Below, piece by piece: positions 1 through 44,130 of a stretch of DNA of 44,130 nt. The stretch comes from Marinifilum sp. GTDB lineage: Bacteria > Bacteroidota > Bacteroidia > Bacteroidales > CG2-30-32-10. Each line of letters opens with the position of its first letter. The first letter of the stretch is position 1. Location of the stretch: the NCBI GenBank assembly GCA_020718065.1, contig DYDE01000009.1, positions 13,730-57,859 on the forward strand, read 5' to 3'. Made by a program: the position numbers and the translations under genes. The notes under the pieces are model-generated. The model had not been told where the DNA came from, did no database searches, and saw nothing but the letters and a program-made list of their open reading frames with translations.

Positions 1-837
1 TAATGCAGTTATAGTAGGAGCTGCTGGAGTATTCACAATAAATGATGATGCTGATGTCGCAATTCCTCCACCAGTTTGAACTGTTATATTGCCTGATGTA
101 GCGCCCATAGGAACTGTAGCTATTACCTGGGTTGGTCCTACATAAGAAGAGGATGCAACTGTACCATTAAATTTTACAAGGGGAGTTCCATTATCAAAAT
201 TAGTCCCATTAATAGTAATTACACTCTGACATGCATCCCCTGAAGAAGGAGAAAAAGAAGTAATTGTTGGTACCGTACCCGAAAAAGTACTATAATTAAC
301 AGTTACTTTAGCCCAATTACCATTAAGAGTAGCATTCGCATTATTAAGACCAGTAGTAGCTGCAGGTATTCTAAATTGATTTGTTCCACCTAAAACATAA
401 TTTGAAACATTTATTGTTGGTGATTGCAGTGTTATTGTTCCTGGAGTGCAAGTACACTGAGTAGTTGTTGTTATAGAACCTTGAGAAACGCCATTTAAAG
501 TTGTCGTTTTAGTTGCACCAGTGCATTCAACTCCAATAACAAATTCAACTGTTACCGAGTTTAAAATTGCATAGGTTGGCAACACATCAGTCCAGTCAAA
601 CCCTATTGTAGTCCCACTTCCATATTTATTATTGGCATTACAATCACTTGTACACCCTACTAAATTATTTGTTGCTATCCAGTAAACTTCTGTTTGCTGG
701 GAAAAAAGGTTAATACTTAGAGTCGATAAAAATATAATCAAACTCCATTTTTTGAAATGATTAAGTAAGTTAAACCGGCTTCCATCCTTGGAAAACAAAT
801 TGCTCCTTGCAGGAAATTTTGTAATTGGATTTTTCAT
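1..837 (-). CDS. Secreted TIG/IPT-domain protein, N-terminal part (runs off window)
   Basis: The reverse strand is open from an ATG at 837 to the window edge (279 codons, no stop), so this is the N-terminal part of a larger protein. It starts with a long basic stretch, then a hydrophobic signal segment (WSLIIFLSTLSINLFSQ, about residues 36-52) ending at a plausible cleavage site. Residues about 53-190 are Cys/Thr-rich (WIATNNLVGCTSDC, TTTTQCTCTPGTITL) and unassigned. From about residue 195 the sequence matches a TIG/IPT Ig-like fold (PTITSFSPSSGDACQSVITI, then NGTNFDNGTPLVKFNG and ATVPMGATSGNITV), and a further repeat seems to begin at the edge. Bacteroidota proteins of this kind are usually large cell-surface T9SS substrates with a C-terminal sorting domain; that end is not visible. 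The gene is transcribed away from everything else here. Confidence 0.8.
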   Translation of the reverse strand, partial: MKNPITKFPARSNLFSKDGSRFNLLNHFKKWSLIIFLSTLSINLFSQQTEVYWIATNNLVGCTSDCNANNKYGSGTTIGFDWTDVLPTYAILNSVTVEFVIGVECTGATKTTTLNGVSQGSITTTTQCTCTPGTITLQSPTINVSNYVLGGTNQFRIPAATTGLNNANATLNGNWAKVTVNYSTFSGTVPTITSFSPSSGDACQSVITINGTNFDNGTPLVKFNGTVASSSYVGPTQVIATVPMGATSGNITVQTGGGIATSASSFIVNTPAAPTITAL

Positions 838-1028
838 TATTCGATTTTTTAATAAATAAATTAGGAAAAAATTGTTATTGTTAGAATATTCAAATATTGT
901 TTAATGATAATAGGTTGTTGAATTTTTATTTTAAATTATTAAGTGTTGAATTTTTTTGTATTTGAAGGGTTACTTTTTTTGTAAAATTGTTCATACAAAA
1001 TTTCATTAATGTAAGGTAAAATGGATTT

Positions 1029-1060
1029 GTATATCTACTTAAAATATTAAGTAGATATAC
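1029..1060. repeat. Perfect 14-bp inverted repeat (hairpin)
   Basis: GTATATCTACTTAA (1029-1042) is exactly complementary to TTAAGTAGATATAC (1047-1060), leaving a 4-nt loop AATA. It lies 190 bp upstream of the minus-strand TIG gene and 447 bp upstream of the first DUF4386 gene. No T-run follows on either strand, so it is not a classical terminator. It could be a mobile-element end, a protein-binding site or part of an untranslated RNA. Confidence 0.6.
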
Positions 1061-1366
1061 TGAAAATTGCAAATAGATTTAATCAAGTAGGTATTCCAGT
1101 CAACCAGGATGAAGGGGAGAACCTACCACACTGTCTATGCATCGGGATACATACAAGTCTCGTATACAGCGGTTCAATAAGATATGGAACAACTTTTCGT
1201 AATAAAGGAGGTGTGTTACAAAATCTTTATTTTATTTATAAAATACAAATAACCGTATCAAATTTGTTAATATCACTTTGGTTTTGTAGTTTTAGGTTTT
1301 TAGACAAACTGCCGTTAGCGTTCATTTCAAAACAATAGCAGATACAACAACTAAAAGTCTTTGGGG

Positions 1367-1386
1367 ACTGTCTCGTGACAGTTTTT
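1367..1386 (+). terminator. Possible intrinsic terminator hairpin
   Basis: ACTGTC (1367-1372), loop TCGT, GACAGT (1377-1382), then TTTT (1383-1386) resembles a short rho-independent terminator on the plus strand. The stem is only 6 bp and no gene is visible upstream on this strand, so it may be a remnant or may insulate the DUF4386 genes from upstream transcription. Confidence 0.3.
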
Positions 1387-1506
1387 CGGGACTGACTTTT
1401 TACCTTGAAAAGTTATGTGATTTAATAAACAAAATAATTTAAAGTTAATTGTAACTTTTTCAAGTATAAAAACGTCCTATACAAAACTTTATAAAATATA
1501 GCAATA

Positions 1507-2217
1507 ATGATAAATAAAGAGTACTCACTCAAAAAGACCGCAAGAATTGCTGGTCTTTTATATCTTGTTTGGGTAATAACAGGCATCTATGGTATTTTTT
1601 ATATATCATCACAAATCATTGTACAGGGTGATGCTGTTGCTACTGCCAAAAATATGCTCACCCATGAATTTTTATTTAGAACTGGTATCATCAATGATAT
1701 TATCAGCAACACCATTTGGGTATTTTTGGTATTTACGCTATACCGATTGTTAAAACAGGTGAACGAGAACCAGGCCAGACTTATGGTTGTATTGGTGATT
1801 GTGCAAATTCCTGCTGTTTTTTTTATAGAAGCATGCAATATTACTTCCTTAATGATTAATAAAGGTGAAATATTAAAAACATTAGAACTTAGTCAGAGAC
1901 AAGATTTGGCAATGCTATTTGTAAAAATTAACGATTACACAACGATTATTTTAGAAATGTTCTGGGGGCTTTGGCTCTTGCCATTTGGACTATTGGTTTA
2001 TAAATCCGGGTTTATTCCTCGAATATTAGGCGTATTTCTAATTTTTAATGGAGTAGCTTACATCATACCTTGTTTTGTATCTGTGCTATTTCCCGATTAC
2101 CAAACTCTTGTTTCGCAATTTGCAATGCCATTTTGGATTTTAGGAGAAATTTCAATAACACTATGGCTTTTAATTAAAGGGATAAAGACTAATATACCCA
2201 TTAATGACAAACAATGA
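1507..2217 (+). CDS. DUF4386 family membrane protein, copy 1
   Basis: This 236-residue integral membrane protein has about six hydrophobic segments. Family features are an N-terminal basic box followed by a first helix (LKKTARIAGLLYLVWVITGIY), an amphipathic loop with ATAKNMLTHEFLFRTGI, and a C-terminal EISITLWLLIKGIK helix. I recognise the DUF4386 family, which has no established biochemical function. It is the first of three tandem paralogues on the same strand; copy 3 (3063-3749) is much closer to it than copy 2, with shared stretches such as ILEMFWGLWLLPFG. The gap to copy 2 is 53 bp, so cotranscription is likely. A local gene triplication is the simplest history. Confidence 0.85.
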   Translation: MINKEYSLKKTARIAGLLYLVWVITGIYGIFYISSQIIVQGDAVATAKNMLTHEFLFRTGIINDIISNTIWVFLVFTLYRLLKQVNENQARLMVVLVIVQIPAVFFIEACNITSLMINKGEILKTLELSQRQDLAMLFVKINDYTTIILEMFWGLWLLPFGLLVYKSGFIPRILGVFLIFNGVAYIIPCFVSVLFPDYQTLVSQFAMPFWILGEISITLWLLIKGIKTNIPINDKQ

Positions 2218-2270
2218 CGAATGCAAATCCATAAATAAAATCATCATCCATTAACATTAATAAAAAAAAC

Positions 2271-3038
2271 ATGAATTCAAAAAAAACAGCAGGAATTGAA
2301 ATGCTAAGTATTATTAGCAAAACTCAGCTTAAAGCAGCAAGAGTCGCAGGATTTACTTATATATTTTCGATGGCAATTGTGGTAATTGCGAACTATAGCA
2401 TTAACTTTCGCCTTATCATCCCTGGTAATGCAACAGAAACTGCCCGAAACATCATGGCAAACGAAACACTTTTTCGTATCAATATAGTCTGTAATTTGAT
2501 CTATGTTGCGAATATTATATTACTGCTCGCAGCACTCTATGTGATACTCAAACCAGTGAATCGGAACATTGCCTTGGTTGCGACATTTTTTAAGTTAATA
2601 TTTGCCTTGATGTGGGTTATTACAGCACTCAACACACTTGAAGCAATACGACTTTTGGGTAACACTGCATATTTATCGGTATTCAAAACCGATCAATTGC
2701 AGACCTTGGCAAGGTTACACATCGCCTCGGGCAATGATGCATATTATATTGGACTGCCGTTCTGGGGATTGGCTTCCACGGTTTGCAGTTACCTATTTTT
2801 CAAGTCAAGGTATATTCCTAGAGCATTGGCTGCATTCGGTATTGTCTCGTCTGCATGGTGTGTGATCTGTGCATTCGTTTTTCTTGTATTCCCTGAATTC
2901 CAGAATACAGTTCATCCAGGCTGGTTCGATATGCCTATGGTTATCTTTGAAATGATATTGGGATTTTGGCTTTTGTTCAAGGGATTAAGACCAACCGGGT
3001 TGGCTCAGCCGAGTATAACAAAGCAGGAGAATTTATAA
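2271..3038 (+). CDS. DUF4386 family membrane protein, copy 2 (divergent)
   Basis: A 255-residue polytopic membrane protein of the same family as both neighbours, but more diverged. It keeps the family layout: a first helix after a basic N-terminus (LKAARVAGFTYIFSMAIVV), the loop NATETARNIMANETLFRINIV, paired glycines before the fourth helix (GLPFWGLASTVCSYLFF), and a closing ILGFWLLFKGLRP helix. The N-terminus is about 20 residues longer than in copies 1 and 3; a later Met (MLSIISKTQLKAAR) could be the real start. The gap to copy 3 is only 24 bp. Function unknown. Confidence 0.83.
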   Translation: MNSKKTAGIEMLSIISKTQLKAARVAGFTYIFSMAIVVIANYSINFRLIIPGNATETARNIMANETLFRINIVCNLIYVANIILLLAALYVILKPVNRNIALVATFFKLIFALMWVITALNTLEAIRLLGNTAYLSVFKTDQLQTLARLHIASGNDAYYIGLPFWGLASTVCSYLFFKSRYIPRALAAFGIVSSAWCVICAFVFLVFPEFQNTVHPGWFDMPMVIFEMILGFWLLFKGLRPTGLAQPSITKQENL

Positions 3039-3062
3039 AACTAAAATGTTAAAATCACATCT

Positions 3063-3749
3063 ATGGGAAATATAGTGTATCCTCTCAAAAAGACTGCAAG
3101 ACTTGCAGGTTTATTGTATCTTCTTATGGTAATCACAGGTGTCTATATTATTATGTATGTACCATCGAAAATTATTGTTTGGGAAGATGCTGATACCACT
3201 GCCAAAAATATTCTATCCAATGAATTTTTGTTTCGAACGGGCATAATTGGTGATATTATCAGCAATACCATTTTTTTGTTTTTAGTATTGGTTCTGTACA
3301 AATTGTTCAAACAAGTGAATGAGCATCGGGCTATACTTATGGTTGCATTTGTTATTGTTCAAATTCCTGTTCTTTTTATTATGGAGGCGTTCAATATTAC
3401 TTCCCTTATGCTTTTTAAAGGCGAAATATTAAAAACATTCGAACCTGCTCAGAGACAAGATTTGGCAATGCTGTTTTTTAAAATTAATGACTATGGTGGA
3501 TTGATATTAGAAATGTTCTGGGGGCTTTGGCTTTTACCATTTGGTCAATTGGTTTGTAAGTCGAAGTTTATTCCCCGTATTTTTGGAATATTGCTCATCA
3601 GTGCGGGTATCGCTTATATGATTGACAGTTTTATTTCTCTGCTTTTTCCAAGCTACCATGCATTTGTAAACCAACCAACACTTTTATTAGTAGCAATAGG
3701 AGAAATCTCAATAACACTATGGCTTTTAATTAAAGGAGTGAAAAACTAA
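3063..3749 (+). CDS. DUF4386 family membrane protein, copy 3
   Basis: A 228-residue polytopic membrane protein, a close paralogue of copy 1. It repeats that gene almost motif for motif (LKKTARLAGLLYLLMVITGVY, TAKNILSNEFLFRTGIIGDI, ILEMFWGLWLLPFG, EISITLWLLIKGVK). The main differences lie in the loops and the last periplasmic segment. It ends the three-gene tandem set; no other gene follows for about 300 bp. Function unknown for the family. Confidence 0.85.
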   Translation: MGNIVYPLKKTARLAGLLYLLMVITGVYIIMYVPSKIIVWEDADTTAKNILSNEFLFRTGIIGDIISNTIFLFLVLVLYKLFKQVNEHRAILMVAFVIVQIPVLFIMEAFNITSLMLFKGEILKTFEPAQRQDLAMLFFKINDYGGLILEMFWGLWLLPFGQLVCKSKFIPRIFGILLISAGIAYMIDSFISLLFPSYHAFVNQPTLLLVAIGEISITLWLLIKGVKN

Positions 3750-4057
3750 AGGAACTTATTAAATAATAAAGGTGTACTAACTCTGGTATTATTAATTCCA
3801 AATAGTGTTCTTATATAAATATTACCCCTGTTGTGCAAAGATTGCATCTTCGCACTTTAAAATTGCTAATCATTGACAAATCAATGTTCAGATGAGCTTC
3901 TAGCCTTGCTGTTCGAATGATGTTTTACTTCATTCAAATATATCTTTTCAGATTTTGTTGAACATTAAAGGTAAAATCATTAACTTTATAAAGTGTTAAA
4001 AATAAAGTTTAACCAATACATTCTCAAAACCAAAAATACAAAACCCTTAAGTTGACT
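3750..4057. other. Intergenic region with a hairpin at 3833-3855
   Basis: No gene is visible. GTGCAAAGAT (3833-3842), loop TGC, ATCTTCGCAC (3846-3855) forms a 10-bp stem with one mismatch, followed by TTTAAAA rather than a clean T-run. It may be a weak terminator for the DUF4386 set. A second short stem, GAATGA and TCATTC, lies near 3915-3937. Confidence 0.4.
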
Positions 4058-4429
4058 ATGATGATAGCACTAAATGGAAACCCAAAGTCAGAAGTGCTTG
4101 TAAAAATAAGTCAAGGCTATGTGCTTGTTACCTATGACCGCAAGGGTTGCCTGCGCCACATAAGAAGTGCGAAAGGAGGACAAATCCCAGTAAATAAACC
4201 TAAAAAAGATGAAACTGTTTTTCGGATTACGAACTTGCAGGAAGGAAGGTCAACCTTTAAAAGCAGCGGAAGCCATTGCGGATTCTTTTCTGTAAACGGG
4301 CAAGTTTATTGGAGTTCAATCTGGGATGATATAGGTCCTTCCGAATTCAAAAAATGTAGTTTTCAGGATTGGTTGATAGAATGTGCTCAAGTGCTTGCTG
4401 GTGTGAAAAATGAAGTATCGTCAACTTAA
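4058..4429 (+). CDS. Hypothetical protein, about 123 aa
   Basis: I do not recognise this family. The product is a soluble protein of about 123 residues with no signal peptide or membrane segment. It is basic in its first half (DRKGCLRHIRSAKGGQIPVNKPKK), with a Gly/Ser/Trp-rich middle (SSGSHCGFFSVNGQVYWSSIWDD) and an acidic-aromatic C-terminus (FQDWLIECAQVLAGVK). The frame is open back to a TTG at 4052, but ATG at 4058 or 4061 is a more ordinary start. It stands alone, with some 300 bp of non-coding sequence on either side. The composition looks protein-like, so it is probably real, but expression cannot be judged. Confidence 0.5.
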   Translation: MMIALNGNPKSEVLVKISQGYVLVTYDRKGCLRHIRSAKGGQIPVNKPKKDETVFRITNLQEGRSTFKSSGSHCGFFSVNGQVYWSSIWDDIGPSEFKKCSFQDWLIECAQVLAGVKNEVSST

Positions 4430-4762
4430 AACGAGGCTTGATTTCAGGCAGGTATGATCCAACCCTTCGGATAAAGCATTGCCTCCCAAAAATATATCTC
4501 TTCTGCTTCTTACTTGAAACACAAACCAATTACTACAAACCATTCCATCATTTCAACACCACTGCCTTAAAAAAATTGTAACTCCAAAACTTCAACTGAT
4601 TGTCAATCGTAGATCGTAAATAACATCGTGGTTCTCTGTGCCTTCTATGTTCTCTCTGCGGTTGAAAAATTATATATTTTTTTGTTAATGAAATGTTAAA
4701 TTAAACACAAAGTGTAGTAAAAGCTTTTTTTTGAAGTATATTTGTATTAGATATTAAAATAC
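4430..4762. other. Intergenic region with a dispersed-repeat-like segment
   Basis: No gene seen. Positions about 4608-4668 carry two low-complexity motifs that I know as common intergenic repeats in Bacteroidota: an ATCGTAGATCGTAAAT-type run and a CTCTGTGCC..CTCTCTGCGG-type run. The first resembles the short run at 27724-27755. The promoter of the copper module lies at the right end. Confidence 0.4.
4737..4744 (+). promoter_or_regulatory. TAnnTTTG promoter box for the copper module
   Basis: TATATTTG fits the Bacteroidota -7 consensus TAnnTTTG and lies 18 bp before the ATG at 4763. The matching -33 TTTG element is not clear. Position and strand suit it as the start of the HYC_CC_PP/metal-binding gene set. 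Confidence 0.45.
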
Positions 4763-5125
4763 ATGTTTAAAAGAATTGTAAATATTTTAATTGTAGTTAT
4801 TTTGTTTGCTTCAACGACAGGTTTTACTATCGACAGGCATTATTGTGGCAATAAATTGGTTTCTGTTACTTTTTCCAAAAGCAAAGATTGTTGTAAAATG
4901 CAGGGATGTTGTCATCACGATATTAAACATATAAAAATCTCTGATTCTTTTCAAATTTCTCAGGATAATGAAAAAATAGATACATCTGCGTCTATCTTCA
5001 CTTTTTTGATTCATGGTAACGATCAAATTCAAAGTTTTCCTTTTGTTAAAATTCCATCTTTTTCTGATCCCCCTCCGCTAAGTTTTTTATTTAAAGATTA
5101 TTTTCTGCAGGTTTTTAGAAATTGA
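4763..5125 (+). CDS. HYC_CC_PP family secreted protein
   Basis: A 120-residue protein with an N-terminal signal segment (IVNILIVVILFASTTGF, about residues 5-21). The three signatures that name this Bacteroidota family are all present: HYC at 26-28 (DRHYCGN), paired cysteines and histidines at 43-52 (CC, CC, HH), and a proline triplet near the C-terminus (SDPPPLSFLF). The Cys/His cluster suits soft-metal binding in the periplasm or at the cell surface. Its role is not biochemically established, but the family commonly sits beside copper or heavy-metal efflux genes, as here. It is the first gene of the copper module. Confidence 0.8.
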   Translation: MFKRIVNILIVVILFASTTGFTIDRHYCGNKLVSVTFSKSKDCCKMQGCCHHDIKHIKISDSFQISQDNEKIDTSASIFTFLIHGNDQIQSFPFVKIPSFSDPPPLSFLFKDYFLQVFRN

Positions 5126-5201
5126 AAATTTATTATTTTGCCCCAATTCTAATGGGAATATTTAATAATTTTATTTGTTTCCATTTTTAAAACGTAATTT
5201 T

Positions 5202-5423
5202 ATGAAAACAAGATTTTTTTTAATGTTATTTGTAATAGTTACATTATCTATTACTTTAAGTGCCTGTAGTTCGCAGGATAAAAAAAGCAGCACAACAGAA
5301 CAACCCAAAACCGAAAAAGCAGTTTACACCTGCCCTATGCACCCTGAAATTACCAGCGACAAACCTGGTCAATGTCCAAAATGCGGCATGGATTTGGTAC
5401 TTAAAGATGAATTAAAGAAATAA
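5202..5423 (+). CDS. Heavy-metal-binding-domain lipoprotein, copy 1
   Basis: A 73-residue lipoprotein. ATG at 5202 is chosen because it puts the signal and lipobox (ITLSAC, acylated Cys at residue 22) at normal distance; the frame's upstream TTG at 5175 would add a useless basic extension. After a Ser/Thr/Lys linker comes a single heavy-metal-binding domain of the [19 protein letters not shown] type. Its ligands are Cys, Met, His and a CxxC pair, as in the N-termini of CusB adaptors and copper ATPases. It likely buffers Cu(I)/Ag(I) at the periplasmic membrane face and passes it to the efflux pump. A near-duplicate lies at 14808-15026, at the other end of the module. Confidence 0.85.
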   Translation: MKTRFFLMLFVIVTLSITLSACSSQDKKSSTTEQPKTEKAVYTCPMHPEITSDKPGQCPKCGMDLVLKDELKK

Positions 5424-5473
5424 CGATAGTAAATCTTAATAAAAATTTAATATAACCTTAAAAAATTAATAAT

Positions 5474-5881
5474 ATGAAAAAATTAATAATATTGATCTCC
5501 TTATTTATAGGAATAATAATAGTTAACCCACTTCAATCAAAATCACAATGCTGTAGTGATAAGGAAAAATATGAGGTTAGTAAAACTGGTCCATCAGCTA
5601 ATCAGAATAACAATTTAAAAGGGGTTTATACTGACTCATTGAAAGTGTCAGGTCTTTGTGATATGTGTAAAACCCGTATCGAAAACGCTGCAAAAGGTGT
5701 AAAAGGAGTCACAACCGCACTATGGAACGAATCAACCAATATGCTGGTGTACTCTTACACAGGGACAGTCAAAAAAGAAGATGTCAGCAATGCTTTATTA
5801 AAAGTGGGTCACGACACCGAACTCGGCAAAGCTCCCGATAATGTCTACAACAAATTACCTGGTTGTTGTAAATACAGGTAA
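5474..5881 (+). CDS. Periplasmic HMA-domain (CxxC) metal-binding protein
   Basis: A 135-residue exported protein: signal peptide at residues 1-25 (MKKLIILISLFIGIIIVNP to KSQ), then a heavy-metal-associated fold with the metal site GLCDMCKTRIE (CxxC). The following NAAKGVKGVTTALWNESTN and DVSNALLKVGHDTE match the usual beta-alpha-beta layout of the family. Extra Cys pairs at the start (QCCSD) and end (GCCKYR) of the mature protein may add ligands or a disulfide. It is probably a periplasmic copper chaperone for the Cus-type pump downstream. It lies 50 bp after the lipoprotein gene, probably in one transcript. Confidence 0.8.
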   Translation: MKKLIILISLFIGIIIVNPLQSKSQCCSDKEKYEVSKTGPSANQNNNLKGVYTDSLKVSGLCDMCKTRIENAAKGVKGVTTALWNESTNMLVYSYTGTVKKEDVSNALLKVGHDTELGKAPDNVYNKLPGCCKYR

Positions 5882-6118
5882 TTTATAAGTAGTTTCCTTA
5901 AGTTGACATCATATTACAATTATTAAACCAGGTGTGATCAGCTTTATTAATTTTTAAGTCAGAGTATCAACCTAAGGCTTTATTACTCTTTTATTCTGAT
6001 TTTTAGAACAAATAATTCGAATTTAATGTTATCTTATAAATTAATTTGAAATTTTGTAAATAATTGTTTACATTGCAATTTAAATTATAAAAGAAAATCA
6101 ATTTAAAACACATTAAAA

Positions 6119-6727
6119 ATGAAAAATTTAATTTCAGTATTATTTGTTACTATTATAATAGTAACAGTAAATTCAGTTACAGCACAGAATAATCAGGCTT
6201 TCTTGAAAAATAAAAGCGGTGTTTATATGAGTTTTTCGGATTTTAAAACTCAAAAGTTAAATCTCGAGGTGGATTATACCAAAGAAAAACATAAAATTAA
6301 AGTGAATGAATTTTTAAATAAATCAGACATTGAAGTCACACACCAGAATAAGAAATATACTTTTGCAAAAAAAGATATTTATGGGATTCGCGATTGCAAT
6401 GGGATTGATTTCAGGTTTTATGAAAATATGGAGTATAAAATAATTGCAATCGATACCATTTATTTATATTCTAAACAAGAAAGCGAAAATACTAGTGGCG
6501 GGAAAACCCCAATAAATAAGCTGGTTACAAAGTTTTATTTTAGCAAAATGGGAGATTCGGAAATACTTCCATTAACATCCGAAAACATAAAAAGTGCATT
6601 TCCTGAAAATCATAAAATGCACGATGCATTGGATATGATATTTAAAAATGAAAGTTCATTATCGGAATATGATAATTTTCACAAAAAGTATAAAATCATA
6701 AGGTTTTTAAGAGGAGATTTAAAATAA
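6119..6727 (+). CDS. Exported hypothetical protein, 202 aa
   Basis: A 202-residue protein with a clear signal peptide (MKNLISVLFVTIIIVTVNSV, cleavage after TAQ). The mature part is hydrophilic, beta-rich and Lys-rich, with a repeated Tyr/Phe/Asp pattern (KKYTFAKKDIYGIRDCNGID, FRFYENMEYKIIAIDTIYLY). It contains only one Cys, so it is unlikely to be a metal chaperone itself. I do not recognise a characterised family. It sits inside the copper module on the same strand, 237 bp after the HMA gene and 28 bp before the DUF2231 gene. Confidence 0.7.
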   Translation: MKNLISVLFVTIIIVTVNSVTAQNNQAFLKNKSGVYMSFSDFKTQKLNLEVDYTKEKHKIKVNEFLNKSDIEVTHQNKKYTFAKKDIYGIRDCNGIDFRFYENMEYKIIAIDTIYLYSKQESENTSGGKTPINKLVTKFYFSKMGDSEILPLTSENIKSAFPENHKMHDALDMIFKNESSLSEYDNFHKKYKIIRFLRGDLK

Positions 6728-6755
6728 ATGATTAAACTCTTTAAAAATATTAATT

Positions 6756-7210
6756 ATGGTAAATACGTTTCATCCATTGTTTATGCATTTTCCCATTGCA
6801 CTATTAATAGTTACCGGAATAATTGTACTTATTGATTTACTGAAAAGCAAATATCATAAAAAAATTGATATTATGGAATAATATTTGCTACAATAGGAGC
6901 AATCATCACTGTTGCCAGTGGGTTTAAAGATGCTAATGCTATTTCACACAACCTGACCATACATGAAATTATTAAAGTGCACAAAAAAATTGGAATAGAT
7001 ATATTAGTGATATCTTCTTTTTTGTCATTATGGATTATGTTTCGTTATTCAAAAATGAGAAAAATCGAAAATATTTTCTTTGTATTGATATTATGGATTG
7101 CTTTGGCTTTGGTAAGTTATAATGGTTATCTGGGTGGTAAAATGGTTTATGATAATGGTGCAGGTATAAAACCAATGCAGAAAACGTTTTTATTAGAAGA
7201 TCAAGATTGA
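6756..7210 (+). pseudogene. DUF2231-like membrane protein, split by a frameshift near 6872-6878
   Basis: An ATG at 6756 opens MVNTFHPLFMHFPIALLIVT, the classic DUF2231 start (HPLFxHFPIALL, first membrane helix). This frame stops at TAA 6879-6881. The rest continues without stops in the -1 frame, from about 6869, through three more hydrophobic segments and the family-typical end GYLGGKMVYDNGAG, to TGA at 7208-7210. One extra base near 6872-6875 would restore an uninterrupted protein of about 151 residues (..KIDIIGIIFATIGAIITVAS). The frame-2 stop at 6866-6868 confines the shift to about 6869-6881, and no slippery heptamer lies there. So this is either a recent mutation or a sequencing/assembly error. 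Intact relatives are cytochrome-like membrane proteins often found in copper modules. Confidence 0.78.
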
Positions 7211-7316
7211 TCCCTAAAAACAATTAAATGATATAGATAAAAAAAATCAAGATAAAAAATATCATTAGCATTTTATTTTACTACATTTAGGTTGGTTCAA
7301 ATATAAACACAAAAAA

Positions 7317-10300
7317 ATGGTAAACAGAATCATCAGATTTTTCCTCGATAATAGACTTGTAACAACCATTTTATTATTTATTTTCATTATTTGGGGAGTT
7401 GTAACAGCACCATTTGAATGGAATACTGCATTTTTACCACGTACTCCCGTTCCGGTGGATGCAATACCAGATATTGGCGAAAATCAACAAATTGTAGCTA
7501 CAGAGTGGATGGGGCGTTCACCCAAGGACATTCAGGATCAGATCACCTACCCCCTTACCACTTCTCTTTTAGGAATTCCCGGGGTAAAAACCATCCGAAG
7601 CACATCTATGTTCGGCATGTCTTTTATTTATATCATCTTTAATGATAATATAGAATTTTACTGGAGCCGCTCCCGTGTGCTTGAAAAATTAAATTCTTTG
7701 CCTTCTGGACTTTTACCACCGGGTGTTCAACCTTCATTAGGTCCCGATGCCACAGCTTTGGGACAGATATTCTGGTATACCCTCGAAGGAAGAAACCCTA
7801 AAACTGGTCAACCTAACGGAGGTTGGGAGCCTCAGGAATTAAGAACCATTCAGGATTACTATGTTAAATATGCTTTGTCCTCTGCTGAAGGGGTTTCTGA
7901 AGTTGCTTCCATTGGGGGTTATGTAAAAGAATACCAGATCGACCTCGACCCCGTAGCCATGAAATCCTACAATGTTTCAATTATGGATGTGATGAAGGCA
8001 GTCCAGAACTCAAATCTTGACATAGGCGCAGAAACCATAGAATTAAACCAGGTTGAATATGTCATCAGGGGTTTGGGTTATATCAAATCAATTCAGGATC
8101 TCGAACAAACGGTGGTGAGTGTTAAAGACAATGTCCCCATAACTTTAAAACAAATTAGTCGGGTAAATTTCGGTCCCGCTACACGTCGTGGTGGATTAGA
8201 CAAATTTGGAATGGATGCGGTGGGTGCAGTGGTGGTTGCCCGCTATAAATCCAATCCTATGGAAGTGATCAACAACATCAAAAAGAAGATCGCTGAAATA
8301 GATCAGGGGCTTCCCACCAAAACACTTCCTGATGGTTCTGAAAGCAAAATCAACATCGTTCCTTTCTATGACCGCAGCGGATTGATCAGCGAAACCATTG
8401 GAACCTTAGAATCTGCTTTAACCCATGAAATTCTTATCAGCATCATTGTGATCATTGTTTTGGTTTTGAACTTAAGGGCTTCCTTTATTGTCTCATTTCT
8501 ATTACCAGTGGGTGTCCTGATGACTTTTGTTCTCATGTATAATTTTGGGGTAGATGCCAACATCGTTGCCCTTTCAGGGATTGCCATTGCTATTGGAGTG
8601 ATGGTTGACATCGGAATTGTAGACGTTGAGAATATCATCCGGCATCTCGAGATGCCGGAAAATAAAGATGTGCGTGGAAAATCATTAATTAATGTAATTT
8701 ACAAAGCCACTACACAGGTAAGGATGGCTGTTATAACGGGTCTTGCTACTACCATCATCAGCTTTTTACCCGTGTTTGCCATGGAAGCTGCCGAAGGTAA
8801 ATTGTTTAAACCTTTGGCATTTACCAAAACCTTTGCCATTCTTTCATCATTTATTCTGGGGATGGTAGTTTTACCCACTTTAGCATATTACATATTTTCT
8901 ATCCGTATCGATACAAAGAAGATTAAACGCATATGGAATGGACTGCTAATAGGAGGCGGTATTTTAATTCCTCTTATTTGGGGAGTGTGGCCAGCTATTG
9001 CCCTGTTATTTATCGGACTGAACAATCTGTTTCAATACAAATGGAAAGAAAAATACAAAGATATACCCGATCTCATAAATCTTGGGATTGTGGTGGTATA
9101 TGCCTTGTATTATTTGACCAAAGAATGGCTGCCCCTTGGTGCTGAAAATCATTTTACAAAAAACTTTTTATTTGTTATTGGACTCACAGGCTCCATACTT
9201 ACCATCATTTCATTGATGGTTAAATATTATGAACCTGTCCTTCGCTGGTGTCTTGCAAATAAAGTTAAGTTTTTAAGTATTCCTATTATTACTGTATTCT
9301 TTGGAATAATGGTCTGGCTGGGATTTAACAGAATATTTGGTTTTGTCGGAAATGGTACCGAGAAATTGGGAATGAATATTCGCAATACATCAATATGGCA
9401 GGGTATCACCCGTGTATTTCCGGGCACTGGCAATGAATTTATGCCGGCCCTGAACGAAGGTTCCTTTTTGCTCATGCCAACAAGTATGCCACATGCAGGT
9501 GTTGGAAAAAATCTTGAATATGTGAAACAGTTGGATATGCGCTTATCGACAATCCCAGAAGTTGAGTTGGTGGTGGGCAAATGGGGCCGGGTTAACTCTG
9601 CCCTCGACCCTGCAAATATTCAAATGTTTGAGAATGTCATCAACTACAAACCAGAATATGTCCTCGACCATGCTGGCCGTCGTATGCGTTTTAAAACCGA
9701 TGGAGAAGGCATTTATGTGCTCAAAAACGGAACCACTTACAATCCTGACGTGGAGGGTTTCAGAAAGATGGACACATCATTGCTTATTCATGATAACTCA
9801 GGTGAGTATTTCCGTCAGTGGAGGCCCAATATCCGAAAACCAGATGACATTTGGAAAGAAATTGTTAAAGTTACTAATTTACCAGGACTAACATCCGCTC
9901 CAAAACTACAACCTATCGAAACAAGATTGGTAATGCTATCAACAGGAATGAGAGCTCCTATGGGCATCAAAGTATACGGCCCCGATCTGGAAACAATAGA
10001 AAAGACAGGTATAGAAATTGGTAATCTTTTAAAGAATATTCCTTCTATTGAATCCTCTTCTGTTTTTGCAGAGAGAGGAGTCAGTGCACCTTATTTGCTT
10101 ATAGATATAGATCGTGAAGCCATTGCCAGGTATGGTCTGTCTATAAAAGATATCCAGGATGTTATTCAAACTGCTATTGGTGGAATGGAATTGACCAGAA
10201 CGGTGGAAGGTCGCGAACGTTTTCCTGTCAGGATAAGATACGCCCGTGAACTTAGAACCTCTCTCGAAGATTTACAAAAAATTCTCATTCCATCCATGAC

Positions 10301-11150
10301 CGGTGTTCAGGTTCCCCTGGGTGAACTAGTAAAGATTGAATATGAAACCGGTCCCCAGATGATCCGCAGTGAAAATACTTTTCTTACAGGATATGTGATT
10401 TTTGATAAAAAAGAAGGTTTTGCAGAAGTGGATGTGGTCAATCAGGCACAGGATTACCTGAAATCACAAATAACAAGTGGGGCTTTGGTCATTCCTAAGG
10501 GTGTTACTTATCACTTTGCAGGAAATTACGAACAACAGATCAGGGCAACCAAACGGCTTGCTATTGTTATCCCCATTAGCTTGATATTGATTTTTCTGAT
10601 TTTGTATTTTCAGTTTAAAACAGTCACAGCTTCATTTATTCACTTTTCCGGTGTGTTTGTGGCTTTTGCCGGTGGCTTTATTTTAATTTGGCTATATGGT
10701 CAGGGCTGGTTTATGAACTTTTCAGTAGCTGGCATCAATATGCGGGATCTATTTCAAATGCATACCATCAACCTCAGTGTGGCCGTCTGGGTCGGTTTCA
10801 TTGCTCTATTTGGTTTGGCAACCAACGATGGGGTGATTATGGGTACTTATATTCACCAGGTATTCGAAGAACGAAATCCCTCAACAGTTCATGATGTCCG
10901 TGAAGCAGTTATAGAAGCCGGCAAAAAGAGGGTCCGTCCTGCTATGATGACAGCTGCTGTAGCGATTATTGCATTATTACCAGTATTAACATCTACAGGT
11001 AAAGGCGCTGATATTATGGTACCTATGGCAATTCCCACCTTTGGTGGAATGGTTATTCAAATAATGACAATGTATGTGGTGCCTGTATTTCAGGCGATTT
11101 GGAGGGAAAGGATAATTAAGAAAGAAATAAAGGGAAATACATTGATATAA
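7317..11150 (+). CDS. cusA: CusA/CzcA-type heavy-metal efflux RND permease
   Basis: Inner-membrane proton-driven RND pump of 1277 residues, exporting Cu(I)/Ag(I) from periplasm or cytoplasm through the adaptor and outer-membrane channel encoded downstream. The start is typical of the HME subfamily (helix 1 at about 11-28, then PDIGENQQIVATEWMGRSP). The helix-4 charge relay AIAIGVMVDIGIVDVENIIRH and C-terminal GLATNDGVIMG are present. Three methionines match the metal-binding Met sites of E. coli CusA by context: M720 (SFLLMPTSM), M770 (NIQMFENVINYKPE) and M873 (RLVMLSTG). That favours copper/silver over Zn/Co/Cd. It is about 230 residues longer than E. coli CusA, owing to an extra hydrophobic insert at about residues 530-640 and a periplasmic insert after residue 770; both occur in Bacteroidota homologues. 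Its last codons overlap the left arm of the inverted repeat at 11133. Confidence 0.93.
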   Translation: MVNRIIRFFLDNRLVTTILLFIFIIWGVVTAPFEWNTAFLPRTPVPVDAIPDIGENQQIVATEWMGRSPKDIQDQITYPLTTSLLGIPGVKTIRSTSMFGMSFIYIIFNDNIEFYWSRSRVLEKLNSLPSGLLPPGVQPSLGPDATALGQIFWYTLEGRNPKTGQPNGGWEPQELRTIQDYYVKYALSSAEGVSEVASIGGYVKEYQIDLDPVAMKSYNVSIMDVMKAVQNSNLDIGAETIELNQVEYVIRGLGYIKSIQDLEQTVVSVKDNVPITLKQISRVNFGPATRRGGLDKFGMDAVGAVVVARYKSNPMEVINNIKKKIAEIDQGLPTKTLPDGSESKINIVPFYDRSGLISETIGTLESALTHEILISIIVIIVLVLNLRASFIVSFLLPVGVLMTFVLMYNFGVDANIVALSGIAIAIGVMVDIGIVDVENIIRHLEMPENKDVRGKSLINVIYKATTQVRMAVITGLATTIISFLPVFAMEAAEGKLFKPLAFTKTFAILSSFILGMVVLPTLAYYIFSIRIDTKKIKRIWNGLLIGGGILIPLIWGVWPAIALLFIGLNNLFQYKWKEKYKDIPDLINLGIVVVYALYYLTKEWLPLGAENHFTKNFLFVIGLTGSILTIISLMVKYYEPVLRWCLANKVKFLSIPIITVFFGIMVWLGFNRIFGFVGNGTEKLGMNIRNTSIWQGITRVFPGTGNEFMPALNEGSFLLMPTSMPHAGVGKNLEYVKQLDMRLSTIPEVELVVGKWGRVNSALDPANIQMFENVINYKPEYVLDHAGRRMRFKTDGEGIYVLKNGTTYNPDVEGFRKMDTSLLIHDNSGEYFRQWRPNIRKPDDIWKEIVKVTNLPGLTSAPKLQPIETRLVMLSTGMRAPMGIKVYGPDLETIEKTGIEIGNLLKNIPSIESSSVFAERGVSAPYLLIDIDREAIARYGLSIKDIQDVIQTAIGGMELTRTVEGRERFPVRIRYARELRTSLEDLQKILIPSMTGVQVPLGELVKIEYETGPQMIRSENTFLTGYVIFDKKEGFAEVDVVNQAQDYLKSQITSGALVIPKGVTYHFAGNYEQQIRATKRLAIVIPISLILIFLILYFQFKTVTASFIHFSGVFVAFAGGFILIWLYGQGWFMNFSVAGINMRDLFQMHTINLSVAVWVGFIALFGLATNDGVIMGTYIHQVFEERNPSTVHDVREAVIEAGKKRVRPAMMTAAVAIIALLPVLTSTGKGADIMVPMAIPTFGGMVIQIMTMYVVPVFQAIWRERIIKKEIKGNTLI

Positions 11151-11701
11151 ATAGAAATAAGTTGATATTAATGGAAATAATTGGAACAATTAAAATAAAA
11201 CTTTTATGGAAGAGAATAAAAAATATATACCAATAAAAGAGTTGAAAATATATCAATTAGCAAGACAATTGTCATCAATAGCCTGGGAAATTTATTCAAG
11301 AATGAGTTTTGAAGATAAGAAAACCATAGGGGATCAATTTATAAGATCAACGGATTCTATTGGAGCAAATATAGTAGAAGGGTATAGCAGATACCACTTT
11401 TTAGATAGAGTGAGATTTTATTATAATTCTCGGGCTTCTCAATCCGAAGCTACAGACCATTGGCTGGAATTATTATTAGAAAGAAACAAAATAGCACAGG
11501 AAACATTTAATCAATATAAACAAATCTCAAAAGACCTTCAAATAAAGCTTAATAATTTTATTAAACAAACAAAAGATGAAAACCAACAATAAATGCAATA
11601 TTTTAAAAATCCTTTGCAACTTACAATTTAAACCTATTTCAAAGCATTTCTATCTATTCCTTTGTATTTCTATCTATTTCAATTTATATCTATGTATTTC
11701 C
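11133..11701. mobile_element. IVS-like element: S23 four-helix-bundle gene between 27-bp inverted repeats
   Basis: The segment 11133-11159 (starting GGAAATACATTGATATAAAT) is the reverse complement of 11675-11701 at 25 of 27 positions. The arms enclose the four-helix-bundle gene and nothing else. Further degenerate copies of the same TTTCTATCTATT-type motif extend leftward from the right arm to about 11646. The left arm covers the last six codons and stop of cusA plus a few bases; the right arm encodes residues 34-42 of the TolC-like protein. Intervening sequences in 23S rRNA have the same design: an S23 gene between complementary ends. I infer that such an element was inserted, or seeded, at the cusA/TolC junction. 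Confidence 0.55.
11206..11592 (+). CDS. Four-helix-bundle protein (23S rRNA intervening-sequence/S23 family)
   Basis: A 128-residue all-helical protein. The family signature is clear: ELKIYQLARQLSSIAWEIYS in helix 1, QFIRSTDSIGANIVEGYSR between helices 1 and 2, then ASQSEATDHWLELLLERNKI and a C-terminal helix. Relatives are encoded in intervening sequences within 23S rRNA genes and widely in Bacteroidota chromosomes outside rRNA; the basic homopentamer surface suggests nucleic-acid binding, but the role is unknown. Here it interrupts an efflux operon. It starts 55 bp after cusA and its last 17 bp overlap the predicted start of the TolC gene. The flanking inverted repeats (11133-11159, 11675-11701) mark it as an inserted element rather than an efflux component. 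Confidence 0.88.
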   Translation: MEENKKYIPIKELKIYQLARQLSSIAWEIYSRMSFEDKKTIGDQFIRSTDSIGANIVEGYSRYHFLDRVRFYYNSRASQSEATDHWLELLLERNKIAQETFNQYKQISKDLQIKLNNFIKQTKDENQQ

Positions 11702-13042
11702 GTTTTTTCCCAATCCGACTCTCTAACAAATTATCTTGACATTGTTGCTAAAAATAATCCCGATTTAAAAGCAAAATACAATAAATACCTGGCCGATTTG
11801 CAGAAAGTTCCGCAGGTAGGCAGTTTGCCTGATCCTGATGTTTCTTTTGGCTATTTTATCAAACCTATGGAATTAGTAAGCGGCAACCAAATTGCTCAAA
11901 TACAGCTCATGCAAATGTTTCCTTGGTTTGGTACATTAAGAACAGCAAAAGATGAAGCTTCAAAAATGGCTTTATCTTCATTTGAATTATTCAGAGCGGA
12001 GAAAGAAGAAATATTTTTTAATGTCAGAACAAACTATTATCAGCTTTTTCTTACCCAAAAACAAATCCAGGTGTATGACACAACCCTTATTTTGCTCAAA
12101 AGCATCGAACAATTACTTATCATAAAATCCGGTACCATAAATTTAGGAAGCACAAACCCGGTAAATTTGGGACAGATCTCTAATGGCAACAATACCAGTG
12201 GAAATAGCGGGATGGGTATGAATACAAATAATCAGCCTTCAAATCAGCCTGGTAATACTTCTATGAATACTCCATCTATGGCAGGCAACAACTCCGCTTT
12301 TTCCGATTTGCTGCGATTAAAAGTCGAAATAAAAGAATTGGAAGACAATATTGCTTCCCTCCATAATCGAAAACAAATGCTGATTATACAGATCAATACC
12401 CTGTTGAATAGAAAAACAATCAGTGAAATTTATATCCCTGATAATTTGGAATTTCCTGTCTTCGATTTTTATAATCCTGCTTTGTTTGACAGTATTAAAG
12501 AGAACAATCCAATGGTAAAAATGAATAAAGCGGACATATTAGCTTATCAGGAAAGACAAAAGATGAACAAAAAAATGGGTTATCCTATGTTTGGCATCGG
12601 TTTAAATTATATGTTGATTAATAAAAGTGATATGAGTAGTTCTGCTATGAATGGTAAAGATATGATGATGCCAATGCTTTCTGTAAAATTGCCGCTATAT
12701 CGCAAAAAATACAATGCGTCCATTAAAGAAGCACAATATCTGGAAATTTCCTCCAATGCGCAATTATTAAATGCCGAAAACATGCTTTTTATGGAGTATT
12801 CCGAATACCAGTTTGCGCTGAAAGATGCAGAACGCAAATTATCACTTTATCAGGATATTGTTTTATTAACAAAAAAGAATTTCGATTTGTTATTGGTGCA
12901 ATACTATACTTCAGGAGCCGATTTTGATGCTTTAATAAGATTACAACGGCAGCTGCTCGATTACAAATTAAGTATTATACAAGCTGGGGTAGACAAGCTA
13001 GCTGCCATTGCCGGATTACAAAAATTACTATCAAAAAATTAA
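11576..13042 (+). CDS. cusC: TolC-family outer-membrane efflux channel (CusC-like)
   Basis: Outer-membrane channel subunit of the tripartite pump, 488 residues. Mature family features start near residue 47: SLTNYLDIVAKNNPDLKAKY, GSLPDPDVSFGYFIKPMEL, QLMQMFPWFGTLRTAKDEAS, long coiled helices, and the second OEP repeat ending GVDKLAAIAGLQKL. Residues about 200-245 are a Met/Asn/Gly-rich insert (SGMGMNTNNQPSNQ) that could bind copper. The N-terminus is unusual: the only upstream start overlaps the four-helix-bundle gene, giving about 24 extra residues before an atypical signal helix (FYLFLCISIYFNLYLCISVF, residues 25-44). Part of that helix is encoded by the right inverted repeat. The signal sequence may therefore have been partly rebuilt by the insertion; the true start is uncertain. 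Confidence 0.85.
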   Translation: MKTNNKCNILKILCNLQFKPISKHFYLFLCISIYFNLYLCISVFSQSDSLTNYLDIVAKNNPDLKAKYNKYLADLQKVPQVGSLPDPDVSFGYFIKPMELVSGNQIAQIQLMQMFPWFGTLRTAKDEASKMALSSFELFRAEKEEIFFNVRTNYYQLFLTQKQIQVYDTTLILLKSIEQLLIIKSGTINLGSTNPVNLGQISNGNNTSGNSGMGMNTNNQPSNQPGNTSMNTPSMAGNNSAFSDLLRLKVEIKELEDNIASLHNRKQMLIIQINTLLNRKTISEIYIPDNLEFPVFDFYNPALFDSIKENNPMVKMNKADILAYQERQKMNKKMGYPMFGIGLNYMLINKSDMSSSAMNGKDMMMPMLSVKLPLYRKKYNASIKEAQYLEISSNAQLLNAENMLFMEYSEYQFALKDAERKLSLYQDIVLLTKKNFDLLLVQYYTSGADFDALIRLQRQLLDYKLSIIQAGVDKLAAIAGLQKLLSKN

Positions 13043-13054
13043 GCACAACCTATT

Positions 13055-14782
13055 ATGAAAAAATTAATAAAAAACAGATATTTCCAATGGACAATTTTAT
13101 TATTGTCTGGTATATTCCTTGGATGGTTGTTATTCCATAAAACAGCAACACCAAATAAAAACAATTATTCTGATACAAAAAGTATTGGTACCATTTGGAC
13201 CTGCTCCATGCATCCGCAAATTCGCCGCGATAAACCGGGTAACTGTCCGATTTGTGGTATGACACTGATACCACTTAATCAGAATACTGACACTACTGGT
13301 ATAGGTGCCATCTCATTTACAACTGATGCATTGCAACTGGCAAATGTTCAAACCAGCATTGTAAAAATTGAAAAACCCGAAAAAGCAGTCCGTATGTATG
13401 GCCGTATAGAATCAGACGAGCGATTGGTACAAACAATACCTGCTCATATCCCGGGACGAATTGAGGAATTATTGGTAAACTTCACTGGTGATGTGGTGGT
13501 GAAAGGCCAAACTATTGCCATAATATATTCTCCTACATTAATCCAGGCGCAACAAGAGTTAATTGAAGCAAAAAAACTATCGAATACTTTGCCAGGAGCT
13601 TTGCAAGCAGCTAGAGAAAAATTGCGTCAATGGAAACTTACTGAAAAACAAATTTCAGATATTGAAAATACTGAAAAAATAATTTCAAATTTTGAAGTAA
13701 AATCAACAGTTTCTGGCATTATTACTAAAAAAATAGTGAATCAGGGCGATTATGTTTCTCAGGGTTCTCCTTTATATGAAGTTTCTGATTTATCAAAAGT
13801 ATGGGTTATTTTTGATGCCTATGAAAGCGATTTGCCCTGGATAAAGCAAGGTGATAAAGTTCAGTTTACTTTACAATCAATCCCTGGAAAAAGCTTTTCT
13901 GAAAACATTTCTTTTATAGCTCCGATAATTGACAATTTAACCAGGGTAGCAAAAGTCCGTATTGAACTAGTAAATAAAGGAGGGATGTTTAAACCTGGTA
14001 TGTTTGTAACCGGAGTGGTTAATGCAAAGTTAGAAGGCTTTAAAGACAATATCATCATACCAAGCTCCGCAGTCCTTTGGACAGGAAAGCGTTCGGTGGT
14101 ATATGTTAAGATTCCAAATACCCAAATGCCTACATTTGAAATGAGAGAAATTGATTTAGGTCCCGAATTAGGCGGTAGTTTTGTGGTACTTGCTGGTTTA
14201 AATGAAGGGGAAGAAATGGTTACAAATGGCGTTTTTAGTGTTGATGCAGCTGCACAGTTAGCTGGCAAAACAAGTATGATGAATCGCAATACCAATACCA
14301 AAAATGAAGTTATTCCTGATTACCGGAAACAAACATCAACAAATCTTGCATCACAATTAAGTATCATTTTCAACTCTTATATTCTTTTAAAAGATAAACT
14401 TGTTTCAACTGATGCAAGTGAAGCATTTACAGAAGCTCAAAATCTGCAACAAACCATTTCATCAACGGATATGAATCTTTTTCAAGCAGCAACACATGAT
14501 TATTGGATGATAAAGAGCAATTTAGTATTAACATCATTAAAAGAGATAAACAAAAATTCAAATATTGATGAAATCCGAAAATCATTTATCCTGATATCCG
14601 AAAATCTGATTAAATTATTCAAAGCCTTTGGTACAGGAAATAACAAAGCCTTTGTTCAATTTTGCCCTATGGCAAACCAAAACATAGGCGCATTTTGGTT
14701 GAGTACCGAAAAGCAAATTAAAAATCCATACTATGGCAACCTGATGCTCACATGCGGAGAAACCAGAGACACGCTTAAATAA
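13055..14782 (+). CDS. cusB: CusB-type RND adaptor with metal-binding and DUF3347 domains
   Basis: Membrane-fusion/adaptor subunit, 575 residues, anchored by an N-terminal hydrophobic segment (about 11-27). An N-terminal heavy-metal-binding domain has ligands C50, H53, C64 and C67 (WTCSMHPQI..GNCPICGM). The adaptor core follows: barrel-sandwich strands around a helical hairpin (ETIAIIYSPTLIQAQQEL is approximate; the sequence reads GQTIAIIYSPTLIQAQQEL), then beta-barrel (VWVIFDAYESDLPWIKQGD) and VVYVKIPN/GLNEGEEMVTNGVF segments. Residues about 435-575 form a DUF3347-like domain with KAFVQFCPMANQNIGAFWLS and NPYYGNLMLTCGE, known as a CusB fusion in this phylum. It likely receives Cu(I)/Ag(I) from the small lipoproteins and feeds CusA. 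It starts 12 bp after the TolC gene. Confidence 0.92.
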   Translation: MKKLIKNRYFQWTILLLSGIFLGWLLFHKTATPNKNNYSDTKSIGTIWTCSMHPQIRRDKPGNCPICGMTLIPLNQNTDTTGIGAISFTTDALQLANVQTSIVKIEKPEKAVRMYGRIESDERLVQTIPAHIPGRIEELLVNFTGDVVVKGQTIAIIYSPTLIQAQQELIEAKKLSNTLPGALQAAREKLRQWKLTEKQISDIENTEKIISNFEVKSTVSGIITKKIVNQGDYVSQGSPLYEVSDLSKVWVIFDAYESDLPWIKQGDKVQFTLQSIPGKSFSENISFIAPIIDNLTRVAKVRIELVNKGGMFKPGMFVTGVVNAKLEGFKDNIIIPSSAVLWTGKRSVVYVKIPNTQMPTFEMREIDLGPELGGSFVVLAGLNEGEEMVTNGVFSVDAAAQLAGKTSMMNRNTNTKNEVIPDYRKQTSTNLASQLSIIFNSYILLKDKLVSTDASEAFTEAQNLQQTISSTDMNLFQAATHDYWMIKSNLVLTSLKEINKNSNIDEIRKSFILISENLIKLFKAFGTGNNKAFVQFCPMANQNIGAFWLSTEKQIKNPYYGNLMLTCGETRDTLK

Positions 14783-14807
14783 TTTTTTAAACCTTAAATA
14801 TTAATAT

Positions 14808-15026
14808 ATGAAACTTAAACTAGTATTTGTAATTTTAACAGTCAGCGGAATGCTGGCATTTGCAGCATGCAACAATGCCCCTAAGACAGAACAAAAACAA
14901 ACAGAACAAACGAAAAAAGCAGAATATACTTGCCCAATGCACCCTGAAATAGTGCAGGATAAACCCGGAAAGTGTCCAAAATGTGGTATGGATTTAATTG
15001 AGAAAAAAGATGAGGTGAAAAAATAG
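14808..15026 (+). CDS. Heavy-metal-binding-domain lipoprotein, copy 2
   Basis: A 72-residue lipoprotein with signal and lipobox LAFAAC (acyl Cys 21), a Gln/Thr/Lys linker, and one metal-binding domain ([19 protein letters not shown]). It is a close paralogue of the 5202-5423 product, with the same linker style and end. It follows the adaptor gene by 25 bp and is the last gene of the pump operon. It is probably a periplasmic Cu(I)/Ag(I) buffer. With the adaptor, the module thus encodes three copies of the same metal-binding domain. Confidence 0.87.
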
Positions 15027-15033
15027 ACTTTGT

Positions 15034-15047
15034 TGATATATATCAAT
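15034..15047. promoter_or_regulatory. Perfect FNR-consensus palindrome TTGAT-N4-ATCAA
   Basis: TTGATATATATCAA matches the E. coli FNR box (TTGAT-N4-ATCAA) exactly. It lies 7 bp after the metal-binding lipoprotein stop and 190 bp before the thioredoxin-like gene at 15238, with a TATTTTTG box between them at 15133-15140. The FNR-like protein in this window has a CRP-like recognition helix, so it may not read this site. Chance occurrence in AT-rich DNA is possible. Confidence 0.35.
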
Positions 15048-15237
15048 GATTGTTTTCAGGTTTTTTTAATTAACTTCACATAATATTTAAAATTGATACA
15101 ATTGTTCTATTAACAATTGGAGTTGAAATAAATATTTTTGTGATTATAATAATTAACAAAACTGGATAATATTTAATGTATTTCTATAAAACAGTAACAA
15201 ATTTAATTTATTTATATAATTAAAAACTATATTCAAT

Positions 15238-16011
15238 ATGAAACATAAACTTCTCATTGCCATTTTTGTGTTGGTTACCAACATTAGTTTCTCTCAGACA
15301 AATGCTACAAATTTTAATTGTAATGATTGTACTGGTAACAATCACGATTTGTTTTCTGAACTTAATGCTGGTAAAGTAATTGTCCTTTGTTGGGTTATGC
15401 CCTGTTCTGCATGTATTAGCCCATCAAGAACAGCCTACGATGTTGTTCAGACTTTTGTCCCTTCAAATCCCGATCGTGTTTATTTTTATTTGGTGGACGA
15501 TTTTGCCGATACCCCTTGCAATACTTTAACCAGTTGGGGTAACAACAATGGAATGCCAAATGCTGTTAAATTTTCTAATGCAATAATAAAAATGTCTGAT
15601 TATGGTACAGCTGGAATGCCTAAAATTGTCATTGTGGGTGGTGTTAATCATAACGTTTATTATAATGAAAATAATGGAGCAAACACGGCTGGCATACAGC
15701 CTGCAATCAATCAGGCTTTAATAGAAGCAGGGATTAACGAGAAAAACACTTTAGTTTCTGATCTGAAAGTAATTCCTAATCCTGTTCAATCTAATGCAAC
15801 GCTTTCTTATTCTTTAATTGAAACCAGCATTGTAAAAATTGATTTAATTGATGTTTTTGGTAAAACAATAAAGGTAATTTCGTCCGAAAATCAAGCTCCG
15901 GGAAAATATGAAACGACAATAAATTATGAAAATATAAGCAATGGTGTATATTTTTTAAGACTTATTACTGGGTATAGTTTTAGTGTAATTAAAGTTTATG
16001 TCTCTCATTAG
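15238..16011 (+). CDS. Secreted thioredoxin-like protein with T9SS type A sorting domain
   Basis: A 257-residue secreted protein with signal peptide MKHKLLIAIFVLVTNISFSQ. The thioredoxin-like domain spans about residues 25-165: DLFSELNAGKVIVLCWVMPC is followed by the redox pair C56-S-A-C59, then YFYLVDDFADTPCNTLTSWG and a cis-Pro-like GTAGMPKIVIVGG. The C-terminal ~80 residues (VIPNPVQSNATLSYSL, IDVFGKTIKVI, SNGVYFLRL) are a type A sorting domain that sends it through the T9SS to the surface. The role may be extracellular thiol redox or sensing; no partner is certain. It overlaps the upstream end of the next frame and is probably cotranscribed with the outer-membrane protein gene. Confidence 0.8.
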   Translation: MKHKLLIAIFVLVTNISFSQTNATNFNCNDCTGNNHDLFSELNAGKVIVLCWVMPCSACISPSRTAYDVVQTFVPSNPDRVYFYLVDDFADTPCNTLTSWGNNNGMPNAVKFSNAIIKMSDYGTAGMPKIVIVGGVNHNVYYNENNGANTAGIQPAINQALIEAGINEKNTLVSDLKVIPNPVQSNATLSYSLIETSIVKIDLIDVFGKTIKVISSENQAPGKYETTINYENISNGVYFLRLITGYSFSVIKVYVSH

Positions 16012-16039
16012 GGTATTAATAAATCTAAAATTTCTTGTT

Positions 16040-17017
16040 ATGCGTTTATTCTCTTTTTTCTTGTTGATTATTATTTTGCCTTCTCAAATATACTCGCAAG
16101 GCTGTTGTTCGGGTGGGAGTGGTAGTCCAATAGCTGGAGGAGCTTCACAAGGTGTTTTAAACTACAGACAAGTTGAACTTGGAGGCAACTATCAATACTT
16201 TAGTTCTGATAAATTCTTTACGAAAAATAAAGACACCACTAAATTATTTGATAATTTAAACAGTAATTATCTTTATTTAAGGGTTGCCTATGGCGTTACT
16301 AAAGATTTTACTATGTCTGTTGAATCTGGTTATTTTTTGAATAAAACTTTGGTGGCTCTCAACAAAACTGATATTACCAAATCTTCTGGTTTTGGAGATT
16401 TAATTTTTTTCCCAAGGTATGATGTTTATAATCATAAAACCGACTCTACAAAAACAGAATTCACAATTGGTCTTGGCTATAAAATCCCAATTGGTAAACA
16501 CGATGATTCAACTGTAGTTTATACAGATCCAATGGGTAATACTTATTATTCAACTTCTCCGCCTACTGTGCAGCCAACTAATGGGTCGAACGATATAATT
16601 TTTTATACTTTCTTTTTCAGAGGATATCCCAAAAAAAATCTCAGATTTTTTGCAAATGCTTTGTATATTAAAAAAGGGTGGAACTCTTTAGGTCAAAAAT
16701 TCGGTGATTATGCCAATGTTGGCTTATTTGCTAGTACGACTTTTTTTAGAAGAATTGGAGTTACTATACAAGCAAAGGGAGAATGGATAGACAAGTTACA
16801 GGCTGATAAAAATGTTGATATGTTGGCATTTTATAATATAGATATTAATTCTACTGGTGGAAGGAAGTTCTCTATTGTTCCTCAAATCAGTTTTACGCAA
16901 AAATTATTTACTGTTTATGCTCTATCAGAATTCCCATTATATCAATATTGGAATGGCACACAAGTAGGTTCACAATATTTATTCACATTTGGAATGTCTT
17001 ATCGTTTTTCTATTTAA
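16040..17017 (+). CDS. Outer-membrane beta-barrel transporter-like protein
   Basis: A 325-residue exported protein. ATG at 16040 gives a normal signal peptide (MRLFSFFLLIIILPSQIYSQ); the open frame reaches back to 15998, where it would overlap the preceding gene. The mature N-terminus is distinctive: GCCSGGSGSPIAGGASQGVL, with paired cysteines. The rest consists of alternating amphipathic beta strands (YLYLRVAYGVTKDFTMSVES, EFTIGLGYKIPIGKH, LFTFGMSYRFSI) ending in an aromatic residue two from the end, as in barrels. I read it as a transporter-like outer-membrane barrel. The CC motif and place next to a copper module and a thioredoxin-like protein suggest, but do not show, a metal or redox link. 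Confidence 0.68.
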   Translation: MRLFSFFLLIIILPSQIYSQGCCSGGSGSPIAGGASQGVLNYRQVELGGNYQYFSSDKFFTKNKDTTKLFDNLNSNYLYLRVAYGVTKDFTMSVESGYFLNKTLVALNKTDITKSSGFGDLIFFPRYDVYNHKTDSTKTEFTIGLGYKIPIGKHDDSTVVYTDPMGNTYYSTSPPTVQPTNGSNDIIFYTFFFRGYPKKNLRFFANALYIKKGWNSLGQKFGDYANVGLFASTTFFRRIGVTIQAKGEWIDKLQADKNVDMLAFYNIDINSTGGRKFSIVPQISFTQKLFTVYALSEFPLYQYWNGTQVGSQYLFTFGMSYRFSI

Positions 17018-17131
17018 ATATTTTATTAAACCAAAAAATTAGAAATTAATTACCTTTCTTTTATTTATTATCTGAATTTGGGATACTGACAAAAATTCAC
17101 GGTTAAATTAATTTATCTATTTGTTAGAATT

Positions 17132-18028
17132 TTATTCTTTAACAAACTTAATTGTTTGATAATTCTGCTCTTTATATTCTATAAGCAAAATATAAATTCC
17201 CTGTTTTAAATAAGAAACATCTATTATCGGGTTAATGGATAATTTAAAATCGTTTTTATAAACCATTATGCCATTACAATCATATATCTTTAGGTTTTCG
17301 AAATCTATCTTATTTTTTAATGATAATTTATCTTTACATGGATTTGGACTTATTGTGCATAAATCTTCGTTTGCACCAATTTCATTTATTCCTCCATGTA
17401 TATGATCATATTTTATAATGTAATAAATACTATTGTCGATATTGATATTATTCCATTCACCTGCTATGCCATAATTTGTTGTGCCAAAAGGCCAGCCTGT
17501 TAAGCCAATGGCAGCAGCATCCTGGTTGGATGCATAATCGTCTGGCTCTTTAACAATGCCGGAAGAAGCGCCACCCCAGTTGTTATATAAGCCATCCACC
17601 GGAGATCCATTGTTTGCTCCAGCTACTCCTTGTCCTGTCCAAAAATGAATTCCAAAATTATTATTGTCTCCATTCCACAACCATGTTCCCTCTATATTCT
17701 TATCAGTTGCCCCAATCCAAATATAAGAGGTTCCTCCTCCATCAGAAACTGGTTTATAGTCGTTTGGAATACCGGATGCAACGATTCCATTATATATCGC
17801 AATTTGCTCGGCCAGGCTTCCTATTTCAACTAAATATCCACCATTTTCAACTGCACACGCCGATGCCTCCGCCCAGGTTTTGGTTTCCTTAACAATTTGA
17901 TAGGTCTTCCCAGAATAAACGAACGAATAAATGTTTGTATTATTATAACATTGAGAATAAACGCTACAGGTCAATAGTTGAAATAGAATTAAAACGCAGA
18001 TACATATTTTCATACTTAGGTTTTTCAT
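17132..18028 (-). CDS. C-type-lectin-like secreted protein with T9SS sorting domain
   Basis: A 298-residue secreted protein with an N-terminal signal segment (MKICICVLILFQLLTCSVYS). Residues about 30-205 form a C-type-lectin-like domain: YSGKTYQIVKETKTWAEASA, CAVENGGYLVEIGSLAEQIA, YIWIGATDKNIEGTWLWNGD, then NNWGGASSGIVKEPDDY and GEWNNINIDNSIYYIIKYD, the standard WIGL/WND-type landmarks. The C-terminus (ISPNPCKDKLSLKN, LKIYDCNGIMVYKN, LKQGIYILLIEYKE) is a T9SS type A sorting domain. It is likely a surface carbohydrate- or protein-binding adhesin. It stands alone, convergent with the outer-membrane gene. Confidence 0.85.
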   Translation of the reverse strand: MKNLSMKICICVLILFQLLTCSVYSQCYNNTNIYSFVYSGKTYQIVKETKTWAEASACAVENGGYLVEIGSLAEQIAIYNGIVASGIPNDYKPVSDGGGTSYIWIGATDKNIEGTWLWNGDNNNFGIHFWTGQGVAGANNGSPVDGLYNNWGGASSGIVKEPDDYASNQDAAAIGLTGWPFGTTNYGIAGEWNNINIDNSIYYIIKYDHIHGGINEIGANEDLCTISPNPCKDKLSLKNKIDFENLKIYDCNGIMVYKNDFKLSINPIIDVSYLKQGIYILLIEYKEQNYQTIKFVKE

Positions 18029-18226
18029 AAAGTCTCTTTTTTTTGACTATTATGTACTTTCATTTAAAACAAATATACGAAATCATTCTTTGCTTTCAAA
18101 GAATTTCAAGCAATATTTGTGTTAATAAGAAATTATTTTAAAATCCCAAATTGGAAGAGCAAGCTTAAATCTGTAATTTGTGAAAAAAATAGTAATCTCT
18201 GCATCTTGAGCATGTAGTATGTTGTT

Positions 18227-18916
18227 TTACCCTATCAATAAACCCTCCACGCGGATTTTTAAGCTTCCGTCTTTCATTTTTGTGATTGCGTTCACCAATC
18301 CGCTATGTCTCCATTGAAGCATACATCGGCGGGGTAAAAACCAATAACGCATTCCTAATTGAATTGGAACTTTACTTTCTTTTATCAAACCTTCGTATGC
18401 CTGTGAAACATAAAAACCTATGTCTTTGAAACCTTCACTTCTTGGTTTTAAAGGACCTGTAACGCACCAGTAAACAACACCGTTACGAGGGTCTGTATCA
18501 GTAACAACACCACAATGTGTAACAGGACATCCGCATGACATTCCCATTGGTCTTCCTACCAATATATCTCCTTTTTTAATATCCAGTTCTTTCACCAAGG
18601 CAGGATTATATAAGAGGATTGTTTCTTTTGGTCCTGGTTCGTTTTCGAAACAGTCTAATATAAAATCGAAATCACGTTTTAGATTGTCTTGCCATGCCAT
18701 TTTTTCTCCTGAATTCGAACCGGTGCAACTTATGCAACCTATCTTGTTTTGCAGTTTTTCTGTTTTCCCATTCAGGTGAATACAGCGTTTAAGTTCGTCA
18801 GGATTTTTTTCTACAAAATCTGCAAAAAGCCCGCATGTTTTGAAACCACATACTCCGCAATCTAATTTTGGAAGCATTTCGTTGATTTCTTCTAATTTTG
18901 ATATTACTTCACTCAT
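18227..18916 (-). CDS. Fe-S cluster protein of the ABC-GTPase-NifS cassette
   Basis: A 229-residue cytoplasmic protein, last gene of the cassette. The N-terminal domain has the C-x2-C-x4-C-x16-C arrangement of the PF04060 four-iron cluster domain (C20, C23, C28, C45; KLDCGVCGFKTCGLFADFVE), known from corrinoid Fe-S proteins and RnfB. A second pair, C61 and C64 (GCISCTG), and a third group, MSCGCPVTHCGVV (CxC-x4-C), near residues 145-155 could hold another cluster or metal. The last third (GMRYWFLPRRCMLQWRHSGL) adds one more Cys. It has no corrinoid-binding TIM barrel, so it is not AcsC. I infer a scaffold, carrier or recipient of a cluster made with the cysteine desulfurase 117 bp upstream; the exact role is unknown. 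Confidence 0.75.
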   Translation of the reverse strand: MSEVISKLEEINEMLPKLDCGVCGFKTCGLFADFVEKNPDELKRCIHLNGKTEKLQNKIGCISCTGSNSGEKMAWQDNLKRDFDFILDCFENEPGPKETILLYNPALVKELDIKKGDILVGRPMGMSCGCPVTHCGVVTDTDPRNGVVYWCVTGPLKPRSEGFKDIGFYVSQAYEGLIKESKVPIQLGMRYWFLPRRCMLQWRHSGLVNAITKMKDGSLKIRVEGLLIG

Positions 18917-19033
18917 ATTTATATGTTTTTATTATTATTTATTTTTACAAAAAAAAACTTCATTCCTTTTAGGCTGAATACGCCATATTATTAACCAACC
19001 AATTGATAATTGATAATTGCAAATTGTTAATTG

Positions 19034-20188
19034 TTAGGAGAAGATAGGATTTAATTTACCAACTACTTGTTGCAATTTTTCAATAAATAATGTGATATCT
19101 TTTTCACTGTTGTATCTTCCAAAACTTATACGAATTGAACCACGCGCTTCAAATTGATTTAATCCAATAGCTTGCAAAACATGTGATGCCTGATTGTCTC
19201 CGTTTGACGAACATGCCGAACCAGATGAGACTGCTATTCCCATTTCATCGAGCAACAAAAGCAAACGAATACTTTCTCCCTCCATCCCACTGATACAAAA
19301 ATTTATATTATGTGGCAAACGCATTTTTAAATCACCATTAAAATAAATTCCTTCAAAGTTTTCTGCAAGGTAAAATATCAACCTGTTTTGTAATTCTTTG
19401 ATGCGCAGGTTTTCGCTTTCCATTTCAGCAAAACACAAGGCTACCGCCTTTGTAAAACCAACTATTCCGGCAATGTTTTCTGTAGAAGAACGCATACCAA
19501 ATTCCTGACCACCCCCATGCAACAAAGGCACGATATTGGTATTCTTTTTTACGACTAAAGCTCCAATACCTTTAGGACCGTAAATCTTATGGGAATTAAT
19601 TGTTAATAGGTCAATGTTTTGTATATCAATAGGTATTTTCCCAAACGATTGGCAAGCATCCGAATGGAAATATACATCTTTTTCCTTGCATATTTTACCT
19701 ATTTCCGATATGGGCTGGATGGTTCCAATTTCATTGTTGACATGCATCACTGAGACAAGTATTGTTTTGCGGTTTATTGCCCGTTTCAGGAAATCCAGAT
19801 CAACAAAACCATCTTTACTAATTGGCAAATAGGTAACATAAAAACCTTGACCTTCCAGCCACTTACATGTATTTAAAACACAATCGTGTTCGAAAGAGGA
19901 AATAATAATATGGTTTCCTTTAGAACGATTTGCAAATGCAATGCCTTTAATAGCAAAATTGTTGGCTTCTGTGCCACTGGATGTGAAAACAATTTCTTCT
20001 GGTTCGCATTTCAAATAATGTGCAATTTGACTTCTTGATTCAGCGATTTGCTCCTTTGCACTTGTTCCAAATTGATGTAAACTAGATGCATTGCCATAAT
20101 TACTTATTAAATAGGGCATCATTGTATCAAGCACCCGTTTGTCAATACAAGTAGTAGCAGCGTTATCTAAGTAAATTTTGTTTTCCAT
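19034..20188 (-). CDS. NifS/IscS-type cysteine desulfurase
   Basis: PLP-dependent enzyme that takes sulfur from cysteine as an enzyme persulfide for Fe-S cluster or thio-cofactor assembly; 384 residues. ATG at 20188 gives the family start MENKIYLDNAATTCIDKRVL; the frame's further ATG adds seven untypical residues. Landmarks: SSGTEANNFAIKG, HVNNEIGTIQPI, PLP lysine K201 (TINSHKIYGPKG), TENIAGIVG, and active cysteine C326 in SSGSACSSNG, a group I loop. Its place between a GTPase (36 bp) and a multi-cluster Fe-S protein, and not next to IscU, SufBCD or tRNA-thiolation genes, suggests a dedicated sulfur donor for one pathway. It could also serve as general IscS; other copies cannot be excluded. 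Confidence 0.92.
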   Translation of the reverse strand: MENKIYLDNAATTCIDKRVLDTMMPYLISNYGNASSLHQFGTSAKEQIAESRSQIAHYLKCEPEEIVFTSSGTEANNFAIKGIAFANRSKGNHIIISSFEHDCVLNTCKWLEGQGFYVTYLPISKDGFVDLDFLKRAINRKTILVSVMHVNNEIGTIQPISEIGKICKEKDVYFHSDACQSFGKIPIDIQNIDLLTINSHKIYGPKGIGALVVKKNTNIVPLLHGGGQEFGMRSSTENIAGIVGFTKAVALCFAEMESENLRIKELQNRLIFYLAENFEGIYFNGDLKMRLPHNINFCISGMEGESIRLLLLLDEMGIAVSSGSACSSNGDNQASHVLQAIGLNQFEARGSIRISFGRYNSEKDITLFIEKLQQVVGKLNPIFS

Positions 20189-20224
20189 TTTAAATTGTTG
20201 AATTTTCAAATTTCAGTATTCTTC

Positions 20225-20926
20225 TTATTCTCCAATGTAAAACAACTCCTGATCCATAGTACGTAAAACCCCAAAATGGTTCTTTGCACCTATTTCTTTT
20301 TTACCCACACAAATGGTGCAAGTACCTACAGGAGGATTTCCTCGTAAAAACATCGGAATTTCAATTTCGTTGGATTTTTCAATTTTCTTTACGATTGGGT
20401 CAATTCCAATTCCATAAAGCGCATTGCTTTCCACAATACTAATATCTTTTGCAGCTTCTAATACCCTGTATCTAAATACTTCCCTTTCTGCTTGTGATAT
20501 TAGGTCAATTTTTGTAATTACTGCAATATCAGCCAATGTTAACATAGGACCAATTTTTCGGGGTAAGTTCATTCCACTGGTTGCCTCTAAAACCACTACC
20601 CCAAGCGAATTTTCTATGTATGGAGAACAACGCAAACAAAGACCTGCGGTTTCTACAAACAAATAATCACTTCCATTTTTTTCTGCCCATTCTACAACTT
20701 CATCTAATACAACAACATTACAATGATCAGGACAAAGTTCACCTGAATATATTTTTTTGGTGGGGATTCCAAATTCTTTGTTGATATTTTCATCCTCATC
20801 CGCATATAAAACATCAATTTTAACAAAAGATGGCTTATAATCTTTTTTTAACATCCTGCGGATTACCTGACGAATAACAGTTGTTTTGCCGCATGTGGGC
20901 GGACCTGCGAATATTACTAGTTTCAT
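20225..20926 (-). CDS. G3E-like GTPase with three cysteine pairs
   Basis: A 233-residue soluble P-loop GTPase of the HypB/UreG/CobW (G3E) type. The Walker A motif is GPPTCGKTT (residues 8-16), the Walker B/switch II region is LFVETAGLCLRC (89-100), and the guanine motif is TKID (138-141, in place of NKxD). Characterised G3E proteins hydrolyse GTP to deliver Ni, Co or Zn to enzymes. Here three cysteine pairs stand out: C65/C69 (CPDHC), C97/C100 (CLRC, directly after switch II) and C203/C206 (CTIC). None is the HypB or COG0523 metal motif (CxCC). They could bind a metal or an Fe-S cluster in a nucleotide-dependent way. It is 6 bp after the ABC ATPase gene, so the two are surely cotranscribed. 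Confidence 0.82.
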   Translation of the reverse strand: MKLVIFAGPPTCGKTTVIRQVIRRMLKKDYKPSFVKIDVLYADEDENINKEFGIPTKKIYSGELCPDHCNVVVLDEVVEWAEKNGSDYLFVETAGLCLRCSPYIENSLGVVVLEATSGMNLPRKIGPMLTLADIAVITKIDLISQAEREVFRYRVLEAAKDISIVESNALYGIGIDPIVKKIEKSNEIEIPMFLRGNPPVGTCTICVGKKEIGAKNHFGVLRTMDQELFYIGE

Positions 20927-20932
20927 ATTATT

Positions 20933-21730
20933 TTATACTTTTAATGTTTTAATACTTTCATTTAATATAACTTCAGAAATAACCTCACCAGCACGTATCA
21001 AACTACGAAAATGAAGTACAACATCATCTATTTTTTTTAGTTCTCCTGCTGCCAATCTTTCCTCCTGATTGGTACTTATCAGTTTTTGCATTGAACCTGC
21101 TTTAATAACAATTCTGAAATCAGACAATAAGGCAATCCTTGGATCGTGTGTAACAAAAACAAATATCTTCTTGTAATTTTTCAATAATTCAAGGGCTTTG
21201 GTTCGGTTGATCCCTGCATTTTCTATTTCATCGAGTAGGATTATTGGAGAATTTCCAATAATTACTGCATCAGCAATTAACAAAGAACGGGTTTGTCCTC
21301 CCGAAAGTTCTGTCATAGCAGTTTCACGAATAATTGCTTCACCTGTTAACTGGTTTGCAAAATCTAAGGTCTCTGCTATTATTAGCTCAATATCATCTGC
21401 ACCACGTACTGTTGCATGTATTTTCAAAAACTCACCCACTGGTAAGTCTGAAAGAAAGTTGGTGTGTTGCGAGATAAGTGCAATGGGATGTTTTTTAGGA
21501 TCGAAGGAGAAATCTTCAGGGATTGGTTGATCGTTTATCAGAATAACACGTCTTGAGGGAGTATTGTTATTTGCAAACAATTCAATATCGTTTATTAAGG
21601 TTGTTTTTCCGCAACCTGTTGGTCCGACAATACTAATAATGTCGCCCATCTTTAATTCAAAACGGTCCACTTTTTCTTTTTCACCGTCTTTACCATAACC
21701 ACCAATGATGGTAATTTTTTCTATTTCCAT
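20933..21730 (-). CDS. Permease-less ABC ATPase, first gene of the cassette
   Basis: A 265-residue ABC-type ATPase with all catalytic motifs: Walker A VGPTGCGKTT (to about residue 44), Q-loop Q88 (ALISQHTN), signature LSGGQ (142-146), Walker B PIILLDE with E168, and H195 (THD). No membrane subunit is encoded beside it, and its partners are soluble (GTPase, cysteine desulfurase, Fe-S protein). The nearest functional analogy is SufC, an ABC ATPase that powers Fe-S cluster assembly, but the sequence does not look like SufC and there is no SufB/SufD. The N-terminus is short and tight (MEIEKITIIGGYGKDGEKEK). It heads an operon divergent from the FNR-like regulator, with an 11-bp motif shared with the porin/Pst promoter 61 bp upstream. 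Confidence 0.82.
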   Translation of the reverse strand: MEIEKITIIGGYGKDGEKEKVDRFELKMGDIISIVGPTGCGKTTLINDIELFANNNTPSRRVILINDQPIPEDFSFDPKKHPIALISQHTNFLSDLPVGEFLKIHATVRGADDIELIIAETLDFANQLTGEAIIRETAMTELSGGQTRSLLIADAVIIGNSPIILLDEIENAGINRTKALELLKNYKKIFVFVTHDPRIALLSDFRIVIKAGSMQKLISTNQEERLAAGELKKIDDVVLHFRSLIRAGEVISEVILNESIKTLKV

Positions 21731-21791
21731 TTTTTTATAATTATTTAAGCAGCAAAATTAGACCTACATATTCACAATTTCAATATAATAC

Positions 21792-21802
21792 AGTTCGTAT
21801 AT
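21792..21802 (-). promoter_or_regulatory. 11-bp motif shared with the porin/Pst promoter region (site A)
   Basis: AGTTCGTATAT (minus strand ATATACGAACT) lies 61 bp before the ABC ATPase start. The identical 11-mer in the same orientation lies 66 bp before the porin start (27528-27538). Equal sequence, strand and near-equal distance suggest a shared promoter or regulator site. Confidence 0.45.
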
Positions 21803-21832
21803 AATATATTTATAGATGAAACTAATTACTTT

Positions 21833-21843
21833 AAAAAGTGAAA
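21833..21843 (+). promoter_or_regulatory. Half-site matching the 27569 palindrome
   Basis: AAAAAGTGAAA, 59 bp before the FNR-like start, is identical to one arm of the palindrome at 27569-27592 upstream of the porin/Pst operon. The other arm is not conserved here. It may reflect autoregulation, but A-rich sequence makes chance matches likely. Confidence 0.25.
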
Positions 21844-21902
21844 AAGTGCATTTTTTATATACAATAAAAACATATATTTTTACAAAATCAAAATTCCGCT
21901 AT

Positions 21903-22604
21903 ATGGAAACAAAACAAATTGAAATAAAGGAAGATTGTTTGGATTGTCTTTTTAAAACTACTTGTAATCAAACTATAAGTCAGGATGATTTCAATTTCTT
22001 GTTCCAAAGCACCATTCAACAGACATACAAACAAGGAGAAGTAATATTAAAACAGGGTATGAAAGCCAACCACCTGGTTTATATGCTGAATGGCATTGTA
22101 AAATTTAACTATCAGGATGAGAATAAAAAAAACCTTATTTTAACAATATCCAAAGCCCCAACACTATTAGGATTAGCAAACATTCTTAATGAAGATGTAA
22201 ATATCTTTTCAATTATTGCATTAGAAGAATGCAGGGGTTGTCTGATAGACCTGAATAAATTAAAACTGCTGGCTTTGAATAATCGTATGTTTATGCTCAA
22301 TATACTGAAGATGTCAACTGGAATGTTTCGTTCTTCCATCTTTAATTTTATCAGTCTTGCTCATAAACAGGTGAATGGTAGAATTGCAGATATTTTGATC
22401 AACTTATCTAAAACTATATACGAAAATAATTCTTTTGTATTAACACTCTCAAGACAGGAATTAGCAGAGTTTGCCGGTTGTTCAAAAGAAAACGTCATTC
22501 ATACATTACGCAATTTCGATTCTGATGGGATTATCAAAGTCAGCGGAAAAAAAATCGAAATTATTGATATTGAAAGGTTGCATAAGATCAGCAAATCGGG
22601 ATAA
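21903..22604 (+). CDS. FNR-like Crp-family regulator with four cluster-type cysteines
   Basis: A 233-residue regulator: cyclic-nucleotide-type beta barrel (about 35-125), dimer helix, C-terminal helix-turn-helix (LTLSRQELAEFAGCSKENVI). ATG at 21903 is chosen because it places C12-x2-C15-x5-C21 at the N-terminus, the exact spacing of C20, C23 and C29 of E. coli FNR. The fourth FNR ligand, C122, aligns with C113 (ALEECRGCLID versus ALETSMVCEIP). This supports an oxygen-labile [4Fe-4S] sensor. The recognition helix GCSKENVIHTL is closer to CRP (GCSRETVGRIL) than to FNR (E..SR), predicting GTGA-type half-sites. It is divergent from the Fe-S cassette and convergent, 31 bp apart, with pstB; both flanking operons are likely targets. 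Confidence 0.85.
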   Translation: METKQIEIKEDCLDCLFKTTCNQTISQDDFNFLFQSTIQQTYKQGEVILKQGMKANHLVYMLNGIVKFNYQDENKKNLILTISKAPTLLGLANILNEDVNIFSIIALEECRGCLIDLNKLKLLALNNRMFMLNILKMSTGMFRSSIFNFISLAHKQVNGRIADILINLSKTIYENNSFVLTLSRQELAEFAGCSKENVIHTLRNFDSDGIIKVSGKKIEIIDIERLHKISKSG

Positions 22605-22635
22605 ATAGAAATCTGCTTGATTATATATACATTAT

Positions 22636-23454
22636 CTAGTTTCCCTCTACAAGATATTTTTTTAGGGTCTCTGTTTTTGGGTTATTGAAAAGTTCATCAG
22701 GTGGTCCTTGTTCAATTATATCTCCATAGTACATGAAAACAACATGATCTGCTAGGCGAACTGCCTGTCGCAATATATGGGTAACCAAAATAATGGTATA
22801 ATGTTTTTTCAGCTCAACAAACAGGTTTTCAATAATTTTACTGGAAATAGGATCTAAAGCTGAAGTGGGCTCATCAGCAAGGATTATTCTGGGTTTTACT
22901 GCCAGTCCTCTTGCCAGACATAACCGCTGCTGCTGTCCTATGGAAAGTTTTGTAGCAGGGGAGTGCAAACGATCTTTCACTTCTTCCCAAAGCCCTACTT
23001 CTTTGAGATTTTTTTCAACGCTATAATGTAATAGCTTTTTATCTCTTATACCTTTAAGCTTTACGCCATAGGCTACATTCTTATAAATAGACATGGGCAA
23101 AAGATAAGGCCTTTGTGAAAGCAACCCCATTTTTTGCCTGATCGAAGGAATGTCTTTCTTTGTATTCAGAATATCGTCCTGTTCAATAAATATGTTTCCA
23201 CTTACCTTAAGTTCCTTATACAGATCAGTAAGTTTATTCATACATTTTAGTAATGTAGTTTTTCCGCAACCCGAAGGTCCCAGCAAAACTGTAATTTTAT
23301 TCCGTGGTATTTCTAGGTTTATATCTTTTAAAATATGGTTCTTCTCGGCATAAACATTTAAGTTTTGTATCCTAAGTATTGGAAAGCTTTCTATGCCTGA
23401 ATTCAAATTTAAAAAATTGTTTTCTGCGCTGTCAACTATATTTTGGATTTCCAT
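22636..23454 (-). CDS. pstB: Pst-type ABC transporter ATPase
   Basis: Cytoplasmic ATPase of the importer, 272 residues. Walker A GPSGCGKTT (59-67), Q-loop MGLLSQRPYLLPMSIYKNVA, signature LSIGQQQR (Ile in place of the usual second Gly), Walker B IILADEPTSALDP and H-loop VTHILRQAVR are all visible. The overall pattern and gene order match PstB. It is the last gene of the porin-pstS-pstC-pstA-pstB operon, 7 bp after pstA. No phoU follows; instead the FNR-like gene ends 31 bp away on the other strand. Confidence 0.9.
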   Translation of the reverse strand: MEIQNIVDSAENNFLNLNSGIESFPILRIQNLNVYAEKNHILKDINLEIPRNKITVLLGPSGCGKTTLLKCMNKLTDLYKELKVSGNIFIEQDDILNTKKDIPSIRQKMGLLSQRPYLLPMSIYKNVAYGVKLKGIRDKKLLHYSVEKNLKEVGLWEEVKDRLHSPATKLSIGQQQRLCLARGLAVKPRIILADEPTSALDPISSKIIENLFVELKKHYTIILVTHILRQAVRLADHVVFMYYGDIIEQGPPDELFNNPKTETLKKYLVEGN

Positions 23455-23461
23455 ATTCCCT

Positions 23462-24316
23462 TTATTTAATAATAGTTTTAAGATATCTTTTAGAAATTAT
23501 TCTTGCAGTGATGCTGATTATTAATATTAAAATCGTCAGTACTGCTGCAGCTGCAAAAGCTCTTTCTCTCACTTCTGGTATAGGAGAACCTAACTGAAAA
23601 AAAATTGCCAAAGGCAAGGTTGCTGCTGGTTCGTCTAAATTCGTCGGGATCAGATCGGTATATCCTGCAGTAAAAAGTACAGATGCAGCATCTCCAATAC
23701 CTCTTCCAAAGGACAACAAAATAGCAGTCACAAATCCAGAGAATCCTTGTTTGAAAAGTATTTTAAAAGCTGTTTCAGTTTTTGTTGACCCCAGAGCAAA
23801 GGAAGCTTCATGCAATCCTTTTGGAATAGTCTGTAAAACCTCGTCAAATGTTCTTGTCATTATTGGGGTAACCAACAATGCAACAGTAATTATTCCTGCC
23901 AGAAGAGAAGCGTTCATTCCCATCAGCAACATTAAGGTAAATCCAAATGCACCATAAACTATAGATGGAATTCCCCAAAGTGAATCAAGTAAATATCGGA
24001 TGGTATTCTGAGTTCGTTTGTATCTTACCAGGTGAACATTAATAAACAAGGCTGCAGGAGTTCCAATCATAATGGCAATAAATGTTGCTCCAAGTGCAAT
24101 ATACAGAGATCCTACTATTGCATTCAAAAAACCACCTTCTCCTCCAAAATAATATCCTCCCTTTGGCGTTTGACTTATCATTTCAAACGATAAGGCATTA
24201 AATCCTTTCACAAAAATAATACCTATTATGAATAATAATATTCCTATCAGTGAATATGCGCAAAAACCAGAGATCAGCTTAAACACAATTTCTGAAATTT
24301 GTTTTCTTTTGTTCAT
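23462..24316 (-). CDS. pstA: Pst-type ABC transporter permease PstA
   Basis: Inner-membrane permease subunit, 284 residues, about six membrane helices. PstA features: GGYYFGGEGGFLNAIVGSLY before the second helix, LLDSLWGIPSIVYGAFGF, the coupling-loop region RTFDEVLQTIPKGLHEASFA and LGSTKTETAFKILF, and FGRGIGDAASVLFTAGYTD. Its ATG overlaps the end of pstC by 4 bp (ATGA), showing translational coupling. Confidence 0.9.
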   Translation of the reverse strand: MNKRKQISEIVFKLISGFCAYSLIGILLFIIGIIFVKGFNALSFEMISQTPKGGYYFGGEGGFLNAIVGSLYIALGATFIAIMIGTPAALFINVHLVRYKRTQNTIRYLLDSLWGIPSIVYGAFGFTLMLLMGMNASLLAGIITVALLVTPIMTRTFDEVLQTIPKGLHEASFALGSTKTETAFKILFKQGFSGFVTAILLSFGRGIGDAASVLFTAGYTDLIPTNLDEPAATLPLAIFFQLGSPIPEVRERAFAAAAVLTILILIISITARIISKRYLKTIIK

Positions 24317-25200
24317 TTGATCTGTGTTTTATAAATCAGATATCTGAATACAATATTTATTAATAGTATAACAACCAGCAGCAGCAGCGCTGCAAACATG
24401 AGAGCAGAATCGTACTTTGGTATAGAAAGCATTTCCCCGTAATTATTCGCAATCAATGCAGGTAAGGGGTATCCTCCTTTAAATGGATTATGGCTTATCT
24501 TCAGAACATTTCCAACAACCATCATCACGGCTATGGTCTCTCCAAAAGCTTTTGCTATTCCCAAACCAAATGCTGATATCACTCCTGGTATACTTCTTTT
24601 AACTACAACATGTTTAATCGACTCCCAGGATGTAGCTCCTAAAGAAAGGGAGGCTTCCTTAATACCTATTGGTACGGTATTAAATACTTCTATCATAATA
24701 TTCAACATATAGGGTATGGACATAATTGAAAGAACGATTCCTCCTGCAAGTATGCAATACCCCGATGTACTCACATCAAATATTGGAGCAAGGTATTTTG
24801 AGATAAATGGAACTACTACCAATATACCAAATACGCCATATATTACCGATGGAAGTCCGGCCAATATATCCACAATAGGCATAAAAATATTCACTATCCT
24901 TTTTGATGCATACTGGGTAAGATAAATAGCTGCAAAAACACAAACAGGTGCTGAAAGCAGAAAAGAAATCATTGTTACATACAGCGATCCATATATAAAA
25001 GGCCAAAATCCAAATTTTCCCTGGCTTGGCAGCCATTCAGAAGAAGTTACAAGACTTCCTGCTGATTGATATTCTAATAATGGGATGGATTTTATATACA
25101 ATCCAATACCTATTATTAGTGGTAAAGCAAGGATGGTAGCTAAAGAAGCCACCATCCACACATTATTTGTTTTATCTACTGCTATCCGTCTAAATATCAT
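24313..25200 (-). CDS. pstC: Pst-type ABC transporter permease PstC
   Basis: Inner-membrane permease, 295 residues, about six helices. PstC features include LPSQGKFGFWPFIYGSLYVT, IVDILAGLPSVIYGVFGILV, the EAA-type loop VFNTVPIGIKEASLSLGATS, and GIAKAFGETIAVMMVVGN. It starts 2 bp after the pstS stop and overlaps pstA by 4 bp. Confidence 0.9.
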   Translation of the reverse strand: MIFRRIAVDKTNNVWMVASLATILALPLIIGIGLYIKSIPLLEYQSAGSLVTSSEWLPSQGKFGFWPFIYGSLYVTMISFLLSAPVCVFAAIYLTQYASKRIVNIFMPIVDILAGLPSVIYGVFGILVVVPFISKYLAPIFDVSTSGYCILAGGIVLSIMSIPYMLNIMIEVFNTVPIGIKEASLSLGATSWESIKHVVVKRSIPGVISAFGLGIAKAFGETIAVMMVVGNVLKISHNPFKGGYPLPALIANNYGEMLSIPKYDSALMFAALLLLVVILLINIVFRYLIYKTQIK

Positions 25201-25202
25201 TA

Positions 25203-26141
25203 TTACTTCAATTTCTCCAGGTATCCATCAATTTTGCTTTGATTGATAGGAACATAACCTGCTTCTTTTATGAATTTTTGACCGTCTGTAAGGGTCCATT
25301 TAATAAAATCAATAACCGATTCCTTTGCAGGTTTTCCTTTTGATACAAAGTACAGTTCCCTAGCTGGTGGTGAAGGATATATACCATCTGCTATTGATTT
25401 TAAAACCTGTTCAAAGGTACCATAGAAGTTTTCGTTTTCATCTATTTTCCCATTTTCATTGATATCAATAGGAATTACCTCTATGCCCTGTCTCTTTTTA
25501 CCAGTTTTAATATCATATACATAATTTGCATTGTTATAGGCTATCCCAAGAGGATCCTGCAACACTGTTTCTGCCAAACCGGGGTCTCCATAAATGCCAG
25601 TGCCTTGAAGATTCTCCTGTTTGCCTCCCATATATTTTGCCCATGTTTCGGCAGCTCCACATGCATCAGATCGCGTATAGACCACCATCTCATTTTTCTT
25701 TTTTGAATTGAAAATTGTTCCCCAATCTTTTATGGTTCCATCAATAAATATGGCCTTGAATTGTTTTTTTGTTAATCCATGAACCTTTATACTATCCAGA
25801 TATGGATTTTTATCACTTATTGTCGGCAATACCGCATCAATGGTTAATCCTACCCACCAAACACCTTTATTTTTTTCCTCATCTGAAATCTCTCTTGAAA
25901 ACATCCCCAGGTCAACTGTTCCTGCCAAAGCATCTGCCATGCCTTTTCCTGCTCCACCTCCCGAAATATTAAACCTGATCTCAGGATGTAATTTTTTATA
26001 CTCATCTGCCCATTTTACAGCCAGAGGATAAAGGGCAAACGCTCCGGAAAGACTAATCGTTTGGTCTTTCTTTTTCTTTGATACACATCCGTACATCAAT
26101 ACCAATGCTGCTATAAGGATTATTGTGATTTTTGTTTTCAT
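25203..26141 (-). CDS. pstS: Pst-type substrate-binding lipoprotein with an EF-hand-like loop
   Basis: Periplasmic, membrane-anchored binding protein, 312 residues, with lipobox LMYGC (acyl Cys 19). The start ISLSGAFALYPLAVKWADEY and the loops ISGGGAGKGMADALAG, MFSREISDEEK and YTRSDACGAAETWAKY follow the PstS fold; these Ser/Arg/Asp/Gly positions are where phosphate is held in PstS. Residues 226-237 (DINENGKIDENE) fit a canonical Ca2+-binding EF-hand loop, as in some Bacteroidota relatives. Phosphate is the likeliest ligand; another tetrahedral oxyanion is possible given the context beside an Fe-S cassette and the lack of phoU. It lies 51 bp after the porin gene. Confidence 0.82.
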   Translation of the reverse strand: MKTKITIILIAALVLMYGCVSKKKKDQTISLSGAFALYPLAVKWADEYKKLHPEIRFNISGGGAGKGMADALAGTVDLGMFSREISDEEKNKGVWWVGLTIDAVLPTISDKNPYLDSIKVHGLTKKQFKAIFIDGTIKDWGTIFNSKKKNEMVVYTRSDACGAAETWAKYMGGKQENLQGTGIYGDPGLAETVLQDPLGIAYNNANYVYDIKTGKKRQGIEVIPIDINENGKIDENENFYGTFEQVLKSIADGIYPSPPARELYFVSKGKPAKESVIDFIKWTLTDGQKFIKEAGYVPINQSKIDGYLEKLK

Positions 26142-26192
26142 ATAAATAATTTTAATTATAATTTTTTCATAATGATAAAACGAATATCAATA

Positions 26193-27461
26193 TTATTTCT
26201 GTTTAAATAGTGTTGGTGTAAGGGTTAATTGCATATAATAAAACTGTGGTGATTTGGGGTTTTTAACTCCCTGAAGTGTTTTTAATGATTCTGTGGGTAA
26301 TGTGGCTATATATCCGATTTCAAGACTGCCCCATCCCATAAACTTATATTTCAAAACCAGGTTATTTTCATACCCAAGTTTTGCATCAGTTGGTGTTTTG
26401 GTGTTTGTTTGATTCAACTGAAAATAATGTAAGATATTCCTGACTTCAATTGATTTTGTGAGTTTGTAATCCAAATAACCGTAATAATCATATATTCCGC
26501 CTTCTTTGGTGTCTGTTCCAAATTTGGAATAATAGTCATTGAAACCAAAAAAGGTATGGCGGGAGCGGTACAACGGGTCGAACAGATTATCGGTGGTTAA
26601 ATCGGCACCTGTTTTGCTATTTCCGGATAAACAACTTACACCTACGCCAATGGTGAATTTGCTTATTTTATAATTCACTTCCGCATCAGCCATATAGGCA
26701 CTCACCTTCTTATTGCTAATGTTTCTGCCATATTGGTAATAAAAATCCCCCCATATTCCAAGGTTCTTTCCTCCATAAGTTAAAAAGGTACCAGTGGTAT
26801 GCCGGAATGAAATCACATTGGTAGTATCAGTATGAGTCTGCCCGCTTGCAAGTTGAATAAAAGATATTTTGAAATTTTCACTTATTCTTTTCTGTATCCA
26901 CAGAAAATCAAGGGTCTTATACCTGTCGTTCTTGTATAAATTATCTTTAGATGCCTGTACCAGGGAATTCCATGATGCTCCGATATTTAATTTCCACCCT
27001 GCTGTGTCGAATTTATAAACCAGCGCATCTGTTGTTATACCGTTTTGATTCCAGTTGGCATTTGAGAGTATACTTTGATTATCATAAACCAGTTCCTGCC
27101 GGCCGATCGATAAACTTGAAGTTTTACATAATTTTATTTCTGCATAAGCTTCATATACGTCCAAAGCTGCATCATCACCATTAGAACCAGAGAGAGAGGC
27201 GTTTTTTTCGTCTCCCCAAATTCTTACATCCTGGGGTACAAACTTCACCTTTATCTTATCAGCCACATAGATAAATGCCAGCCTTGTTCTTTGAGACATA
27301 AATGCAGCACCCTGAGCAGTATCCGGCAACATTTTCTGATACCCATCCCTATATTCAAAACGGTTTCTGATTTGCGATTCTATATTAAATTGAGCTTGAA
27401 CACCTGTATTTAATAAAAGTGTAACAAAAAATAAAATAATGACAATAAAATTTCTTTTCAT
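26193..27461 (-). CDS. Alginate-export-type outer-membrane porin linked to Pst operon
   Basis: A 422-residue outer-membrane barrel. ATG at 27461 gives a normal signal peptide (MKRNFIVIILFFVTLLLNTG to VQAQ); the frame's earlier ATG at 27512 adds 17 residues and is not needed. The mature start FNIESQIRNRFEYRDGYQKM, then SQRTRLAFIYVADKIKVKFV and DVRIWGDE, is typical of alginate-export/OprO-like barrels; repeated amphipathic strands follow to a last YYMQLTLTPTLF strand. It is first in an operon with pstSCAB, so it probably passes the same anion across the outer membrane, as OprP/OprO do in Pseudomonas. Two regulatory signals lie upstream (27528-27538, 27569-27592). Confidence 0.82.
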   Translation of the reverse strand: MKRNFIVIILFFVTLLLNTGVQAQFNIESQIRNRFEYRDGYQKMLPDTAQGAAFMSQRTRLAFIYVADKIKVKFVPQDVRIWGDEKNASLSGSNGDDAALDVYEAYAEIKLCKTSSLSIGRQELVYDNQSILSNANWNQNGITTDALVYKFDTAGWKLNIGASWNSLVQASKDNLYKNDRYKTLDFLWIQKRISENFKISFIQLASGQTHTDTTNVISFRHTTGTFLTYGGKNLGIWGDFYYQYGRNISNKKVSAYMADAEVNYKISKFTIGVGVSCLSGNSKTGADLTTDNLFDPLYRSRHTFFGFNDYYSKFGTDTKEGGIYDYYGYLDYKLTKSIEVRNILHYFQLNQTNTKTPTDAKLGYENNLVLKYKFMGWGSLEIGYIATLPTESLKTLQGVKNPKSPQFYYMQLTLTPTLFKQK

Positions 27462-27527
27462 AAAAATTTGATTTTTAAAGTATGGCGACAAAATTAGAAC
27501 TATTATACCCATAATTATTTGTTATTA

Positions 27528-27538
27528 AGTTCGTATAT
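27528..27538 (-). promoter_or_regulatory. 11-bp motif shared with the Fe-S cassette promoter region (site B)
   Basis: AGTTCGTATAT, the same 11-mer and orientation as 21792-21802, lies 66 bp before the porin ATG. It sits between the 24-bp palindrome and the start codon, so it could be a core promoter part or an operator. Confidence 0.45.
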
Positions 27539-27568
27539 TTTAGTTTTATTTATATTAAATTATAATAA

Positions 27569-27592
27569 AAAAAGTGAAATATTTCACTTTTT
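27569..27592. promoter_or_regulatory. 24-bp perfect palindrome upstream of the porin/Pst operon
   Basis: The left arm AAAAAGTGAAAT (27569-27580) is exactly complementary to 27581-27592. Its core, GTGA-N6-TCAC, has the half-site spacing of CRP-family operators. It lies 107 bp before the porin start. No plus-strand gene ends here, so a terminator role is less likely, although the T-run would allow one. A CRP-like recognition helix in the neighbouring FNR-like regulator makes it a candidate binding site. Confidence 0.5.
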
Positions 27593-27759
27593 GATTATAA
27601 AACATATTTTAATTCCGACTTTGGTCTATGAACAAAAAACCTCAAGCTCAAATATCACACTGGAATATATAAATATTTTAACTGAATAAAGAGCAAAAAT
27701 GGTCAACCTTATTTAAGCATTGTCAAATCGTAAATCGTAAATCCAAAATCGTAAATAAA

Positions 27760-28284
27760 CATGTAAACACCTCCGGAGGACATGCAAAAGCTTCCGGGAG
27801 ACATGTAAACTCATCTGGAGGACATGTAAAACCATTCCATGCACATGTAACATCATCCGGAGGACATGTAACATCATTCGGAAGACATGTAACATCATCC
27901 GGAGGACATGTAACATCATTCGGAGGACATGTAATACCCTCACATGCACATGTAAAACCTTCCGATGGACATGTAATCATCTCCGGAGGACATGTAAAAC
28001 CTTCCGATGGACATGTAAACTCATCCGGAGGACATGTAAAACCATCCGGAGGACATGTAATAACATCACATGCACATGTAATACCTTCCGATGGGCATGT
28101 AATCATCTCCGGAGGGCATGCAAAACCTTCCGACGGATATGCAAACTCATCCGGAGGGCATGCAAACATCTCCGGAGGGCATGCAAAACTTTCCGGAGGG
28201 CATGCAAACTTTTCCGGAGGGCATGTAAAACCTTCCGAAGGGCATGCAAACTCATCCGGAGGGCATGCAAAACTTTCCGGAGGA
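27760..28284. repeat. Tandem array: 25 units of exactly 21 bp
   Basis: Units start at 27760 and every 21 bp to 28264, with no insertion or deletion in 525 bp. Each starts CATGTAA or CATGCAA (one TATGCAA) and mostly ends TCCGGAGGA, TCCGGAGGG or TTCCGATGGA; a degenerate 26th unit follows. Three units (starting 27823, 27928, 28054) end CATGCA instead, and units starting at 27928-27970 resemble those at 28054-28096, showing higher-order duplication. The length is two turns of B-DNA, and both half-motifs (ACATGT, TCCGGA) are palindromic. The minus strand is open across the array and would encode Cys-Pro-Pro heptads (CPPDEFT-like), but it has only a TTG start, no signal peptide and no clear promoter. 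Confidence 0.9.
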
Positions 28285-28820
28285 CATGTAAGTTCATCCA
28301 CACCCCTCCGGAACCTATTAACCCTCAAAACATAAAATTAAAATCAATTCCCTTTCCCGTCAATTGCTCATTCTTTACTTTTCATCACTCTAAACACAAA
28401 GAACAATAGAACAAAAACCATTTAACCAAAGTTCCAAAAACGCGAAAAATAGCAGTTACATATTTAAACACACATGTTGCTACATCTAGTTAAAGCAATT
28501 TATATAATTCAACATCGTTTAATCAATGAATTCCTCGAGGCTCTGCCTCGGGGTGTGCATCAGCAATTTGTTGTTGTTATTTCTTTGCCACAGATTTCAC
28601 AAATTATCACAGAACTATCTGCGTGAATCTGTGCAATCTGTGGCTAATATTACCCAGATACCTCAGGGTTATTCAATATTCATTTTACAAATCAAACCTC
28701 TTATTTTTAAATACCTGGATTAACATAAATTAAATAAATCTATTTCTATAAATCAAAACAAATACTACAAATGCTTGATTTATACTATCAATAAATATTA
28801 TAATGAATAATATGTTTTCT

Positions 28821-28834
28821 CTAAACCGGTTTAG
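28821..28834. promoter_or_regulatory. LacI-family operator palindrome
   Basis: CTAAACCGGTTTAG is a perfect 14-bp palindrome with the central CG and AAACCGGTTT core of LacI/GalR-family operators. It lies just upstream of a TAnnTTTG box and 31 bp before the PNGase-like start, and a LacI-type regulator is the next gene. Binding would block the promoter. Confidence 0.7.
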
Positions 28835-28843
28835 AATATTTGT

Positions 28844-28851
28844 TATTTTTG
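28844..28851 (+). promoter_or_regulatory. TAnnTTTG promoter box of the PNGase operon
   Basis: TATTTTTG fits the Bacteroidota -7 consensus. It lies 14 bp before ATG 28866 and 9 bp after the operator; a -33 element would fall near 28815-28822, where only TTTTC is seen. A start of transcription here implies a very short leader and excludes the earlier ATG at 28803. Confidence 0.5.
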
Positions 28852-28865
28852 TAAAAATTTACAAA

Positions 28866-31085
28866 ATGCTCAATAAAACAATTGCTATATTCTTTATTCT
28901 ATTCAGCTTTTTTAGTAAAAACCTCATTGCGGGCAATGAAGACACAATAAAAGTTCGCTCTCACTATAAAGAACATTGGTCTTGGTACGGTTCTATAGAT
29001 AAATGGACTGTTTTCCCGGATACAAACCAGCGTTACAGGAAAATACTATTGAAATACACCCTTGGTTGTCCCACAGGTGGTTGCAGCGATTGGGATTATA
29101 CTACACAAATATTTGCATCGAAGAAAACCGGTTTGATAGACTCTCAATTGGTTAGATATCCCAGTTTTACCATCAACGGACAAACACCCGATACTGCTTA
29201 TTTCAACACACACATAACTTATACTTATTTCTTCAATACCACTACCCATACTACCGATTCTACAGCCAACCCTACATTACCTGTTATAGTACATGGAGAC
29301 AGCATTCATCCGGCAGATACTACACAAACTTTTATTGCTTACAAAGGAAATTATTATAATAGAATTTATAGCGTTACAGGTCAAATTACAGATTCAATAT
29401 ATGTTGGCGCAGACTCTACCTGGTATATGCGTTATTATAATCGCTATAATCATTTCCCTCAAATGAATAAGATTGAAATTGCCCGAATGATGACTCCTTA
29501 TGGAGGTAATTACAATGCAAACTGGTCCAATATTTATTATTTTGATATTACCGATTATGCAAAAATGCTAAACGACAGTGTGTTGATATATGCATTTTAT
29601 TCAGGCTGGAGCGATGGTTATACAGTTACACTCGATTTTGAAATGATTCAGGGAACTCCCCCACGTGACGTGCTGAAAGTAGAGAAATTATGGGATGGCT
29701 ATTTCTATTATGGAAAACCTAACTCAATAGAAAACTACCTTGTTTCTAAAAATGTAACAATCCCTTCTAATGCGATCAACTCAATGGTTCGTATTTATCC
29801 TTCTGGTCATGGTTACGACAATAGTGAATGTTCAGAATTTTGTTCTAAAAAATATTATTTAAAAGTAAATGGAATACAGCGTTTCGAACAATTAATATGG
29901 AGAAACGATTGTGGGTTAAATCCACTTTGGGCTCAGCCTGGAACCTGGATTTACGATCGTGCAGGTTGGTGCCCGGGTACAAAAACGATTTCTTATGACC
30001 ATGAAATAACACCTTTTGTTATACCAGGAACGCTCGATTCAATTAATATGGATATGGAACCTTATGTATCAGTTGGCGGAGATGCTGGCTACCAAATTAC
30101 GGGCACATTGTTTACTTATACTGCTCCTAACTTCATAAATGATGCTACATTGGAGGATATAATTAACCCAAATAACAGATTCGATTTAAACAGATTAAAT
30201 CCAATATGCGAAGAACCAAAAGTAATTATTAAAAACAACGGTTCTGACCCTTTAACATCTTTAAGAATTAAATATGGCTGTGTGGGAAATACTTTGTCAA
30301 CTTATAATTGGACTGGAAATTTAAATTTTCTTCAATCCCAGGAAGTTGTTTTACCTAATACTCAGGCTTATTCTTTTTGGAATGGCAACCGCTTTATTGC
30401 CTATGTGGAAAATCCAAATGGAACCAACGATCAACAACCTTATAACGATACTTTATATTCCAGGTTCAATTTACCTCCTACTTACGGAAATAAAATGTGT
30501 ATTGTGATAAAAACGAACAACCTACCACAGGAGAATTCCTGGTACATATTCAATCAGGCAGGTGATACAATACTAAATAGAAGTCAATTAATTGCAAACA
30601 GATATTATAGAGATACATTAAATTTAGCTCCGGGTTGTTATCAGTTCGAAATTAATGACCTGGGTTGCGATGGTTTAAGTTGGTGGGCTAATCCCGGGCA
30701 AGGTACAGGCACTATTGCTTTTGCCAAAGTTGCTCCTGAAGTTGGTGTAATCAAATCTTTTAATGCTGATTTTGGTTGTAAAATAATTCATAACTTTAAT
30801 ATTATTGATAATACAAGTATTAATGATTCTAAGACAAACAACAATGTCATTGTTTTTCCAAACCCATCTAATGGGATTTTCTCTGTAATTGTTAGTTCTG
30901 GGAAAACAGAAAATGCAGATATCAATGTTTGTGATGTTCTGGGTAAAATAATATATTCAAAAAAAATAATTATTGAAGATAATATAAGCTTTAATTTATC
31001 TTTGACAGGAGAAAAATCAGGATTGTATATTATGAAAATTAAAACAGCAACCTATAATTTCACTAAGCAAATAATTATAAATTAA
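28866..31085 (+). CDS. PNGase F-like secreted glycoamidase with T9SS sorting domain
   Basis: Secreted enzyme of 739 residues predicted to cut N-linked glycans from glycoproteins. Signal peptide MLNKTIAIFFILFSFFSKNL. The split PNGase F fold is clear: LGCPTGGCSDWDYTTQIFAS in the first domain, and GHGYDNSECSEFCSKKYYL and TWIYDRAGWCPGTK in the second. D77 (WD) aligns with the catalytic D60, and E324 (CSEFC) with E206 of PNGase F. The third acidic residue, E118, falls in IYAFYSGW and is not conserved. An insert of over 100 residues (about 88-205) separates the first-domain motifs. The C-terminus (VFPNPSNGIFSVIVSS, ICDVLGKI-like VCDVLGKIIYS, YIMKIKTATYN) is a type A sorting domain. ATG 28866 is chosen over 28803, which would put the operator inside the gene. 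Confidence 0.85.
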   Translation: MLNKTIAIFFILFSFFSKNLIAGNEDTIKVRSHYKEHWSWYGSIDKWTVFPDTNQRYRKILLKYTLGCPTGGCSDWDYTTQIFASKKTGLIDSQLVRYPSFTINGQTPDTAYFNTHITYTYFFNTTTHTTDSTANPTLPVIVHGDSIHPADTTQTFIAYKGNYYNRIYSVTGQITDSIYVGADSTWYMRYYNRYNHFPQMNKIEIARMMTPYGGNYNANWSNIYYFDITDYAKMLNDSVLIYAFYSGWSDGYTVTLDFEMIQGTPPRDVLKVEKLWDGYFYYGKPNSIENYLVSKNVTIPSNAINSMVRIYPSGHGYDNSECSEFCSKKYYLKVNGIQRFEQLIWRNDCGLNPLWAQPGTWIYDRAGWCPGTKTISYDHEITPFVIPGTLDSINMDMEPYVSVGGDAGYQITGTLFTYTAPNFINDATLEDIINPNNRFDLNRLNPICEEPKVIIKNNGSDPLTSLRIKYGCVGNTLSTYNWTGNLNFLQSQEVVLPNTQAYSFWNGNRFIAYVENPNGTNDQQPYNDTLYSRFNLPPTYGNKMCIVIKTNNLPQENSWYIFNQAGDTILNRSQLIANRYYRDTLNLAPGCYQFEINDLGCDGLSWWANPGQGTGTIAFAKVAPEVGVIKSFNADFGCKIIHNFNIIDNTSINDSKTNNNVIVFPNPSNGIFSVIVSSGKTENADINVCDVLGKIIYSKKIIIEDNISFNLSLTGEKSGLYIMKIKTATYNFTKQIIIN

Positions 31086-31098
31086 ATGATAATTTTTA

Positions 31099-32136
31099 AT
31101 GAAGGAAAAGAAAAATTCAATTAATGATATTGCAAATAGTCTTGGCGTTTCAAAAACATTGGTCTCTATGGTAATTAACAATCGTGGAGATGAATACGGC
31201 ATCAGCAAAATTACCCAGAAAAAAGTTTGGAAAAAGGTAAAGGAAGTTGATTATAAACCCAATTTGATGGCAAGAAGTTTGAGATTAGGCAAATCAAACA
31301 CCATTGGTTTAATTGTTTCAGATATATCTAATTCATTCTATTCCAAAATAGCAAGAAATATTGAACGATATGCTGAAGCCAAAGGTTATAATCTGATTAT
31401 ATGCAGCACCGACGAAGATATTCCCCGTGAGATCCGCCTGATAAATATGTTAAAAGACAGGCAGGTTGACGGAATTATAATCTCTTCTTCTCAAAAAGAT
31501 TCTGCAGAATTCGATTTACTTATAAAAGATAAATACCCTTTTGTTTTAATTGACCGGTATATTCCAGGCTTAGAAACAAATTATGTTGGAGTAGATAACA
31601 TTAAAGGAACCTACGATGCATTGATGCATTTAATAAAACAGGGATATGATAAAATAGCTGTATTTGCAATTACTCCTACATACATTACTCCGATCAATGA
31701 CAGAATTGTAGGATATATGAAAGCCTTAATGGATTCAGGATTAAATTACAATAAAAACTTATTAAAAGAAATACCTTATAACAATATAAAACATGCAGTA
31801 AAAGATGAATTAAAGAAATTACTTTTACCAAAAAACAAGATCAACGCTATTTTTGCGATAAACAATAGCATTGCTATCTCATGCATAGAATATTTCAATG
31901 AAATGCATATTAAAATACCAGAAGATGTTGCTTTACTTAGTTTTGATGATATCGACCTTTTTAAATTAACTATTCCTACAATCACTTCAGTACAACAACC
32001 CATTGAAGAAATTTGCAAACAAGCTATTGATATTTTGGAAAATCAAATTAATAAGAATAACAGTAATTCTAAATATAAAATGCAAAAAATTATCTTACCA
32101 ACAAACTTAAAAATTAGAAGATCGACGATTGTATAA
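31099..32136 (+). CDS. LacI/GalR-family transcriptional regulator
   Basis: A 345-residue regulator. The N-terminal helix-turn-helix (SINDIANSLGVSKTLVSMVI) and hinge helix region (NLMARSLRLGKSNTIGLIVS) are standard LacI; a periplasmic-binding-type sugar sensor domain follows (ISNSFYSKIARNIERYAEAK, DRQVDGIIISSS, PFVLIDRYIPGLETNYVGVD, EDVALLSFDDIDLFKLTIP). It starts 13 bp after the PNGase-like gene and likely represses the operon through the palindrome at 28821-28834, with a sugar released from N-glycans or its phosphate as inducer. Confidence 0.92.
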   Translation: MKEKKNSINDIANSLGVSKTLVSMVINNRGDEYGISKITQKKVWKKVKEVDYKPNLMARSLRLGKSNTIGLIVSDISNSFYSKIARNIERYAEAKGYNLIICSTDEDIPREIRLINMLKDRQVDGIIISSSQKDSAEFDLLIKDKYPFVLIDRYIPGLETNYVGVDNIKGTYDALMHLIKQGYDKIAVFAITPTYITPINDRIVGYMKALMDSGLNYNKNLLKEIPYNNIKHAVKDELKKLLLPKNKINAIFAINNSIAISCIEYFNEMHIKIPEDVALLSFDDIDLFKLTIPTITSVQQPIEEICKQAIDILENQINKNNSNSKYKMQKIILPTNLKIRRSTIV

Positions 32137-32250
32137 ATTAAGATCGAGAAACAATTCCGAAACCCAAAGTAGGAAGACCAAAGATGTTGATAAACAGCAA
32201 AAAAGAAATAATAATTTTCAAAATAGGATAAACAATTAAATACAATTAAA

Positions 32251-33651
32251 ATGGAGAAAGAAATAAAAATGAAAAAGAGCGATCAATCAGCAATGTTTGT
32301 GCTAACTACATTGTTCTTTATGTGGGGATTTATCACGGTTTTAAACGATATACTTATTCCATATCTTAAAGAAGTATTTGCACTCAGCTTTTTTCAGGCT
32401 AATTTAGTTCAGTTCGCATTTTTTGGGGCATACTTTATTGGTTCAGTTATTTATTTTTTATTATCAGTTACTACAGGAGATCCTATAGCCAAAATAGGTT
32501 ATAAAAACGGAATAATCATAGGACTTGCGTTATCTGCATTGGCATGCCTGTTGTTTTACCCTGCAGCAAACACTTTTCATTCCTTTGGTGTATTTCTTGG
32601 AGCATTATTTCTTTTAGGTTTAGGTTTTACCATATTACAAATTGCAGCAAATCCTTATGTTGCAATTCTAGGCTCCCCCGAAACCGCTTCAAGCAGATTA
32701 AATTTATCTCAGGCATTCAATTCACTTGGAACAACACTTGCTCCTGTTTTAGGCGGTTATTTTATCTTTGAAATATTTTTAACTTCTAATACCGTAGGTG
32801 CTTCAGCAGTTAAAATACCTTACCTTATTCTTGCCTTTGTATTGATCTTATTAATGGTATTAATTTTTTTCGCCAAATTACCCAAGTTTACCAGCGAAGA
32901 AGTTATTGAAAAAAATGCAGGCGCACTTAAGTTTCCCAATTTAACCTATGGAATTTTTGCAATATTTTTTTATGTTGGTGCAGAAGTTGCAATTGGAAGT
33001 AATCTGGTTGCTTATATTGGTCAACCTGAAATTCTGGGAATTAAAGCGTCAGAAGCCAGCAGTTATCTTGCGTATTATTGGGGAGGTGCAATGATTGGTC
33101 GTTTTCTTGGTGCTATATCTTTAAGCAGTTTTAAAGTTTTAAAAAAATATATTACCATGTTTTTGATGGCTGTTTTAACATTTATACTAATTTATTTTAT
33201 CACTTATTACAGAACAGGATTGAAGTTCGAACAAGTTTGGTATTATATAATATTTATTATTTTAAATTACTTCGTATTTATATTAGGCAGATCAGTTCCA
33301 TCGAAAACACTCGCTTTGTTTTCTTTCTTTGCTGTTGCTCTTTTGGTAACAGCAGTGTTTACTGAAGGCCAGGTATCTTTATGGTGTATGTTGTCCATAG
33401 GATTGTTTAACTCAATTATGTGGTCGAATATATTTACACTAGCTATAGCTGGTTTAGGAAAACATACTTCTCAGGGTTCATCCCTTTTAGTAATGATGAT
33501 TTTGGGAGGAGCATTGTTGCCACCTCTTCAAGGATTGTTTGCTGATTATTACGGAATTCAATTATCATTTCTTGTTCCTGTATTATCTTATGTTTACCTT
33601 GCATTCTATGGTTTAAAAGGATACAAACCTAAAACTACAAGCATTTCTTAA
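32251..33651 (+). CDS. FucP-type sugar:H+ symporter (MFS)
   Basis: A 466-residue inner-membrane MFS transporter with about 12 helices. The FucP/GluP/NagP subfamily start is visible (MFVLTTLFFMWGFITVLNDI, LIPYLKEVFALSFFQANLVQ, FGAYFIGSVIYFLLS), as are ILQIAANPYVAILGSPETAS, SSRLNLSQAFNSLGTTLAP and the second-half YVGAEVAIGSNLVAYIG. Relatives import fucose, glucose, galactose or N-acetylglucosamine. Given the PNGase-like enzyme upstream and a ROK kinase 17 bp downstream, GlcNAc or another N-glycan sugar is a reasonable guess, not shown. Confidence 0.9.
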   Translation: MEKEIKMKKSDQSAMFVLTTLFFMWGFITVLNDILIPYLKEVFALSFFQANLVQFAFFGAYFIGSVIYFLLSVTTGDPIAKIGYKNGIIIGLALSALACLLFYPAANTFHSFGVFLGALFLLGLGFTILQIAANPYVAILGSPETASSRLNLSQAFNSLGTTLAPVLGGYFIFEIFLTSNTVGASAVKIPYLILAFVLILLMVLIFFAKLPKFTSEEVIEKNAGALKFPNLTYGIFAIFFYVGAEVAIGSNLVAYIGQPEILGIKASEASSYLAYYWGGAMIGRFLGAISLSSFKVLKKYITMFLMAVLTFILIYFITYYRTGLKFEQVWYYIIFIILNYFVFILGRSVPSKTLALFSFFAVALLVTAVFTEGQVSLWCMLSIGLFNSIMWSNIFTLAIAGLGKHTSQGSSLLVMMILGGALLPPLQGLFADYYGIQLSFLVPVLSYVYLAFYGLKGYKPKTTSIS

Positions 33652-33668
33652 AATATAATTTAACAAAT

Positions 33669-34616
33669 ATGGACAATAAATTAGTTGTAGGTATTGATAT
33701 TGGTGGAACAATAACTAAAGTTGGAGTTATTGATGTTTTAGGAAATTGTTTATCGAAAGCGACAATTAACACAAATAAATATTCTGAAGTTGATGATTTT
33801 ATCAGAGCTTTAAGTCATTTAATATATAAGTTGTTTTCCGAACTCAATATGGGTAAAAATTTAAAGGGTATTGGTATAGGTGCTCCCAATGGAAATTTTT
33901 TTAAAGGCACAATAGAATATCCTCCCAATTTGAATTGGAAAGGCATTACACATTTTGTTGATTTGATGAAAGCTCATTTCGATGTTCCAATTGTTCTTAC
34001 AAATGACGCCAATGCTGCAGCAATGGGTGAAATGATATATGGAGCAGCAAAAGGAGTAAAAGATTTTATTGTAATAACACTGGGAACAGGTTTAGGAAGT
34101 GGTATTGTTGTTAATGGTGAATTGGTATATGGACACGATGGGTTTGCTGGCGAAATTGGACATACAATAATCGTTATCAATGGCAGAGAATGTGGTTGTG
34201 GCAGAAAAGGCTGTTTGGAAACATACTGTTCAGCCACCGGAATTACAAATACTTATAAGGAATTATTAAATAAAAACAAAATTGTTCCTTTAATCGAAGA
34301 TTCACTTATAGATGCAAAATATATAAATAAATTAGCAAAAGAAGGAAATGCAATTGCAATAGAAGCTTTTAATTATACAGGAGAAATGCTGGGTATTGCA
34401 TTGGCAAATAGTGTTGCATATACCAGTCCTGAAGCAATTTATCTATTTGGAGGATTGGCAAAAGCAAAGGAATTATTATTTCAACCAACCATTGCCAGTT
34501 ACAATAAAAATGTATTAAATATATTTAAAGGCAAAACAAAAATTCTTCCTTCAGGTTTAAATGAAGGAGATGCTGCCATATTGGGGGCTGCTTCATTAAT
34601 TGGAAAGTACAATTAA
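33669..34616 (+). CDS. ROK-family sugar kinase
   Basis: A 315-residue cytoplasmic ATP-dependent kinase. The ATP-binding start VGIDIGGTITKVGVID, substrate-site region NDANAAAMGEMIYGAAKG, TLGTGLGSGIVVNGELVYG, GFAGEIGHTII and zinc motif CGCGRKGCLE are all intact, so it should be active rather than a ROK repressor (no HTH). ROK kinases act on glucose, GlcNAc, ManNAc or fructose. It is last in the PNGase-LacI-MFS-ROK operon and would phosphorylate the imported sugar. Confidence 0.92.
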   Translation: MDNKLVVGIDIGGTITKVGVIDVLGNCLSKATINTNKYSEVDDFIRALSHLIYKLFSELNMGKNLKGIGIGAPNGNFFKGTIEYPPNLNWKGITHFVDLMKAHFDVPIVLTNDANAAAMGEMIYGAAKGVKDFIVITLGTGLGSGIVVNGELVYGHDGFAGEIGHTIIVINGRECGCGRKGCLETYCSATGITNTYKELLNKNKIVPLIEDSLIDAKYINKLAKEGNAIAIEAFNYTGEMLGIALANSVAYTSPEAIYLFGGLAKAKELLFQPTIASYNKNVLNIFKGKTKILPSGLNEGDAAILGAASLIGKYN

Positions 34617-34652
34617 ATTGAGTTCTTTCACTTTTATATAATCAAACTCAAT
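34617..34652. terminator. Possible bidirectional terminator
   Basis: ATTGAGTT (34617-34624) and AACTCAAT (34645-34652) can pair across a 20-nt loop, directly after the ROK stop and between convergent genes. The long loop and lack of a T-run make it weak. Confidence 0.3.
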
Positions 34653-34711
34653 AACAATTTAATATTGCTAAATATCTTAATATTTTTAATAAAAGCAAAG
34701 TATTTGTTTTT

Positions 34712-35254
34712 TTATTCAATTATTTCTACTTTATCTGCAATAATGCAAATAACAGAGATGTAGCTCTTGCCTGATTGTAATAATTTCAAGTTCAATCTAT
34801 CAATATCTTTTTGGGATATTGAATCACTTTTCCCAGATTTAATAAGGTTATTTACCCAAATCGAATCTTTACATGGAGTATTATCAATGTGGCATAATAA
34901 TGTCTTATTATTTTCCATTTGCTCAATATATTCTTTTTCAATACGATATTCCTTAACAATTCCCTGAACTTTTATTCTTTTTTTAAAGAATTCCTTATTA
35001 AAACTGCTAAGCGAATCTTTTGAAACAATCTTTATTATGGCTCCACTTTGGGTTTTTAATTTCATCTTGCGTCCGTCAACACCGCAAATATGAATAATTA
35101 TCCCCTCTGTTTCTACTTTTCCCCCCTTATATTTATCAATATTTGTAACAATGCTATCAGCATCTACTTTTATTATTTCATTATCAATACCTATATTGCT
35201 GCATAAGATAATAATAGTAACTAATAATGCAATTGTAAGCGTAATATATTTCAT
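34712..35254 (-). CDS. Exported OB-fold-like protein, 180 aa
   Basis: A 180-residue protein with an N-terminal hydrophobic export or anchor segment (YITLTIALLVTIIILCSNIG; the Cys could be a lipid site but the lipobox is poor). Then IIKVDADSIVTNIDKYKGGK, VETEGIIIHICGVDGRKMKL and KRIKVQGIVKEYRIEKE match the five-stranded pattern of OB-fold proteins common in Bacteroidota periplasms. C-terminal half has a CHIDNTPCKDS pair. Function unknown. It is alone, convergent with the ROK gene. Confidence 0.62.
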   Translation of the reverse strand: MKYITLTIALLVTIIILCSNIGIDNEIIKVDADSIVTNIDKYKGGKVETEGIIIHICGVDGRKMKLKTQSGAIIKIVSKDSLSSFNKEFFKKRIKVQGIVKEYRIEKEYIEQMENNKTLLCHIDNTPCKDSIWVNNLIKSGKSDSISQKDIDRLNLKLLQSGKSYISVICIIADKVEIIE

Positions 35255-35356
35255 AAATAGTTGTTTTTATAGGTTATCATTCATTATAAAAAATTACAAT
35301 AGTGTATGTATCACTAAACACATACAATCAAAAGAATCATGAAAATATAATATTTT

Positions 35357-36388
35357 CTAATCAAAAAAACTAGGCACACCTTTTCTGCCACCCTTTTTCT
35401 TTGACCCTGTATTAGGAATAAAGATAAGAGATAGTTCAAAGCCTCCTCTGCTTTTTGTTATTTTTGAAATGTTGGAAATACTAAGATCGTATGAAAAATT
35501 TAATTCAAAATAATTGTAATTAAACCTTGCCGCTAAGATAATTGCATCTTCATATCTATAATAACCACCTAATGAGAATACTGTTGCTGGTGATGAACCT
35601 GAATAAAATGATTTTCCACTTTCTGTATATCTAATCATTAATCCTCCCAAAATTTGTTGATCTATACCCTGACGAATATATGAAAATGCAGGCTCGTAAG
35701 AGAACATTGATTTATTGACAAAAATTTCAGTTCTATTATGGATAACTATTTTTCTATACAAACCCTCTTGAGATGTGCCAATAAACTTAGATTTAGGACT
35801 ACTTAAATGAAATAATGCAACTCCAGTTGTAGAACGAAAATAATCATTTGGTCTAAAACTCCAGGACAAACCTGCACTATAATCTAAGTAGGAATAGTTT
35901 GTATTATAATTTATTTCATTTGAAGGATTTTGCGTATTGTATGAATTATTTATGTATTGATTATCCCATTTGGCTTTAAAAAAATCAAAACTTCGATTTA
36001 CATAACCAGCTTGAATACCAAATAGAAATAAGTTTTCTTTTGATATCAATTTGGAATAAGCAAAAGAGAGAGAAACTTGAGTTAATCCTAATTCTACATC
36101 TCCTGATTTATCACTCAAAAAAACCAAACCTATTCCCATTCTGTCTTCTTTTTGCTTTTTTAAGAATTGCACATCATAAAATGCTGAAGTTGTTGTATAA
36201 GGTGTAGTTATACTTTTCCATTGAGATCTATAACTCACACCTAATCTATGAACACCATTAAAAAACCCAGTATTTGATGGATTTTGTGATAAAGGATTTT
36301 TATTAACCTGCGAAAAATTAACATCTTGTGCATAAACTGCAATTAGGTTTAATAAAAATATGAATATAAGTAAAAAAATATTTCTCAT
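35357..36388 (-). CDS. PorP/SprF family T9SS membrane protein
   Basis: A 343-residue outer-membrane beta-barrel with signal peptide MRNIFLLIFIFLLNLIAVYA. The family start is textbook: QDVNFSQVNKNPLSQNPSNT, then GVHRLGVSYRSQWKSITTPY and MGIGLVFLSDKSGDVELGLT; it ends with FELSLIFIPNTGSKKKGGRK, a basic tail. PorP/SprF proteins bind the T9SS machinery and hold surface proteins that carry type B (CHU_C) sorting domains. Its partner is very probably the LamG/CHU_C protein encoded 10 bp upstream. Confidence 0.93.
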   Translation of the reverse strand: MRNIFLLIFIFLLNLIAVYAQDVNFSQVNKNPLSQNPSNTGFFNGVHRLGVSYRSQWKSITTPYTTTSAFYDVQFLKKQKEDRMGIGLVFLSDKSGDVELGLTQVSLSFAYSKLISKENLFLFGIQAGYVNRSFDFFKAKWDNQYINNSYNTQNPSNEINYNTNYSYLDYSAGLSWSFRPNDYFRSTTGVALFHLSSPKSKFIGTSQEGLYRKIVIHNRTEIFVNKSMFSYEPAFSYIRQGIDQQILGGLMIRYTESGKSFYSGSSPATVFSLGGYYRYEDAIILAARFNYNYFELNFSYDLSISNISKITKSRGGFELSLIFIPNTGSKKKGGRKGVPSFFD

Positions 36389-36398
36389 AATAATTCTT

Positions 36399-38711
36399 TT
36401 ATTTAACTAATGTAACATTTCCTTTTTTCTCTATAATTTTACCATCGTAGGTTTTTACTTTAATATAATAAATAAATGTGGCAGGATTGAGTTCTTTTCC
36501 ATTAAACTTTCCATCCCATCCATTTTCTTGGGAGGTAGTAGAAAAAACTTCCTTTCCCCATCTATCATATACTATGAATTGTAATTCTTTAATCCCCTTG
36601 CCCCTAACATATAAAACATCATTTAGTTGGTCGTTATTAGGTGAAAAAATATTAGGTACAAAAAAAGTAGTTTCAAAATCAAAAATAGAAACTTTAACAG
36701 AATCAACACATTTACATCCATTGGCATCAGTAATTTCAACATAATATTCTGTAGTAGTCAAAGGGGTGGCATATGGTGCTTCTATATGAGGATCTGAAAG
36801 GGTATTATTTGGAGACCAATTAAATTGATATGGTGGAAGTCCCCCACTAAATATAGTATTTAAAACAATTCCTTCTGAAACTCCAATTTCTATTGAATTA
36901 CCTGCTTCTATAGTTGGGTTTGGATTAACATTAATTGTAATTTGCTTAGTTGCTGGATTATTTGTATAACATATATCAGTAGTTCCGTATATACAACTAA
37001 CAATAGCATTACTTGATAAAGTATCTACATTAAATGTATTTTGATTTAAACCAATATCAATATTATTAATCTTCCATTGATAAGTTACCCCATTTGCCGG
37101 TAACCCTATTATTTCAGCAGTAAATTGTATGTTTGTATTTTTACATACAGTAGTTCCTGGAGATGTTATTATTTGGAAATCTAAAGGAACTATATCTTTA
37201 ACATTCATTACGATTTGGGTAGACGAAGCTGGATTATTGGATACGCATGAGCTGGGAGAAGAATAGACACAATATACCACATCCCCATCTAATAAATTAT
37301 TGAAAGAAATTGACGGTTGATTAGACCCAACATTAATATTATTTAATTTCCATTGATATGTGGCATTATTACCACCATTTGTTCCAATGGCATTAAATGT
37401 AACAAGAGTCCCTGCACATATAACATTACCTGGTGATGCATTTATTGTTACTTCCAAAGGAAGTATCTCTGTAATTGACATTTGAATAATATTTGATGTT
37501 GCAGGATTATTAGTAATACAAGTACTCGAAGAAGTTAAAACGCATTTAACATTAGCTCCATTTGATAATGTATCGACAGTTAAAGTTGATTGATTCGTTC
37601 CAACATTTATATCATTTATTTTCCATTGATATGATGGATTGGCACCTGCATTTACACCGATCGCTGTAAATGTAACAATATCGTCTTTACATACAGCGTT
37701 TCCGGGTGATGCAGATATACTAACGCTTAAGGGTAGGGAATTATTAACTACCATAGTAAGATTATTAGAAAAAACAGGAACTTCACAATCTGTAGCTTGT
37801 GGAAAAACCAAACACCTGACAATAGCTCCATTTGAAAGTGCTGTTGTAGAATATGTTGAACTATTTCCTCCAACTATAGTACCATTAACCTGCCACTGGT
37901 ATGTTGGATTTTGAATATAACTAACATTTGCTGTAAAAGTAACATTATCACCAAAACAAACAGTGGTGCCTGGATTTGCAGTAATTGTAACTGCATTAAT
38001 ACCTCCATTGTATAGCAAAGTTATTTCAGCTGCTGATAATGCTCTATTATATATATGTATATCATCAATAACACCATTAAATTTTTGGGCATAATCATAA
38101 CGTGCTCCAATAATGGCTCTTTTCTGCCCCATATTACCATAAGATGCTTGAGAAATAGAAAAGGTTGCATTTCCTGCATACTGTCCATTAATATAAAATC
38201 TAATTTCTGTGTTACTTCTTGTAACAGCAATATGATACCAAGTGTTTAAAATTGGAAGAGAGCCATAATTCCAATTACCAGAATTAGTTCCTGAAAATCC
38301 CCAACCTCTCCAGTTTGTAGTATAGTTATTATAAAGCGAAAGGTCTTGCTCTCCATTTGAACTCCCTACTGAAATTATTCTGGATACACTATTGTTTGCA
38401 GGATAAGCTGCAACTTTCACCCAGGTAGAATATGTGAAATTTCCTAATAAAAAAGAATTTACAGGAGATAGCGAAATATAAGCATTAGTGCCATTAAAAC
38501 TATATGCATTATTAAGTCTGTTAAATCTATCTATTGTTAGGAAAGCATTGTTTACTATTCCATTATTGCCATTGTTGCTATAATCATTAGCATTGCCACT
38601 AAAAGGATAACAACCAATAAGACCAGAAGTAGGGATTTGAGAAAATCCAGAAATAGTTTTAAATAATATTAGAAATAATAAAATAATATTTAAAGTAACA
38701 ATCTTTTTCAT
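36399..38711 (-). CDS. LamG/Ig-repeat surface protein with CHU_C (type B) sorting domain
   Basis: A 770-residue secreted protein. ATG 38711 gives signal peptide MKKIVTLNIILLFLILFKTI; the frame's earlier ATG at 38738 adds nine residues. Domains in order: LamG/concanavalin-like lectin (about 30-235; GLIGCYPFSGNANDYSNNGN, YHIAVTRSNTEIRFYINGQY, IDDIHIYNRALSAAEI); four Ig-like repeats of about 90 residues with CxxD/N..YQWKINxxxVG and NGAxVxC signatures; a PKD-like repeat (GGLPPYQFNWSPNNTL); and CHU_C (FFVPNIFSPNNDQLNDVLYV, FIVYDRWGKEVF). A surface adhesin or carbohydrate binder, exported by T9SS and tethered through the adjacent PorP/SprF. Confidence 0.92.
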   Translation of the reverse strand: MKKIVTLNIILLFLILFKTISGFSQIPTSGLIGCYPFSGNANDYSNNGNNGIVNNAFLTIDRFNRLNNAYSFNGTNAYISLSPVNSFLLGNFTYSTWVKVAAYPANNSVSRIISVGSSNGEQDLSLYNNYTTNWRGWGFSGTNSGNWNYGSLPILNTWYHIAVTRSNTEIRFYINGQYAGNATFSISQASYGNMGQKRAIIGARYDYAQKFNGVIDDIHIYNRALSAAEITLLYNGGINAVTITANPGTTVCFGDNVTFTANVSYIQNPTYQWQVNGTIVGGNSSTYSTTALSNGAIVRCLVFPQATDCEVPVFSNNLTMVVNNSLPLSVSISASPGNAVCKDDIVTFTAIGVNAGANPSYQWKINDINVGTNQSTLTVDTLSNGANVKCVLTSSSTCITNNPATSNIIQMSITEILPLEVTINASPGNVICAGTLVTFNAIGTNGGNNATYQWKLNNINVGSNQPSISFNNLLDGDVVYCVYSSPSSCVSNNPASSTQIVMNVKDIVPLDFQIITSPGTTVCKNTNIQFTAEIIGLPANGVTYQWKINNIDIGLNQNTFNVDTLSSNAIVSCIYGTTDICYTNNPATKQITINVNPNPTIEAGNSIEIGVSEGIVLNTIFSGGLPPYQFNWSPNNTLSDPHIEAPYATPLTTTEYYVEITDANGCKCVDSVKVSIFDFETTFFVPNIFSPNNDQLNDVLYVRGKGIKELQFIVYDRWGKEVFSTTSQENGWDGKFNGKELNPATFIYYIKVKTYDGKIIEKKGNVTLVK

Positions 38712-38898
38712 ATAAATATTGTTTAGAATAATAAACAAACTTAAATATATTTTTATTTAAATGCAAATATCAATTTGTTATTTATTTTTAATATTATTAA
38801 TTATACTACTTTGTAATTTAGGAAATTACTATTCAATTATTTTTATATAATATAATTATATATTAATGTTTAAAATATTTCAAATACACTATATTTTG

Positions 38899-38906
38899 TA
38901 CTTTTG
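38899..38906 (+). promoter_or_regulatory. TAnnTTTG promoter box of the hydG operon
   Basis: TACTTTTG fits the -7 consensus and lies 40 bp before the hydG ATG. A -33 TTTG is not obvious. The upstream 150 bp are extremely A+T rich. Confidence 0.4.
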
Positions 38907-38946
38907 CATAAAAACATTGAATTAATAATAGTTTACAATACTTTAA

Positions 38947-40374
38947 ATGATATATAATCCAGAAAAATACAAAATAAAAGACCAGCGAATGATTCCCTTT
39001 ATTGACAGTAATGAAATATGGGAATACATTAACAATACAAAAACATCAGAAAACAGAGTAAGAGAAATAATAGCCAAATCACTTAATAAAAATCGTCTTT
39101 CTTTAGAAGAAACTGCAGTACTAATAAACACTACAGATCCTGAACTTATTGAAAAAATAAAACAAGGTGCCAGAACGCTGAAGGAAAAAGTTTACGGAGA
39201 AAGAATTGTATTATTTGCACCTCTGTATGTTGGTGATATGTGTATTAATAATTGCCAGTATTGTGGTTTTCGGTCAACAAATAAAGAAATGCACCGTATA
39301 ACCCTTGAACCAGAACAATTAATAAAAGAAGTAGTAGCCTTAGAAGAACAAGGACACAAACGTTTAATACTTGTTTTTGGAGAACATCCTAAATATTCAC
39401 CTGAGTTTATTGCAGATACAGTTCGCACAGTATATGGAGTGAAGTTTAAAAACGGTGAAATAAGAAGGGTAAATATAAATGCAGCTCCTTTGGATATTGA
39501 TGGTTTTAGAATTATTAAAGATGCGAAGATAGGAACATATCAGGTATTTCAGGAAACATATCATCAGGAAACATATAAGAAAGTTCATTTGGGAGGAATA
39601 AAACGCAATTATGAATGGCGTTTAACATCACTCGATAGGGCGCAGGAAGCAGGAATTGACGATGTTGGTATTGGCGCATTGTTTGGCTTGTATGACTGGC
39701 GTTTTGAAGTATTGGGATTAATTAGACATGTTAATCATTTTGAGGCTACTTATCATGTAGGACCACATACCATTTCTTTCCCAAGAATACAAAATGCTTC
39801 TTCTTTATCTATTGATAAAAACCATTTGGTTAGTGATGATGACTTTGTGAAACTTGTTGCAATATTAAGATTGGCTGTTCCTTACACCGGTATGATATTA
39901 ACAGCAAGAGAATCAGCACAGATAAGAGACGAAATCCTTCGATTTGGGGTTTCACAAATTGATGGTGGTACAAATTTGGAAATTGGAGGCTATAGCAAAG
40001 ACAAAAAAAAGGACCAGAATCTGAATATGGAACAATTTCAAATTAACGACACACGTTCTTTGAATGAAATAATGGATGAACTTATTAAGAAAGATTATAT
40101 TCCTTCTTTCTGTACATCATGTTATAGAATGGGCAGAACAGGGGAACATTTTATGGAGTTTTCTGTGCCTGGCTTCATTAAACGTTTTTGTACACCAAAT
40201 GCTTTATTAACTTTTGCAGAATATCTTGAAGATTATGCGAAAGAAGATACCAAAGTCAATGGTTACAGGCTGATTGAAAAAAAACTATCAGAGTTGTCAG
40301 CTCATCAGGATGTAAACAAACTAAAAGAAAAAATCGAATTGGTCAAACAAGGTAAGAGAGATTTATATTTTTAA
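38947..40374 (+). CDS. hydG: [FeFe]-hydrogenase H-cluster radical SAM maturase HydG
   Basis: Tyrosine lyase of 475 residues that makes CO and cyanide from tyrosine and builds an Fe(CO)2CN synthon for the H-cluster. The radical SAM motif C99-x3-C103-x2-C106 (CINNCQYC) is present. The auxiliary cluster motif C389-x2-C392-x22-C415 (CTSCYRMG..RFCTPNA) is intact, which separates HydG from the related thiamine enzyme ThiH. RITLEPEQL, QVFQETYHQETYKKVH and DVGIGALFGLYDWRFE are family landmarks. It heads an operon with two TM1266-type genes; hydE, hydF and the hydrogenase are not in the window. Confidence 0.95.
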   Translation: MIYNPEKYKIKDQRMIPFIDSNEIWEYINNTKTSENRVREIIAKSLNKNRLSLEETAVLINTTDPELIEKIKQGARTLKEKVYGERIVLFAPLYVGDMCINNCQYCGFRSTNKEMHRITLEPEQLIKEVVALEEQGHKRLILVFGEHPKYSPEFIADTVRTVYGVKFKNGEIRRVNINAAPLDIDGFRIIKDAKIGTYQVFQETYHQETYKKVHLGGIKRNYEWRLTSLDRAQEAGIDDVGIGALFGLYDWRFEVLGLIRHVNHFEATYHVGPHTISFPRIQNASSLSIDKNHLVSDDDFVKLVAILRLAVPYTGMILTARESAQIRDEILRFGVSQIDGGTNLEIGGYSKDKKKDQNLNMEQFQINDTRSLNEIMDELIKKDYIPSFCTSCYRMGRTGEHFMEFSVPGFIKRFCTPNALLTFAEYLEDYAKEDTKVNGYRLIEKKLSELSAHQDVNKLKEKIELVKQGKRDLYF

Positions 40375-40395
40375 ACAAAAAATATTTTCCAAAAC

Positions 40396-40653
40396 ATGAA
40401 TGAAATAAGGATAATCGGATTACATATTACAGATAGGATCAAGGAATCTGACAAAACACAAAAGGTTTTATCAAAATATTCAAAAATAATTAAAACCCGA
40501 CTTGGTTTTCATGAACTTTCCAATGAAGTATGTAGTCGTTCAGGAGTGATATTATTACAACTATCTGGTACTATTGAAGAATGTGATACTTTCGAACAAG
40601 AACTATCAACTATTGGTGGTATAGAAATAAAAAAAATGTGTTTTATTAAATAA
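40396..40653 (+). CDS. TM1266-type [FeFe]-hydrogenase-associated protein, copy 1
   Basis: An 85-residue ACT-like protein of the TM1266 ('iron-only hydrogenase system regulator') family: IRIIGLHITDRIKESDKTQK, IIKTRLGFHELSNEVCSRSG, VILLQLSGTIEECDTFEQEL. The fold predicts a small-molecule-binding dimer; a regulatory role is assumed from its constant presence with hyd genes. It lies 21 bp after hydG and is about half identical to the next gene. Confidence 0.88.
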   Translation: MNEIRIIGLHITDRIKESDKTQKVLSKYSKIIKTRLGFHELSNEVCSRSGVILLQLSGTIEECDTFEQELSTIGGIEIKKMCFIK

Positions 40654-40669
40654 AATATTTTATTAAACT

Positions 40670-40927
40670 ATGAAAGAAATTAGAATATTAGGTATTTATA
40701 TATCTGACAGAGTAAAAGATGCAACGCTTATACAAGGTGTATTAACTAAATATGGTTGTTCAATAAAAACCAGATTGGGATTGCATGATGTGGAAAATGA
40801 TCATTGTAGCAAGAGTGGAATTATATTATTAGAACTTTCGGGCAATGTTGATGAATGTATCAAACTTGAAAATGAACTTCTGAAAATCGAAGGTTTGGAT
40901 GTGCAAAAAATGATTTTTATTGATTAA
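40670..40927 (+). CDS. TM1266-type [FeFe]-hydrogenase-associated protein, copy 2
   Basis: A second 85-residue TM1266-family protein, 16 bp after the first and colinear with it without gaps (IRILGIYISDRVKDATLIQG, SIKTRLGLHDVENDHCSKSG, IILLELSGNVDECIKLENEL). The conserved Cys of the HCSKSG/VCSRSG turn is in both. The pair is a tandem duplication and could form a heterodimer. Confidence 0.88.
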   Translation: MKEIRILGIYISDRVKDATLIQGVLTKYGCSIKTRLGLHDVENDHCSKSGIILLELSGNVDECIKLENELLKIEGLDVQKMIFID

Positions 40928-40973
40928 TAAAGTCAAATAACAACAGTGATTTCAAATAAATAACATTATATTC

Positions 40974-41933
40974 ATGGGAAAACCTGCTAAAATTCTGTTT
41001 ATAGACAATGCCCATCGGTGTTTAATGGAAGAATTAAGTAGTCTTGGTTTTTTTTGTGAATATTTCCCCCATTATAAACGTCAGGATTTTGAAAATTGCA
41101 TTCAAGAATATGTTGGCGTTATTATTCGAAGTAAAATATTATTTGATAAGTCTATTATAGACAAAGCAACGAAGCTTAAATTTATTGCCAGAGTTGGTGC
41201 TGGCATGGAAAGTATTGATGTTGATTATGCTAAAAGCAAAGGGATTGTTTGTCTTAATTCTCCGGAAGGAAACAGAGATGCTGTTGGTGAACATGCTTTG
41301 GGCATGTTGCTTAATCTTCTAAACAATATCTGCATAGCCAATCATCAAATAAGAAATGGAATTTGGTTAAGAGAAGAAAATAGAGGTATTGAAATTAAAA
41401 ACAAAACCATCGGGATCATTGGTTATGGTAATATGGGTAGCTCATTTGCTAAAAAACTAAAAGGGTTCGAAGCCAATGTAATTGCCTATGATAAGTATAA
41501 GTTTAATTATTCAGATGAAAATGTTAGTGAAGTTCAAATGGAAGAGTTGATTGAAAAAACTGATATATTGAGTCTTCATATTCCTTTAACAGAAGAAACC
41601 ACCCATTTAATTACTTCAGAATATATAAATAAATTTAAGAAAAACATATTCATTATCAATACAGCACGCGGAAAGAATATTAATACGAAGGAACTGGTAG
41701 AAGAATTAAAAAAAGGAAAGGTATTGGGAGCAGCTCTGGATGTACTGGAATATGAAAATCATTCATTCGAGTTTATTGATACCAAGAATTTTCCACCAGA
41801 CTTTAAATATCTGCTGGATGCAGAAAATGTTATATTAACACCACATATTGCTGGCTGGACAAACGAATCAAATATTAAACTTTCTATGGTACTAGTAGAA
41901 AAGATTAAAATGTTGGGTTTAATAAATGGTTAA
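40974..41933 (+). CDS. D-2-hydroxyacid dehydrogenase (SerA-like)
   Basis: A 319-residue NAD-dependent dehydrogenase of the phosphoglycerate dehydrogenase type, without the C-terminal ACT domain of long SerA forms. The nucleotide-binding motif is TIGIIGYGNMGSSFAKKL; catalytic residues are the Arg of INTARG, the acid of GAALDVLEYE and the His of TPHIAGW. ARVGAGMESIDVDYAKSKGI and PEGNRDAVGEHALGMLL are typical of SerA. It may make 3-phosphohydroxypyruvate for serine synthesis; another 2-oxoacid is possible. It follows the TM1266 pair by 46 bp, and cotranscription with hydG would be odd but likely. Confidence 0.85.
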   Translation: MGKPAKILFIDNAHRCLMEELSSLGFFCEYFPHYKRQDFENCIQEYVGVIIRSKILFDKSIIDKATKLKFIARVGAGMESIDVDYAKSKGIVCLNSPEGNRDAVGEHALGMLLNLLNNICIANHQIRNGIWLREENRGIEIKNKTIGIIGYGNMGSSFAKKLKGFEANVIAYDKYKFNYSDENVSEVQMEELIEKTDILSLHIPLTEETTHLITSEYINKFKKNIFIINTARGKNINTKELVEELKKGKVLGAALDVLEYENHSFEFIDTKNFPPDFKYLLDAENVILTPHIAGWTNESNIKLSMVLVEKIKMLGLING

Positions 41934-42019
41934 AAACAAAATATACTTTAAGCAGGTATAAAATTAATTATTTTAAAAGTATAGGATATTTAGTTATAGG
42001 AAATATAGGTATTTTCTGT

Positions 42020-42844
42020 CTAGCTTTTTTCGGGAAGTATTGCTGACCTAGATGCTTTTCTTGCAATAACAATACTCACTTCATAGAGAATAAACAAAGG
42101 CAAACTAACCAATATCTGACTGAACATATCGGTACTGGGGGTGATAATAGCAGAAACAATAAGAATAATAACAATAGCATACCTTCGGTTCTTTTTCATA
42201 AACTTATCGGTAATTAAACCAACCTTTGCTAAAACAAACACAATTACAGGCAATTCAAAAACAACACCAACTGCAAAAACCATAGAAGTAACTGAAGAAA
42301 TATAAGAATTGAGTTCTATAAGATTATCCACACTGTTACTAACCTGGTAAGTTCCTAAAAAATTGATCATTAAAGGCACTATAATATAATAGCTAAAAAG
42401 TACGCCTGTCCAAAAAAGTAAAGAGATGACAAACACAGCACCTCTTGTATGTTTTCTTTCTTTTTCGTATAAGGCTGGTTTAATAAACCGCCATAATTCC
42501 CATATTACATAAGGAGAACCAGCAATAAGTCCAGCAATAATAGATACATACATGTGGGTCATAAACTGACCCGAAAGATTGGTATTAATAAGTTTTATAT
42601 GTGCATTTTCGAAACAAAGATCTTTTATTGAAAGCCAATCAGACATTCGACAAAACAAACGATTGGTAACAAAATCAGAACTCTTGGGTGCAAAAATAAT
42701 CTTATCAAAAACAAATTCTTTGAAAAGAAATGCTATAATAGCTAATATTAAAATAATAACAACCGACCTAAGCAGCACCCAACGAAGTTCATTCAGGTGT
42801 TCCCAAAATGATTTTTGTGGGAAGTCGAATTTATTGTCATCCAT
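42020..42844 (-). CDS. tatC: Twin-arginine translocase subunit TatC
   Basis: A 274-residue inner-membrane protein with six helices. The signal-recognition end KSFWEHLNELRWVLLRSVVI and the loop PYVIWELWRFIKPALYEKER are the conserved TatC motifs, and SAIITPSTDMFSQILVSLPL is the last-helix signature. A roughly 55-residue periplasmic loop (FAPKSSDFVTNRLFCRMSDW onward) is typical for Bacteroidota. It binds RR signal peptides of folded exports. TatA/TatB are not nearby. Confidence 0.94.
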   Translation of the reverse strand: MDDNKFDFPQKSFWEHLNELRWVLLRSVVIILILAIIAFLFKEFVFDKIIFAPKSSDFVTNRLFCRMSDWLSIKDLCFENAHIKLINTNLSGQFMTHMYVSIIAGLIAGSPYVIWELWRFIKPALYEKERKHTRGAVFVISLLFWTGVLFSYYIIVPLMINFLGTYQVSNSVDNLIELNSYISSVTSMVFAVGVVFELPVIVFVLAKVGLITDKFMKKNRRYAIVIILIVSAIITPSTDMFSQILVSLPLFILYEVSIVIARKASRSAILPEKS

Positions 42845-42946
42845 AATAAATAGTTAAGAACAAATAATAATAGAATATAGATTTAAAACTATTGCTTTTT
42901 TTTATTGTCTTTTCATTTTATTAATATGCCTAGAGTATAAAACATA

Positions 42947-44130
42947 TTAATTTTCAAAATTCCAAACAACACCTTCTTTGGTGTCTTTAACAACTATTTT
43001 TACTTTAGCAAGTTCATCTCTTATTTTGTCAGAAGTGGCATAATCTTTATTGGTTCTTGCATTTTGCCTCAATTGAATAATAAGATTCATTAGATCATCT
43101 ACCACATCGTTATTTGCAGCAACATTCTCATCTTTTAGTCCCAGAATATCAATAGCAAAATCTGATAGTATTTTTTGCAATAATTCTAAATCATCAGCAG
43201 TAATGGTTTCTGTATTGTCTTTTACTGAATTAATGATTCTGACAGCTTCAAACAAATTAGCAATTAATATAGGACTATTCAAATCATCATTCATAGCATC
43301 ATAACAATTCTGTTGTAATTTCTTAATATCAGAAGTTGATGTTGCCGATGATTTGAGTTTCTTTATTGTTTCAAAACTTTGCATTAGTCTTTTTAAGCCT
43401 TTTTCTGCTGCAAGCAATGCTTCATTCGAAAAATCCTGGGTTCCACGATAATGTGCCTGAAGAATAAAAAAACGAATGGTCATTGGACTATATGCTTTTG
43501 TTAAAGCTTTGTGTTTTCCAGTAAAAAACTCTGTAAGATTGATAAAATTCCCCAATGATTTGCCCATTTTCTGTCCATTGATGGTAATCATATTATTGTG
43601 CAACCAGTACTTAACAGATTCTTTTCCATTGGCAGCCATAGATTGTGCAATTTCGCATTCGTGGTGAGGAAATAGCAGATCCATTCCACCTCCATGAATA
43701 TCAAATGTTTCACCAAGGTATTTTGTGCTCATTGCAGAACATTCGAGATGCCAACCAGGAAACCCAATGCTCCAGGGAGATTCCCAACGCATAATATGCT
43801 CTGGTTGTGCTTTTTTCCATAATGCAAAATCTGAAGGATTTCTTTTCTCATCCTGTCCATCAAGATCACGGGTATTTGATATCAAATCATCCAGTATTCT
43901 TCCAGATAATTTTCCATAATTGTTTGTTTTGCTATATTTTATAACATCAAAATAAACAGAACCATTCGATTCGTATGCATAACCAGCTTCAAATATTTTT
44001 TCAATCATTTTAATTTGTTCGATGATATGACCCGAGGCTCGTGGTTCGATGCTTGGGCGCAATATGTTGAGCATATCCATCGCATCGTGGTAACTATCAA
44101 TATAAAATTGAGCAACTTCCATTGGTTCAA
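42947..44130 (-). CDS. cysS: Cysteinyl-tRNA synthetase, C-terminal part (runs off window)
   Basis: The frame continues past the Met at 44122 to the window edge (E-P-M-E-V..), so the N-terminal ~100 residues with the HIGH motif lie outside. Visible: [20 protein letters not shown], the zinc ligands in [10 protein letters not shown] and [13 protein letters not shown], class I motif KMGKS in [12 protein letters not shown] (Gly in place of Ser), and the helical tRNA-binding C-terminus ([20 protein letters not shown]). It attaches cysteine to tRNA-Cys and is a housekeeping gene. Confidence 0.95.

Follow-up and report, generated by a model that had tools for sequence, protein, structure and literature searches.

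The S23 gene of the cus operon and its arms

The window analysed here, a stretch of 44,130 nucleotides from Marinifilum sp. (GenBank assembly GCA_020718065.1, contig DYDE01000009.1), carries a cus-type metal efflux operon in which a small gene of the S23 family lies between inverted repeats; the family was originally recognised in insertions within 23S ribosomal RNA. The features are listed below in window coordinates.

7317-11150, forward strand: cusA-type (CusA/CzcA) RND metal pump gene (TIGR00914, 749 bits; PF00873), the last codons and stop codon of which extend into the 5' arm
11126-11186, forward strand: 5' arm, degenerate 10-nt tandem repeats of the GAAATAnnTT type, core 11133-11159, recognised by the inverted repeat and the lag-10 periodicity
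11206-11592, forward strand: S23 (23S_rRNA_IVP) four-helix-bundle gene, 128 aa (PF05635, E = 4.7e-20; TIGR02436)
11576-13042, forward strand: tolC-type outer membrane efflux gene (OEP; PF02321, E = 1.8e-30)
11648-11708, forward strand: 3' arm, complementary 10-nt tandem repeats of the ATTTCTATCT type, core 11675-11701, recognised by the inverted repeat, the periodicity and the ORF list
13055-14782, forward strand: cusB-type adaptor gene (PF16576, PF19335), in the same operon as cusA and tolC

Once one of them is reverse-complemented, the core arms match at 25 of 27 positions, and a repeat search extends them to 61 nt each with 74% complementarity. Their local-alignment score of 50 was reached by none of 2000 dinucleotide shuffles (mean 21.2, sd 2.9, maximum 37). 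Both arms consist of 10-nt units, with a self-match of 0.65 at lag 10 and 0.67-0.69 at lag 20; no Rfam match was found in the window. The ATG predicted for tolC, a start codon taken from the ORF list, gives a 17-nt overlap with the end of the S23 gene, and the 3' arm lies inside the tolC ORF, where it encodes the hydrophobic leader stretch LCISIYFNLYLCISVFS. The signal peptide of the TolC-type protein appears to be built out of element repeats. Under the reading favoured below, annotators would have to reckon with gaps between operon genes, and with signal peptides like this one, that consist of element arms.

PF05635 is the sole domain match of the S23 protein, which possesses neither a Y1 transposase domain nor any transposase, and to our knowledge its four-helix bundle contains no known catalytic motif. 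The AlphaFold2 model is such a bundle (mean pLDDT 96.7), so that the four-helix-bundle gene between 27-bp inverted repeats described in the initial annotation is confirmed by profile, fold and shuffling alike. Among solved structures the best matches are Xcc0516 of Xanthomonas campestris (2gsc, TM 0.84) and then BT_0352 (2rld, TM 0.75), both entries containing five chains; by a title cited in PMC10053308, Xcc0516 has been published as five four-helix bundles. The next matches are Avd of the Bordetella phage diversity-generating retroelement (DGR; 4dwl, TM 0.75) and Avd within the DGR ribonucleoprotein 8ub7.

Inverted arms at other S23 loci

The genome from which the window derives contains 14 PF05635 matches, and the family is present, in one or more copies, in 44 of 60 of its relatives; S23/IVP genes are thus a frequent feature of bacterial genomes. 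S23 loci were picked by best profile score, and the 300 nt upstream of each gene were aligned with the reverse complement of the 300 nt downstream. Against flanks swapped between loci, a control that leaves shared ancestry within S23 subfamilies in place, 73 of the 99 loci of a first set scored above the 95th percentile and 55 above the 99th, a level attained by 0 of 62 control ORFs. An independent set of 77 loci spanning Bacteroidota, candidate phyla, Acidobacteria, Clostridia, Geobacter, Fibrobacter and others gave 65 above the 95th percentile. When all S23 loci were combined, 194 of 246 exceeded the 95th percentile of swapped flanks and 144 the 99th. Many of the genomes are metagenome-assembled; complete plasmids and long isolate contigs agree with them, and each of the nine plasmid loci that were looked at has arms (eight of these loci are cyanobacterial and one is from Riemerella).

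The element of the window is therefore typical of S23 loci and not exceptional: the initial annotation was right to recognise an IVS-like S23 element in a protein operon, and this is the usual setting of S23 genes. It had also regarded four-helix-bundle genes devoid of such arms as evidence against its proposal. This case is encountered in a mild form, about one fifth of the S23 genes having no detectable arms.

Repeat words, periods and their link to the protein

Within the S23 arms self-match peaks at 0.53 at lag 7 and 0.52 at lag 14, compared with about 0.3 at other lags. The best period among 144 loci was 7 at 106 of them, 8 at 26, 9 at five, 6 at four and 10 at three, the window being among the last; in L088, its closest relative among those whose arms were scored, the units are 10 nt long too. 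The word itself varies from locus to locus (AATTACG, AGTTGCG, CAGTGGC, ACCGTGG and others), and the coding strand of the 5' arm is G-rich and C-poor at 49 loci as against five.

To relate word to protein we considered only pairs whose members come from different genomes and have non-orthologous flanks. Among these, the higher the protein identity, the more similar the arms (Mantel r = 0.117, 0 of 500 permutations): pairs with similar arms make up 0.2% of those below 30% protein identity and 64% of those at 70% or above, the latter class comprising 11 pairs. Likewise, a locus and its nearest protein neighbour from another genome have the same period 75% of the time, compared with 57% after permutation (reached by 0 of 2000 permutations). 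Word and period thus go with the protein subfamily, also where the sites are unrelated; the correlation is weak overall, and its strong part rests on few close pairs. This link suggests that an S23 oligomer recognises its own word, and such an oligomer, which comprises five subunits in the solved structures, would bind that word as DNA or as RNA.

Arrays of period 7 or 8 also occur away from S23 genes. In random stretches we counted 13 of them in 399 kb from S23-bearing genomes and none in 342 kb from genomes of the same order that lack S23. For arms that are AT-rich and repetitive, as these are, one might invoke chance or plain low complexity, but this origin is contradicted by the window shuffles and by the swapped-flank, control-ORF and S23-less-genome controls; we reject it, considering its probability to be negligible.

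Position of the elements within operons

The S23 gene lies in sense with both neighbours at 137 loci (74 within the same order, 63 across many phyla) and antisense to both at five (two and three, respectively). The 5' arm starts at a median of 2.5 nt past the upstream stop codon, which is TAG in 37% of cases, compared with 14% of background ORFs (p = 2e-5). Sites that could be named from sequence include fadB-fadA, sdhA-sdhB, recJ-nadD and hisA-hisF, to which accB-accC can be added (accC was identified with Pfam, accB from its biotinyl motif). Pairing of the arms within each element, variation of the word between elements and sense placement in operon gaps beside the upstream stop codon are all shown by these data.

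On cyanobacterial plasmids (L352, L357) the gene order is cas6-S23-cas4, with heptamer arms. 23S_rRNA_IVP genes beside cas4 and cas6 have been treated as having a CRISPR-associated function (PMC3936711). They belong to the same gene family, and in the present reading cas operons are one of many insertion sites; the published genes may be such insertions. If this is true, the apparent CRISPR association of S23 genes would be explained.

Orthologous junctions

At fadB-fadA in Flavobacterium and at sdhA-sdhB in the family of a Polaribacter genome (G061), orthologous junctions were of three kinds: some are empty, with a plain gap of about 5-19 bp, some hold a repeat hairpin that lacks a gene, and some hold an S23 gene between arms; certain S23 copies are truncated or degenerate. 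One locus (L341) retains the tail of an S23 gene that is present in another (L314), and some gene-less sites are therefore scars. For the cusA-tolC junction, relatives possess a plain gap in six cases (L017-L020, L022, L023), a solo array in one (L031) and a gene-less hairpin in two (L021, L027). The initial annotation had proposed comparing orthologous cus operons, and had held that relatives keeping both arms at this place without the gene would speak against it; two such hairpins do exist, but their word differs from that of the window. These mild cases, like the S23 genes devoid of arms, are better read as the result of decay than as a sign that the design is false, given that S23 genes also occur in truncated and degenerate form.

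In several Flavobacterium species that carry S23 after fadA, a similar word recurs in the gene-less hairpin on the other side of fadA, and in two species with a divergent S23 (L292, L296) a different word is common to both places around fadA. At fadB-fadA, the words of S23-bearing species differ from those of the gene-less hairpins of their relatives; gene-less hairpins at sdhA-sdhB gave no match with those S23 arms that were retrieved from their own genomes. Gene-less hairpins at these junctions are also present in genomes without S23 (G142, G130). Another inverted repeat, of the CCCCCTAACCCCCAAAGGGGG type, was observed in Flavobacterium gaps around fadA (L285, L302, L307) and is apparently a separate repeat family occupying the same sites.

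The explanation we favour, and hold to be somewhat probable, is a widespread family of small elements, each composed of an S23/IVP gene between inverted arrays of a short word (mostly 7 nt, 10 nt here) that its own product recognises, and probably mobile. Under this explanation, some process that employs the arms would place copies of the element and of the gene-less hairpins in further operon gaps; arrays of heptamers standing alone would be by-products or remnants. The element of the window would have landed between cusA and tolC, the leader of tolC now using arm sequence. Against this explanation stand a search of the window's genome for gene-less copies of its own word, which found none (other hits look unrelated), the comparison of solo arrays with S23 arms described below, the mismatch of words at sdhA-sdhB, the overall weakness of the word-protein correlation and the lack of an encoded transposase. 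The S23 gene linked to fadA, moreover, stays at the same place in several Flavobacterium species; it is fixed there as a host gene would be, which also counts against a mobile element. Its median dN/dS is 0.124 (a simple estimate, with high dS), and the protein is therefore kept: purifying selection on S23 is shown for one old site.

Alternatively, the arms could belong to the target, heptamer hairpins arising alone and S23 genes entering their loops, much as IVSs replace rRNA tetraloops. The gene-less hairpins at the same junctions, including those of S23-less genomes, are what such a route predicts, and 23S IVSs are indeed located in helix loops (PMC4990558). Pre-existing hairpins do not, however, account for a word and period that track the protein at unrelated sites, nor for the dissimilar words at fadB-fadA; the remnant in L341 shows that some hairpins are scars, and the sampled S23-less genomes gave no arrays of period 7 or 8. 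Insertion into pre-existing hairpins is thus disfavoured, above all by the coupling of word and protein, and we regard it as improbable.

The arms as an RNA stem

According to the initial annotation, the complementary arms would form a stem in the cus mRNA, perhaps excised or processed. The strand test lends this no support. Arm mismatches that would be G.U on the sense strand number 96, those of the A.C type 153; folding slightly favours the antisense strand, which is the more stable one in 59 S23 arm pairs as against 46, and in 15 of 20 gene-less hairpins. Judged on this pattern, the arms look as though they were produced as complements and then decayed, rather than being maintained as an mRNA stem.

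The strand test weighs on what we consider the main rival to a mobile element family, namely a device that works on the operon RNA in the manner of a 23S IVS: the arms would pair in the operon mRNA, an enzyme of the RNase III type would cut them, and S23 or the cut would set the expression of the flanking genes. The strong sense orientation and co-transcription of S23 elements, the long-term purifying selection at an operon site, the published cleavage of an IVS stem by RNase III in Coxiella (PMC4990558) and the membership of Avd, a structural relative of S23, in a ribonucleoprotein are all in its favour. Nevertheless, with no excess of sense G.U and a slightly more stable antisense fold, mRNA pairing does not look selected, and the element is missing from many orthologous operons; such a device is, in our estimation, unlikely.

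The resemblance to Avd raises another possibility, in which a reverse transcriptase supplied in trans is the partner of S23, as one is of Avd in DGRs, and template slippage during cDNA synthesis produces the arms. Slippage of this kind would explain the tandem words, the complementary arms and the sense orientation at once. It gains from the fold match to Avd, including that of 8ub7, from the sense orientation itself and from arms that look complementary at birth and decaying thereafter. Window S23 and Avd share a fold and about 11% identity. We consider this scenario distinctly improbable.

Relation to known systems and to dispersed heptamers

With the IVSs of 23S rRNA, the elements described here share the protein family (a four-helix-bundle S23/IVP protein in the window, as its similarity to Xcc0516 indicates), complementary terminal arms around the ORF, sense placement in a transcribed unit and a sporadic distribution. 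They differ in occupying protein operons and not 23S helices, the window element lying between cusA and tolC, and in having arms made of tandem short words that vary with the protein subfamily. RAYT/REPIN systems offer a second parallel, in that a gene is flanked by its own inverted repeats, non-autonomous inverted pairs exist and the repeat words are family-specific; S23, however, has no Y1 (HUH) transposase, and its words form tandem arrays of 7-10 nt units in place of single palindromes. A repeat specific to the protein lineage is found in S23, and the resemblance is accordingly one of logic, not of membership. The comparison with a classical insertion sequence fails on the transposase, which the S23 protein lacks; at the junctions compared we saw no movement event, and the empty ones defined no target-site duplication.

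Small dispersed repeats provide the remaining point of contact. Tandem 7-nt intergenic units resembling the cyanobacterial STRR are the commonest form of S23 arm, although the window itself has 10-nt units, and the arms of cyanobacterial plasmid S23 genes are heptameric as well; STRR, TAACTGA and GGGAATC appear to be the same kind of repeat as S23 arms. TAACTGA is a published dispersed heptamer repeat (PMC4679880), and GGGAATC heptamers form 70-75 inverted pairs per genome in Xanthomonas (PMC4692102); in the searched text of these two articles, no link between heptamers and S23 was found. Nor did we find literature tying S23 genes to heptamer arrays, a novelty that is provisional given that most subscription papers lay outside our search. 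As a test of prediction, 398 Pseudomonadota genomes were searched for tandem GGGAATC; three possess it and were picked on that ground alone. Two of the three contain exactly one S23 gene each, and the third has none. Both genes occupy the accB-accC gap. The word of the arms is GGGAATC in L422 and GGGATTC, which differs from it by one base, in L421, and the prediction thus held in the two genomes having S23.

Solo arrays agree less well: three of 14 show a strong match to an S23 arm within the same genome and the rest do not, part of the S23 copies having been sampled. The window contains one such array at 18999-19042 (AATTGATAATTGATAATTGC...), for which no match was found among the sampled S23 arms of its genome.

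Returning to the mobile element family, a broader version of it may be put forward tentatively, as a possibility that we hold with less confidence than the family itself. S23 would be the word-recognising protein of an undescribed class of minimal mobile elements, with protein-specific inverted arrays of 7-10 nt units, spread in sense orientation across the operon gaps of many phyla; part of the dispersed heptamers (STRR, GGGAATC) would be its products, and the IVSs of 23S rRNA its rRNA branch. In the literature found, S23/IVP has no assigned role outside 23S rRNA, and STRR, TAACTGA and GGGAATC are likewise without a source. A protein-specific repeat word would join these two puzzles, the identity of S23 genes and the origin of dispersed 7-base repeats, and makes both of them testable.

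Two further arrangements were noted among the loci. At positions 3102-4595 of L139 (genome G041), complementary heptamer arrays surround a beta-glucosidase-like gene, with no S23 gene between them. The S23 arms of L113 (genome G050) contain a CGCTCGCTGCGCTCGC palindrome between GACATT words and differ in this from the usual plain tandem arrays.
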